Positions 1-64,000 of a stretch of 64,000 bases of DNA are shown one piece after another. Where the stretch lies: NCBI GenBank assembly GCA_030248295.1, contig JASANH010000838.1, positions 1,054,001 to 1,118,000 of the forward strand, in the 5' to 3' direction. Source of the DNA: Mesodorylaimus sp. YZB2_4. Its lineage: Eukaryota; Nematoda; Enoplea; Dorylaimida; Dorylaimidae. Within the stretch, counting starts at the first letter, position 1; each line of letters opens with the position of its first letter. A program made the translations under genes and the position numbers. Below the pieces are notes generated by a model that did not search any database, was not told the DNA's origin, and saw only the letters and a program-made list of their open reading frames with translations.

Positions 1-460
1 CTTGAGCGAACTGGGGAGTCCTGAACTCGTCCGGCTTGACTGGAACGATCGGGGCCCCGCTGACCAGCTTGGCCGCCGTTTCGGGTGTGACGAAGTTCTT
101 GGCCATTGCTCGCAAGACGACGCCTTCGGGCTGGTTCGGGTCGACCTTGTTCAACGCGTCGACGATCTTGGCGAGGATGTTCAGCAGGGCGAACTCTTCT
201 TCGGGTTTTCGCACTTCGGGCGCGGGCATCTGAAACCGAGCACTTTCCGAAAGGGGAACCGAAGGCCCAGCAGAAGCGTAACTCACGTGCTCGATGAAGC
301 TGGCGTGGTCCTTTTCCAGGTGCGTCATCGTATGGAAGCCGTAGTTCTGAAGGATCAGTTCGAGAGGGTCCACCTGCACGGGGAGTGGTGGTGGTCGTTG
401 ACGTGCTGACGGGGACGGCGACGGCGATGGCGATGGCGACGGGGTGACGGACTTCGACAT
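1..460 (-). CDS. unrecognised protein, N-terminal part (partial at window edge)
   Basis: Two exons are visible, 460..287 and 229..1, separated by a 57-bp intron with GTGAGT donor and TTTCAG acceptor; the gene runs off the left edge. The ATG at 460 begins MSKSVTPSP followed by an alternating Ser-Pro run, then a conventional charged stretch (QVDPLELILQNYGFHTM). The second exon has heptad-like LLNILAKIVDALNKV and a reading frame open to the edge. The codon use and clean intron suggest a real gene. I do not recognise the family, and no catalytic motif is visible in the 134 residues present. Confidence 0.55.
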   Translation of the reverse strand, partial: MSKSVTPSPSPSPSPSPSARQRPPPLPVQVDPLELILQNYGFHTMTHLEKDHASFIEHVSYASAGPSVPLSESARFQMPAPEVRKPEEEFALLNILAKIVDALNKVDPNQPEGVVLRAMAKNFVTPETAAKLVSGAPIVPVKPDEFRTPQFAQ

Positions 461-869
461 GGGGCTCAACGAAAGTTCAGCGCAGAAACTCGAGAGAGAT
501 CGACGAACACAACCGCACAGGTCGGAAACAGAGCGTGGAATGAGGAGCTTCGCAGAAGTCGCGGCTGCTAGTGTGGCACTGACAGTGTAATGCTGGCTCT
601 ACATCTTTGCTGTAAAGATGCAAAATCTTTTTTTTGAGCTGCCCCATGCCGCTGGGGTCCCTTCACGCAGGCGTCCTACCTGGGATCCGACCTGAAGCGA
701 TGCCCAGGCAAGCAGGCGCGTTATACTCACGCGCCAACTCAGCAGCTCCTTTTGGCTTTCCGATATCCTGCCAGTGGAGGATTCCTGCTTAACAGTCGGT
801 GATGCTCATGTTTCTGCAAAATCTACAGTATCTCGTGCTCTACACAAAGTTTTTATCTACACAGAGTAC
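461..869. other. intergenic, no gene seen
   Basis: Upstream region of the minus-strand gene starting at 460. I see no convincing ORF, RNA gene or clear repeat here. Confidence 0.4.
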
Positions 870-1291
870 AGTCAACGATTTTTATTTCAACAATGTACAC
901 GGCCACGTGAACATTAGGGCGCCATCTATCGATGAAAACCAATACGTTAACCATCATCAAAATCACTCTATTAATACCATGATGGTTGCTGGTACAGATT
1001 ATCGATTTTATTATGTCAGCTCAAAACGACCAGGATCATTGAGCGATGCGCGGGCTCTTTATGTGAGCACATTAGCAGCACGATTTGACGCTGGTTGGCA
1101 CCCATTTTCGAATGGCATCCTCTTGGGAGAGTCCGGATATGGACTTACTTGTTAGTGAATGGCTTATCACTCCCATCTTACAACATGAAATAAGCTTGGC
1201 GGAAGAGCGATTTAACAAAGCCCATAAAAAGACGATACGCGTTGTCGAATGTGCTTTTGGAGTTCTAAAGAAAAGGTTCGCGTGCCTTTAG
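870..1291 (+). pseudogene. PIF/Harbinger DDE transposase relic
   Basis: Translated fragments resemble the DDE domain of PIF/Harbinger transposases. One frame gives NHHQNHSINTMMVAGTDYRF, then RPGSLSDARALYVSTLAARF and GILLGESGYGL. After a frameshift near 1140-1155, another frame gives WLITPI, ERFNKAHKKTIRVVECAFG and VLKKRFACL. These match the family's 'YHSINVQ', 'WPGSTHDSRI', 'GDSGYPL' and 'ERAFGVLKRRF' blocks. The N-terminal DDE part, HTH protein and terminal repeats are missing, and the two halves lie in different frames, so it is a dead copy. Confidence 0.75.
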
Positions 1292-1539
1292 AAATTGCGA
1301 CTGAGCACAGAATTTGCGCCTGAAAAGACCAAGGCGTGCACTGTGCTTCATAATTTGCCAGTACAAAGCGATTAGTAGGTAGGAGTGGCTTTACTTTGTT
1401 AAGAAGCTCTAGGTGTGGATTTCCATGCTATGCAGAATAAATTAGAATTGTAACGTGTTAATAATAAACTGGGCTTTTCTGACATTGCATATCATTGTCG
1501 GCGGAACAAGGGATGTTCGATTTTCATGTTTGCAAATAC

Positions 1540-3439
1540 ATGGCGGGCAGAATGTGGGGATTTTCAGGCTTTCCGACTGTTTTGTATTTTATTTCACTGG
1601 CGCGTTTTGTGTCCATGACTTCAGTGGACATTCCCAAACTCGTGTTTTCCCATGTGGTAAGAGTTGAGAGGCTCGTTCAGAATTTCAAAAAATTTTGTTT
1701 GTTCTCAGTGCAGGTGTACAGACACGGTGACCGTACACCAGGAAAGTACTACCCTAACGACCCACACGGACAGAGCTATTGGTCGCAAGGCCCGATGGAA
1801 CTGTCAACCAAAGGAATGCTGCAGCAGTACCTGTTGGGCAAGTACCTGAGAAAACGATATTACAACTTACTGAGCCTGCAATATGTCTACTCTGAAGTAA
1901 GCAAGCTGATGCGCGACTCGACAGTAGAGCACTGCCCTTTGCAGATCTATGTCCGATCAAGCGACAAGAACCGAGCCCTTCAAAGCGCCGCCTCCAATTT
2001 GGCTGGTCTCTATCCTCCACCGAGCGACCAAGTGTGGAATTCAAAACTGGACTGGCAGCCCGTGCCCATCCACTCAGTTCCCGTCGAAGATGATTATGTA
2101 CGACTGCCACAGATCGGGCTGCCAGTCCTCACTAAATCAATGTTCTCTGCAGGCACTGTTGGTTAACAGCCCTTGCCCAAAATACGATAAGATATTCAAA
2201 GCGCAAAGCCAGGCCACAATCAACTCATTGGACAGAAAATTCAATGTACAGTGGAACAGGGGGTTGTGACGTAATGAGTTCAGATGGACGGATTAATCGC
2301 ACTTGAGAGATCTCTCAGACCCAGAATCAAATAATTAAGGGATTGATTTCAGCCTTCGAACGAAAGTCTGAGCCGCTGGTTTTAACTAAGTCTCAGGTGG
2401 ACGGCGGGAATATATAACTATTCGGAGGGGGGGCACACAGTCGGATAGAGACACTTTCGAAAAAGATCCGGTAATTTCACTTGCTTTCCCAAATTAGTGC
2501 TTTCACGTCTTTGTTCTTATTTCCTCTGCGGCAACCACCCATTCATAATCCGTCTAGTCAACAGAGAAACATTACGAACCGACACCCCTTTTCCGCGAAT
2601 TCTATCCATAGACTTTCTTCGAATATGTAAAAAGGCATTCTGGATTGAAGAAATTGGATTTCTGGTCAATAGATTATATTTATGACCCTCTGACTTGCGC
2701 GACAGAACACGGTTTGCAACTACCAGACTGGGTCAACGCTGTTGCCAACATAACTGGACAAACTGGCTTCCAGCTGATAGTAGATCTGAAGACCATTGGA
2801 AGAAACCTAAAGTACAATTCGTATGATAAAGCCCGCCTGACTGGGGGTCAGCTTGTTTGGTGTGTGCACTGTGAGTACTGTATTGTCTGATTTCTAGGCT
2901 TTCTGTTGGGCGAGATTCTGGCAAGATTGAAGAAAAGAGCTGAAGGAGCCAGCACCTCGTCGAAGGAGGACATCCCAACAAAAATGATGATGTATTCTGC
3001 GGTAAGAACACTATTAGCTTGGAAATTTACGAGGCTGGCAGATTTTTTGCGATAGCACGATGGCACTGTCATGGCTCTGCTGTATGCAATGAACGTGGTC
3101 AAAGAGCCGTTTCTGATCCCCTACGCGGCCGCTGTATTTATCGATTTGTATGAGAAGAATGGTGGCCACTTCGTGGAAGTGGAGTACAAGAACAACACAC
3201 CCCCAGTAGTCTGCAAAGAAAAAAGTAATTGCATGTTTCAGTCCCGTGGCCAAGAGCTTCTATCCTGTGAATTTTTAGAATGCGAGCCAGGCGATGAAGA
3301 TTCAGGCGGCGTAATGAAATTCACCATTCCTGGCTGCCCCGAGTCAATGTGCCCGTTGCAAACGTTTGTTGGCGCACTGCAAAAAAGAACCTCGTATCCG
3401 AAGAAGAATAGAGATTATGATTGTGGCATAAGGAAATAG
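1540..3439 (+). CDS. lysosomal/prostatic-type histidine acid phosphatase
   Basis: Phosphomonoesterase of histidine phosphatase clan 2, normally lysosomal or secreted. Proposed exons are 1540-1656, 1714-1896, 1945-2097, 2153-about 2242, about 2611-2846, 2898-3001 and 3056-3439. The catalytic motif VVYRHGDRTPGKYYP is assembled exactly across intron 1 (57 bp). IYVRSSDKNRALQSAASNL follows intron 2 (48 bp). The proton-donor motif MYSAHDGT spans the 54-bp intron before the last exon. The C-terminal part has family-like GCPESMCPLQTF cysteines and no membrane anchor. The N-terminus (MWGFSGFPTVLYFISLARF) looks like a signal peptide; ATG 1540 or 1552 is possible. The join between 2242 and 2611 is the least certain, and a small exon may be missed there. 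Confidence 0.88.
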
Positions 3440-3651
3440 TGACCTCGTGTTTGCTAAATGTGAAGTCACTATGTGTCGTGTGTGTGTGTGTGCACTAGTC
3501 AAGCTCTGAGGAAATTTAAATGTCGCGCCCAGTTGTTTTGTATTTTTTACACTTTACACCACAGCCATGATGCAGATACAGAACCACACTCCTCTCATTC
3601 GTTTGTGGCGCCAGGCTGGTAGTACACAGTGACGTGGTCTCTCCGATAAGA

Positions 3652-3840
3652 ATGCCGCCGAAGAGGAAGTTCGATGCGAAGTCGATAACAGTTCAGACGT
3701 ATGTGGTCGAGCGTCCCGAAGTGCCCACGCCCGCTCAACCCTTACGCGATCCAGAAGACTACGAAAAGTGGGCCGACCGAACGCGAGCGGATCCCGAACC
3801 CGAACGTCCCAAGGACAAGAAACCGTCCAAGAGGAAGTAA
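3652..3840 (+). CDS. small basic protein, unrecognised
   Basis: Single-exon ORF of 62 codons from ATG 3652. It starts MPPKRKFDAKS, has a Pro/Glu/Asp-rich centre (VERPEVPTPAQPLRDPEDYE) and ends KDKKPSKRK. Both ends look like basic nuclear-localisation clusters. The third-position pattern resembles neighbouring genes, but the ORF is short and I know no family for it. It could instead be the tail exon of a longer gene. Confidence 0.35.
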   Translation: MPPKRKFDAKSITVQTYVVERPEVPTPAQPLRDPEDYEKWADRTRADPEPERPKDKKPSKRK

Positions 3841-4149
3841 GGCCTGGCTGTGAACGAGTGAAGTGTCAGTGATTGCCTTTATCGCTTTGGTTGCTCGTTT
3901 GGTACGTTTTCTCGATGTGCTCAGTTCTGTAGGATGTGTCTTCCGGTCGTGCGACCGTATTTGGTTCAAGCGAATAACTAGATTGTGAGAGAGTAATAAG
4001 AACGTCGTCGTGGAAGACACGCAATCCAGCTTGGCCAAGGATATTGGGGGGACAAGACAGGGTGCACTGCTATCCCGCAATTAGCGCAGTAGACTTCGTC
4101 TCAGGTTCAACGTTATTCAAGCTCAGTCCTCGTGAGAATGGGATCGATG

Positions 4150-4450
4150 ACCTTATGCTGCGCGAGTGTGTGGTGTAAGCCTTGATGATCAAATGTAGAG
4201 GATTCACTAACCTACACTAGTTCTCTGAATCTAACCTGTTGTCTAGTCCTGTGCCTGTCGGTGCCTTCTGATGGTCCTCTCGTAATCAGCCGAGAGTCGA
4301 GAGTCCCCGTCTTAGTGGACGGCTGCCTTGGTATCTAGTTCTGGGTCAGCTTTCTATCGCGTGGCAGAGCGGGCAGATCACGCAATGTCGAATACGAATC
4401 AGTACTGCTATGGATACGAGTAGCAGGCAGGCACCTCAGTAGTAGTCGAC
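4150..4450. repeat. dispersed repeat family A, copy 1
   Basis: This segment aligns over about 240 bp with 5325-5545. Shared blocks include CTAACCT..ACTAGTTCTC, GTCGGTGCCTT, TCTATCGCGTG and GTAGATCAC/GCAGATCAC..GTCGAATA. There is no ORF. A third, shorter match lies at 8730-8800. Confidence 0.6.
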
Positions 4451-5324
4451 GGTTCCCTGAAAGCGTCGGTGACTATTCCTGTTCTGCTCAGTAGATGTTG
4501 ACAGAGGCGATGTTGGTTGTGCCTTGCGCATCCGCTCCTTGCCCGCGATCAATCTGACAAAAGTGGTGGATGTGAAATTACAAATAACATCACGGAATCA
4601 CGACAGATCATGGTGGCATCACGAAAGATTTGGAGATCGACGCGGGGCATTATTACCTGATGTTAATTATTAATACAATTGCAGACCATTGTTTGTCCAG
4701 CGTGAGTCCCTCAAATGCAGCGCAGTGGACATTAAAGTAAAGTCCGTCGTTACCTGGGCTTGATTTGAACCATGCACATCACAACACCGTTGGTCCAGTA
4801 CTAGCATTATGAGCGATGGTTCAGTAAGCATGGGTTTCTATCAAAAAGTATTGGCTCCTTGATTCTTGTAAGACAAAGGCACGCGCAGGGACCTTGCGGC
4901 TGCTGTAGGAGAGGCAGAGCCGAGATAGGGATCACGTCCTTGGTGGCCTCGTGAGTTAGTATCTGCTCCCTCTCACGCTATGTGCACATTGGTGACTTGC
5001 CGCCATGCGAGACATGCTTTATTTCAGGTGCCATTTAAGCTCAAGTGCACGAGAGAACGGGAGCATAAGAAGGAAATTGAGATTGAGATGGCGCTGTCGG
5101 GCCACACCCTCGCAGTTGCGATGGATCAAGTTGTGTTGGCGGCAATGCCTAGTTACCAGGTGTCCGAGGGACCTTGTACTGACGAGGGACTAGGATCGGC
5201 CTGTACGAGCACTATCTAGAATGAGCTTCCACAAGCACACTGAAGGCAGGTTTCGACTGACCATCGATTCGACGACTGCATCTTGTCAGTGACGCCTTGA
5301 ACAGACTTGGCTCCTCCTGTGAAG

Positions 5325-5545
5325 ATATTGACTAACCTGGACTAGTTCTCGATTTGCACTGATACTAACTCGTTTAGTGCCGTGGCCGTCGGTGCCTTTT
5401 GCTGGTCCCCTCACAATCAGTCCAGAGCGGGGCTGCCCTTTTATCTCGTTCTGGGTTCTGTCCTCTATCGCGTGTCATGGTGGGTAGATCACACAAGGTC
5501 GAATATGCATCAATATTACTATAGATGGAGGTGTGTCGGCCAGGA
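5325..5545. repeat. dispersed repeat family A, copy 2
   Basis: Diverged direct copy of 4150-4450, in the same orientation. The best-preserved blocks are GTCGGTGCCTT, GGTTCTGTCCTCTATCGCGTG and AGATCAC.CAAGGTCGAATA. It looks like a non-coding, old mobile element. Confidence 0.6.
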
Positions 5546-6043
5546 ACACGTTCAGTTTCGAGAAGAGCACCCAGAGCACCCAGGCAGGGCAGGTCACACT
5601 CCTTTCACAAGTTCCAACGCAGTCGTATTGATGTTTGGGTGTTTCGGGGGATCCGCCGGTTCTCGTTGATATTTTTCATTGTTCCGATGCATCTATCGTG
5701 AACCAACGATGATTCGCATCCATGTAATCATTTCGTATACCATGTAATGTGTCTTCATCCTCGAGTGCGCGTAAGCGTTTGGTTATGTGGTTAAACATGA
5801 ACATGCAACAAATTTCAGGAGTCTGAAGTGGATCGTCGAATTTCGGCAAGATACAACTCTGATCGTGAGTCGGAGCATAAAAATCCGAACATGCTGTACA
5901 ATCACACAGCGCAAAAGAATTTCCATCAGTTTACTCGAAATTAAAAACGCCTCGAGATCATGACGAGAAGCCCAAAAACCTGAAACTATAACGACCGCCA
6001 AAGTGAGTTTATTCGAGCCGAGCTCCATTCCACTACAATCGCA
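5546..6043. other. intergenic downstream of HP1
   Basis: No gene seen. It contains one copy of the recurring 11-mer CTGATCGTGAG at 5859-5869. Confidence 0.4.
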
Positions 6044-6790
6044 TCAGTTATCGCTGTCGATAGGCGCTTTGGGCAGCAGCGGCCACTCTAATCGATCTTC
6101 GTAGAAGCCGATAACCACTTGCGGCCAGCGTTCGTTGGCGATTTTGGAAGGCGTCATCGTTGCTGAAAAGGGCCCGGCTATGAACTGTTGCGTAGGCAGG
6201 ACATACGCGTGTGCCTGGGTCGAACGTGACCTCGCGTGATTTCCCGCAGGCATAAACTGTATGTGAACGCAGGCTATCTGCTCCCTGTGGCGTCGAAAAC
6301 TTGAGGGTAGATCCGTAATGTGACGAATCAGGAACTCTGCAGATACTTCTGGCTTATCGGATCGACCCAGGCAATAAGAAATGTAAGATCAGTTCAGAAA
6401 CGCACCTTCATCGCAATCCTTCCATTTGATCAAAAATTGCAATTCCCCATCATCGGTTCGCGTGGCACCGATAATTTTCTCCGCCTCCCATCCCTCGTAT
6501 TCGTCGACAGTGTACTTTGGTTTCTTCGATTTGCCGCCGGATGATTTGGCCTTCTTCTTTGTCGACGAATTTGGTGGTGGCGTGGGCATGGTGCGCTTTT
6601 TCTCGTTTTTTTCCAATTCAGCGATTAAATTTGGACATTGCAAGTTTTCCGACGGCTCCCACGTATTTTCTGAATCGGGGTAGCCGAGCCATTTCAAAAA
6701 ATATTCTACTTTCCCATTTCGAATGCGTTTATCCAAGATCTTCTCCACTGTAAATTCACCGCCTGCACTCGACGATCCACCATCCGACAT
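6044..6790 (-). CDS. heterochromatin protein 1 / chromobox (CBX1/3/5 type)
   Basis: Binds H3K9-methylated histone tails and builds heterochromatin through chromoshadow dimerisation. Two exons, 6790..6406 and 6162..6044, separated by a 243-bp intron, give 167 aa. The chromodomain spans about residues 13-62 ([19 protein letters not shown], then [14 protein letters not shown]), with the aromatic-cage positions filled. A short Lys/Ser/Pro hinge ([16 protein letters not shown]) follows. The chromoshadow domain spans about residues 105-165 ([35 protein letters not shown]). The splice joins DCDE to [11 protein letters not shown] exactly as the fold requires. ATG 6790 fits the family's short N-terminus. 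Confidence 0.93.
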
Positions 6791-8380
6791 TTTCCTGAGT
6801 TTCGGCTCAGAACCAGGCCAAAATATTTTAGCGTAATAAGTTAGATCAGAAAGTACAGCAGCCGCCCAGTCGAGAGAGAACAAAAGAGTTGGTGAAAAAG
6901 AGAGAACAAACAAAACCAGCGACAGTACGTCTCTCGCAAAGTGAGAGTATTCTTATATCAAACGCGGCAAATTTAAATTTTCTTCGACTGCAAGGCCCTT
7001 TTTACTGTCTGCTCACGAGGAAATGTTATGGGCTTTTACTAGTAATATCACTGTCTTGTCTAGCCCTCCCGCGGGTGTGCCTGTGCAGTAAATGGATCCC
7101 TCACGGACAGCTAGTGCCCCGCAGATTGCATTATGCAGTACGTGACTGTGATTTGCGATTGAAAATCTTCAATTTAAGCGCAGCAATGCTGGCTGGATCA
7201 AACAGGCCTGAACTGACGATAATAGGTTGACCAAGTGAGCAGCGCTATCAACATGTATTGGCTGTTGGCTGGGATGACTGCCGCCCTGCTGCAGTAGTCC
7301 ACTCAACAAACTTCTTTTCCTACCCTTCTCTGGTCAACAGCAACTTGTTCCTCCTTCAACTCAGGCTGTTTCTCCGCTTTTTCCGACGAGCTAGAATGAA
7401 TTTTGGACATACTGGTGCGAATCCATAAGACATCCAGAGTGGATGCGTCAGGTCGAAGATGGGCTTTCTTGTAGGGAGTTTTTGCTAGCTTGCCTTTGGC
7501 GCTTTTGGTTTTGGTACACCATCGGAGCGGATCTACTTGGTTGGCTGTTTTAGAGCGAACACGGTGGCAAGCTTGCCCATCGGACTGATTATGAGTATCG
7601 CAACTGCAGTATGTCACCCCCACGCCTGGTAGGCCATGGCTAGTGGGGAAGAGTACTCGATACTCTCCCCTGGCTGGGAGACGTCAACCCCTCGGGTTGA
7701 TGTTTCAGCGGCAGGTATTGTGGCAAGACTTGCCTACTCCAGTCGGATTTTTTGTCCCGCCGATTTCAGTTGGCCACCTCCCTTCCACGCCTACCAGGAC
7801 TGTTTATAATTTATCCTTGGCTAGCCTCGCAGGTCTGACCAACTACTGTGCGGACTGTTGGTCACCGTTTGTCTTTTTTGATCCAACGAGGAACACTTGA
7901 CATCCCAGAAAGCCTAGGTTTTCTAAAATATTTGGATCAAGGCGGGCTAATCTTTGTCGTTCATGATGACCAGGACTACTCTGACCAGTTCAGGGGGCTC
8001 ATTCTGAAGTGTACTGAATGACTGACGATGAGTGTTCCGAGGGGCGGCTGCATGCCTAATTGTCGGCTGTCAATCTGTCAACCAGTCCCCTCTGAAAATC
8101 TCGTGTTCGTCCAAATGTTCCTCCTTACTATTAGAACAGCATCAAAATGTTGTTTCCACACGTTCGTGCTCGTCTTCGTATTTCGTTTCCAGCCTAATTA
8201 CTTTTCAGCCGTTATTACAAGTCTTCACCCACGTGGTGACATTGTTTTGGGTGCTCAATTTCATGCTAACGCAGGATCTTCAAAGACAGTTTCATGGGGA
8301 GCTGGCTTACGCCACCTGAAACACCGTATCAATGATGAGTGAAGCCTGGAAATGTTCACGCACGCACGAACGATCACCCG
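6791..8380. other. intergenic, repeat-like, no supported gene
   Basis: Open frames exist on both strands (for example 7303-7623 minus, 7643-7900 plus), but none shows family motifs or intron structure. The composition resembles decayed repeat DNA. Confidence 0.35.
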
Positions 8381-8386
8381 ATAACT

Positions 8387-8456
8387 CGGGAATGAATGGT
8401 GGTCGGGATGAATGGTGCTCGGGATGAATAATGGTGCTCGGGATGAATAGTGGTCG
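8387..8456. repeat. short tandem repeat, about 16-19 bp unit, four copies
   Basis: Four consecutive imperfect units of the type CGGGATGAATGGTGCT, with A/T indels in the middle of the unit. Non-coding. Confidence 0.75.
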
Positions 8457-8729
8457 TGAGATTAAGTGCGATGCCTCCACTGCCCAGTATACAAGAGGGC
8501 ATCAAGTGGATTAGGTATTGGGAGGTTTGCAGGGTGAAAATGCATACAGCAGATTGGTCAGATACTGCACAGAGTGTCGAGATGTAGACATCTGACTCCC
8601 AGCCACCATGAGACCACTGGCCTATTAACTGGCAGCCGCTTTTTGTTATCTGGTCATTGAGGGGTCAGTGGTTCCAAGCTTCCACATTGGTCAAAGCAGG
8701 GTCTTCTACGATGCGATGCGGGACGGCGA

Positions 8730-8800
8730 TAGTCGTGTAGAGGTATTGACCAACTGGACTGGTTCTCGATTTGCATTGATACTTACCCGATGTTTTGCGA
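8730..8800. repeat. dispersed repeat family A, copy 3 (short)
   Basis: Contains TATTGACCAACTGGACTGG followed by TTCTCGATTTGCATTGATAC, closely matching 5328-5375 and, more loosely, 4200-4240. Confidence 0.5.
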
Positions 8801-9214
8801 CCGATCTGAGGGGTGGATCAGTTCCCGATCTGATCCGACTGCTGGATATGCATGATTGGCAACTGAAATTTTTTGCTCCTGTATCTGCTGAAGAATGATA
8901 AGGATGGCATTCTATGAAGAGAAAATCCCGTTTTCCCTCTGAAATTAGGATTCAGTCCAATCCCACTTTATGCTCTGCTTATCTCTCACCTGTGTCCTTT
9001 GGAGTAGACTGACAGAGAGTGACAGCGAGGAAACATAGCAGGTTGGCGAGGACGCAGTGCCAAGTACGTCATCCCCATCGCGATCGAATGATAAAACAAC
9101 AAAATCGTGAGCTATTTGAGAAATATTTCATACCTTCTCGGATGACGATTTGTTCATGAGTGCTTTATTCTTAGACGAAGGCTCAAAATTTTAATAGCCG
9201 CAGTTTCTCAAAAC

Positions 9215-9372
9215 TGATGGGGGGGAAAAGACACGGAGGGAAACCGTCACAGTGGGGGGGGGGGGGAACGACGCATGTCTCAGTGAGTCGTTCCCCCACC
9301 AGGCACGGTGGGGTAAACGACACAGTGGGTAAACCGTCTCAGTGGGGAAACGACCAAGTGGAGAAATCGTCA
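9215..9372. repeat. G-rich degenerate minisatellite
   Basis: Repeated short units of the form AGTGGGGAAACCGTCTC with variable G-run length, including runs of 7 G (9220-9226) and 13 G (9254-9266). One unit appears inverted near 9287 (TCGTTCCCCCACC). The strand could form G-quadruplexes. Not coding. Confidence 0.65.
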
Positions 9373-9384
9373 AACCTTATCCCC

Positions 9385-9510
9385 AAGGCTGTGCGGGGAT
9401 CAGCATACACAGGCGTCCTTTTCCACTAGGAGCACCTCCAAGTGGAAAGGGCTATGGCGGACAGGCTGTAAACCCCGTCCCCCCACTCAGAGCACCTCGA
9501 CGGTACCAGA
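9385..9510 (-). repeat. SINE fragment, tRNA-derived family (3' half)
   Basis: Read on the minus strand it contains GGTACCGTCGAGGTGCT, a GCCCGCC/GTCCGCCAT block, and GGAGGTGCTCCTAGTGGA. These occur in the same order as in the full element at 33699-34119. The tRNA-like head is absent. Confidence 0.6.
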
Positions 9511-9618
9511 TGAGTCATCCACATCATCACCTCCAGTTTGCACTCGACCAAGATGACACCAACTCGAGCACACATGACAAGCGATCACTCATTCGTCAAG
9601 ACATCACATGGCGGCTGA

Positions 9619-9791
9619 TCACACTCTTCCTAGCACCTGTTGTCGTAGGGCACCATCTGCGTCTGCTCGTGGTACTGGCCGCCCTCCTCCCAATCCAGCT
9701 TGGCGTCGTGCCCGTAGCCTTGCTTCAACGCGTTCACCGAAGCGTATTTGAGGTTCCCACGGAACGGCGCCGATTCTCGCGGTACACCCAG

Positions 9792-9824
<33 letters not shown>

Positions 9825-10460
9825 AGGGCACACCCTTCGGACTCCGCCACTCGCGCACCATGCCCAGATCCAGCACGAACACCCGCCTCGTGTCCGGTGG
9901 TCGACCGATGGCGAAGTTTTCAGGTTTCACGTCCCGATGCAGGTACCTAAACGGACCTCCCCGTGCGGGCCTATATAACAAGGTCATCCCCGCACAGCCA
10001 CTCACCCGCAGTCGTGCAGCTCTCGCATTCCTTGCAGCGTCTCCAGGGCGCAGTGCAGAGCAGTTCGCAACGAGAATCGGCCGCCGGCGCTCTCTGGCAG
10101 GTTCTCACGAAGCTTCTCGAGATTCTGCCCGACCATGGCCATGCACAGGAACACGTAGTCGCCATTCGGACTCCGACCGCAGTCGAGGAAGTCAGTCGAG
10201 TGGGTGGCTCCCGCCTTGGTCAACTTTCGCATCACCAGCACTTCCCACTTCAGGATGTGGACGGGTGCATCGACGTGTTCCACCTGAAACAGACCTTCCC
10301 TACTCGCAGCCCCTAGAAGACCCAGGCTGGCTCACCTTGCAGGCCCCCGCTCCGCCGTTTCACTTGTCTTTCACTTCGTAGACAGCACCGAAGGCGCCCT
10401 GGCCGAGCTTCTCGACAACTTCCCAACGGCCCTCGAGGACGTCGCCAACCTTCGGGAGGA
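9619..10460 (-). pseudogene. TTBK-like (CK1 group) protein kinase, broken copy
   Basis: Exon pieces read in order on the minus strand. The N-lobe has the glycine loop (VGDVLEGRWEVVEKLGQGAF). After an intron ending TTTCAG comes VEHVDAPVHILKWEVLVMRK, up to ELHDCG. After another intron comes the catalytic loop YLHRDVKPENFAIGRPPDTR and a degenerate DFG (LDLGMVRE). After a (CA)n-bearing intron comes FRGNLKYASVNALKQGYGHD, ending NRC-stop. The order matches tau-tubulin kinases. An in-frame TGA lies in the first exon just after VYEVKDK, near 10364. No start exon is seen, and everything after the substrate-binding segment is missing. These point to a decayed or truncated gene, although the splice sites are still intact. 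Confidence 0.72.
9793..9822. repeat. (CA)15 microsatellite
   Basis: Thirty bases of perfect CA dinucleotide repeat inside a presumed intron of the TTBK-like kinase. Confidence 0.95.
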
Positions 10461-10879
10461 CGCTTTGTCGTCATTTCGTGCACTCACGCCGGCCCACTCG
10501 TTCCCACGACTGCGATCCACGCGGTCAACAGATCGAATGACCTCGCAGTGGAGGCCACGGTTGATACTGCTCGCAGTGTAAAGTGCGTATATACGTGCTT
10601 TCTTTACACTATACATACCATGGGGCCCAGTATCTTGGTCGCGAGTGGTGGTTTTTTTGTGTCCATGTCCGCAATCAGCTTTCATTGTCAGGCCATTGAC
10701 ACATTTCAACCAGTGTTTGAGTCGACCGAAATCTCGGCGAATCAAAACTGGCCAGTCATCGTGGCACGTCTCTTACCCGCGCATACTCACGTCACACAAA
10801 ACACAACAATTTTGTGATTTGTTGGTTGATGAAGTAGTGACTACAGTATCTGACAATCATAACCTGGGCACCACAGCAC

Positions 10880-11480
10880 TCACAACCAGGGACTAGCAGG
10901 TTGTCTGCATGTGAAAAAACCGCGGCATCGAATGAGTCTTCGATATGGGCAAGTCAAAAAAGTATATTTTTGGCGATCGAAGCAGCGCCCATTGACACAT
11001 GTACGACAAACTCCATTTGTGCACGATTGACTGGCACTGTTCCCGTTCTCATTACCCAAGCTGTGCGTCCAGCCATTGTTATTTGATCCCCATCCATTAC
11101 TGCTGACACTCGCCCATCCATTCCCAAATCCGTTGTTACTGTTAACATTTGTCCATCCGCTTCCGAAGTTGGGATTAGGATTTTGCCACACACCCCATCT
11201 GCTGGCATTTGCGTCATGGTTCCACCAGTTGGAGCCTTGTTCCCAGTTAGCTCCAGGGGCAGCCCAGTTGGGAAGTGCTGGCTCCTGAGAAACTCGAATG
11301 GTAAGGCTTGATCTTCTTTTAAATCCCGATAAGGATGCGTCCCTTCAAACACTAATCCTAATATCAGCATAGTTCGGCTTACGGCGATCAAGGGTGCATC
11401 CTGATCGGTTCAGGCTTTTGTTTGTTGTGTTAACCAAAACTTACCGCTAACAAGCAGAGCCAGACCAAAAAAGAACGCAT
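10880..11480 (-). CDS. secreted Gly/Asn/Trp-rich protein with Cys tail
   Basis: Three exons: 11480..11445 (12 codons, MRSFLVWLCLLA), 11400..11383 (18 nt, DAPLIA) and 11284..10880, in consistent phase, giving 152 aa. The first exon encodes a signal-peptide core. The mature part is low-complexity, with Trp spaced every few residues among Asn, Gly and Ser (WTNVNSNNGFGNGWASV, SNGWGSNNNGW). It then changes to a cysteine-rich tail (SCTNGVCRTCVNGRCF). The last-exon acceptor is strong (GTTTCTCAG). I do not recognise the family. An extracellular matrix, cuticle or mucus role is inference from composition. Two copies of CTGATCGTGAG lie 130-250 bp upstream. Confidence 0.6.
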
Positions 11481-11609
11481 TTCCACTTGTTTCGCTTATG
11501 CTGCGTCAGGCACTGAAATGAAAAACGATTGACTCGGCTATATCTTACACAAGCTGACCGTGAGTGTAAGCCACGTCACCCATTCTTCAAAGAGCGCATG
11601 AAGAATGAA

Positions 11610-11727
11610 CTGATCGTGAGCTTTGTTAAACAACCGTCCAGATAGCCTCGTTGACTGGGCCCGTCATCGTCAATGTTATAATTGTATTTCCCCATACATC
11701 CTGGTGTCTAAGTGCACTCACGATCAG
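11610..11727. promoter_or_regulatory. inverted pair of the CTGATCGTGAG motif upstream of the secreted Trp-rich gene
   Basis: AACTGATCGTGAG at 11608-11620 faces its exact reverse complement at 11717-11729. The pair is 130-250 bp upstream of the ATG at 11480. It is either a promoter element or the ends of a tiny inverted-repeat element. Confidence 0.35.
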
Positions 11728-11729
11728 TT

Positions 11730-12153
11730 GGGTTTCTTTCGTCGGCTGATCTTGAACCTGCCCAGCGCGTAGGTCAGGCTGATCCCGTATATCGAACATT
11801 CCCGATGTTTGCACAGCGATTCAGACCAGGTTAGTTCACGGAGAATGTTTTCTTCATGATTCAGGAATAAAGAGCAGGTTCCGGTAAAACAATGCGCGCT
11901 CCAGCGCTTTTATTCCGCTCGACATCTCTTGTTTTCGAGCATTTTCGAGAACTGTACAGCTTTTGAAAACATGCATTTGTTTCTCGAACATCGAATGCGC
12001 ATGCGCACAGCATCACACAGTGCTTAAATTCATTCGAGCTCGGGCGACTACTTTACTCACTAATATCGGATAAGCATTCCTTCTGAGCATGCTCTTTTTT
12101 CAACATGCAACAAGTACGAACCACACATCAGACAGCGCCATGACTTCGCACAT
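11730..12153. other. intergenic, no gene seen
   Basis: No supported ORF or repeat. Confidence 0.35.
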
Positions 12154-12675
12154 TCACATTCCCATGGTTTCGATCACGTTCGCAGTCGACTCTTTCATGG
12201 ACTGAGGTTCTTCGCCGGCCACTTCCAGCTTCAGTTTGGCTCGCCAGGCCAAGGCCACCGATTCATTCTCTTTGCTGTCGTTGTCTCGGAAGATCTGCGC
12301 CGCCTTGGTGAACCAGTCGTACGATTTTTGCAAGTACTCGGGGCCGCCCAGGACTTCATAGATGGCGGCGATTTGACACGAGAAGGCGCCGATTTGTCCG
12401 TCCGCTTTGATTCGGTGCTCGTAAGCGGCCACCATGGTTCCGCCAGCGATCGCAGCCATCCTGAAGTCTCGCCACCGGTCCTGATCGGACGTGCCGGGCT
12501 TCGGCCTCGTCGCCCTGGTCATGAAGGCACGAAACATGCGTTCGTTCAGGTGAGCCAGACGCAGGTTGACCACCGGGTGCCAATACTTCTTGGCCGATTT
12601 CCACAACGGCCTGCAGAAGAAGATGACATCCGACGCGTCCGACTTGGTGTCCGCCTCGGTCATCACTTTGTCCCA
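12154..12675 (-). CDS. unrecognised helical protein, 3' exon
   Basis: An exon starting after a TTTTAG acceptor at 12676-12677 encodes WDKVMTEADTKS and continues for about 170 residues to a TGA at 12154. The sequence is helix-rich and resembles repeat-scaffold proteins (AAIAGGTMVAAYEHRIKADG, SCQIAAIYEVLGGPEYLQKS). There is no known catalytic motif. No good 5' exon is visible, and a SINE piece lies directly upstream, so the gene is either interrupted or continues through a longer intron. Confidence 0.5.
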   Translation of the reverse strand, partial: WDKVMTEADTKSDASDVIFFCRPLWKSAKKYWHPVVNLRLAHLNERMFRAFMTRATRPKPGTSDQDRWRDFRMAAIAGGTMVAAYEHRIKADGQIGAFSCQIAAIYEVLGGPEYLQKSYDWFTKAAQIFRDNDSKENESVALAWRAKLKLEVAGEEPQSMKESTANVIETMGM

Positions 12676-12739
12676 CTAAAAACGAGGCAATTAATTCCGT
12701 GTCCAAGTTCATTCATCCAAGCCGTTGAGAGCCATCACC

Positions 12740-12870
12740 ACTGGCCACCTTCAGTTGGACTCTGCTCGGTAGCAAGCGGCTGGACTCGTCCCAGGTTCAA
12801 TGCCCGGTGATGTAGGTCGGAACCGTAAGCCCGCACTGTCCTTGCACGGTAGGCCGAGATGCACGGAAAG
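12740..12870 (+). repeat. SINE fragment, tRNA-derived family (5' half)
   Basis: Matches 33745-33835 of the full SINE. Shared features are GCGG.TGGCTGGA.T.GTCCC, a B-box-like GGTTCAATGCCC, then GGTGATG.AGGTCGG and CTTGCACG..AGGCC. Confidence 0.65.
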
Positions 12871-13911
12871 CAGCAACAAACCATGTCCAAAGTATCCAGA
12901 CACCCAAACTGGTCTGTCACGTTGCATCATGAACATGGCACCGAAAGTGACAGCACCTGGTCCTGGTTTTTCTAGAAGCCCATCATAATTTCCCGAAACA
13001 GCGTTGGGCATGGTCTTTCGCGGCAAGCCTGTATAGCTACTACTTTTTGTACTATGACTGTAAGCTCCTTCGCCAGTGGTCGAAAGACTGCCAACCATAG
13101 AAAAATACACTACTTTGACTTTCCCATATCGAAGATGCAGGCTCTCCCTCTTTCTTGTAGAGGTGTAAAGTTCTACTTTATGCTTTTAGGATGACTGATC
13201 TGCGAAAGTCCTGATTACACCTTCAGAAACCATGGGGGGGGGGGGGGGGGGCCCCCGCCCAGAGGTGCTCGCACCTTATATTGAAATCAATCAGTTTTAT
13301 TTTCGTGTTTTCAACGCCATATCGTGTTAGCTATAGTTTCAGTCGGCGTATGTTATAAGCTTTTGAAGTACGAGTAGCTCGTGACCTTCAGCGACTACCT
13401 GATCGTGGCACCAATAGTGGATCCTTACGGCCTATGCTTGCATACTTCATCTAACGATCAGCACCTGCCCCTTTCTCCATTGCTTGCTGACACATACGGC
13501 AGTATTCGCCAGCATTCGTTTCAGCATATGCCATGGCATTACTAGGTCAAAAATAGAAGTGAAACTTATTCAGCATGTTTCCCAGTAGCAGATGTAGTTT
13601 TTTTTTAAAATTGCACTTCGTTTTCTGCCAGCTCGTGTCTCACGGCCACAGCGAGCGCTTTATGAGAGGACGATCAACCGAGTTGCCATAGAGCGCACCT
13701 TATCGACCGGCCCTTAATTCGCTCTGTACACACGGCCAGGGTGTGCATGGAGCGAGATAGAAAGAGCGAGCTGCACGGAAGTCTTGGAGACCAAGATCGT
13801 CAAGGCAGTGCTTTGTGGTCTGGTGCACGAGTCGTTGGTGAATGTTCTCTAATCTTCGTCCCGACTAGTCATTTCTATTTCCGATCCCTTGTTCTAGTCA
13901 TCGAAACGGGC
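12871..13911. other. intergenic with an 18-base poly-G tract
   Basis: No supported gene. A run of 18 G (13234-13251) is followed by a C-rich stretch. The region upstream of Rab23 ends in a pyrimidine tract plus TTCTAG at about 13896. Confidence 0.5.
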
Positions 13912-14649
13912 ATGTCCACCAAAAGTTTAAAAATAATTGTGGTAGGGGATCGAGGTGTTGGAAAGACGAGCCTAATCCAAAGATACGTTGGTGATTCATT
14001 CGAAGACAAACAGAAGGATGGACTGCACGATCTCGAGGACGATGTTCTGGAGGCTGATTTTGTCGAGAAACGGGTGACAGTGGATGACAAGGAAGTGACG
14101 GTCTCGTTTTGGGACCAGCCCAATACTGGTTCGCCCCCACCGAGTTCCTTCTTCGCGGGTACTCACGGATGCTGCCTGGTCTTCTCCACAATCAATGCCC
14201 AGTCGCTGCAGAGTTTGGAAAAGTGGTACGACACCATAAGAACCCACAGCTCCAATGATTACCCCATGCCGCCGATTGTGATCGCCGAAAACAAAATCGA
14301 TTTGATCGATCAGAGCGTGGTCGATGCGGACGCCGTCGAAAAGGCAGCCAAGCAGTACAAATTACGATTATATCGCACATCAGCCAAACACGGTCATCAA
14401 GTCCCGGAAATGTTCGAGTACATAACGGGCAAGGCTGCCAAGTATGAGTCGGAGCTCAAGGATATAAAGGTCTCGGAGGTCAATGGATGCAGTTCCCACA
14501 GTCAGAAAGCACGAGCCGAACGTACTCCTTCGGCTGCCTCGTGGACATTACCTCCACCAGCCAAGGACAAGAATTCCTCGGAACCATCGAAGAGAAGAAC
14601 GGGAGGTGTCAAGCCGCTGTTCAATAGGAATAAGTGTCCAGTCATGTAA
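13912..14649 (+). CDS. Rab23-like small GTPase, intronless and divergent
   Basis: Single exon, 245 aa. Rab23 regulates ciliary trafficking and Hedgehog signalling in vertebrates. The P-loop is intact (VVGDRGVGKTSLIQRYVG), as are G4 (ENKIDLID) and G5 (YRTSAKHG). Rab23-like blocks include GCCLVFSTINAQSLQSLEKW and YKLRLYRTSAK. The switch I threonine and adjoining TIGVDF block are replaced by an acidic insert (GLHDLEDDVLEADF). The G3 motif WDTAGQ is replaced by WDQPNTGSPPPSS, so the catalytic Gln is gone. The C-terminus NKCPVM is a CaaX-type prenylation signal. Intron loss in an intron-rich neighbourhood suggests a retrocopy. The frame has stayed open, suggesting selection and a possible pseudo-GTPase. 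Confidence 0.85.
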   Translation: MSTKSLKIIVVGDRGVGKTSLIQRYVGDSFEDKQKDGLHDLEDDVLEADFVEKRVTVDDKEVTVSFWDQPNTGSPPPSSFFAGTHGCCLVFSTINAQSLQSLEKWYDTIRTHSSNDYPMPPIVIAENKIDLIDQSVVDADAVEKAAKQYKLRLYRTSAKHGHQVPEMFEYITGKAAKYESELKDIKVSEVNGCSSHSQKARAERTPSAASWTLPPPAKDKNSSEPSKRRTGGVKPLFNRNKCPVM

Positions 14650-15252
14650 AGGCTATGGTGCAGACACAAGTGCTGGTAGACAGGACGGTTGTGATGGTCT
14701 GCAATGGCATCCGTGACCCAATGGCATGTCTTGTGCATATGTGCATGTCACTGCTTCTATCATTTTTGAAATGATCTGGAACTTGATCCCATGCTCGTGT
14801 GTGGATGGCTATCATTTGACCTGGCACTGTGTATAAAGATGGACCGCTTGCGAGGGTGTATATGCCAGCGAAAAGGTGAAACGAGTACAGAATGCTACAC
14901 AGATAAAGGGTACGTAGGGTACAAGACATATAGGGCAATAATACAGTATACTAGACTTGTACAGTATGCAGCAATAACAACACTAACGAGTACAATCATC
15001 CAACCGACCCTCCTCTCCCTTGTCCTAAGGTCCTCATTACTTACTTTGTACTTACTTAATTAGCAGTAACTGTACTCTCACTCTCGTGACTTATCTTCCT
15101 TGCCAGTTCCATATTTGAAATTCCCGCTCTTTATCACAATCCTAACCGCTTATGACAAACAGCCACTCATTTTATGCAAATTTACAATTTATGAGCTACA
15201 AATCCAGTTCAGTACTTTTGATCAAAAGTGATTGACTTAAATTGCCGTGCAT
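14650..15252. other. intergenic, AT-rich
   Basis: 3' flank of the Rab23-like gene and 5' flank of PUS10. No gene seen. Confidence 0.4.
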
Positions 15253-16785
15253 ATGTCTGTCTCATTAGACGCCGATGCCACGCCATCCTCCCACGCGTGT
15301 CCCATCTGTGCATTGTTGATCAACTGGAATCGTGACAGCAAGACGTCCCAAGTCATTTCAACTTTCACATCTCTCGATTCGATAGTGATCTCCTCAAATT
15401 TGAACCCGCCGTGCTCAATATGTTTGGGCATCTTGGAAGGATCATTCAGTCGAGGAGTTTTGGACAATGCAGTTCAAAAGTTTGTGGAATGTGGTTACGA
15501 CGTTGACGCGTTCAATCTAGCCATCACACTTCCACCGTCTTGTTTTTTACGCGAGAAAATGGCTCGAATCAAAAAGGAAATGGGAAACGGATTTGGAGCT
15601 GATTCCGACCAGCCAGTCTTCATGTTGTCTTTGAAAGATGCGTGCCGTGTGTGTTATCAAGCCGGTCTGGAACGGAGGTTAGCATCGAAGAAAATCATTT
15701 TCGACAGTCAAAGTGACTTCTGCATAGCCATCACATTTGAGAACTCAAAGGCGGACGAATGTTGTAGTATTCTTCAAGAAAAATTCCCCAGTCGGTTTTT
15801 TAATGGTAAGAAAAAACGAAAACGGACGGAAGGGACGAGCAAGGATGGCAACAATTCGCAATGGTCTCGAACAGCAATCATGGATGTCTTGCCGTTATTG
15901 ACGAAAGAGTCGATCAAAGAACTCGATGTTTTCGGACAGCTTTGCAATGCGGTGGAAGCGTGCTCTTATTTGATCGCTTTGACACGGAGTCCACTGTTTA
16001 TTGGCGGACGATACTGCAAGTATTCAAGGAATCTAACTCAGACGCCTTGGATGGTTAATGGCGTTCGTCGCGGAGTCACTTCTGTGCAAGGTGCAGTAAT
16101 TTGTAAGTTTCCTCTCAAAAAGTTTAGTTTTTGATGAAGTTCTTTTTTAGAGTTGATTTGCGGTCAGATGGCAAATGCGGTTGGAGCTGAGGACGTCAAA
16201 TTCACATCGTCGGGTCGTGAAGACACCGATGTGCGAATGCTGGGCAGTGGACGGCCATTCGCCATTCAATTGATGAATTGTCGACGAAAACGGACGTTGA
16301 ATCAGAAAGAAATCGAAATACTGCAGGACCAGATTAATTCATCAACAAAAGACGTTTCTGTGCGCCAATTGCGGATCGTATCCGATCAAGAATTCACGGC
16401 ATTGAAGTTGGGCGAAGAACATAAAAAGAAGACTTATGTGGCCTTAATATGGTCCCCTATTTCGTTGGCTGGGGAGTCTGAAAAACAACGAATTCTGGCA
16501 CTACCTTCATTAAAACCGATCGAATTGGAACAGAAGACCCCTGTACGAGTTCTACATCGACGCCCATTGGCCATTCGGAAACGAACAGTTGAGAATTTCG
16601 GAGTGTCCATCTTGGGTGAACATTATTTCCAATTACGGCTCACTACGCAAGCGGGCACTTACGTCAAAGAATTCGTACATGGTGATTTCGGCAGAACACG
16701 GCCGTCGTTGAGTGATTTGCTGGGTGGCATTCCTGTTGACATCTTGGAGCTGGATGTTGAGCATATTGATTTGGCGTGGCCTTGA
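15253..16785 (+). CDS. PUS10: tRNA pseudouridine synthase Pus10
   Basis: Makes pseudouridine at positions 54/55 of the tRNA T-arm. Exons 15253-16090 and 16151-16785 (60-bp intron) give 490 aa, close to the human 529. The N-terminal THUMP-like half starts with two CxxC pairs (CPICALLI, CSICLGIL) that bind zinc. The catalytic Asp lies in SSGREDTDVRMLGSGRPF in exon 2. The C-terminus TQAGTYVKEFVHGDFGRTRP fits the archaeal/eukaryotic Pus10 fold. The best donor is CAAG|GTGCAG at 16090, which joins SVQ to ELICGQMANAV. TOP3B starts only 143 bp downstream on the same strand. Confidence 0.93.
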
Positions 16786-16928
16786 AATCTGGTATTCGCA
16801 GAGTAAAAGATCATGATTTCTGCGTTCTTTGACCTTTTTTGCCTTTGAGTCTCACTATGTGGCGTATAGTTTTTTGAGTTTTCATCTTCTAGTTTCAGGT
16901 GCAGATGTTCGCTTTCAGGATAGTCGAT
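16786..16928 (+). promoter_or_regulatory. short PUS10-TOP3B spacer with splice-acceptor-like site
   Basis: The 143-bp spacer is T-rich and ends TTTTCATCTTCTAGTTTCAG at 16898, 6 bases before an in-frame ATG (16905) and 30 before ATG 16929. Either a 5'-UTR intron ends here, or it is a trans-splicing acceptor for an operon-like pair. Confidence 0.4.
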
Positions 16929-19900
16929 ATGAAGCCGACGGTGTTGATGGTGGCAGAGAAACCAATGTTGGCTCAGTCGATCGCCAACATTCTTTCTGGT
17001 GGTCGTATGTCGAGTCGAAAAGGATGGAATGGGGCGTGTTCTGTGCACGAATACGACGGGACGTTCCTGGGACAACCAGCACGATTCAAAGTCACGTCAA
17101 CTTGTGGTCACGTGATGGGCTTGGATTTTCATCCCAGATACAATAATTGGGACAAGACTGATCCGTTGCAGTTATTCGATGCAGAGGCGTTTAAGAAAGA
17201 AACGAATCCTAAATTAAAACTACCCGAATTCCTGGCCTCTGAGGCGGCTGGATGCGAGTATTTGGTGCTGTGGTTAGATTGCGACAAGGAAGGCGAGAAT
17301 ATCTGCTTCGAAGTCATCAATGCTGTGGCCCACAAATTACAACGATCGAGGAATGGGGATCCGATTTATCGTGCTCATTTCTCGGCCATCACCCAAAAGG
17401 ATCTAAATCAGGTGAGTGCGCGGAGAAACACTAGAACTAGAAAGAGATGGTACTCTCGTGTCTGGGTGATCATTGTAGTCGATTATAGGCCATGCGGACA
17501 TTGGGACGACCAAACGAAAATGAAGCCTTGTCGGTCGACGCGCGTCAGGAACTCGATTTACGAATCGGATGTGCATTCACTCGTTTTCAAACGAAATACT
17601 TCCAAGGCAAATACGGCGATTTGGACAGTTCGTGCATCTCGTTCGGACCATGTCAAACACCGACTCTCGGATTTTGCGTCTCTCGTCACGATGAAATTCA
17701 AAGTTTCAAACCCGAACCATATTGGGTATTGCAATTGGTGTTGACCGGCGATGAATCATTGGGCAATGTTGAATTGAAGCCGGACTGGTCTCGAGGACGT
17801 CTTTTCGATCGCGAAGTTGGACAATTTTTTTTGGATCGGATTAAACAGCATCGCGAAGCCGTAGTTGTCGATGTACGATCAGAAGAACGTTACAAGGCGA
17901 AACCATTGGCTTTGAATACAGTCGAATTGATGCGTATCGCGTCGTCCGGTTTGGGCATGGGCCCGGCGCATTGTATGCAAATCGCCGAGCATTTATACAC
18001 GCAAGGGTACATCAGCTATCCTCGCACAGAGACCACAACCTATCCGGAGAACTTCGATCTCAAAGGAACATTGAAAGATCAATTGGGAAGTGCCAAATGG
18101 GGAGCCGAAGCTAAAGCTTTATATGATCGAGGTCTATCAAAGCCCAGGAAAGGACACGATGCTGGCGATCATCCGCCGATCACGCCTATGAAAGCGGATA
18201 ATGGGTCGCTGAGCGGAGATCACGCTAGATTATACGAATATATTTGCCAACATTTCATGGCCACGGTAAGACCTTGTCATTTGTTTTGGCCTTGATGTTA
18301 TGGCCATCGTTCTTATTCTTAGATCAGTGACGACTGCAAGTATCTTCTCACAACGGCTTCGTTTTCAATCGGCGAAGAGCAGTTTAGTGCGAATGGAAAA
18401 GCCATGATCAACCCGGGCTTCACCGCGTTTATGTCGTGGCAGGCGATCGGACAAGACGAATGCATTCCGTCCGCGTTGAAGAAAGGACAACGACTGGCTA
18501 TCACTGATGTGAAATTGACCGAGCGGCAGACCCAACCACCCGATTATTTGACCGAGTCTGAACTGATCACATTGATGGAGAAGCATGGGATCGGGACGGA
18601 CGCATCGATTCCAGTCCATATCAATAATATCTGTCAACGTAATTATGTCCAAGTGACTGGCTCTGGACGTCGATTAGTGCCTACTGCTTTAGGTAAGTGA
18701 GACAGGCTAAAGTGGGGGCTGATTAGCCCGTTATGGGAATAACACTGGATGAAAATGATGGCTGGTCCGACTGGCTGGCTGGTGGGGTGATGATAGCTTC
18801 GCCGCCTTCGTCAGCGGATGGAACTAATGCAGTATAAATTGTAGACAGTGCTATAGACATGTAGGTTCTGTGCAAGTTACTCTCTGGACACTCTTGATCA
18901 GTGCGCTTGAACGGCAGGGGACACGCATGGCAAAGGCAGGCGTGATTGATCATGGATTCTGCTAATCAGCCTCTTTTCAGGAATAGTCCTCGTCCATGGA
19001 TATTACAAGATCGATCCTCAATTGGTCCAAGCCACGATGCGTGCAGCTGTAGAAGAGCAGCTGAACTTGATCGCTAAGGGCCGCAATGACTACAGGTCAG
19101 TCGTATCGCACGCACTGGCAATATTTCGGGCTAAATTCATCTATTTTGTCCGGGCCATATGTCAGATGGACGAGCTGTTCGAAGTGTCATTCACGTCATT
19201 GGCTGACAGCGGCAAGCCGTTCACTCGGTGCGGTATATGCAGGCGGTATATGAAGTTGATCCAAGCCAAGCCCGTCCGCCTGCATTGTGGGGCGTGTCAG
19301 CAGACGTACTCCTTGCCTCAGGCTAGAGATCCAGTCATACGGCCGTACTCTGATCAGAAGTGCCCGTTGGATGAATTCGAGCTACTCTATTGGTACGGCG
19401 GGGGACGATCCCGCGGGTTCTCGTTATGTCCCTACTGCTTCAACAATCCGCCGTTCCCTGGTATGAAGAACGGTCAGGCTTGCAACGAATGCACTCATCC
19501 AGCGTGTGCTCATTCGTTCCGAGCTTGGTCAGTGGCTCAATGTCCTCGATGCGTTTTGAGTGGGTCTTCCATACCGGGCAGTCTGGTCATTGACGTCGGC
19601 AGCGGTCCGAAGTGGCGACTGGCCTGTAATAAATGCCCGACTCCCAATGTGGTTATAATTTTTGATGGAGCTATTAAATTGAAAATGATGGACGGCACGG
19701 AATGCGAGGAATGTGGGGCGCCGTTTATTTCTGTTGAATATAAACCAGTGAGTATGCGGGATCAGAAATGTCCATCTGTGGTGTTTTGGGGTCTTGATCC
19801 CTTGATCGGGGACTCTTACCAGACCGGAGGCATCAGTCAACGTTTTCTTTGTCGTTTTAGGACAAGACGCCCTTTCCAGACAAAGCAGCGGAATATTCTG

Positions 19901-20211
19901 GTTGTTTATTCTGCGATGAGAATCTCAGTCGTTTGGCACCTGAGGCCCTCAAGTTGCTGCGACAAGAACCGGGCGCTGGCGGAGAGCAGTCGAGTGAAGG
20001 GCGTGGTCATTTTCGTGGCAGAGGTCGTAGCGGAAGGGGACGTGGTCGCGGACGTGGACGGGGTCGTGGAAGAGGCCGAGGAAGAGGCCGCGGTGGCGGA
20101 GCATTCGATGATGACGATGACGATTTTGGTTTTGGTGGAGGAGGCCGTGGTCATAGGGGTCGTGGCAGAGGTGGTGGGCGAGGGCGGGGAAGAGGTAGAG
20201 GTCGGCCATAA
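16929..20211 (+). CDS. TOP3B: DNA/RNA topoisomerase III beta
   Basis: Type IA topoisomerase acting on DNA and mRNA. Exons 16929-17411, 17489-18265, 18323-18692, 18981-19747 and 19861-20211 keep phase and give 915 aa (human 862). The Toprim domain begins VLMVAEKPMLAQSIANILSG and has the acidic motif WLDCDKEGE. The active-site tyrosine is Y338 in GYISYPRTETTTYPENFD. Blocks such as VDARQELDLRIGCAFTRFQ and YFQGKYGDLDSSC are nearly invariant. A zinc-binding C-terminal region has repeated CxxC (CGICRRYM, CGACQQTY, CPYCF, CNEC). An RG-repeat tail, broken by a run of six Asp, binds RNA/TDRD3 in homologues. Intron 3 is unusually long (288 bp). ATG 16905 upstream is also possible. Confidence 0.95.
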
Positions 20212-21211
20212 AAGCGGATGGAGGGGAGGGACTGATCTGTGCTGGGTATTTGCGCATTAGGACTGCAGTTGGTATTTATATTTAATCGATTATTCATTTT
20301 TTGCGAGTATAACCTTTTTTGGCCTTTGGGTATTGTGTGATCTCATCGTCAGTTTCGTGTGATGAGGATGCGAGTCGTAAGGTAAGCTGCAACGGGTTGT
20401 ACTCTCACAAAACTGATGGTTCTGGTCGCAGCCTTACGGGCTAAGGCGTCTACCTCTCACACCAACGATAAGAGCGCACTTACAGGGGAGGGTTCGACTC
20501 CCGCCTGGGTAAAAAATGATTGCCAAAAGATGTGTTCCTTAGCCCTCGAGTGCGCTGTATAGTACTTGGCTATGGATAAAGTATGATGACATGAGTGACG
20601 TGATTCATCTAGTGACGGGGACTCATTACTTTTTTAGGTCTGGGCTGGAAGCTTCGATTGAGGAAGCTGACAGGTGTGTATCTGATTCTAGACCTGCAGT
20701 CCACCCATGAAGATGGGCTGTGCTGCCTCTGGTGCCGAAGATGGGCGGAACGGGCACTTGCTGACTTGTTCTTCCTGACAGGTGCGTGTCTGACATTCCC
20801 ATTCCATGATTCATAATGCATTATAACGCCCAAGCCATAATTGCGTAGAGACTCGAAAAATAAGACTGTTTACCTAAGGCCCTGCCTGACCTCCTTTGTC
20901 AACACTGACTACAGTCTCGCCTGTGTCCAATCCGGTTCGGCTGTCAGTGGGTGACGTCTTTTCTGCAGTAAAGGCGAGACCAGTCTTGACACGTCGACAG
21001 TCAATATAAGACGAGCCACCCGTGCCCTGTGCGACCAATCCAGTAACCTCGGCAGTGAACAGTTCATTCGACTAGTCAGCGACCTCCTGTACGTCTCTTC
21101 CAATACACCTCCGTTTAGTCATATTTCTGTGCAACGAGTAGTGGTTAGTAAAAGAGCGAGTCTCTTTCAAAGTGATCAAAATCGTATCGATTTCAAATCT
21201 CACAATCAGCA
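20212..21211. other. intergenic with a tRNA-like sequence
   Basis: No supported protein gene. It holds the tRNA-like element at 20425-20515. Confidence 0.4.
20425..20515 (+). other. tRNA-like sequence (class II-like, probably a SINE head or tRNA relic)
   Basis: A D-arm-like GCCTTACGGGCTAAGGC is followed by a long middle region. The T-arm is well formed, with GGGAG pairing to CTCCC around GGTTCGA at 20490-20506. The acceptor and anticodon stems do not close cleanly, so I do not call a functional tRNA. Confidence 0.4.
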
Positions 21212-21989
21212 ATGGCAGTTGTTGTGGCCAACTCGAACGCTGTTGTGGCATCGGGAGAAGCCCACGTGCAGCCCTTGGACGTTGCCACCGCACTGACCCA
21301 ACAATTCATCCATAAATTGAAGTCTCGGAGTGCGGATAGACAGGCTATGCACGAAGCTGATCATTTGTTCCGCACAATTCGATTCGAGGATTACGAGGAG
21401 TCGTGTAGTGCCAGGATGATGCAGTTCGAAGTGAGCAGGGCCGACGAAGTGATCGAGAGATTCTGCTCCACGAACGGCTGGAATGAACAGACCAGCGAGG
21501 ACTTAAAGTTCGCTGCGGCCCTGTTAGACGAGGATCGAAAAGCTGAAACTTGGATAAAATTCACGAAGGGGAAAGACGGCGAATTTTATGTGCATTTCGT
21601 GGCTTTGAGACGTGCTGGTAAGTCGAGTATATGTGTACTCGTGTCTAGACCAAAGTACGGTCCCTACAATTACAGGTGACAAAGTGCACATGGGTTTGGC
21701 CCGTCATCACGTCAAGTTTAGGTTATCCCCATTCGCCAAGGACTCGGATTCGGAACGTCGTCACGGTCACTTCTTTTACGACTGGTACGAAAATGTGGAT
21801 AAACATGCGCAACGCGGCGGAGAGGAGGCCAATGGGGAGCAACCTGGTCTGTCACTGAGAGAAATGGAAATGTTGGAGAACTATTTCCTTCTCAAAGCCA
21901 TGATCAAATTCACCGAAACCTTTCCTGTCAATTCTAAACATCTACCTGATGATGATCGCCAGTACTTGGCCATGGGCCCGTCTGATTAG
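21212..21989 (+). CDS. unrecognised protein, two exons
   Basis: Exons 21212-21617 and 21676-21989 (58-bp intron) give 239 aa. The protein begins MAVVVANSNAVVASGEAHVQ. It has a charged helical part (FRTIRFEDYEESCSARMMQF), then a basic/aromatic stretch (GLARHHVKFRLSPFAKDSDS) and a C-terminal helix (LREMEMLENYFLLKAMIKF). There is no signal peptide or membrane segment. An acceptor-like CACAATCAG lies 2 bases before the ATG. Codon use and intron support a real gene, but I know no family for it. Confidence 0.7.
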
Positions 21990-22184
21990 GATGACCATAT
22001 TTGGTGAGGACACGCTCCCCGTGAACTAAGTTTTGGGGTTGTTATTGTATGTCTACTGTATGTGTACGGTCATGAAGAAGTTGGAGCGTAATTGATGGGT
22101 GCAGACAGACAGACGAGGAGTCAGTAAGGGTCTGCCTTTCCCGTGTCTGGCTCAGCAAGGCCCCACAAATAGCGGCCAAGCTGG

Positions 22185-22365
22185 TCCACTGATTCGGCCT
22201 TCGTCTACAAAAATTGCTGGTCTGGGCTGGGTTCAATCCCTGGCGACGGATAGTTTTGTAAACCAAAAACCCTCTCTGACAGGCCGTTGGTGACTCACCA
22301 ACTACAGTCGAGGCGTGCCGAGTGGAGACGGAAGCCAAACAAGTAGACAGTCTTGGCTGCCGCAC
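22185..22365 (+). repeat. SINE fragment, tRNA-derived family
   Basis: Aligns with 33760-33925 of the full SINE. Shared features are a B-box-like GGGTTCAATCCC, AACCA.AAACCCTC.CTGAC, TACCGTCGAGG/TACAGTCGAGG, GTGGAGACGGAAGCCAAA, and CAGTCT.GGCTG.CG.ACAC. Confidence 0.65.
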
Positions 22366-23078
22366 ACTGACATGGATCAGGGGGCCTTCACTCTACGAAG
22401 AAGATTTTGTCCTCCATGATGTTCTCATGTGGATGGAAACTGTATTTTTCTTACAAGGTGAGGCAAAGCTGGCCAGCAGTCAATCGAGCAGTCCGTAAAA
22501 GTTTAAAAAGGTTGCACAAATGCAGAGATATGCTTTAATTCATGGGAGAAGGACTTCCTGTTGTCGATGCATCCTGACAGTGAGTGGATTTTGAAGTATA
22601 AATATTGCTTTTAGCCATATTTCTTGGCCGCAGAGTACATAATATCCCCTGTATATATCGCATACATGTCAAACATGAGACGCTTTGTGTAAATTCATGC
22701 TAACAATTTCGTAGTGTACTGGTAGCTATTTAGAGTATTTAGTAGCGGCTACAGATTTCCGCAGTGCACACAGCAATTCAGCAAAGCACCATCTTCATCG
22801 TGACTCAACCAGTTCGCTCAGCTCATGCCTTATTGATTAACGTAACCCATACACTTGTTGTTCTGCCGATGTGACTCATCAGAGGCGGAGCGAGAGAGGA
22901 ATGGCTCCCATGGTTGCACAACTGCCTAGCAACATCGCGCATATAATGTGGCAGTGCGATGCATCTCAGCAGCCGATATTGCGCAACTTATTGTTAGTGG
23001 ACGACCTGACCAAAGTTTTGGTTCCCGACCAGAATAGCATAGCCCTAAGGCATATTATAAAATACTCTACTTGTCGAC
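22366..23078. other. intergenic, no gene seen
   Basis: 5' flank of the RING gene. No clear motif. Confidence 0.35.
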
Positions 23079-23945
23079 ATGGCGTCCAAGTACCCACTGG
23101 CAATGTCTGGCCATGCTTCCACCTCGTTCGAGGATCTGGTGGAAGCGTGCGTGGAGGTTGAAGCTGATCGCCGATATCGATTCGACGACCACTCCAAAGG
23201 ACGCCACGATCAACGAAAATTCACAGGAATGCGGCACGAGAGGTACTTGTTCGCTGAATTGGAGAAGAGTCCTTTGTTACGGAAGAAGAAGAGTCATCGT
23301 TCAGTCAAGCCTCATCGAGCTGTTCGAAGTAATGACTGTCAATTTCTGCCCAAAACTAGGATTAGTGGTTACCGCATGAAGACAAGGAATTATAACAGGA
23401 TTGCTCATAATCGAGTCAGGTTCGAACACTCATGCAAACATGAGACGACCCCCTGCGTCAACCTCAACGATTATTACCTAACTGAAGGTAATTTAGGCCA
23501 GCTTGGAATCGAGGACACCGACCTGGCCCAGTTCTTGATTGGTTTACAAAATGGAAGTGACATCACCCCCGAAGACTACGACAGGCTGCTGAAGTTGGAC
23601 GAACTGTGTGACACTGCGGCTAGTTCGAGTGCACGACGCCACTTGGCAGATAAGTTACTCGAGGCTTCCCTGAATGATCTGTGCCTAGAGGATAAGGAAG
23701 AGGCGGGCGCTTCGTGCTCAGCTGACACTTGCGCAATATGCATGGACTCGTGCCAAGACGGTTCGGACACTAGGAGCCTGCTATGCGAGCATCGATTCCA
23801 CGTCGAGTGCCTTCGTCATTGGTGGCTTACTTCGCCCGGTATGACATGCCCGCTGGACAATTTGGATGTGAGGGCAATGAGGCCATATTTTGAAGGTAGG
23901 GTCACTGAGCCCTCTAATCTTCCACTACGTATTATTTCTATCTGA
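23079..23945 (+). CDS. RING-H2 finger protein, probable E3 ubiquitin ligase
   Basis: Single-exon ORF of 288 aa from ATG 23079. The C-terminal RING spans about residues 224-267: CAICMDSCQDGSDTRSLLCE, then HRFHVECLRHWW and MTCPLDN. This is C-x2-C...C-x-H-x2-H-x2-C...C-x2, with the last zinc position changed to Asp (CPLD in place of CPLC). The N-terminal half is basic (RKKKSHRSVKPHRAVRSND), and an acidic helical segment precedes the RING. The altered last ligand may weaken E2 binding. No paralogue is recognised by name. Confidence 0.75.
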   Translation: MASKYPLAMSGHASTSFEDLVEACVEVEADRRYRFDDHSKGRHDQRKFTGMRHERYLFAELEKSPLLRKKKSHRSVKPHRAVRSNDCQFLPKTRISGYRMKTRNYNRIAHNRVRFEHSCKHETTPCVNLNDYYLTEGNLGQLGIEDTDLAQFLIGLQNGSDITPEDYDRLLKLDELCDTAASSSARRHLADKLLEASLNDLCLEDKEEAGASCSADTCAICMDSCQDGSDTRSLLCEHRFHVECLRHWWLTSPGMTCPLDNLDVRAMRPYFEGRVTEPSNLPLRIISI

Positions 23946-24493
23946 CTATATGGCTGCGTTTTATGACATGCGATTACCTCGGTTTAGCGATCAGGACACA
24001 CGCCCAAAACCTGAACCATGAGTGGGAGTCGAACCCATACATGGTTCAAGTTTCCGAGTCTTTCTATTCCTACTTTTTGTTAGCTCAGTGTTCATCTTCC
24101 TATTTTGCTGTAAACAATAACAATAAAATTATAAGTCGATTTCTGACATTTCAAAAATGCCTTATCCTCGTCACTGATTTTTCATCCCACTTAGTAATTA
24201 CCACATTCATAAAACACATGGAGACACAAAAGAACGCGACAAAGCTCAAAATATTTTGCTGAATGTTATTATTACCCGATAGCTGATCCCTGTCAAACTG
24301 AAAACAAGAAACCCGAAATTGCGCGGATAGAAGGTCACTTTGAATGAAATACAAATCACTTAGCACGGCAAGTCATCAAAACTGAAAAATGTTCAACGCA
24401 AATTCACTAGGGAACAAAAAAGTGGAAAATTCAATTACGATAGGTACCTTAACTTCATCCCAAATCGGTTGCGACTGATACGGAAGTAAAAGA
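23946..24493. other. intergenic, AT-rich, with a B-box-like site
   Basis: On the minus strand, GGTTCGACTCCCAC near 24020 resembles a tRNA B-box flanked by a stem, but no full tRNA can be folded. Otherwise nothing is seen. Confidence 0.3.
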
Positions 24494-25165
24494 TCATTGT
24501 TTCCGACCCGAGGCCACTTTGCGCGTCCCACACTGACTCTGAAAGAGGATATAATGTAAAAAGGATATAAAAATGCATGTCAGGTGGGGAGAACTTGCCT
24601 CGTCGCTGGGATATCGAGGTACCTTGTATGTCACTTTGTCCCCTTCCTGAATCACATCATTCATTCGCAAGTCGGACAACTGCTTTCCAATCGGCATACA
24701 ATCTTTGGTCACTGCTGACAACGGCATCAGGAATTCTTCGTCCCGTTCGCCAGCAGGCGTCTTGTCGGATCGAAGCAGAGCAAACCATTCGCCGACGTGC
24801 ATGACTGTGCCCTCACCAACTACGTATTCGTCCTCCGTATTGCATCCACGTGTTTCGACATCGAAATCGAACGTCACCCATTTCGCAATCATGACATCGC
24901 TAACTTCGATTTCTTCAGCCAAAACCTTATCGCCCGCGCGAATGTAATCGGTCAAATCGGCGCAATACAGGCCCATTCCATTCACAGCTTCCAAATAATT
25001 GATCAATACGAGATTTACTCCTCGAATTACTGCTGCCCGTTCACGATCGACTGGATATGCGAAAACCATTTGAGCATGAACTTTTTGAACTTCCAACAAA
25101 TATCCCTTCTTATTTTCTTTTTTCTCGGGCTCAGGAAGTAATCCGTTATCGTCGGATAACGCCAT
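24494..25165 (-). CDS. unrecognised cytosolic protein
   Basis: Starts at ATG 25165 (MALSDDNGLLPEPEKKENKK) and ends at 24494. The body is beta-rich, with alternating charged and hydrophobic residues (GYLLEVQKVHAQMVFAYPVD, KVLAEEIEVSDVMIAKWVTF, EEFLMPLSAVTKDCMPIGK), reminiscent of small OB/SH3-like barrels but without a recognisable motif. The frame is open throughout. A small in-frame intron is nevertheless likely near the end, because a strong CTCTTTCAG acceptor sits at about 24540. The donor would be GTACCT after TYK or a GC donor (GAG|GCAAGT). The C-terminus would then be SQCGTRKVASGRKQ. Confidence 0.65.
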   Translation of the reverse strand: MALSDDNGLLPEPEKKENKKGYLLEVQKVHAQMVFAYPVDRERAAVIRGVNLVLINYLEAVNGMGLYCADLTDYIRAGDKVLAEEIEVSDVMIAKWVTFDFDVETRGCNTEDEYVVGEGTVMHVGEWFALLRSDKTPAGERDEEFLMPLSAVTKDCMPIGKQLSDLRMNDVIQEGDKVTYKVPRYPSDEASSPHLTCIFISFLHYILFQSQCGTRKVASGRKQ

Positions 25166-25996
25166 GGATAATATTTTGCGCAGGGCGTGGAGGTATATGG
25201 ATTCGTGTCTATCTATCAGTCGGGTTCGTCCTCCGCCACGCTGCTAGCTAGGCCAGAAAGATACGCAAGCCGCTCGGAAAATGACCCGACGACGGAAAAA
25301 AGCAACTGGCCGAAGAACTGCACGGCCAACAGTAAAACTGCGGACCCCACAGGGCCAGGCCGGGGTCGAGCGGAGCGGCCAACCCTTTCGGATCCGCTGA
25401 TATAAATCATATGACAAGTTCCGATCGATAGGCACTCACTCGGATCTGCCAAGAGGATTTAAAGAAACGAGGAAGGCATGAGAAGGAGAGCCTGACCTCA
25501 TCGTCAACTCTTACTGAGCTAGACCACCCCGGCAAATTTGCAGAAGATTTCGGGTCACTTATGATCGTTAGTAATTATGAAATGCACCTAGGAGGCCGTG
25601 GTGGGTGGTGCAGGGGCTTAGGGTGCAACACTAAATTTGCATTAAGCCCATGGAATGGGATCGACAGCGAGGGAAGCGGACTTTTGCAAAATAGTCCGCT
25701 CGCAGACACATTTTTTATTCTATGAATTTATTTGCTAGAAACACGTGTTCCAAAGCAAGTGATCACACGCTCTAAACATGCCACAAACTCAGTCCTAACC
25801 CACTGACCTGCCCAAATCTATGCACAATCTCTCTGATTGTCCCGAGCAATGAGGGGCATACCTAAACTACAGCACTAAAGGATATACAAGAAAGCCTCGG
25901 CCCAACTGCTGGCCACTGATCGTGAGTCCTGCGTCAATAGCCTGCTAGTGATACGATGACACATTTTTTAAACTGGCGAGCACTGAAATGAAGGAT
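25166..25996. other. intergenic, no gene seen
   Basis: Contains CTGATCGTGAG at 25916-25926. No supported ORF. Confidence 0.35.
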
Positions 25997-26026
25997 ACCT
26001 GTATCTGTACAGGTACAGATACAGGT
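25997..26026. repeat. perfect inverted repeat, 14-bp arms, AG spacer
   Basis: ACCTGTATCTGTAC, then AG, then GTACAGATACAGGT. It lies 24 bp upstream of the inverted-repeat element at 26051. Confidence 0.9.
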
Positions 26027-26050
26027 TTCTGTGCAGTACGCTACATCTCA

Positions 26051-26285
26051 AGGCTCATTTATACTGGCCACCGAGCTCTCTGTGACTGCGCGCTCAGGAC
26101 GGAGTTCTCTGCCACTCTGTCACCGAGAGGGCGTTTATACTGCCTACAGAGTCATCCACGGAGTTTTCAGGGTCCAGTGAAGTCTGGGACAGAGTACAGT
26201 AATCATCGAACATGAAAATCTGGGACCATTCCAAGAAGTGCGCCGCTCTGTCACAGAGAACTCGGTGGCCAGAATATATGAGCCT
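26051..26285. mobile_element. MITE-like element, 235 bp, 36-bp terminal inverted repeats
   Basis: The left end (26051-26086) and the reverse complement of the right end (26250-26285) match at 33 of 36 bases. Both begin AGGCTCAT and contain CTGGCCACCGAG and TCTCTGTGAC. Each end is flanked by TCA, a 3-bp target duplication like those of PIF/Harbinger elements. There is no ORF, so it would be non-autonomous. A relic of a Harbinger transposase lies at 0.9-1.3 kb. Confidence 0.75.
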
Positions 26286-27743
26286 TCACGTCGCACGACT
26301 TGGGGTCGGGGTCAGGTTTCGCAGTCACCTACGACGTGCCCTATATCATGGCACCTGCTGGTCCTAAACTACATCGGTGTGATTTGAGCATCCCAACTTT
26401 GGGACATGTCCTAGCTGATTGTGAAACCGACCCCAGCAGATGCTCAAAAGGTAGCAATTCGAATATTATCAATGGCGTCAATGATGTCCCCACTTTGACC
26501 ACTTCTCTAGCTTTTGGGGGGGGGGGACCTTGTGTAAGCCACTGGAGTCCCAGCCCCGCCAGAGGCAACAATTGTTTAATTTTGCACTGCTAAAACTAAA
26601 AAATGTCTCAAACGGACATGCAGCCGTCCGCATGCCCAGGATCGAAGAGGTTTGTGAAGGTAGGAACTACTGACCGACCAACCTAACAGGTTGAAATGAC
26701 GCTCGCAAATCACAGCACGAATTCGCACCTCTCCACGTTTTGATCGCAGACCAATATCGCGGTGCACGTGTAGAAAAACGCAAAGCTACAAAAATGCAAA
26801 GCTCATATGTGGCGGGGAAAGACGCCCGGGTACCGTACTTGGTCAAGTGGTATTTTTTTACCCATCCAGGTCGTTCTACGGGAAGGTCGAGTTGACCCTA
26901 TCTTGCCATTGACCAGGGTCCATTCGGGATGCATGCTGGGCAAGAGCGTGTTGTTAGCCGCTAATTCGCGATGTCAGCGGTCGCTCCTAGCCTGTGCCCG
27001 ACAAGAAGACCCGGCCTCGAGAGCTTCCCACTCCATAAGGCCTCTCTTCATTGATCGATTCCAGAAGGACGTCGTGCAAGGGCAGAGAGAACTTTAGCGC
27101 GTTCTCAGACTGCCGGAGCAATTGAACCCGGGCCGACCTGGTGTATATCTGCCAACCAAACTGTGACATATATCTATGGCCGCTATGCCACTGGGGCTTC
27201 AAGTAGGTAACAGCAACGATGACTATAAGACTTGATGCGGCGAGGAGTTTGTGCAATATGACACCCAAACCCATGGATTTCCACAGAAGACCAAAAAATA
27301 TTGCCGCAGGATTACTCGGAGCGGTCCACTTACAGCTGTTGTGGTATAGTCATAATTTCTCTGACTTATGAGGGTATCTGCTGCAACTTTCTCGTTACAG
27401 GTAAACACATGAACCACCAAAGGCATAGCCAGCATACAATGATGCATTGTCCGTTCTCTTCATTTATGTAGCTTGGAACTTATTTGTACGCGTTAGAAAA
27501 ATGGTGGGAAAGATAATCTGCCGGTTTCCACGCACTAGTGGCGAATATTTCATAAACCTGTTCGATTTTGTTTAGAAAACGGGGGAAGAAAAGAATGAGG
27601 CTTAGCAGTAGATTGACAAACTGGCAGGGATGTATTGGAGAGCAGATTGGAGGCACAAAAGCTCTTTTAGACGAGGAACAAATCATGTCGCGACATCTGG
27701 CATCAGACATGGCATCAAACACTCATCTGACCCGATCATCTCT
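26286..27743. other. intergenic, no supported gene
   Basis: Holds an 11-base G run (26516-26526). Open frames are short and without family motifs. Confidence 0.35.
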
Positions 27744-28430
27744 TCACAAACTAAGGGTAGTGGTAGCTTCATCTCCGCTTTCGCCGCTTTTCGCATTGAC
27801 TGATTCGGCATCGATTCCTTTGACATCGACGATAAACTGATGAAACTGGCTGATGCCGACGTTCAATGGATCGAAGATTCGAGGCAGGTCACTGGAAGCT
27901 GTCAATTGCGTTTCTGTTAGACTTGACGTAGTCGAGGTCGTGGACGTGTCTGTTTTGCTCGATGTGCTCGTTCCCATCGTCTCATTGTCAGTCGAACTCG
28001 TTATTTTCGACGTCACGTTCGTGGATTCCTTTTCATCCACAGGCGACATTGATTCGGATATTGAACCCATTTTGTTCGCCGTGTGATGCGAAGCCGAAGA
28101 TTGCGACTCGCGATCAATTGGTGGCTGATAAGATGCACTTCGATGTCTTTCTTGACTCGATCGATACGTCCACGAACCAGAAAACGACGATTTACCACGC
28201 CCGAGTGGGGGTCGGGGACTCCCCACAACTGGCGGTGGTGTTCGGAAGTTGTGCACGGGCATCATCATCGGGTGGTAGAATGTGAACCTTGCATTGGGAA
28301 AGTACTCGTGCGTTCTGATCGGAAAAGGCGGCGGCAGTTGTGCGAACGGATAACCGCCTGCTATACCAACGAACGGTGGGCCTAAAGCGGCACCGAACCC
28401 AGTTTTTGGACCACCACGTTTAAAGACCAT
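27744..28430 (-). CDS. Pro-rich then Ser/Thr-rich protein, unrecognised
   Basis: Single coding exon of 228 aa from ATG 28430. The N-terminal half is Gly/Pro/aromatic (FGAALGPPFVGIAGGYPF, RTPPPVVGSPRPPLGRGK). The middle is a Ser/Thr tract (STSSKTDTSTTSTTSS), and the C-terminal part looks folded (LPRIFDPLNVGISQFHQFIV). A CACTCCAG acceptor at about 28446 and a GTAAGT donor at about 28500 imply an upstream 5'-UTR exon. No known domain is visible. The Ser/Thr tract could be heavily O-glycosylated or phosphorylated. Confidence 0.6.
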   Translation of the reverse strand: MVFKRGGPKTGFGAALGPPFVGIAGGYPFAQLPPPFPIRTHEYFPNARFTFYHPMMMPVHNFRTPPPVVGSPRPPLGRGKSSFSGSWTYRSSQERHRSASYQPPIDRESQSSASHHTANKMGSISESMSPVDEKESTNVTSKITSSTDNETMGTSTSSKTDTSTTSTTSSLTETQLTASSDLPRIFDPLNVGISQFHQFIVDVKGIDAESVNAKSGESGDEATTTLSL

Positions 28431-28509
28431 ATTGATGATGACCACTGGAGTGGAGGAAAAGTGTCTGAATAATAACTCATCAAAGATGAAAAGCTACTTA
28501 CCAATTTTT

Positions 28510-29819
28510 CTGTAGTCGCGAATGCTGAATGCTGAGAGAAAATTAGCTTTTCCGCAATTTTCCTTGGTTGAAGTCAACCAATAAGGTCTACAATCATGGA
28601 AGAATAGGTTTGATGGTTGCTCTAAAAATCGTAGAGCTTACTCGCGTCACATTCGCCTCCTTGACCGACTCTCCTCTGCTACGACGATGGAGAGACTGCT
28701 GGCAAAACCTAACTATCTATCATCCGAGCGTAATGTAACTCTACTGTACAGTAGGGTACCTACTCCGCCGCTAGCACTCACACCCAGGCCCTTTCTGGTT
28801 GCAACCAAAGGAGCCCAGTTGAGCTGCGTAGCTATCTCTGTATGATCCGCTGTACTGATACTGATACTTTAATTTTGAGACCAGGCAGCCAAGCACCCTC
28901 TCATGTAAGAAAGTTATAGCATTTTCGTAAACAGTAAGCATGAAACTTGCTTCGCCAAAATCCGGTAGATTTGCCATTCAATTGGATAAGACAGAAGAAT
29001 GAAAGGAAATAATGAATTGTCTGGTTGTGTTTGTGTGTTTTACCAGCATGATATGATTATTGCATTTGTCAGCCAGGCGGGAAAGTCGGTGGCCAGCTAC
29101 ATTTTGTTAGGAGTCACATAATCAAATGGGCTGACCCAGGGGTCGTAAAGCTCCTGGGACAGCCCCTGGTACTTTGATATTTCAAAAAATTCTGTTATCA
29201 GACAACGGAAAGGTTAGTGCAGTCACCTACTCTAACCAAATGCAAGGGCACCCTCGGCGGCACATGCTTGAGTGGGTAATACTTATCTAGACATGATATA
29301 CAGTATCTACGTATATGTTGCGTTCAGGGCGAGGCTCACAATCGTACTACCACACAAACCCATAATGCATGCATCTGTGATGTACTGTACTCGGTGCATC
29401 GCGGAGTAGTGGGGTCGACTCCCTGCGGGATATTATTCTTTCTGTTTTTCACTAAAGGCTAGTACCCAAATGAATATACTTATTAGTATTTTGGAGTAAG
29501 TCCGGAAGTTTGTGATTTTGAATACGATTCCCTTCTGTTACCTCGAACTTACTTAGGAAACGGTGAGGACTTGCTGCAGTAAGGTTGCATCTGTCGTGAC
29601 AGCACGAGTACTGTACTGTATGTGTAGCACCCACCCAGCCAATGATACTAGAACAGGAAATTCAGCTTCTGTGGAGCCAGCATGCTAGTAGCTTTAGGCG
29701 TACAACCATCTGCAATAGAACTAACGACCATCGGCCCTTGTTTTTCCATCTCTCTATTGCCTGAATGAAGTGGCTGAGAAAGGGTTTCCCCTGCCCTACA
29801 TTTTTTATTAGTGACAGTG
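28510..29819. other. intergenic with decayed repeats
   Basis: A block near 29220-29260 (TTGCATTTGGTTAGAGTAGG on the minus strand) recurs in the opposite orientation at 30613-30632. A B-box-like GGGGTCGACTCCC lies near 29411. No protein gene is seen. Confidence 0.4.
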
Positions 29820-29861
29820 TAGCAATTCTGTTTGATGCCAGGGCATCAAACAGAATTGCTA
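29820..29861. repeat. perfect inverted repeat, 20-bp arms, at the 5' end of a truncated LINE
   Basis: TAGCAATTCTGTTTGATGCC (29820-29839), AG, then its exact reverse complement (29842-29861). The right arm is LINE coding sequence (encodes HQTELL). The left arm is therefore an inverted snippet of the element, as expected from an inversion during insertion. Confidence 0.9.
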
Positions 29862-30555
29862 ATTCGTAATGCCAGGGCTATGATTGGAACTCTAAGACGA
29901 AAATTTGGACGCCATATCGACCAGAAGACTCTCAAGGCGGTATATACAGCTTGTATTCGTTCAGAACTGGATTATGGGTGTTGTACCTATGATCCCATCC
30001 TGCGAAAAGATATTGATGAACTAGAGAGGACTCAAATCTACGCTATGCGCATTATTGAAAACGACTGGAAGTTGGACTACGATGAAGCACTAGGACGGCA
30101 TGGATGGCCTCGCCTGTCTCATCGTAGGATGCATTTGAAATTAAGTCGATTGTATAAATACTTCCATGAATTTAGTGATCGTCCAAATTTGATACTTGAT
30201 CGGACTGTCGATTCGGGTAGGCGCGTGAGTTCTCGAAAAAATGGACATCATTGCTGCGAAATCAAACATTCATTCTTCGAATCTTACAAACAGTCTTTTT
30301 TATACTCGACACTACAACATTGGAATGCATTGACTGAGGATGTGAATTTTAGTACATTTCTTAAATTCAGGGACAAGATATGCTGTATGAAATTTTAGTG
30401 CTCTTAAACATGACTTTTTTTAAGTCTTGACATTTTTTTTTGACATTTGAAATTGTTTTTGTTTTTTATTATCGTATGTGTCTTTTGATGGCCTGAGTGC
30501 ACAGCTAGTGCTTCGTCAAAAGTAAAGTATCAAGTATCAATCAAGTATATCAAGA
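29842..30555 (+). mobile_element. 5'-truncated non-LTR retrotransposon (3' end of reverse transcriptase ORF plus 3' UTR)
   Basis: The frame to 30398 encodes the end of a non-LTR reverse transcriptase ORF (RNARAMIGTLRRKFGR, LKAVYTACIRSELDYGCCTY, LERTQIYAMRIIEND), typical of the thumb region of Jockey/CR1-like elements. The stop at 30396-30398 is followed by an AT-rich 3' UTR. A stem-forming segment (TTTTGATGGCCTGAGTGCAC ... CTTCGTCAAAA) and a short repeated tail of the AAGTATCAATC type end near 30555. The palm catalytic YADD region is absent, so it is a dead 3' fragment. Confidence 0.8.
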
Positions 30556-30958
30556 TCACAGTTTATCTACAAACGCCGCCGAGGGAGCCCAGCCAACCTC
30601 GTGTCGCCTTGCATTTGGTTAGAGTAGGGGTCTCGACTCGAAACACTTCCCCACTCTCCCTCCACTGAGGGCTTTAATGAATGCATGTGTGGTTCTTAAT
30701 CAGGAACAACCCCTATCACGCGGCCGCATGCAGCCTGCTAAGGCTTGCTGCCCTAGGGCTGGTGAGCATACTCCATGCTCATTACTCTGCCACTGCCAGC
30801 TCCTGTGCACATCAGTGGTACCGCAGTAAAGCGCAGCTGCAGCAATTACACTGCTCACGATGAATTTGTATGCCATATAAAATACGCGCAAATGTCACTG
30901 TCGTTCGCACGCTCGTGGTGACTGCTTGGTTAGCACGCATTCCCAAAAATTAGCTTTG

Positions 30959-32230
30959 ATGGATCAGAAACAGTATGGCGCAGCGATGAATGAATTCGCT
31001 TGGCGTTTGTTTTCTCGAGTGGCTGAGCACGATCCTGAAAGGCCTCCAGACACGGGCGCTGGTGCTGCTGCTGTTTTGGTGACGATCGGTGGACTGACGG
31101 CTGCTGCGGGAGAAGCTGGAAAGACGGAAGTGGAAGTGTTGGTCAACAAGGCCAAGATCGACGCCATGGCTCAGGAGCTGATGAAAATGGGGGAGGTTCG
31201 AACGAGCTACAAATGGTTTCCTGGATCGGTGATGGTGGTGCCGAGCGGACGGGCGGTACGATCCGACTTCATCGAACAAATGTCCTCCAAGTAAGTTCTC
31301 TCTTCGTTCCCCTGCCTGCCACCGTGCCAGATTACTGTTTCAGATTTGGAATCGAAGTCCGCACAGGTGACATGAAAGCGCAGGCAGGACGGCAAGTGGT
31401 CGCGTTGATCAACAGCGTCATGGAGGAGAAGTCCGACGGACATACGGAAGAGATGATCACGCCCGATCACGAGGTTCCATCGGACAGGTCTGGTTGCGGC
31501 GCCGTCGTGGCTTCGGCCATTTATTTTCATCCGTGGTGGAACGTGCGGTTCGAGCGCAAGCGGACGACTGAAGCTCCATTCTTCGAGACTCCCGATAGGG
31601 TAAACTGGCACTACCATTATCTGACTTTGTGACTAGGAAATACCATGTTGATTGCAGGAACGTCGCGTCTCGATGATGTACCGCGAAGAAGTGCTGCCCT
31701 ACGTCAAAGGCGAGGTGGCTCCTGGTGTCAAGGTACAAATGGTGGGTCTGGCGTGTCGTCGCAACAGCGGAATGATCTACTTCGTGCTTCCCGCAAAACG
31801 CTTCGGCCTGCGCGAAGTCATTCGAAAAGCGAGCGCCCAAAGTTTGTCTTCATTGATAACGGCGTGCACTCCTCGCAGCGTTCGGCTGTGGTTGCCGAAG
31901 ATCATGTTGTCGGAGACGGTCGAAATCCGTGAGGAAATGGAAAAGTTGGGCCTTCGATCCTGGTTCAAGCCGAGCTTCACCGAGATCATGGACGACAAAG
32001 GAAAGCCGCTGTTCATAAACGAACTGGTTCACCAAGTGGTCGTGCGGTTCAACGAAGATGGTGACATTGCTGAAACTGGGGAAAGCACCATGACTGGTAT
32101 CGACAAGGACGAGCAGCGTTGGATCAAAGTGCGGTGTGATCAGCCGTTCCTGTTCATCTTCCGCCACGACGCCACTGACGCCTTCTGGCTGATTGGAAGT
32201 TCGTCTCGCCCAATCTACCCGCACAAGTGA
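30959..32230 (+). CDS. serpin (clade B-like, no signal peptide)
   Basis: Exons 30959-31290, 31344-31599 and 31658-32230, with 53- and 58-bp introns, give 386 aa, the normal serpin size. Family blocks are AIYFHPWWNVRFERKRTTEA (s3A/hC), GMIYFVLPAKRFGL, VRLWLPKIMLSETVEI (s6A) and the C-terminal CDQPFLFIFRHDATDAFWLI. The reactive-loop hinge reads NEDGDIAETGESTMTG: P14 is acidic and the usual run of small residues is interrupted. Loop insertion would be poor, so it may not inhibit proteases. The N-terminus MDQKQYGAAMNEFAWRLF lacks a signal peptide and suggests a cytosolic protein. The acidic residue near P1 is only a position estimate. Confidence 0.88.
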
Positions 32231-32938
32231 CAAGTGATCTGTGATCGAGTGACCTGCGATTCTGCTCGAATTAGTTTTCGGTAGATGCTCCAGTTTCTGG
32301 TGCATGGTCTCGATCTCGTGCACTAACGTTAGTTCAGTAAACATTCAGTGAGAATGTCGAGTATAGCGGACCATGATTTGCCAGTTTCGTTCGATCGAAC
32401 GCCATCAAAGGTGCGTGCAATAACTGCGAATTCAGCGCCTTGGCTTTCTCTTGAGTCACCGCCGCTGCAACTAAAAGCCATCCAGCGCCGAAGGAGTGGC
32501 TTGAAACCAGAAGCGGGTGGAAAAAACTAGGGCCCCAACCCGACTTGGCAGCCTGCTACTGTCTTCCAGTTTTCTGAGTCAAAACTCTAATTGGATATGG
32601 CGGCGAAAGTCACCAAATGAGGAGATGTAGCGATAGGTAGAGTTGGCAAAATAACCAATATATTCTGTGGACAAACCGCTGCGCACCGTCGGCCATCGTA
32701 AGTGCTCTTTGTCTCACTCACAATCAGAAACTGAATCTGTTAGCTAGAAGCATCATGTTTTCGAAATCTTTAGCTTAACACCTAATTGCTTTGAAACCAT
32801 CCAAAAAGTCTTTTGCTTTCGGAGAAACGAAATCAGCCCATACACCGTTATTTCCGATTTTATGGTGCTCATCGCCAGCACGAAAAGCTGGGCTTCCGGC
32901 CAAGCTCTATTCTATAATAATGCGGCCAGTGTTTCGTA
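32231..32938. other. intergenic, no gene seen
   Basis: No supported ORF or repeat. Confidence 0.3.
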
Positions 32939-33403
32939 ATGACAAGGTGTATTGTGGTCAACTCTCTGATCCGTACCTCCATGGAAACCACGTCGTCCTT
33001 GCAAGAACGTTCGCTTCCTTTTGTGGTAGCTCAACGGGAAAACTCATTTCATACTCTTCTGATAGGGGTCTCAGGGATACCCCATACTCCTCTGATGGAA
33101 ATTCAATCGTCTCAAGAACTCGCGGAGGACAGCCAGATGGATCAGATGTACGCCTGTGAAGATCTCGCAGATAACGTTATTGTTGCCAGCTGGAGAGAGA
33201 CCCTAAATTACGAGATCCCCTGGATTAGAATGCTCTTTCGGGTAGTCTTTGTAATATGCTTCGTAGGGTGCATATTTTTCGTGTACAAAAAATGGCTGGC
33301 GAGCTGGTACAAAGGCGAAGTCAGTGATATGGCAGAAGTGCCCTACCTGCCTTTGCCCAACGTGACCATCTGTGCTCAAGTGTACTTCAATCTTACGAGT
33401 TAG
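32939..33403 (+). pseudogene. DEG/ENaC channel N-terminal fragment
   Basis: ORF of 154 codons. It contains the first transmembrane segment (WIRMLFRVVFVICFVGCIFF) followed by the post-TM1 motif of degenerin/ENaC/ASIC channels (VPYLPLPNVTICAQVYFN, compare PFPAVTIC). The frame stops at once, with no convincing donor. No extracellular Cys-rich domain or TM2 follows before the SINE at 33699. It is either an orphan exon of a broken gene or a first exon whose donor I missed. Confidence 0.6.
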
Positions 33404-33682
33404 TTTTATCAAGTGCCTGTAGCACTGGCAGAACGATTCACGAATCGTAGTGGTCAATCGGTCGACGATCAACTTCTTCAATTCTCCCTCTCTTCGGGAA
33501 GCCATACTAGGTTGGTGCGAAGTAGTCGGCACGTCATGACTCGCCAACAAAAATAAGTAGCACATGCTGAATCGAGTTTGAGAGCCGGCGCTGACCAGCC
33601 TAATTTATAGCTCTAAGTCAAGTTACGAGTACTTCAAATATCGAAAAAGAATTACATTGATGGCGAAACCAGAGCGTATCAC

Positions 33683-33698
33683 TTCTGCCATGACGCGG
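33683..33698 (+). repeat. target-site duplication, left
   Basis: TTCTGCCATGACGCGG; the partner at 34120-34135 differs at two positions (both C to T). Confidence 0.8.
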
Positions 33699-34119
33699 TC
33701 ACGGTGGTGTAGCGGATCAGCATCCGTCTCTCAATATTGCTTGGGAGCGGGTGGCTGGAGTTGTCCCGGGGTCGATCCCCGGTGATGGAGGTCGGTTTGC
33801 GAACCACAAACCCTCGCTGACCTTGCACGCCAGGCCGCGGGTCTCACCCGGTACCGTCGAGGTGCTTCGAGTGGAGAGACGGAAGCCAAAGGAGGAATCA
33901 GTCTCGGCTGTCGAACACCGCCAGGGTTCACAGCCCGCCCGCCATGGTCCGAGGAAGTCGGCGCCCCGTCCAGGATGTTCTCCGCGGAGGTGCTCCTAGT
34001 GGAGACAGCGCAGAGGGACGCTGCTTTGTGTGATGGTCCTCGCATAGCCCTCCTCATAAGGTTTGACTGCTGCCGGCTAAAGGCAAAACTGGCTATAGCC
34101 CACAAAAAAATTTAAAAAA
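33699..34119 (+). mobile_element. full-length tRNA-derived SINE
   Basis: The 421-bp element has a tRNA-like head with A-box-like GTGTAGCGGATC near 33707 and B-box GGTCGATCCC at 33770-33779. A family-specific body follows, containing GTGGAGAGACGGAAGCC and GGAGGTGCTCCTAGTGGA. It ends in an A-rich tail (CAAAAAAATTTAAAAAA). A 16-bp duplication flanks it. Fragments of the same family occur at 9385, 12740 and 22185 in this window. Confidence 0.82.
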
Positions 34120-34135
34120 TTCTGCCATGATGTGG
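34120..34135 (+). repeat. target-site duplication, right
   Basis: TTCTGCCATGATGTGG, the partner of 33683-33698. The two differences are C-to-T changes, as expected of ageing CpG/C sites. Confidence 0.8.
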
Positions 34136-34377
34136 ATAGCTGTGTACGCCTAACCCTCGGCTACGACGGCTTTTTGGCGACGGCATCCAAAATATGGTTT
34201 AGTTGCACTGCTGTTGATCGGCCTTACAAACAAGCCATACAACGCCACTCTCCGCCCAACTTTTCCCCGACGATAAGTGAAGTAGCACCATACTGGCACT
34301 AAAAGTTATTGTGTATAGGGGATGCCCACGGAGTAAGATGGCAAACTGCAATCGATATGATCACGTTCAGACTCTCC

Positions 34378-34816
34378 TCAGTACGCCATTCGCCCATCTA
34401 CGTTGTAATATCTGTTCTGATGCTCATACATGTTTCCGCGAGAGATGGTCGTCCCTTTACCAAAGCGATAGTAATCACGGTTTGGTCGGACTACTTTGAT
34501 GCCAGAGTTTCGTTTTACCACTTGCGAGGCAGCCACCGAGAGATCTGAAGAGGGGGTCGCAGTCAGACGGCTTCGTATCTATCCCCTGGTCACCTCACCG
34601 TCCTCGTTATCTCCAGGATTCTCCATTTGCTCGGCTATTTTCTGGTGCTCGATCACGGCTGCTGGCAGATCAGAATCGGGTGCTGAAGAGGCAGAGTCGA
34701 ATAAAGTGTCTAAAGAGAGCATCAATCTTACTTGTCTCCTCCACATTGATCTTCGTGGTCAAAGCATGAGTGACCAGGACAAACAATACGACTGTTCCCA
34801 AAATACGCTTGCTCAT
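34378..34816 (-). CDS. candidate RFamide-type neuropeptide precursor
   Basis: Three exons, 34816..34732, 34682..34599 and 34544..34378, with 49- and 54-bp introns. Donors are GTAAGA and GTGAGG, acceptors CTCTTCAG. The phases agree and give 111 aa. Residues 1-21 are a typical signal peptide (MSKRILGTVVLFVLVTHALT). An acidic spacer follows (IAEQMENPGDNEDD). After the dibasic site KR comes NSGIKVVRPNRDYYRFGK, where FG-K predicts cleavage and C-terminal amidation to an ...YYRFamide. A second segment (GTTISRGNMYEHQ, NRYYNVDGRMAY) follows. The size and layout match neuropeptide preprohormones. I cannot assign it to a named family. The risk is that the exons are a chance assembly of short frames. 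Confidence 0.6.
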
Positions 34817-37017
34817 TGTTGACGATTTCGCTTCCCTTAGTCGTCCGTCTTCTGAGCTTACCAAATTTTCTATGACCCAGCCATTCCGATCCTAAAAGTC
34901 AGAGCTAGTTCAGGATTAATCGTTTTCGCCCAATTCAGTACAGTATGGCGAATTATTCACGACGGCTGCTGCCGTATTATGCCTGATCGACCAAGCGGAG
35001 AGAAACGAACTCGATTTTCGTTCCCTTTTTTCTGGCCAGACGGAAACCCATGAATGGCTATGCTTGGCACTTATCAAAATCGAGAGGGCCTAAAGAATTG
35101 GTTTGGTGGAAACATTTTCCCCTGCTCTAGGACGTAATAACTGCAAATAGGCAAGATCTGGTGCATGTGGGCGAACCTACCGTAGTTCGTCGGGTGCATG
35201 CAGCCCGCCCTAGTCCATCCTCTAAAAAAGATGGCTGGTATCAGATAGGAACCGCAATGGTCTGTCTGGTCGTCTCTCTGATTGATGGAAACCTCGTCAA
35301 GGTCTCGATGTCCGTTTTCAAACTCATAATCTGATCCAATCGCATTTGTCTCAGTGACTCCACTCACATTGTTTACACGTCTATCAAAAATCGCCATAGG
35401 CTAGCCATGTTTCACCTGGCCGACACAAATGGGGGTTCTGCACCGGAATGAGTCCAGCAGCTCGCTGTCAAGCACTACGGGTAGATGAACGCCTAGCCAC
35501 TATTAGACTGGCCGCTACACATACAGCACCTACGGTAGGTACTTGTCAACACCACTTTGCAGGCAGGAAATCAAAAGCGGGCGTCCTGTCTTCGCCAACC
35601 CTACCCCGCCCGTTTTTGCTCGAAATTCTTCGATCCCCTGCCGACTGGGCATGTCATTTTTTAACTGCCCTGATACTGTGCATTATGCTCAGCTAATCAC
35701 TCAATATCTGGCGCCTATGACTTGCAAAAGGCAACCCGAAAGTACTGCCTACACGAGGGCCTGATTTGTACTGAGCTGGCTCCTGGCTCTGTAGGTACCG
35801 GTACCTACGCTTCCTTATGTGGGCAGTTTGCAGCATGTGCCACTTTCGTTTCACTGAAATAAATGAACCGTGATTAGTATATTGGTTACCTTGGTTCTGG
35901 TAATTCATTTACTAATCGTCTCATTCCAGCCCGGCTAACAAGCTAACTGGCCATTTGTCTGTCTTGGCCGGGTGCGTCACTTTGATCGCCAGCCATTCCC
36001 CCCCCCCCCCCACATAACCAGGTGTAAGTAAATCTTTACTGCACGCGTCCCACAGGCACACTGTCTCCTATGCCTGGTAGTCAAAGTCGATCTCAGAGAA
36101 GTTCCCTCGAATGACTGACTGACGTCGTGAATCGAGTCTAGCATGTTCTGGTCGGATATTCGACCATGTCACTGTGCGACCAGCCCCTCCCTCTGGCTCA
36201 TCTGCGCACTGTCCCGCACTCATCGTCAAGTCGTGCTCTTCTACATGTCACTTTTGCCAGCCCACTACCTCCTACTCCTAGAAAGTAGAGTCAACAAGGC
36301 AATCTTCACCCCCGCAATAATATTCCGTCTCCGGTGCCACTCTGTTCCAGCTTGCAGCCTGTTTTTTCCACTCGCTTGGCATTGTCCCATGTTTGTCGTG
36401 CCTCTGCGATAGCCAAGCTGCCAAACTAGACCCGATAAGGAGCACCCGTGTTGCCATCGTGCGTCCCTCTTGTCCCATCGCGGCATTTTCCATTGGCCCA
36501 GACGCAGCGGAAATAAGCTCCACGTGGTCTCCACGCTTCCCTTACACTTTTGGCACCCAGTCAAAAATCTTAGTCTCGTTCTGGCGCTCTTCCTTCATGA
36601 TTGACGACATTGTTCGAAAAAAGTGCGTTATTTATCGGCACCTAGCCTCGCCACATCTCACATTTCTCCCCTTCTAAAACCAACACTGCCCAGAGCTATA
36701 ACTCAACTTGCGCCCCCGCTTGCAAGCCAAAGTCCTTAAAGTGCAGCCGCAGTTAATTCACGAATACACCACGCACACTAAAACATGCACGTCACATAGA
36801 AAACACGAAATGCAAATCGGTGACAGTCACCACGATCATACCCATCAACTTCAGGTCAGTGATCACGGGCTAGTCTTATCCTATCATCCTTTGCCTAAAG
36901 TTGAACTAGTAACGCGTCCAAGCACCGATATCTGCAGGTCGACATGCAATTTGCATCACAAGTTCACTCAATACATTACATACCGGGGGGATCAGGGTGA
37001 GACACTCTTCCATAGAA
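34817..37017. other. intergenic, no supported gene
   Basis: A 14-base C run lies at 35998-36011. A short minus-strand frame near 36278-36450 has a hydrophobic start (MATRVLLIGSSLAAWL) but no supporting splice or family signal. Confidence 0.35.
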
Positions 37018-37839
37018 TCACGTGAAAGTCTGCCTTTGCTCTTGTTCCAATCGATCTTGAATGTTCTCGTTTTGAGCACTTTCTTCTTCATTCTTTACTT
37101 CCGGTTCGTCTTGCCTTTCCGCTTGAACTGCCGCCAATTTCGTCATCAGTGCATCAGTGAAGCAGCGACGGTAGGCGGGCGAAATACGATCCATTAAAGC
37201 GTAGATGGTTTCGAAATATTGAACGTGCAAGTCCAAATGGTTAATATCCCCATTCATGCAGTCGTGACGAAGACTCGTGACCCGCCACCCTTTTATGGTT
37301 AGCTCCACACAATACGCTTGACCCTCCAGTGTCGTCAGGTTGAGGAAAATCAATTCGCACGTACGAGGCAGCATTTCGCTGACGTAAATATCTTTGACAG
37401 CGAATTGCAACTCGTGCACAGCAGCGATCGCCTCCAATTCCAATGAATTCAGGCTGGCCTCGTTGGGCGAAAGGCTTGAGCTCTTGCGACGAGGCGGCGA
37501 TACCACGTACGAAGCACTGCCCGCATGCTGAGAAGCCCATGGAGTCGAAGCTGGCGGCGTCATGAACCCGGAAAACGACGATCCGGTCGCGGGAGGACTG
37601 AGCGTACGTCGAGCCGATACTGAACCATTCTGTGGTTGATTATTCTGCTGACGAGCGGTCAACGGAATGGTTGCGGGACGCGCCACAGGAGACGTGGCAG
37701 CCGCTCCAGCCACCAGATTCTCATCGAAATCTCCTACGATCAAGCCATTGCTATGCGACTGGTTGAATTCGCCATCGATTGCTTGCGATGGGACGATTTG
37801 CTGCTGCTGATTACTGGTATTTTGATCGTTGGAAGACAT
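37018..37839 (-). CDS. GSKIP-domain protein (GSK3-beta-interacting protein)
   Basis: 273 aa in one coding exon from ATG 37839. The C-terminal GSKIP domain (about residues 140-250) reads LELEAIAAVHELQFAVKDIY, FLNLTTLEGQAYCVELTIKG, YFETIYALMDRISPAYRR and ALMTKLAAVQ. These match human GSKIP (AVVNDVLFAV, YCLELTEAG, SLLDTLSPAYREAF). GSKIP anchors PKA and inhibits GSK3-beta, linking to Wnt signalling. The N-terminal 140 residues are a Ser/Pro/Gln-rich extension absent from the short vertebrate protein. An acceptor (TTTTGTGTTTTAG) lies about 40 bases before the ATG and ACAGACAG directly before it, so a 5'-UTR intron or trans-splice site is likely. Confidence 0.88.
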   Translation of the reverse strand: MSSNDQNTSNQQQQIVPSQAIDGEFNQSHSNGLIVGDFDENLVAGAAATSPVARPATIPLTARQQNNQPQNGSVSARRTLSPPATGSSFSGFMTPPASTPWASQHAGSASYVVSPPRRKSSSLSPNEASLNSLELEAIAAVHELQFAVKDIYVSEMLPRTCELIFLNLTTLEGQAYCVELTIKGWRVTSLRHDCMNGDINHLDLHVQYFETIYALMDRISPAYRRCFTDALMTKLAAVQAERQDEPEVKNEEESAQNENIQDRLEQEQRQTFT

Positions 37840-38608
37840 CTGTCTGTAAATATGCAATGCCGAAGACCAACGTTGCGATCTAAAACACAAAAACCAATTC
37901 AGCGTACGCCAGTCATGCACTTAGGTCTATGTACTGTGATGTAAGCAAACATCCAAATTTAGACTGCCTTCTCTGCGTTGCCTCCTTCTCAGGCACCTTA
38001 TTGCCACCTCAAGCAGCTACGTGATTAGAGCCTAATCATATGTCAAACCGAGCCCTCCTCTTTCCGCATAATCCAAGGGTCACATAACTTCAGCCACACC
38101 TATTCCAAACCTGGCTCATTTCCTTCTGTTTCTGACATGGTCAAAACTAATGCAGGTGCCTGAGCAGCAACATAATGATTGATAATCAAAGATGTGTGAT
38201 CCCATGAGTGTCTTATGAACGGTAGTCACCAGACTACAGTACACGATCCATAACATCAAGTTAGTTCCGCCTGAGCAAAGCGGTTACGCCTAACCAGAAC
38301 CAGTCTCCAGCACACTCCACACCCATTGGTAACCGGAAGGCACTTGCTGCCAACTGGCGAATAAGAATGCACACTCTTGAGAAACGCATAAATTTCTTTG
38401 CCGCTCCTCGTCAACGTCACTGATTCGAATCCGGCTCTCAAAGGCATTAGTCAGTTATATTTTATTGTGTCTAAACGGATCCTAGGTCATGTCTGGTAAG
38501 CAGACGCTATCTTTAGACTGGTCAACTCGGAAAGGGCACAGCAGGCGTAATAACCCTCGTCAAGCATCACTAGTCCGATGCCCCCCCGAGTCCAGACAAA
38601 AATTCCAC

Positions 38609-39034
38609 TTACTCTTTCTGTTTATAAAGTGGCGCAACGCCAAGCGCGTCTGCGAAGCTATTGGCGTCAACCAAGGGAGCTACGACAGGCGTGAAAAGAC
38701 TTTTGGCAACTGGGCCAATGTAGCGTGCCATTTCATCCAACTCCGCTTCGATACGATCCTCGTCTTCCTCGTTTTCTGATTCGCGAATCGATCCTACGAT
38801 ATGCGGATTCGCAATGACTTGACGCGATGCGGTGAGACCACCTTGAACCGTGGGACTCGCTGAAGTATGAGCCAAAGAGGGGCCGTGGGCCGATAAGAAC
38901 TGAGAGGCCGCAATCACACAACCAGCCGACGTAACAGTCGAAATAGGCACTGACGAGCCGGGCTCGAGACCAGGCGCCGACGGACTGGCGTTCGTTGGAA
39001 AGGATGCAGTTTTCATAGTTTCACCTCGACGCAT
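38609..39034 (-). CDS. unrecognised small protein
   Basis: Single-exon ORF of 141 aa from ATG 39034. It has a Ser/Pro/Ala-rich N-terminal half (TNASPSAPGLEPGSSVPIS). An acidic helix (ESENEEDEDRIEAELDEMAR) is then followed by a hydrophobic segment (YIGPVAKSLFTPVVAPLVDA). The frame ends KQKE-stop, although GTAAGT overlaps the stop and could be a donor. An AATAAA polyadenylation signal lies about 140 bp downstream (38461-38466 on the complement), which favours the stop as the real end. Family unknown. Confidence 0.5.
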   Translation of the reverse strand: MRRGETMKTASFPTNASPSAPGLEPGSSVPISTVTSAGCVIAASQFLSAHGPSLAHTSASPTVQGGLTASRQVIANPHIVGSIRESENEEDEDRIEAELDEMARYIGPVAKSLFTPVVAPLVDANSFADALGVAPLYKQKE

Positions 39035-41461
39035 TCGTTTTTCTCTAGGAAAGCAGTAAACCTCTAGTTGTCGTCTCCTCTGTTAAAAGTTAAAATACTG
39101 ATTTTCACGTGCCTTCGCGCAAAGACGCGACAACACAAAATAAAGGAGCCGAAAAGAAGTCAGCAAGACGACGACGACACGCAGCGAAGACAGCTTGTGT
39201 GCCTTATCAACCGAAAGCAACTCCTAAAAGCGACCCCCACACGCCCTCTTTCGCCGTCTTCCGAGCCTAAGAATGACTGAATAGAACCAAATAAATGAGA
39301 AGCAAGTGTGCGCACGCATAAATGAACAGGAGGCGGACGATACGTCAGGTTGGCGTTCCTTTTATAGCTAGACACGCAAACCAGCCTCCCACGTGAATAG
39401 CGTATTGACGCAAGAACACAGTTTCAAAGTATAAAAGATTAGAAAATAGGCACCAGGGAGGACACGCGACGACGACCTGCCCGTGATAATATGGCCCCGT
39501 CACCACGATCACGGACTTGATTCTTCGTACAAGAGAAGAGGCGCGATAACTGGAAGTCTGACGTCAAATATTCTTCTCGCGACCAAGAAACGTACCCGAC
39601 GTCGAAAGTTAACAAAAAAATTGAAAAACGAAGCAAGTAAGTGGAAATACCATTTCATTCTCCAAAAGGCGCCGTCGAAGAACAAGAAGACAAGACAGCG
39701 AAGGAAACTGTAACCTGTCGAACCGATAAAAAAACCGTCAAGCGGAACCAAGTCCGGCGCCGACAAAAAGTATCAGACAAGAAGCGGAGTACATCGTACG
39801 CACCGATAGGTACACGCGCGAGGGAGGACATCGCTATGGCGGTCCGTCGAACAGACGCAAGCAACCAAGAGTAGCCGACCGAGGACAGCCTAGTGCGATG
39901 ACGCAAAAGGTACCACGGTCGCACCACGTGGGAAATCGATTCTGCCCGTGAACGCTGTCGGCTGGCTGCAGAATACATAGAACATAGAGCACATACGCGA
40001 ACCGACCGCCCACCCGCCACTGCGTACATGAGTAATGCAAGGAAACGAATCTCCATGACTGATTCAGGGCGTCACTAGTCAATACGGGCTGACCGTGTTG
40101 AAATGTGGCATCAGCCCAGTCTCGTGTGTCGTGTCATGTTCGTCGAAAGACAGACACAAAGATTCACAAGGTTTCGAGGAACCTTCCATTCGCCACTTTA
40201 CAGACACAGAGTCGTCACCTCCGTCAACAACTCCTCATCCCAGTCTGCAAGCCAAAAATGTAAACATGGAACTTCAGCCAGCCCAATTTGGAATCCAGCC
40301 AGCGCAAATTTATTGTTTTGGCAAAATCGCCCAGACTTAATTGCTCTAACCCAAACGTGCATTCTTGATCCTTATACACAATGCCATCGTTTCTTGGCCT
40401 ACCTGCCAGCTGATAAACAATCGCTCGTCTCGTCCCAGATCCTCTCCTCGATGATATTGCCGCAACACAGCACAAATGCAAAAAATGCCGAAAACACAAG
40501 AATAAAACTTTCTGCAAAATCGAAAACGCTGACAAAACGCCCGAAACAAAAATTTGTGAAAAAGAAAAAACAAGATGTCTGCAACTTTCCCGCACTCTCT
40601 GGAAGCTTTGCGCGTTACGTCAAAAGCGCGCCAATTCAAATTTTGAAACAACCACTACACCGACATACCCTTCTTTGGCTATACTGTAGATACTTCGCTC
40701 AAACTAGTTTCAAAATCTGATCTGCTCTGTCCACCTTTGAGTGTGCCACGCACTTGATGTAGCTACTGTAATAACCGTATCGACCAACACTCAAGGACGC
40801 CAATCAGGGTGCACCAATAGACAAACATCTCTTCACTACAAACCAAATGGATAAAACATGACGAACCAAGTCAGCTCACTACGCGTCTACGCCAAAGAGT
40901 ACCGCAAAATCAAAAAGCCCAGTCCAAATATATAACACGACATAGTGGTTATCGATCGTGTCAATAAAACTGATCCTACACAAACGGCCCACTCTAATCT
41001 CCAACATGAAATCACCTACTCTTTACACGACCTGAATCAAAATTACGACGCTGGCATCAAATTCACCGCCTCTCCCCCCTAAGTAACCACCTGCTAAAGA
41101 ATTCATGAGGAGTCCAAGGCACATCCAACAACGCCCAATGCTAAACCAGCGTAAAGTCTCAAGCCGATGACACGCACAAAATATCAAAGCCATACAATCT
41201 GCCATGTACAAAAGCCACATAAAAGCAATAGTAAACTGTTCGCACATATCAGACATTGAAAGCTATTATTAATGGTGGTCTCGTTGGCTTCTTCCTGACA
41301 CTCATTCTATTCGTACGGTGGACAACTACCAAGGGGGCCTCGTCCTATGGTCTTACCTCTCCGTCAATAAGAACCTGTCCGTACAATAAAGCTGAAAACA
41401 TAATGCAAACTTACAATTACACCTTACTTCTCAAATCAAGTGCCATTCAGCCTATAATCAT
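39035..41461. other. long intergenic region, no supported gene
   Basis: 2.4 kb between the 38.6-kb gene and the 3' end of Onecut. Several overlapping open frames are present in a purine/A-rich stretch (39.5-40.6 kb), but none has family motifs or plausible exon borders. Part may be the Onecut 3' UTR. Confidence 0.4.
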
Positions 41462-44400
41462 TCAAAGTCCTTCCGTCCCACTCGTTGCACTCGAAACTTG
41501 GCCACCGACCATCGACTGACTCTGGCCCATCAATACCTTCTCACTATCGGGGGACACTTTGTAATCCATATTGACGATTTCTGGCGACACATCGACCTCG
41601 TCTTCGTCCTCTTCTACGTACTCCTCATCGCCATCGTCGGTGTCTTCTCTCAGTATCTCATCCACCTCCTCCCCATCGTTAATCGAGTCGTCATCGTTCC
41701 GCAATGCCAGAGCGGGTAGATTGATAATACCAGGCGTCGGCGACGAGCTTGTACCTGAGAATGCAAGGCGATTGATTGACTGATCGTTGACGGCGCTTGT
41801 GCCCGATCCGTAGGTAGCATGAGCATCAGTCGATCTGGCTTGTCTATCTTTGACTGATCTTCGACTAGAACGCTTCGATTTCGTTTTGATCAAACTCGGA
41901 GCAGTCGATGCTGGCGTTAATAAACCGACTGGTCGTGTTTTAGCATCGGGGTTGCTAGCGAGTGGAGAGCTGCTACCCACATTGGGCGGAGGAGTGATCG
42001 GTCGCACTTGCTGGAACGGTGTAGGCGAGTCGCTGTTCCCATCCGGCTGCTCGATCCGAGAACGACGACGCGCATTCATGAAAAAATTTTGTACCGTCGA
42101 TAAGTCAAGATTCAAGTGCTCAGCAATGGTTTGTTGCATTTCTCGACTAGGGCGTTGAGTCTCTTTGAAAATTGCCTATCAAAGAAAAATGACGATAAAG
42201 CACCAGGAAACAAGATAATCAGCTCTAACACTCCCTGCACTAATACAATATCCACTCGTCAGGCATTACTTTGAAGTACGACTATTATTACCTGAAGCGT
42301 TCTCTTCTGTATATCCGTAAAGACCAAACGTGGCTTCTTGATCACGCGTTGCTGATGACGCTGAGGAGACGCTTGCTCGTTACCCACTCCAGTCCCTTGC
42401 GTATTCGAGCCAGGTTGTATTGACGACGTCGACGCCACCGGATCGTCAGGACGCGGCGATACCAAAGCACTAGCACTGCTGTAGCACACGTCCTCGCTAC
42501 TAATTTCTTCCGTCGACTCGTTTCCGTTTCCCTCGACCATCGCTGCGACATCGCCCCCGTCGCCATCGTGAGCTGGATCTTCGCCATTGCTGCTTTTCCT
42601 CTTCCCGCCTTTCCATAGCTCCAACGATGCTAACCTTTCGGCCAATGGTTGCTTCAGCCAAACGTACATACGACGAAATGTTTCTCGACCAGATTTCAAT
42701 TTATTCCACGGCTTCGGGTTCCGCAACAAATCGGACAGTGTTCCCTGACTCCTGAAAAGATAAATGTGGCTATAGACAGGGCATATAAACTTGTACCTAT
42801 TACATCTCGACGCACCTGCAGAGAACGCGCTCAGCGAATACAGCCTGCGGGATGCTGTGGGCTTTGAGTTCATAGGCAATCCGATTGCACAGGTCTTTGG
42901 TATCGATATAAATATCATCGCCTTCGTCCTCTCCACTTCCACTGCCCGGATTTCCCATCGACGACGGCGCATCCTTGCTCATCGACTGTTGACGCTGTCG
43001 CGACTGACTTGCCGATGACGAGCTGACTCTCTTTCTTGACGCCACTGAAGCCGGAACTGCGGGGTGTTGCGGCGCCAACTCGCCCATCGCGCCCGTTGTC
43101 GTGACTGTAATTCCAGCTGGTATATATCGTGGCTGAACATTGCTATTTAGATTGGCAGGACGAGGCTCTGCCGTAATTTTAAATGCAGTAGAGGACGCCT
43201 TCGGATCTTGTTGCTCTGTAATAATGAATGTTGGTGCCATTGCCACAGGCGTTAGTTTCTCTTCGTTTTCATTTTCAACAGCTCCGTCGGTCGTCGACTG
43301 TTGCAGAGAGCCGCCAGACTCGAACAGATGCTGAACGTTGGCTGTCGATGTTCCAGCCGGCTGTTGGAACATTGTAGCAATGATGCTATGGGCCAGCTCC
43401 ACAGTCGTCGGCGCCTTACCACTTCCGTTTGTTCCACCAGATCCATTTGAAGGCAGGGTGATTGCGGCTGGTAGTTCCAGCTAAAATGACAAAAAATCAG
43501 CCGAACACACCACGGTTGCACATAAAAAAAGGATCGAAACGCCTCTCAAACCAGCTAAAGGGCCTAATGAAGACAGCTGATATAAGGAGGACTGTTTAAA
43601 CCCGAACCAAATGAAGAAAAGTGCACGTTTTACGTACCCTAACATACTGCATTTGTCCATTCTGATGTATCGGTTGTACATAAACGGCGGCCGGTTGCAG
43701 CGATAAGAACTCAGAACTCGGCGCCATGCTCGATGAGGATCCGATTCCAGCTGTTGTACCTGTTCCAGTTACAGCAGCTAACGTCGTCAAAGTGGGTGAT
43801 GTAATAGAGCCACCCGGTAGCGAGAACTGGAGCGGGGATAAGATCGCTGAAGAGCACGAGGCTGCATTGTCCACATGATCGTGCCCTGTCGAGTTGTACG
43901 CGCTGTCTTGGGGTTCCACCTTCAAAGAAACTTCTGACGGCTACAGAACTTGGGATTAGAGGACAGTGTAATCCGTGCTGTGACAGGACACAGGCAACAT
44001 GGCTCGAGGCATGGTCAGCGTTGATTTTTCACCAGCCTTCAGCTAATACGGGATACTCAGACCACTATTATGCATCGCCCTTGCTGTATTCCTGCCGGGC
44101 TCAGGGAGACCGTTCAGTAAGCGGCAGGATGACTGACGCCTGCGTGTGATCATGAAAGAATAAAAGCGAGTCGCTTACCTTGACAGCGAGATATGCAGGA
44201 GATATGGCGGTTGTTGCCGATGCTGTTACCATCGGGTACAATTGAGTAAGAGCCGTAGTTGCCGAACTGTTCGCTGAAAATGCGATTCCAATGCTCGACG
44301 AAGCATGGCTAGCCATCGAACGATGAGTAGGGTCGTCAATGGTTGTTGGTGACATTATTCCTATCACGTTGGCTGTGCCACATTCCGTACTACCAACAGT

Positions 44401-44961
44401 CCCACTTCCAATTGTAACATTGATCGGCGTCAAAGAAGCGAAAACAGGGGCAGAAATGGGACCTTGCAGCTGGTGTCCACTGGCTAATTTCGAAGGCGAA
44501 GATGGTGGCGTGCATGACGTCTCCAGAACGTTTTCGGGTAAATCACCGACAAGTTGCAAATGTCGACTGCTCCGTGTTGCCGTTGTCGTCGTCGTGGACG
44601 CACCAGGTCGACAAATATTTAACGGAACAGTTGGGGTTGTAAGGCTCGGCAGGCTCGATGAATTGACCACAACACCACTCAGGGACGGCAAGGATGAAGC
44701 TAATGATTTATGCTTTGAAATGACGGCCGATGACGAGAACTCGTTGCTTAAAGCTCCACCAGGATTGGAGTTGATTGGGACTATCGTATATCCAGTCGTC
44801 GGCAGGCCCATCGAGAATTCGTGTCTTGAAATCGAGCTGGTCGACGGCGCAGCGGCAACATTCGTGATAACCGAACAGATGCTGTCCTCGATTCTCCTCG
44901 CTTTCTCATTAGCGTCAAGGGTAATACTGGGTACTGAACTGCTTCCTGCCACTGAATTCAT
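41462..44961 (-). CDS. Onecut CUT-homeobox transcription factor
   Basis: Five coding exons, 44961..44179, 43940..43638, 43480..42816, 42751..42292 and 42175..41462, all in phase, giving 974 aa, comparable to the large Drosophila Onecut. The CUT domain (about residues 550-640) crosses an intron: YIDTKDLCNRIAYELKAHSI, then SQGTLSDLLRNPKPWNKLKS and GRETFRRMYVWLKQP. The homeodomain (about 720-775) also crosses one: KKPRLVFTDIQKRTLQ joined to AIFKETQRPSREMQQTIAE, then LSTVQNFFMNARRRSRIEQ. The FM of helix 3 is the Onecut signature. The long N-terminus is Ser/Thr/Pro-rich, and the C-terminus has an acidic run (DDGDEEYVEEDEDEVD). It lies head-to-head with RAD23, start codons 773 bp apart. Confidence 0.94.
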
Positions 44962-45734
44962 ATTGTTTTTAGGCGAGCTTCAGAATTTCGCAGTTGGGAC
45001 TCACAATCAGACAGTTTGCCAGCTTTGCAAACGAGGAAGAAATATCTCGCCCGGAATAGTTATCAGCAGCATAACTTTCAGAATGGTTGACTCAGAAATT
45101 AAAAAAATAAGAAAAAGAATGACGGAATTTCCAAAATTGGTAGAAGTCTTGTGGTAGATAATTGATATTTTTTCGAAAAACACATAAAACCGCTTAGCAC
45201 ATTACACTGGCCGATTGTTGCAAGACCATTCCTCATCGCGATAAAGCCTGCGATTGGCAGATGGCCATCAACGTCTAACAACACCTGAGCATCAGATGTC
45301 TGCGAGTTGGCGCGAATCAATTATCGGTAGTGATTCTGTGTTCTTCAGCTTTTTGCAATATCGCCACTCCCAACGGCTATATATCCTTTCGTTATGTGAT
45401 CAGACATATTCGTTTTTATGCTCTTACAGTCAGTTTTTCGGAGAAAGAGAATCGCTTTTTGATAATTCATGAAAACGGATGATAAAATTTGAGTGCGCGC
45501 CATTGGTCGCTTGGCGGCGGCTTCTTATATCAAGCCGTGCTGGATTTTCAGTGTGACGCCGCAGAAAAGGTGCTATTTCGGTTTCTGGGAATTTTTTAAG
45601 GTAAGGGAAGCAGCGGGTATATTATCGCTGTCGTTGAGTTTGTCTACGCTGCTGATTCCATTCAGCATTTTCACGGACTATTTCTTATTTGTTCGAGAAG
45701 AATAACGGTGTTTGAATCGAAACGGGTCGCCAGA
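44962..45734. promoter_or_regulatory. shared upstream region of Onecut and RAD23
   Basis: 773 bp between divergent start codons. No clear TATA box or repeat was noted. Both promoters must lie here or in 5' introns. Confidence 0.5.
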
Positions 45735-47534
45735 ATGTTGATCACGTTCAAAACCATCACCCAGGAGGCCTTTCAAATCGATGTCGAACCTGCGGATACG
45801 GTAAGCCTGAGCTGGTTTTTACTGTATGCAGACATTGGACCGATTTAGGCCGATTCAGATCCTGGTTCGGATCGGTCGATGCTGGGCATTTAAAATCTTA
45901 TCTTATCTAGGACTTGCAGGATAGGCCTATTCTTTAGTCGCGCAGATTTTTTTTGGTATGTTTTTTATCTGTTAGCGTTCTAGTTGCATGAACTTTTACG
46001 ACCTGGTCTGTCCTGCTTGGCTGATCTAGTAGAAGCTACTGTAGGTTCAGGGCGGGTAAAAAGTTGTGATGTTTCGAATCAAACGGTTTTTTTAATTCTA
46101 GATTAAAGTGGTCAAAGAGAAGATTCAAAAACATAAAGGCGCGGAAACGTATCCGGCTGAACACCAAAAGTTGATTTACGCGGGCAAGATTCTCAATGAC
46201 GATCAGACTATCGCTGACGTCAAAATCGACGAGAAGAAATTCGTGGTCGTTATGGTGTCATTAGTAAGTCGAGACTGATCGGAGGAAATAACGAATGTTC
46301 TATGGTGCGGTCGTTTTAGCCAAAAAAAGCTCCTACGCCGGCTGCTGCGCCGACGCCATCTCTATCGCAGGCTGCTGCTCAACCACAATCGTCCGGCACG
46401 GCCATTACCCCTCCAGCGGGTTCGTCAGCAGCGTCTGCGTCTGCTAACGTTTCGACTACTGCTTCCGCGTCGGCTACAATAGCGGCGCCGTCGGGTGGTT
46501 CATCGGGAACAGGACAAGCTGCATCTGGCAGCGCCCCTGCAGGACAAGTGCGGTAAGGAATTGTGGTGTATCCCAATACAGGATTTATGTATCGTCTTTT
46601 TTCTTGGCTAGCACTTCTTTGGCTGACGCAGAATCTGCGCTTGCTACTGGTCCTGAATATGAACGGTACGTCACGGAAATCATGAGTATGGGGTATCCTC
46701 GGGAACAAGTGGTAGCCGCCTTGCGCGCCAGTTACAATAATCCTGATCGCGCTGTGGAATATTTGTTGTCGGGCATTCCTGACAGCGTAGGTCATCCGCC
46801 TCAAGCTCCAGGACAAGATCCGGAAGGTGAATTGGAAGAAGAAGACGTTGAAGAAGGTATTGCTTTTGTGAGAGTCCAGAGTAGAGCTTGCCAACATCGT
46901 GTAGGCGCTTTAGGAGGTGATCCATTAGAATTCTTGCGCCAACATCCTGCGTTTGCCAATATGCGTCGTATGGTTCAGCAAAATCCGAACAGTTTGGCCC
47001 AGCTGATGCAACAGATTGGTCAGAGCAATCCACGACTGTTGGCCGTAAGTACCTTGTTGAAGGTTTTGATGGAGCATTTACGATTAACTTTATGTTGCGG
47101 ATTTAGGTTATCGCTGCTAACCAAGAACGTTTTGTTCAAATGCTCAACGAGCCAATTGAAGGAGAAGGCCCCCCAGGAGCTGGTGGCGGACAGGGCGGCC
47201 CAGGCGGACAAGGCTTGCCTCCTGGAACGGCTGTTTTGCAAGTGACTCCTGCGGAGCGTGAAGCCATCGAGAGGGTAGGTACTAGATTTAGCTTTTTTAT
47301 ACAGTATGTATGTACAGTAGCCAGTTGCTGGAAGCGACATTGTGTATATGCTGTCATCGGGTACTTATCCAAAACGTTTCACACGGGTTATGTGCGATCT
47401 TTTTTCAGCTGAAGGCGTTGGGGTTTCCCGAACCGTTGGTCGTGCAAGCCTATTTCGCCTGCGACAAGAATGAGAATTTGGCCGCCAACTTCCTGCTTCA
47501 GCAAATGGAAGAGGACGATCAAGGACCCAATTAG
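45735..47534 (+). CDS. RAD23: UV excision repair protein RAD23
   Basis: Delivers ubiquitinated cargo to the proteasome and stabilises XPC. Exons 45735-45800, 46102-46263, 46320-46552, 46612-46856, 46905-47044, 47107-47274 and 47409-47534 give 379 aa. The UBL domain (1-77) includes [15 protein letters not shown] and [18 protein letters not shown] Pro/Ala/Ser linker follows. UBA1 has [20 protein letters not shown]. The XPC-binding domain has [20 protein letters not shown] and [19 protein letters not shown], and UBA2 has [20 protein letters not shown]. The 48-bp intron at 46857-46904 is in frame, so retention would add 16 residues. Confidence 0.95.
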
Positions 47535-48002
47535 TGAGCGTGACGTAACGAATCTGGGTGACTGTCGGTTTCGCGCATTTGGTAGGAGCAATTGGAAAGT
47601 GTCTGATCAAAAAGATATTTATCTTGTATGCGGGGTGACCCTAATGGGTTTACTGTTTTTGCTTCTAATGTAATTTCCTGACCATCTGTGAGCTAATCTG
47701 GTTTTTGTGCTCTCCGAGAACGACGGTTTGTCGAATTTATTGTTTAATTTAGGATTATTCAGTTAATTTCACTGCGCGCTTCGTTGATGTCGAAAAAATA
47801 TTGGACAGCTATCAGTAGTATCAGTAGCGGACGGGGACAGCTACCAGACTTAGTCGCAGTTTGAGCCATTTAAAATTCGCACCAGTTTTGTGATGGTCAG
47901 GTTTGACTGCTTACACCGTTCCGGCATGCATGAGCGTGCGAAACTATCGATCTCAATCTTGCAAAAAGCGTCTCGTCGAATCAGCTACTTATCGAGAAGT
48001 TC
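47535..48002. other. intergenic RAD23-Dishevelled
   Basis: 468 bp, no gene seen. It contains the RAD23 3' UTR and the Dishevelled 5' flank. Confidence 0.5.
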
Positions 48003-51000
48003 ATGAAAAGAATCGATTGCTCTGATCGAAGTCAGTTAGAGCCTAGCGCAACTGTTACAGAGAAGATGGCCGCCGCCTCGGGTTCGGTGTCCGGGGGCGG
48101 TGGATCATCAAATTCTGCCGAAACGATCGTAGTTTATCACATTGACGAAGAAGAGACTCCTTACCGGATTCGCTTGCCTGTTCCCAGCGACAAAGTGACA
48201 TTGTCTGATTTCAAAAATGCTTTGCCAAGGCCGAATTTCAAGTTCTTCTTTAAATCTGAAGACGCTGATTTTGGTATCGTCAAAGAGGAGATCAATGACG
48301 ACAATGCCCGTCTGCCTCTCTTGAATGGCCGCGTTGAATCATGGGTAAGTGTGCGCATTTTACGAACCATGTCTGGTATGAGAGGTGGCGAATCGTGGTG
48401 GGGCTGCACTTCATACTGTCTTGGAAACTCGCTCGCTTTGGGGCGGTTTTTCACTGTTGGAAACTGGATAAAAATACAGTAGGTATGTTGGATTTCAGTT
48501 GGTCACTGCTGATGGGAGTGCTCACTCGGACAGCACGGGAGGAAACGTGCCGCACGCTGATCGACATTCTCCTCGTCACGGGGGCACAATGGGCATCCAT
48601 GGTCACGGACACGGTCACTATCAGGGGGGTGGCCGTGCTCCAGCGATTGGCGATAGCAGGCCACCAAGTTTCCACGGACCTGGAGTTGGAGCATCAGGTG
48701 GCATTGGCTCGCACCATCATCGTGCTCCAGTGGATCGTCCTGAATCCGAATGCACCTCAGAAACTGAGTCTACAATATCAGGACTTCCTAAATGTAAGTG
48801 TTAAATCAGACGATTTATCTTTGTGGGGCCCCTATTGAAGTGATGATAAGCTATTGGCTCTTTAGCACTGTATTTTTGGTGTTTGCCATGAAAGCTCGCA
48901 GTATTTTTACGTTTAACAGGCATGCTGCACTAAACTGCTACACATCGCAGACATGCTAGGAGGGTTTTTCCTTGAACTTTTCTTGAACGTAATGTTTCTT
49001 TCAGTTCCTCGAGCAAGTAAATTAGATCGTCGTCAGGTTCGAGCGGAATATTACGATCGTTCGAAAATCGGAGGTCGCATGTCGAGTCGAATGATGCGTG
49101 CAGTTGGCGGCACAATTCAAGAGGGGAGTTCCGCTATGACCAGCGATCTGGAAACAACGAGCTTCGTTGATTCTGAGGATGATCGAGCTAGTCGGTGGGT
49201 ATCTCATTTAATATTGATAGTCCAGTCGTAGTGAGAGGGGGTAGCGAAAAGTAACGGTCTGCTTGTTGAAATGTGTGTTCTATGTCTTGTGTTTTCAGAA
49301 TCTCAACTTCGACTGATATAACGAGTGTTAGTCGACAGTATATGAGACGCCGCCGAAAGCGAAGAATGCCTCGTCCGCCCATGAGCAGAGTATGTGCATG
49401 AGTTGTCGAAGAATAGCTTTTGGTTACTAATTGTTTTATTTACTTTCAGACCTCATCCGTGAGCAGTATCACTGAATCGAGCATGTCTGTTAACATAATT
49501 ACCGTGACACTGGTAAGTATCTTTGTTATCGGTGGTTTTTACGTTGTGATCAAATATGATTCAATCTTTAGAACATGGACAAAGTTACTTTTCTGGGCAT
49601 TAGTATTGTCGGTCACAGCGATCAGTTAGGTGGCGATGGCGGCATATTTGTTTCTTCAGTTATGCAAGGGTAAGACCAACATTTCTTGTCGGCAAGGTAC
49701 TTCCAAAAGGAGCATAAAGAGTTATGCATTTGGTGGATTCGACAGGACAATCTAGAAATGCTGTCTTCATTTTAGTGGAGCCGTGGCTCTAGATGGACGA
49801 ATCGAGCCAGGCGACATGATTTTGCAAGTCAATGACATCTCATTCGAGCATATGAGCAATGACGACGCCGTAAAAGTGTTGCGGGATGCGGTTCGTAATC
49901 CTGGACCCATCAAATTGGTCGTCGCAAAATGTTGGGAGCAAGAACCAAAAGGCTATTTCACCTTGCCGCGACCTGGAAATCGAGCTGAGCCAGTTTGTCC
50001 GATCGATCCGGGCGCTTGGGTGGCGCATACGAACGCTCTTCTTGGCCAAGATCAAATTCAAGGCACTGTTGGTATGCGCGCCATGCCAGGCATGATTGGT
50101 GCTCCTGGTGGATTAGTAGAAGGCCAAGTGATGGGGCCACCACCAGACTACATGCGGCCGCCGTCGGTCAGCACAGTCACGTCGAACAACAGCGGGTCTT
50201 TTACTAGTTCAGTGCCCGAATCTGATAGTAAGTGGCTGGATGTGCAGTATGATTTATCCGAGGATAACATTCGTTGTGTTTTAGAATATTTTGAAGACCT
50301 TAAATTAGACGTCAATGTGCATTCTATGATGACAATCGTGCGGGCCATGGCGCGACCCGATTCCGGGCTCGATGTTCGTGATCGAGTTTGGCTGAAAATC
50401 CGTATACCAAACGCTTTCTTGGGTGAGTATAGCGCATTTGGTGGTAATAAATGGAGTGAGAGAAATGAGTGCTTGTTGGTTTCAGGAGCTGAAGTAGTCT
50501 CTTGGCTCCACACAAATGTTGCTGGATTCCAAGACCGTCGAGCCGCTCGAAAGTATGCGATCGAAATGTTGAAGCAAGGCTACATAAAGCAAGCTATGGA
50601 GAAGATCACATTTTCAGAGCAGTGCTATTACTCATTCAGCGATCTGTGTGCAGGTAATGGCCGACTCGATCATCATTATGAAGATTACCTACGAGTGCCA
50701 AGTGTTCTGTTGCAGGATTTGCGGGCATGCGACTGACCGATGGAGGGGGCGGTAGAGTAGAACACGAAATTGGCCCTGGTGGTGTTCGCGGCGCGCAGTC
50801 CGATCACGACACCGTTGCTCCCTTACCTCCCCCACCGCCTATGGTAGCTGCAGGCTGGCCCTCCACTGGAAACGTCGGAGGCCCTGCGCCAGTTCCTGGT
50901 TATTTGGCTGGCACGACAGCGTACGCGGCTCCAACTGCTTCGATAGCCAGCGGATATGCGCCCGTTCCGTTTCAATCGTTTGCCAATTACGAGACTGCGA

Positions 51001-51365
51001 GTGGAGTGCCCGGATTTCAAGGACCAGTAATGGCTCCAGGAGTGGCGGGCACGATGGCTGCCGCACATTCGGAAGTGAACAGCGCATCTGGTGGTTCAGC
51101 AACGAGTAGTGGATCGGAGAAGGCCAAAAAGAAGCAACAAAAGTTTGCCGTCGGACCAGGCCAGCCAATGATAAAAGAAGTTGCACAAGCGTCGGCAGCT
51201 CCAAACGCAAAACCGCAAGCGGGCGGTCCAGCGGGGAATGGCGGTAAAGTACAAGCTAGGGCAATCGGGGAGGTGCAAGCTGATCTTTCGGGCAGTCGAG
51301 CTAGCTTTCGGAACGCAATGAATAATCCATGCGAATTTAGCGAGTTCTTTGTTGATGTTATGTAA
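48003..51365 (+). CDS. DVL: Dishevelled
   Basis: Cytoplasmic hub of Wnt signalling. Nine exons (48003-48344, 48499-48793, 49005-49194, 49299-49389, 49450-49512, 49572-49669, 49776-50422, 50486-50653, 50716-51365) give 847 aa in consistent phase. The DIX domain (about 40-120) has [19 protein letters not shown] and [14 protein letters not shown] His/Gly/Ser linker and a basic segment ([16 protein letters not shown]) follow. The PDZ domain (about 328-415) has [20 protein letters not shown] and [20 protein letters not shown]. The DEP domain (about 550-632) has [40 protein letters not shown] and CYYSFSDLC. The very C-terminus EFFVDVM is the conserved Dvl tail. Start may be ATG 48003 or 48066; the latter is closer to other Dvl proteins. 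Confidence 0.95.
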
Positions 51366-51811
51366 GTATGGGACAAACTTGGAATGTAAGACTATGCTAG
51401 TAGGCTCTTCCCCTATCGGGCGCTGTATTCTGGGACAACCCAGGAATCGTTTCGCGGTAATTATTTTTGGCTTAGGACTGCGCTTTCCGCTTTGATAGGT
51501 TTGTACACATATACAAGATGGCTTTCTGTCACGCTCTGTGTTTGCAAAAGCCAGTGTTGCTATTAGCGTTGTTTAATTAATAAGAATAGCTCGACTGCGC
51601 GATCGTCATGCATATTATTGTGCGTGTGGTGCTAGTGGGTCAACGCGTTGTGTAAATGCTTTATAAATAGAACAAATTAAGGAATTGTGTGGCGTCGGTT
51701 TGAGGTAGACAAGAAATGATAAAACAGTTTACTCAACTGCCACTTGGGAGTACTAAAAAGGCGACATGGACTGCACTTGCATTAAAAAGACACATTTAAA
51801 AGCTCAGCTCA
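51366..51811. other. convergent intergenic region
   Basis: 446 bp between the Dishevelled stop and the minus-strand stop at 51812. Nothing else seen. Confidence 0.5.
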
Positions 51812-53065
51812 TCATGGACGAATGTGGTCAGTGGCGTTTGAGGGCACCTTGTTGCTGTTGCGTTCTCGTCGATGTTGTGCGGCCACGGGTGACTTGGCAG
51901 TGGGCGCAGTGAATGGTGGAGGTGGGGGTGGAGTGGGGGTTGTGGGCGTGGACTGTTGAATGAGCTGAGGGAATGGTTGCGAGAGATCGGCGCCGCCTTG
52001 AGGCATGATCATACGAAGGAGATCGGCCACGAAATCGTCCGGGTTCATGATGAGGCGTTCGAGCATTTGGCATGCCATGGTCTCGAAGGGCATCGGCTCG
52101 ACTTGCTTGACCAACTGTATCCAGCCGAAGATATCGCTCGGATTGACAGACGCTGCGCGGACGGCATCGCTCATCTTCTTGGCACGATTGGCCGCTGCCA
52201 TGGTCTCGCATACTCGAGTGATTGCACTGAAGTCGACTCCACCAATCGAGCCGAATCGTAGCTGCGGGGATGACGAAGGAGTTGGTGGAGCGAGACCATG
52301 CAAGCTCAAGAACGACGGAGCCGAATTGGATGATGGATTGGACCTGGCTTGGTCACGCGGTGGGAAAAACAGGTCGAACAGAGATGCCGGACCACGGGAT
52401 GTTGGAGGATCTGGAAAAGACGAGAGAGTTGAGTGATCGAACGATAGAAGGCGTCCTCAAACCAACCAGACACAGCTATGGGCACCCTTGGGTATGTCTC
52501 TCGAGAGCCATACGGACCATGCTGTGTGTAGGATGCATTACCTTCTGGTACGTCCTCCGGGTCCTTCAACGCCCTGTCCGTTGGAATAGCCTCAGGGGGT
52601 TGCGCTGTCAATCAAGGTCCCATCCATACTGCTTGCTAGACTTGACTTTACCATTCTACCCGCTTCCTGCCGCACACCCTCAGAGAACAGGCGAATTTAG
52701 GAAACTCATCCAGTGAACAAGACGTTCTTCTTTCCAAGCCCTTGGACTGATAAGGTCACGTCGCTAACTATTTCCGCGGGGCAAGTCCCAAAAGCCCTTA
52801 ACTGCGTGAAGGTACGGCGATGTTGCGGACGTGCATAGAACCCTCCTCGGCGAAGTCTGCACGATACTGAGGATGATGTTGTACCTAAGTGCCTCGGAGA
52901 CCAATGCTAGTTATGCCTAAAGACTCCGAGGAAGCCACCAGGGTACCTTACGATAAAAGCATGAAGGAACTCACCAATAGTCGGCGCAGTCAACTTCGGC
53001 GGTGCAGCCAAAGCGGATACGATCATAGTGATCAATGAAAAGAAGAATAGCGAACGAGTAATCAT
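51812..53065 (-). CDS. secreted Pro-rich protein, unrecognised
   Basis: Proposed exons 53065..52975, 52906..52769, 52604..52542 and 52410..51812 are in phase and give 296 aa. Exon 1 encodes a clear signal peptide (MITRSLFFFSLITMIVSALA). The last exon holds a helical region (VDFSAITRVCETMAAANRAK, VEPMPFETMACQMLERLIMN) and a proline tract (STPTTPTPPPPPPFTAPT) before a basic tail. The exon 2 donor (GTTAGC) is non-standard, so exon 2 is the weakest part. The signal peptide and last exon are the strongest. No family recognised. Confidence 0.55.
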
Positions 53066-55863
53066 TCTCGATACGATATCCAAAATGCAAAGTACATACG
53101 ATATGTGTGCAAGTGCAGTTTCGAGACGAAATACGCGTATGACTAGAACCGTCCTCAAACGCGTCTAACGTGTCGAATGGTGGCCAAGGCATTTAGGAAT
53201 CACTGGGTTCCATGAAAGAGAGGACAGAACTGGTTCTGGCTCGAAGATAAAAGGCCACAAAGCCAATGCGTCAATCTGGTTTTGATAAGGGGGTAAACAA
53301 AGGCCGGCATGACGGACCTGTCGTATTCTTAGGCCGATCAGGATGGTTTCTCGAAAGGAGATCACTGCCTCAAGGCTGGCTATGCGAACCATTCTGAAGT
53401 GTTGCCGCAGTTCCTAAATCATGCAGAAATCTTGGCCAGAGCTCTGCTGATCTGGGCTTGTGATCAGCAGAGGAAAACGAAAGCAAGGAAGAGGAGGTGC
53501 ATGTTTGGAGTCGCCCGCTTGCCCAGAGAACGTGACTCTTGGACAACCTTCAAAACTTATCTATAAATTCTGACCGCCCACCGACTTTTGAGAGGAGGAT
53601 ACTCGGTGGATATAGTCACTAGGACATGACGATGAGAATCTATGGGCTGTGTGTTCAGTGATGTTATTGACGGTCGTCCAAGATGTTTGCACCCACGCCT
53701 TAGATGAGAAAAAGAAAATGTGGTGGTGGTTGAGGAATGTTTCGCAAACAGAGACGGCAGAGAAATGCATCAAAACAGAGTTGCCGCGTTTGTATTTGCC
53801 ATCCTCCTACGTACATCTTCGTAGTGCAGACATGTGAAATTATCCCCACATGAAGAGAGATTTAGTATAGCTTGGATATGCACTGTCCCCGCAGCTATCA
53901 CTCTGCACCAGTGGCAGAGACGGTGAATACCCTCCTCCTAAACGTAGTGCCCTACCGCACCCCGCATGGGCCATCGTAGTCCTCAGCTCGGGCAGATGAC
54001 AAGCACAGCACAGAGGTTGCTTGACCACCACCAAAGCAGCAACACACCCATGTCTAACTCACCCATGGACAACCAGGCAGAAGTAGGACGAATAACTGAA
54101 TATGATGATACTCTGTGCTTGGCTCTGGCAAAGGATGTCAGCCACAGTACAATAACCACAGCATCCGTGCGCGCAGTGGTTCGATCAGTGTGTCCACACC
54201 TGTGGCCACTATTACCTGCATGCGCTGTGGGGTCTGCGGCTCACAGTACGAGTGCATGACTCCTCCAGAGCAGCGCAAGTCCTTTCATTCATATTCGCAA
54301 GCAGTTCGACGTACCGCGCCTGATATGGCGGCGTAACCGGTTGATATTAGGCAACAATAGAGATTCAGGTAATTCTTTATCCAAACTTCATTTGGCTGTA
54401 CGGGATCCAGTCATCAGATCTCGAATAAGCTGATGAGTCACCCGCAGTGCTCATCCCACCTCACCTATTATTATAAATATCCACTATGTCTCATTTATTC
54501 GGATTTCCGAACCGCCCAGTAGATGAGGGAGCAGAGAGCGCGTGATGGCTGATTGTCGATCCGATGCACATCCTCGTCTATCACGAGTTATTACGAGATT
54601 CGAACATGTGGCATTCGGATGCGCCGAGTCCATTTATGGAACTGTTTGCTTGTAGGGAGTGCGTAGGCGCAGGGCAGAAGTAAACTTCTCGATGGGCCAA
54701 ACATTCTGCACGACTCGACTGGTGTCAGCAACGCCTGTGGGCTCGTATTTGCACTAACTGCACTGAGTGTTCGCATATTGTTGACGCAGCGGCTGCCTCG
54801 CTACACAGGCAACCCTTTGCCTCGTCGTAAACGCAAGCCGGTTTTGAGTCGGCGAGGGGACCAACTACGTCACCATCGCCAGAACCTTATATAGGTTACT
54901 AAAAATAGAAACACAACGCTATTGGCGGACGGGCGACGAAGGGGCGGTGCCTTCCACTTGAAAACTAGTTCTCCCATTATCGATGCCCATTCTCCGCCCG
55001 AAGAAGAGGTGAGTGCAAGTTCCTCTTTAAAGAAGCCTATCGTTTGGGTCACCACTCGGCTGCTTCTTCTCTCCTATCCAGAAGCATCTCTGCAACACTT
55101 TTCGTGGCGCAAGACTGTTTTCGACGTAACAGTTCTGCCGGAGCTGGGGCGTCCTTTCTTCGAAAATTTCTTTAAACGATCATGTGTGCTGTGGTGCACA
55201 AGGCGCCGAACGTTTGCACTGTATTGACTGAGGTAAGCCGGCCCGCTTTATGTACCTTAGTCGACATGGGGACGCTCAGCTCGCAACAATGAACACGAAT
55301 CTATTGTCGGCAGCTTGCGTGTGCTCGGCTACACCTAAGTTGGAACCAGCTTTTTGGCTTGTTCTCGCTCAACTAGCTTTCCCCGCTTACTCGCCCGCGT
55401 GCCCTTGTTGTGCGCAAAACGATGGGAGACCTCGCCCTTTCACCTGCACCTTTGTGAGCATGACCTTGGAGGTTGTTCTGTGAAGAGAATTTGCCCAGCA
55501 TTGTCTTTTGATTGGTGCACTTAAAAGCCAATTAATCGAGTATTTTGCTCGTCAAGACGTGTAAAACGAGTTGGGCAGCGAACACTCCAAGCCCCATTGT
55601 CCCTTATTCAATAAGGACACCCTGGCGAGAAGTGAGGCGTCATTGTAATTAGACACACAATGTCTGCTCCGCCCCGTGAAACAATTGGTGCGATGAGAGG
55701 ATGGGACCATAGGAGGTGTGGACGCACTCACGATCAGTACTGGACACACTGACCAAACCATTGCGTGTTGTTGCGAGGGGCCAAGGACGCTTTGGTTATG
55801 CTGTACTGAGGCCGTGAACTAGTAAATCGTTCGCACAGGCAGTCTTGAAGATTGTGCGCCAAG
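53066..55863. other. intergenic, upstream of KLF
   Basis: 2.8 kb with no supported gene. CTGATCGTGAG occurs on the minus strand at 55727-55737, 127 bp before the KLF ATG. Confidence 0.35.
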
Positions 55864-57436
<1,573 letters not shown>

Positions 57437-57733
57437 ACATATTGTTTGCATTTTTGTGCCGATGCTCATGTATCATGGGAATGTTGTACTCACGTAATTA
57501 TCACTTAGGATCAGGTGCTTTTTTATAGACCTATGTGGACTTGCGTTATGGCCGGGTTGGTCATTAAGACGGGGAGGCGACAGCGTGCAACTTATGAGAG
57601 TCTATATTTTTGAAAAGGGTGCCCTTATTTTTTGATAGTGTGCCTGTATTTAGTGCTATTGTTTGAAGGATAGCTTTTTCACGGTCAGCTTAGCATCGTG
57701 GTATTCGTCATGTACGAACCATTGGCAGTTGTG

Positions 57734-57739
57734 AATAAA
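57734..57739 (+). terminator. AATAAA polyadenylation signal of KLF gene
   Basis: Canonical hexamer about 300 bp after the KLF stop codon. Confidence 0.55.
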
Positions 57740-59412
57740 GCACATTCAAGAAGGCAGTGGTGATAAACATGATCGAACCACATGCAATGCTGCTCGTGAG
57801 TCAAACGCACTTTATGTCAGTCTCGGTGACTTGGCTCTTGTAAATGTAAACATTGCTCACACTAGCGTCCTGTCGTCGATTCTTCTTCTTTCTTCATATG
57901 GCCTTATCTCGGCCAGATCTGTGCATACGTCAAGCGCTAAGGGCAGGAAATTTTGAACAGATAAGTTGGCTAGAAGCGTTTTTACAACAAATTTGGAAAG
58001 TGTTTTGGGTCGGCAGGTCACGTGCTGATAAGAAACATTAATGGCTACCGACCCAATTCCTGCACGCTATCAGTGATTGCGCAAGTAAACTGGGAGTAAT
58101 CACAAACTTATCCGTAGGGTGGGGTATGAAATTGGGCGCGGTCGATACCCCTCCTATCTTGCTTGGAGCACATTATCGCACGACAGAATCGTTTAAAACG
58201 ATAAGCTGGACGATCGAGGTCACGCCTATGATGGCATCTGATGAGCCTTGCAAAATATTTTCCAAGCTTGCCTCAGATGGATTTATGAGCACTTCTTTGG
58301 AGAGAAGTGCTAACACCTGGCACCACATGAGCTGTATAAATCTGGTCGTAAGCAGTAACTGTTCAAGGGTTCCTTGAATAAGATGAGCTAATAAACAGGT
58401 AGTGCTATCAGCTGGCGATGTCAGGCGGAGGATACAAGTTGTTGTGCCTCGCAACAGCTGGGTGGAGTGAAAGTGATGTCATATGATATCATGCTAAGGA
58501 AGGGTTTTATCGTTCCTGGTCTCTGGCACAAGCATTGATAAGATCTCGAGCAGGTAATCAAAGCGAGCCACACCTTTCGTTGGCAGTACTTAATTCTAAA
58601 AAAGTTTGACGCAAAGGGGTACGGGAAGAATATGATAAGGGAAAAGTAACAAGGGAGGTGAGCATTGTAGCGATAAGGTGGGCAGGGTCGCGTTGTGAAC
58701 ATAGAGATAGTCTAAAAAGATGTGCGTACACTTTTTTTGCTCGCATTCCATATGCCGTTTATGTCTCGTCTAAAAATTTAATGCATTTACTGATCATGAG
58801 CACTGGCACGAGTCCCGAGCATATGATACAGTGAGTCAGGCGCGCCCTCAAGGACAAATTATCTGCAAGGAACATGGTGCATCAGGTTTGCTTACCGTGG
58901 CTCACAACACTCTAACACATCAACAACACTTGTTTGTTTACAAAAAATGCATCCCGGACGCCTGAATTTTTAGCTTGCTGCAGCTATGCTATGCTAGGTA
59001 TATTTTACTGTACCAAAAGACTTATCAGTCTACTTAGAAGGCACGCAGTTAGACGAGCTTCTAAGTGGACTTCCACTTATCGTAAGATCAAAGATCAAGT
59101 GGATTAACGATAAGTGGACAGTCCACTTATCGTTAGATCAAAGATCAAGGCTCAAATCAAAGACACAAGACTACAGGTGCACCTACGGTAATGTTAAGAG
59201 TAGCCTCTGCATAAGATAGAGGTTTTTACCAATCGATGTCCTGACTTTTATTCAGTTCATTTTGATCTTGTGGCGCGCGCTTGGGCAGCTTGCGCAGTCC
59301 ATCATTGCTGATGCATCATCAGACCAGCAATGTCCGTGTCAGAAAGTCCATCGACTTCGTGATCGATCCATTGAGAGTAGTCGTCGACTTGTAAGGCAAG
59401 CGTCGACTTACG
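57740..59412. other. intergenic with palindromic repeat
   Basis: No supported gene. Holds the repeat at 59058-59150. Confidence 0.35.
59058..59150. repeat. tandem/inverted repeat cluster, perfect 15-bp-arm palindrome inside
   Basis: CCACTTATCGTNAGATCAAA followed by GATCAAG occurs twice in tandem. In the second copy TAACGATAAGTGGAC (59105-59119), one base, and its exact complement (59121-59135) form a hairpin. A related AAGTGGACTTCCACTT palindrome lies just before. Confidence 0.8.
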
Positions 59413-60522
59413 ATGTCAGCCACGGCAAAACGAGGTAAGTCGGCCTTTCTTCTTCGCTTCTACCCAAATTGGGCGAGGGCCTTTTCTTTCAGAAATGCAA
59501 GGCGTCACTGATGTCGTTCATGAGCGTGATATCCAACAAATTATCGACAAGAAACCGCACGCTGACGAAGACGCGACGAAAACGAGCGAAGTTGACTACA
59601 TTGGACTGGACTCCGTGATCGCGGATCGATTCAAAATGGTAAGGCACCCGACACTTTCAGCCTTTCTATCGCAAGCACCTCCTTTTTGTTACTGATGCAG
59701 AAGCTGCAAGGCGGTGCGTTTGGCCAAGTACTCGGCAGGAGACCGGTTATCACAAAACGGATGGGTCGCCAGCTAAGTCGAGAGTCTCAAATGCCTGACA
59801 CCCCCTCTTGGCCTTGGAAGCGACGGTTTTGAGATCAGTGCAGGGTAAACTGGCTGACTTTTTACGGCGCGATTCCGTTAACGATGGATGCTATTTTCGG
59901 GCCGCCCACACAGCCCGATATGCGGTGACCGCGAGTAGGATAAGCAATGAATTTAAGTACCTGATGATACAGCTGGTAGGTTAGAGCCTGGACTCCTTGC
60001 GGGCGCCGACGCCCGCTGCCGGTCAAACTCTACTCGACGAGCACGGCGATGAGAATGGCCATCTATGTAATGTCTGGAAGCCAAACGCGACCTGCACAAC
60101 ATCGGCTGGCTTCACCGCGGCATCAAGGCTGTGTTACAGGTGTGGGTCTTTTCACGGTCCATTAATGAGCCATCTGGTCGCTCTACTACACCATCGCCGC
60201 ATGGGGAAGCGGAGGGCTGCCTTGAGCAGCGAAGTCGATCCCGAGATTGTGTTGTAAATGAAGGAGACGACGCCGTTCGAGAACATGTGTCCAGCCTGGG
60301 CCGAGCTCATGATCATCCTCGGCGGGTACCTGGAGGGCCTGAAGTAAGTGCACTTTTGTTCTGTGTCGTCCTTGGATTGAAGCTTGGAAGGGTTTTTAGG
60401 TACGAAGACGAGCCAGACTACCGCCTCGTCGAGAGCACCCTACAACGAGTGTGCAGAGCGTATGGCTCACCGACCCGCTCGATTGGGACAACGAGTTCCA
60501 GTTCGTGAAGGAAGGAAAGTGA
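59413..60522 (+). pseudogene. TTBK-like protein kinase, second decayed copy
   Basis: The N-terminal exons still splice well: MSATAKRE joins MQGVTDVVHERDIQQIIDKK, and ...VIADRFKM joins KLQGGAFGQVLG (glycine loop). The middle is unreadable apart from a degraded catalytic loop (HNIGWLHRGIKA). The C-lobe reappears with a one-base loss after LP near 60217, a stop just before MKETTPFENMCPAWAELMI, then a good 57-bp intron and KYEDEPDYRLVESTLQRVCR. A frameshift follows before DPLDWDNEFQFVKEGK at 60522. These blocks match the tau-tubulin kinase C-lobe. It complements the broken copy at 9.6-10.5 kb, and neither is complete. Confidence 0.7.
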
Positions 60523-61567
60523 TTGACGACTCCCTGTGATCCATGTTTGGAAATGAGATATGGCCACGCCCATAGCACTAGCACCACGTCTGTGCGAGCT
60601 GGTGCTGTGTTGTGGCCAAAATGCTGTTCGAGTGGAGCACAGTTGTTCGAAATCATTCCCCTTTACAGTCAGCACGAAGTGGTCAAAATTGCTTCGGCTG
60701 CTTCGGTGGGCAGCACAACTTAAAGCGTCAAGACGAAGTCTTGGGATCTGATGCCTTTACTGGAAACATATGCACCAAAGAATAGCATCTAGCAATGACG
60801 CGCGTGCGTATTCCTGTTGAATCTCCCATTAATCCAGTCCAGCGATCCCATATCGATTCAGCTAAAGATTCTCCGCAGGAAGGATGAGGACGTTGTGTGA
60901 ACTACAGTAGTGTTGAATGGCTAGCAAATGGGTGTGGACTGCTTCTTCTCGGCTCTCTCATTTCAGTCATCACCATGAAGACCATATCGAATTTAGATTA
61001 GCCATTGGTAAGAGGTGGCCGAAAGGCACTGACCACCTCCACCACGCATATATGAGTTATTGTGCAATATACAGGGGGTGCCATGCACTATACTGTAGAC
61101 CTTGACTTATCAAGTGAATTTTTAATTCTTCAACCTGGCTTACTCTGGACTTGTGTCTTCACAATGCCTTGTGTGATTTACTCTCTGCACATTTCGACGC
61201 AGCAAATCACCCACCGTTGTTGACTCCAAGCGAGAGAAAAAGAGGCTGGTGATACGCTCGAAGTGACACTTGGTGATACTAACCATTAGCATTTTCAAAT
61301 ACAGCTCTAGCAGTGCATTGGCTCGCCGCTCTCATTTTTGCGCTCGAAATGCGTCAACCTTCTGCTCTGTCTCTCAAACAATATGCAAAGTGGATCCATG
61401 GCTGCTTGCGAACTACACATTGTCACTTTTGAATTTCGCGCTCCATGCTATGCAAACTGATTAACTTGAAGGAAATTGTGCTTTCCAAGTTGAAGTCGGC
61501 GAATGTCTATAGAGCCATAAATTTCGTCATTTCCGAAAGATTGTTGTTAGTTTTGATTACTTTTGCT
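60523..61567. other. intergenic, no gene seen
   Basis: 5' flank of ATAD3. No clear motif. Confidence 0.35.
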
Positions 61568-64000
61568 ATGTCTTGGATTTTTGGTGTGAAACCTCCAGCA
61601 CCCCCTCCATCGGGCGAAAATGTAGGAAGCGATCAGAATGTGGGTGCCCCGGGTGGCGGAGGAAGTGATGGATCTAAGAAACCGCCAAGCGGAGATGCCA
61701 ATTCTCGAATGGCCTATACTTTCGATTCAGCAGCTTTAGAGCGTGCTGCAAAGGCAGCCAAGGATTTGGAAGGATCGAGTGAGTATAGAACTGCTTGGAT
61801 TTAATCCGATTTTCAGTCTGAAATTTGTGTGAAATTCGTAGGAAATGCAAAGGAAGCCTTGGAATTGGCGAAACTACAAGAGCAAACGAGACAGTTGGAG
61901 TTCCAGTCGAAAATTAAAGTAAGAACCGAAATAAATGCTAGGATTCAGGGTCTTGACGTGAGATGCTCCATTGGATGCAGGCCTACAGTGCATGACTGCA
62001 CTTTTCGGCACTTTTGCTGTTTGGCACTTCAAGCAGCCTATGTTCAGACTTTCGGGTTCGGAAAGTCAAGCTCAGGATCGGGCAATATGGATACGCTGGG
62101 CAACTTTCTGACTCTTGCACGAGGCTTTGCTGTTTTAGGAATATGAAGCGGGCATGGAACAGATGAAAGTGGAACAACGGCGGGTGGCCGAAGAAGAGCG
62201 GCGAAAAACGCTCATGGAAGAGAGTAAACAAGCACGATCCAAGGCAGATTACCAAGATCAGCTCGCTCGAAAGCGATTGCAAGAAGAACTGGCTGCAAAA
62301 CAACGCATGGAGGAGGATGTGCTGCGGAAACAAGAGGAATCAGTCAAGAAACAAGAAGCCCTGCGACGATGTAAGGAAGAACAAGTATGTTCGTTTGGCG
62401 TGTTTTCAAGCGGTCCTGCTGATTTTAGCCACTATCGAGCACGAATTGGAATTGAAACACAAATACGAAATGGATAGAATAGTAGCTGAGTCAAAGGCGA
62501 GAGCTGCTTCCGAACGCGAGAATAAGGACGTCTATCTGGATCAGTTGAAAGCGAGAGAGACTGAACGAAGGACTACCATTATGGAGGCAATCAAGTAAGA
62601 CATCAAACATACCGCAGTTGAGACAGCGTGCTCAGAGTGTTAGAATGCATGTATTTTCAGGACTGGTGGTGCTGTTTTCGGCTCAGGTTTCCAAGCATTC
62701 ATTACTGACTGGGACAAAGTAGTGGCTGCTGTAAGTAACTTTGTCTGGCTATCCTGTTTCATTGGGCGCATCCCGATTTTGGTTTAGGCTGGTGGACTGT
62801 CCTTGCTTGCAGTTGGTGTCTATGCCGCAAAGCGTGGTACAGGAGTTGCCGCACGGTATATCGAGGCGCGGTTGGGCAAACCGAGTTTAGTCCGTGAAAC
62901 TTCTCGTATTACACCTATCGAAACTATTAAGCATCCGATCAAGGTAAGAAATGGGCAGAGTTAGATCTATCCTCACTTCTAATGTTTTTTTATCGTAGAC
63001 GATCAAGCAACTTGTCAACCGCCCGAAAGATCCATTGTCTGGTGTTGTATTGCATGTGAGTACGGTGACATCTAGAAGTGTCAATAACTGCAGACCTGAT
63101 GTAATCCGTCGTTTTAGCCGAAACTCGAGGAACGATTACGTGACATAGCATTGACAACGAAGAACACGAAGAGGAATCGTGGTCTGTATCGAAACGTCAT
63201 GTTTTACGGACCTCCTGGCACGGGCAAAACCATGTTTGCAAAGGTAAGGTAATCATTGTAGCTTTGGCGGGGGTGGGGGTGAGTATGGCATGGCATGGCT
63301 TTGCATTGTAGAGCTTAGCTCTTCATTCGTCGATGGACTACGCCATTTTGACTGGAGGTGACGTAGCTCCTATGGGCAGAGACGGTGTGTCAGCCATGCA
63401 TAAAGTCTTCGATTGGGCTCAAAGTTCAAAGCGCGGGTGAGTCGTACAGGGTGTTGATTCGTTAGCGCACAGCTTCACAGGTTGAGCATTTTAGACTTCT
63501 GCTTTTCGTTGATGAAGCGGATGCGTTTCTTCGGAAACGTAGCACGGTAATTTAATCTGGTCTGTAACGTATCTCATTAATGCACGTGGATTGTATTTTT
63601 GCAGGAGAACATCAGCGAAGATATGAGAGCTACTTTAAACGCCTTCCTTTATCGCACTGGAGAGCAGTCCAATAAGTAAGAGCGTAGTTCTAGATCTTCC
63701 TGGCTATCCCGATTGATCTTGGTCCGTTGCAGGTTTATGCTAGTCGTTGCTAGTAATCAGCCTGAACAGTTCGATTGGGCTGTCAATGATCGTATTGACG
63801 AGATGGTGGAGTTCGGATTACCCGGACTGGAAGAAAGAAAACGGATGATATTGATCTATTTCAAGAAGTTTATCGCCGAGCCAGCTGTGCAAGGATCAAG
63901 GTGAGAACTGTGCCTTTCGTAGTAAGTTACATCACTTGATTTCTTTCATGCAGACGTAGCCGACTAAAGTTGGCTGAATTCGATTGGGTCAATAAATGCT
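61568..64000 (+). CDS. ATAD3: ATAD3 mitochondrial AAA+ ATPase (3' end beyond window)
   Basis: Inner-membrane AAA+ protein organising mitochondrial nucleoids and cholesterol/lipid contact sites. Exons: 61568-61778, 61842-61918, 62139-62370, 62429-62594, 62661-62730, 62788-62943, 62999-63055, 63118-63243, 63312-63436, 63495-63546, 63605-63675, 63733-63900 and 63954 to the edge. The N-terminus has [17 protein letters not shown], then the coiled coil ([35 protein letters not shown]). The membrane segment ([20 protein letters not shown]) is followed by [20 protein letters not shown]. Walker A is [15 protein letters not shown] and Walker [19 protein letters not shown] sensor region ([20 protein letters not shown]) follows. 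The sequence is very close to vertebrate ATAD3A. Confidence 0.96.

Follow-up and report, generated by a model that had tools for sequence, protein, structure and literature searches.

A spliced gene family in Mesodorylaimus sp. for a likely secreted, KR-processed precursor, with a tentative cationic 43-residue product

The window analysed here is a stretch of 64,000 nucleotides from the Mesodorylaimus sp. YZB2_4 genome (C14:1054001-1118000; the genome comprises 145,146,385 bases in 1067 contigs), and the gene copy within it is referred to as W. On the minus strand, three exons (34816-34732, 34682-34599 and 34544-34378) join in phase to encode a 111-aa protein with the order MSKRILGTVVLFVLVTHALTTKINVEETTPDSDLPAAVIEHQKIAEQMENPGDNEDDLSVAASQVVKR-NSGIKVVRPNRDYYRF-GK-GTTISRGNMYEHQNRYYNVDGRMAY. 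Exon 1, supported by splicing and hydropathy and present as the same exon in both full paralogs (see below), carries the start codon, the signal-peptide-like residues 1-18/21 and the start of the propeptide. Intron 1 (49 nt; 34731-34683, GTAAG..CTTCAG) separates it from exon 2, which encodes acidic propeptide, and intron 2 (54 nt; 34598-34545, GTGAGG..CTTCAG) contains an in-frame stop. Both introns are GT-AG and end in CTCTTCAG. Exon 3, which is supported by splicing and by copies elsewhere in the genome, encodes the end of the propeptide, a KR pair, a C-terminal segment of 43 residues and the stop codon TGA (34380-34378). The coordinates of exons and introns, the phase, the splice sites and the 111-aa product are exactly those of the original prediction, which read the gene as a precursor of an amidated, RFamide-like neuropeptide. 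The FGK codons contain a donor-like GTAAAG (34460) at which an exon might have ended, but this was rejected for the main product, since frame and constraint continue past it.

The N-terminus of the protein is hydrophobic: the 9-residue hydropathy, taken at every third position, peaks at 2.9 over residues 7-15. A von Heijne-type matrix together with hydropathy places the best signal-peptide cut after residue 18 in W and after residue 21 in paralogs A and B, in keeping with the signal peptide and acidic spacer originally proposed; the propeptide has a net charge of -9 in W and -10 in A and B. Past KR, the sequence is positively charged (net +5 in W, +8 in A and +9 in B), is free of Cys, has 5-6 Tyr and contains 11.6% (W) to 16.3% (B) Gly. 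The KR pair itself (a predicted convertase site; residues 67-68, 34510-34515) was correctly called, being identical in the three full copies and kept in four of the five aligned copies that cover the site. It is followed by the proposed RFamide peptide NSGIKVVRPNRDYYRF (residues 69-84, 34462-34509), and DYYRFGK occupies residues 80-86 (34456-34476). The segment had been described as ending in YYRFGK, and this motif is indeed there, but the protein runs 25 residues further (GTTISRGNMYEHQNRYYNVDGRMAY; 34381-34455), a tail that the prediction did not mention. Likewise, the cleavage site postulated after RFG does have a basic residue, but a single Lys rather than a dibasic site. The general layout of signal peptide, propeptide, dibasic site with predicted cleavage and short product, which does not define a homology family, is thus present, and the gene likely encodes a secreted, KR-processed precursor.

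Several other features lie in the window. A serpin-like gene (30960-32230, by eye) is found beside the candidate, and an exon at 32921-33400 resembles the N-terminal part of the ENaC channel (Pfam ASC, 16.5 bits against a cut-off of 23.6). An ORF on the plus strand (29823-30395) resembles, by eye, the final part of a non-LTR reverse transcriptase, with no Pfam match at E <= 0.01. By eye, 33700-34100 includes a tRNA-like stretch containing a B-box-like GGTCGATCCCC; ARAGORN reported no tRNA in the window. As a similar stretch, also judged by eye, is found upstream of a partial copy (locus L005), the element may be a SINE. Dishevelled DIX, PDZ and DEP domains are also encoded in the window. A scan of 34300-35200 for sigma-70 promoters and terminators gave 0 sites, the models being bacterial and of no use for this host. 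At the level of the genome, the nematode cuticle collagen N-domain (Col_cuticle_N) is matched 133 times; on this ground, and with the Dishevelled domains, a fungal or other non-nematode host was rejected. Exact SL1 was not found, and the arthropod cuticle domain PF00379 had no match, its control being silent as well. COX1 gave 15 matches on contigs of nuclear size (C73, C273, C741, C47 and others), many with stops other than TGA. It reads with the invertebrate mitochondrial code, and several copies are broken and numt-like; on C73 a full COX1 copy stands beside an inverted partial one, pointing to numts or mis-assembled mitochondrial DNA.

Searches of the same genome identified at least seven places related to the gene, W included. 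Two of these are full three-exon copies on contig C65, paralog A on the minus strand (~91.4-92.1 kb) and paralog B on the plus strand (~292.8-293.5 kb), which are 95.8% identical to each other over 2.49 kb. The block that W has in common with the full paralogs (34341-35104, minus strand; 76.6% identity to B over 789 columns) comprises the gene together with ~290 bp upstream, a possible promoter, and ~37 bp downstream. A second block on the minus strand (35273-35445), which overlaps a 107-aa ORF (35074-35397), is 70-71% identical to the corresponding place upstream of A and B and could represent upstream regulatory sequence or what is left of an adjacent exon. The remaining members are incomplete: the C78 copy is disrupted by stops and split by ~2 kb, exon-3-only pieces are found on C30 (664 kb) and C371, and C30 has a further, decayed piece at 822 kb with 5 stops. 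Exons 1 and 2 were not found by tblastn within 8 kb around the C30 664-kb and C371 pieces. A weak match on C129 (33% identity, E 0.098) vanished in a second tblastn and was discarded.

The full copies have introns at the same places with lengths of 49, 51 and 51 nt (intron 1) and 54, 50 and 50 nt (intron 2) in W, A and B, respectively, differences that would break a reading frame. In contrast, W and B differ by zero exon indels across 111 codons. Over codons 1-107, dN/dS is 0.30 (W-A), 0.33 (W-B) and 0.09 (A-B, with 4 changes only), and Fisher's exact test on the rounded W-B counts gives p = 1.7e-4 for purifying selection; as A and B are near-identical, the full copies represent only two independent lineages and such constraint tests are weak. 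Because intron lengths vary while the W-B exons do not, and because dN/dS is well below 1, the gene family is considered genuine: judged by these alignments, W, A and B form a family of protein-coding genes on which purifying selection acts, and the gene in the window is almost certainly real. The notion that the reading rests on chance open frames or a decayed gene finds some footing in the broken family members (C78, the C30 and C371 pieces), but is highly improbable given that the W frame is intact, that purifying selection is seen in comparison with both full paralogs and that these two, in the same genome, keep the three exons and both splice junctions, an arrangement beyond chance.

The distribution of constraint along the protein bears on what the product is. 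Between W and B, residues differ at 5 of 16 positions in the proposed peptide, 7 of 25 in the tail, 11 of 48 in the propeptide and 9 of 18 in the signal. With GK included, the core differs at 5/18 positions against 27/93 in the rest (Fisher p = 1), i.e., no excess conservation of the core in this one independent comparison. The W-B dN/dS is 0.60 for residues 69-84 versus 0.28 for residues 87-107 and 0.42 for residues 87-111, all from small counts, and among the five copies that span core and tail alike (the C78 piece does not reach the core), 8/16 columns of the core and 12/19 of the tail (residues 87-105) are invariant. By these measures, conservation of the tail equals or exceeds that of the proposed peptide. 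Within the 43-residue segment the longest runs identical in W and B are DYYRFGKG (identical in A as well), TISRGNMY and NRYYNV, and the longest run overall, the 12-residue NVEETTPDSDLP, falls in the propeptide. The residue following RFG is Lys in four of the six aligned copies and Glu in the other two (RFGEG), both of the latter being exon-3-only pieces and possibly dead. The extreme C-terminus varies, with RMAY in W, RWRY in B and, in A, a frameshifted end (RWVTERV) caused by the loss of one base in the last codons.

Comparisons with known proteins gave little. Searches of Pfam gave no relative, and a sequence search of the PDB returned 2 matches at E <= 10, the best of which (0.62) is taken as chance. 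Pattern searches gave 28 stretches in prokaryotic genomes and 24 in viral contigs, with 0 confirmed relatives in either set; the eukaryotic homology search covered the window's own genome. An AlphaFold model of exon 3 built from six aligned rows has low confidence (mean pLDDT 54.2) and 4 weak strands, at exon-3 peptide residues 24-27, 31-34, 38-41 and 44-47; RF falls within the first of these, a prediction too weak to use. Foldseek with this model against the PDB gave 0 matches at E <= 0.001 and 7 at E <= 10.

Since conservation is even through the whole segment after KR, the charge split is present in all three copies and the Lys that would enable amidation is Glu in two of the six copies, we tentatively favour, at close to even probability, a product that consists of the whole KR-released, Cys-free, cationic 43-residue peptide, secreted and perhaps used for defence. 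In this scenario, the signal peptide (approximately residues 1-18 to 1-21) would direct the prepropeptide into the secretory path, accompanied by the acidic propeptide (net -9 to -10), which may neutralise the charge of the product. A Kex2/furin-type convertase would then cut at KR67-68 and release the full C-terminal segment, rich in Tyr, Arg and Gly and with a net charge of +5 to +9, as the putative active product. Outside the cell the 43-residue peptide might act in defence or signalling. Counting against such a product are the absence of any W-B DNA change over the 7 codons of DYYRFGK, the two independent lineages to which the comparison amounts, the possibility that the Glu copies are dead, the variable C-terminal end, the low-confidence structural model and the lack of fit to the nematode antimicrobial groups tested here.

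The nematode antimicrobial groups described in the accessible text of PMC10506718 (cecropin, CS-alpha-beta, nemapore, diapausin and glycine-rich) resemble the candidate in having a signal peptide, a cationic product and several copies per genome. Unlike CS-alpha-beta, nemapore and diapausin peptides, it lacks their conserved Cys motif, with no Cys after KR in W, A or B. Its Gly content is below the 17% minimum of the glycine-rich secreted peptides, for which the same text gives 17-74% Gly in the mature form, and cecropins are there said to be restricted to ascarids.

The most serious rival is a new RFamide precursor, in which KR together with the single Lys would release NSGIKVVRPNRDYYRFG(K), a carboxypeptidase would trim the Lys, the Gly would be amidated and DYYRF-amide would act on a neuropeptide receptor, the tail being perhaps a second peptide. 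Several features fit. The host belongs to a phylum rich in FLPs, and the candidate shares with nematode FLP precursors the signal peptide, acidic spacer, upstream KR, short length and an aromatic-x-RFG followed by a basic residue; it has one RFG, as in several flp genes, and the accessible text of PMC11658156 describes several flp genes that each code for just one peptide. The 111-aa precursor and 16-aa peptide are within the C. elegans ranges of 66-184 aa and 5-24 aa reported in the main text of PMC4196577, and a single Lys flanks 16 of the 184 basic-flanked C. elegans cases in Table 2 of that paper and is thus permitted, if uncommon. The strict identity of DYYRFGKG in W, A and B also speaks for it. 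The candidate differs from those precursors in lacking a dibasic site after RFG, in its conserved 25-residue tail and in a core that is not its best conserved part, and the Glu after RFG in the two partial copies is a further argument against this reading. Nor do the consensus motifs for flp-25 (-[DASNT]YD[YF][VI]RFa) and flp-10 (..Y[IL]RFa), as given in the main text of PMC4058706, fit the candidate. YYRF is absent from the main texts of PMC4196577 and PMC4058706, YYR is absent from that of PMC8764417, and no mention of (D)YYRF-amide peptides was found in the open-access literature searched.

The Pfam FARP profile aligns RPNRDYYRFGK in exon 3 of the window (E 0.28), at 12.2 bits against a cut-off of 15.5, and is silent both on paralog B and on the complete W protein (for the latter at E <= 1); with 11 positions, this model is a weak test of membership. 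A genome-wide search with the profile gave no match, and with its control also silent it is uninformative.

A control from within the genome is provided by two flp-14-like genes, L029 (C25:547260) and L030 (C393:23438), which were found as the two places matching a back-translated KHEYLRFG pattern (reversed control, 0). K[HN]EYLRFG occurs twice in the first and three times in the second, with KR between the copies, and the last copy ends in FGK-stop. Across two KR-linked peptides the pair is identical at 21/21 residues, 8 of which are built in by the pattern (it required neither the neighbouring KNEYLRFGK nor the KR sites), compared with 5/16 in the adjacent spacer and 24/54 in the first exon. 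The candidate has RFGK in common with these genes, which carry VVKR or VNKR before their first peptide. It is unlike them in that they have two to three KR-linked peptide copies, and the N-terminal parts are without evident likeness. Hence, the flp-14-like genes display the peptide-centred conservation and dibasic spacing that the candidate does not, a contrast that is no more than suggestive, since these two genes seem older than the W-B split and were picked out through their peptide.

Taken together, the evidence leans slightly against RFamide identity, yet a monobasic-processed RFamide still is a serious rival, which we regard as possible though doubtful. Of the amidated-peptide layout originally proposed, the spliced gene for a secreted prepropeptide of the convertase type stands, while the amidated YYRF product is unsupported, in view of the conserved tail, the lack of core excess, the RFGE copies and the FARP score below cut-off. 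As conservation is not centred on the peptide and the profile match falls short, the gene is not filed as an FLP, though it may still work like one.

In a further reading, one precursor could give rise both to an RFamide (...DYYRF-amide) and to the conserved 25-residue tail peptide, or to an uncut 43-residue peptide that carries both; the RFGE copies would then have lost amidation, as a switch between amidated and non-amidated forms, in a nematode family not described before. We consider this unlikely. Also unlikely is that the protein is secreted but yields no small active peptide by cleavage, being for example a cuticle, gland or seminal component, with KR incidental or serving propeptide removal only. 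The spread of constraint over the full length and the position of NVEETTPDSDLP in the propeptide agree with such a protein, but none of the three full copies has lost KR, which divides strongly acidic from basic halves.

Whatever its product, the gene would belong to a known kind, the secreted prepropeptide. Short spliced precursors like this one are invisible as a single ORF. If the favoured cationic secreted peptide is the product, a Cys-free group would be added to the nematode peptides, among which a survey of antimicrobial peptides expects undiscovered groups (accessible text of PMC10506718). If it is an RFamide gene, its ligand would lie outside the flp motifs checked; the accessible text of the pan-phylum FLP survey calls for more clade 1-5 genomes (PMC11658156). 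In either case, RFGK by itself is no sufficient sign of a neuropeptide where the sequence beyond it is equally conserved.
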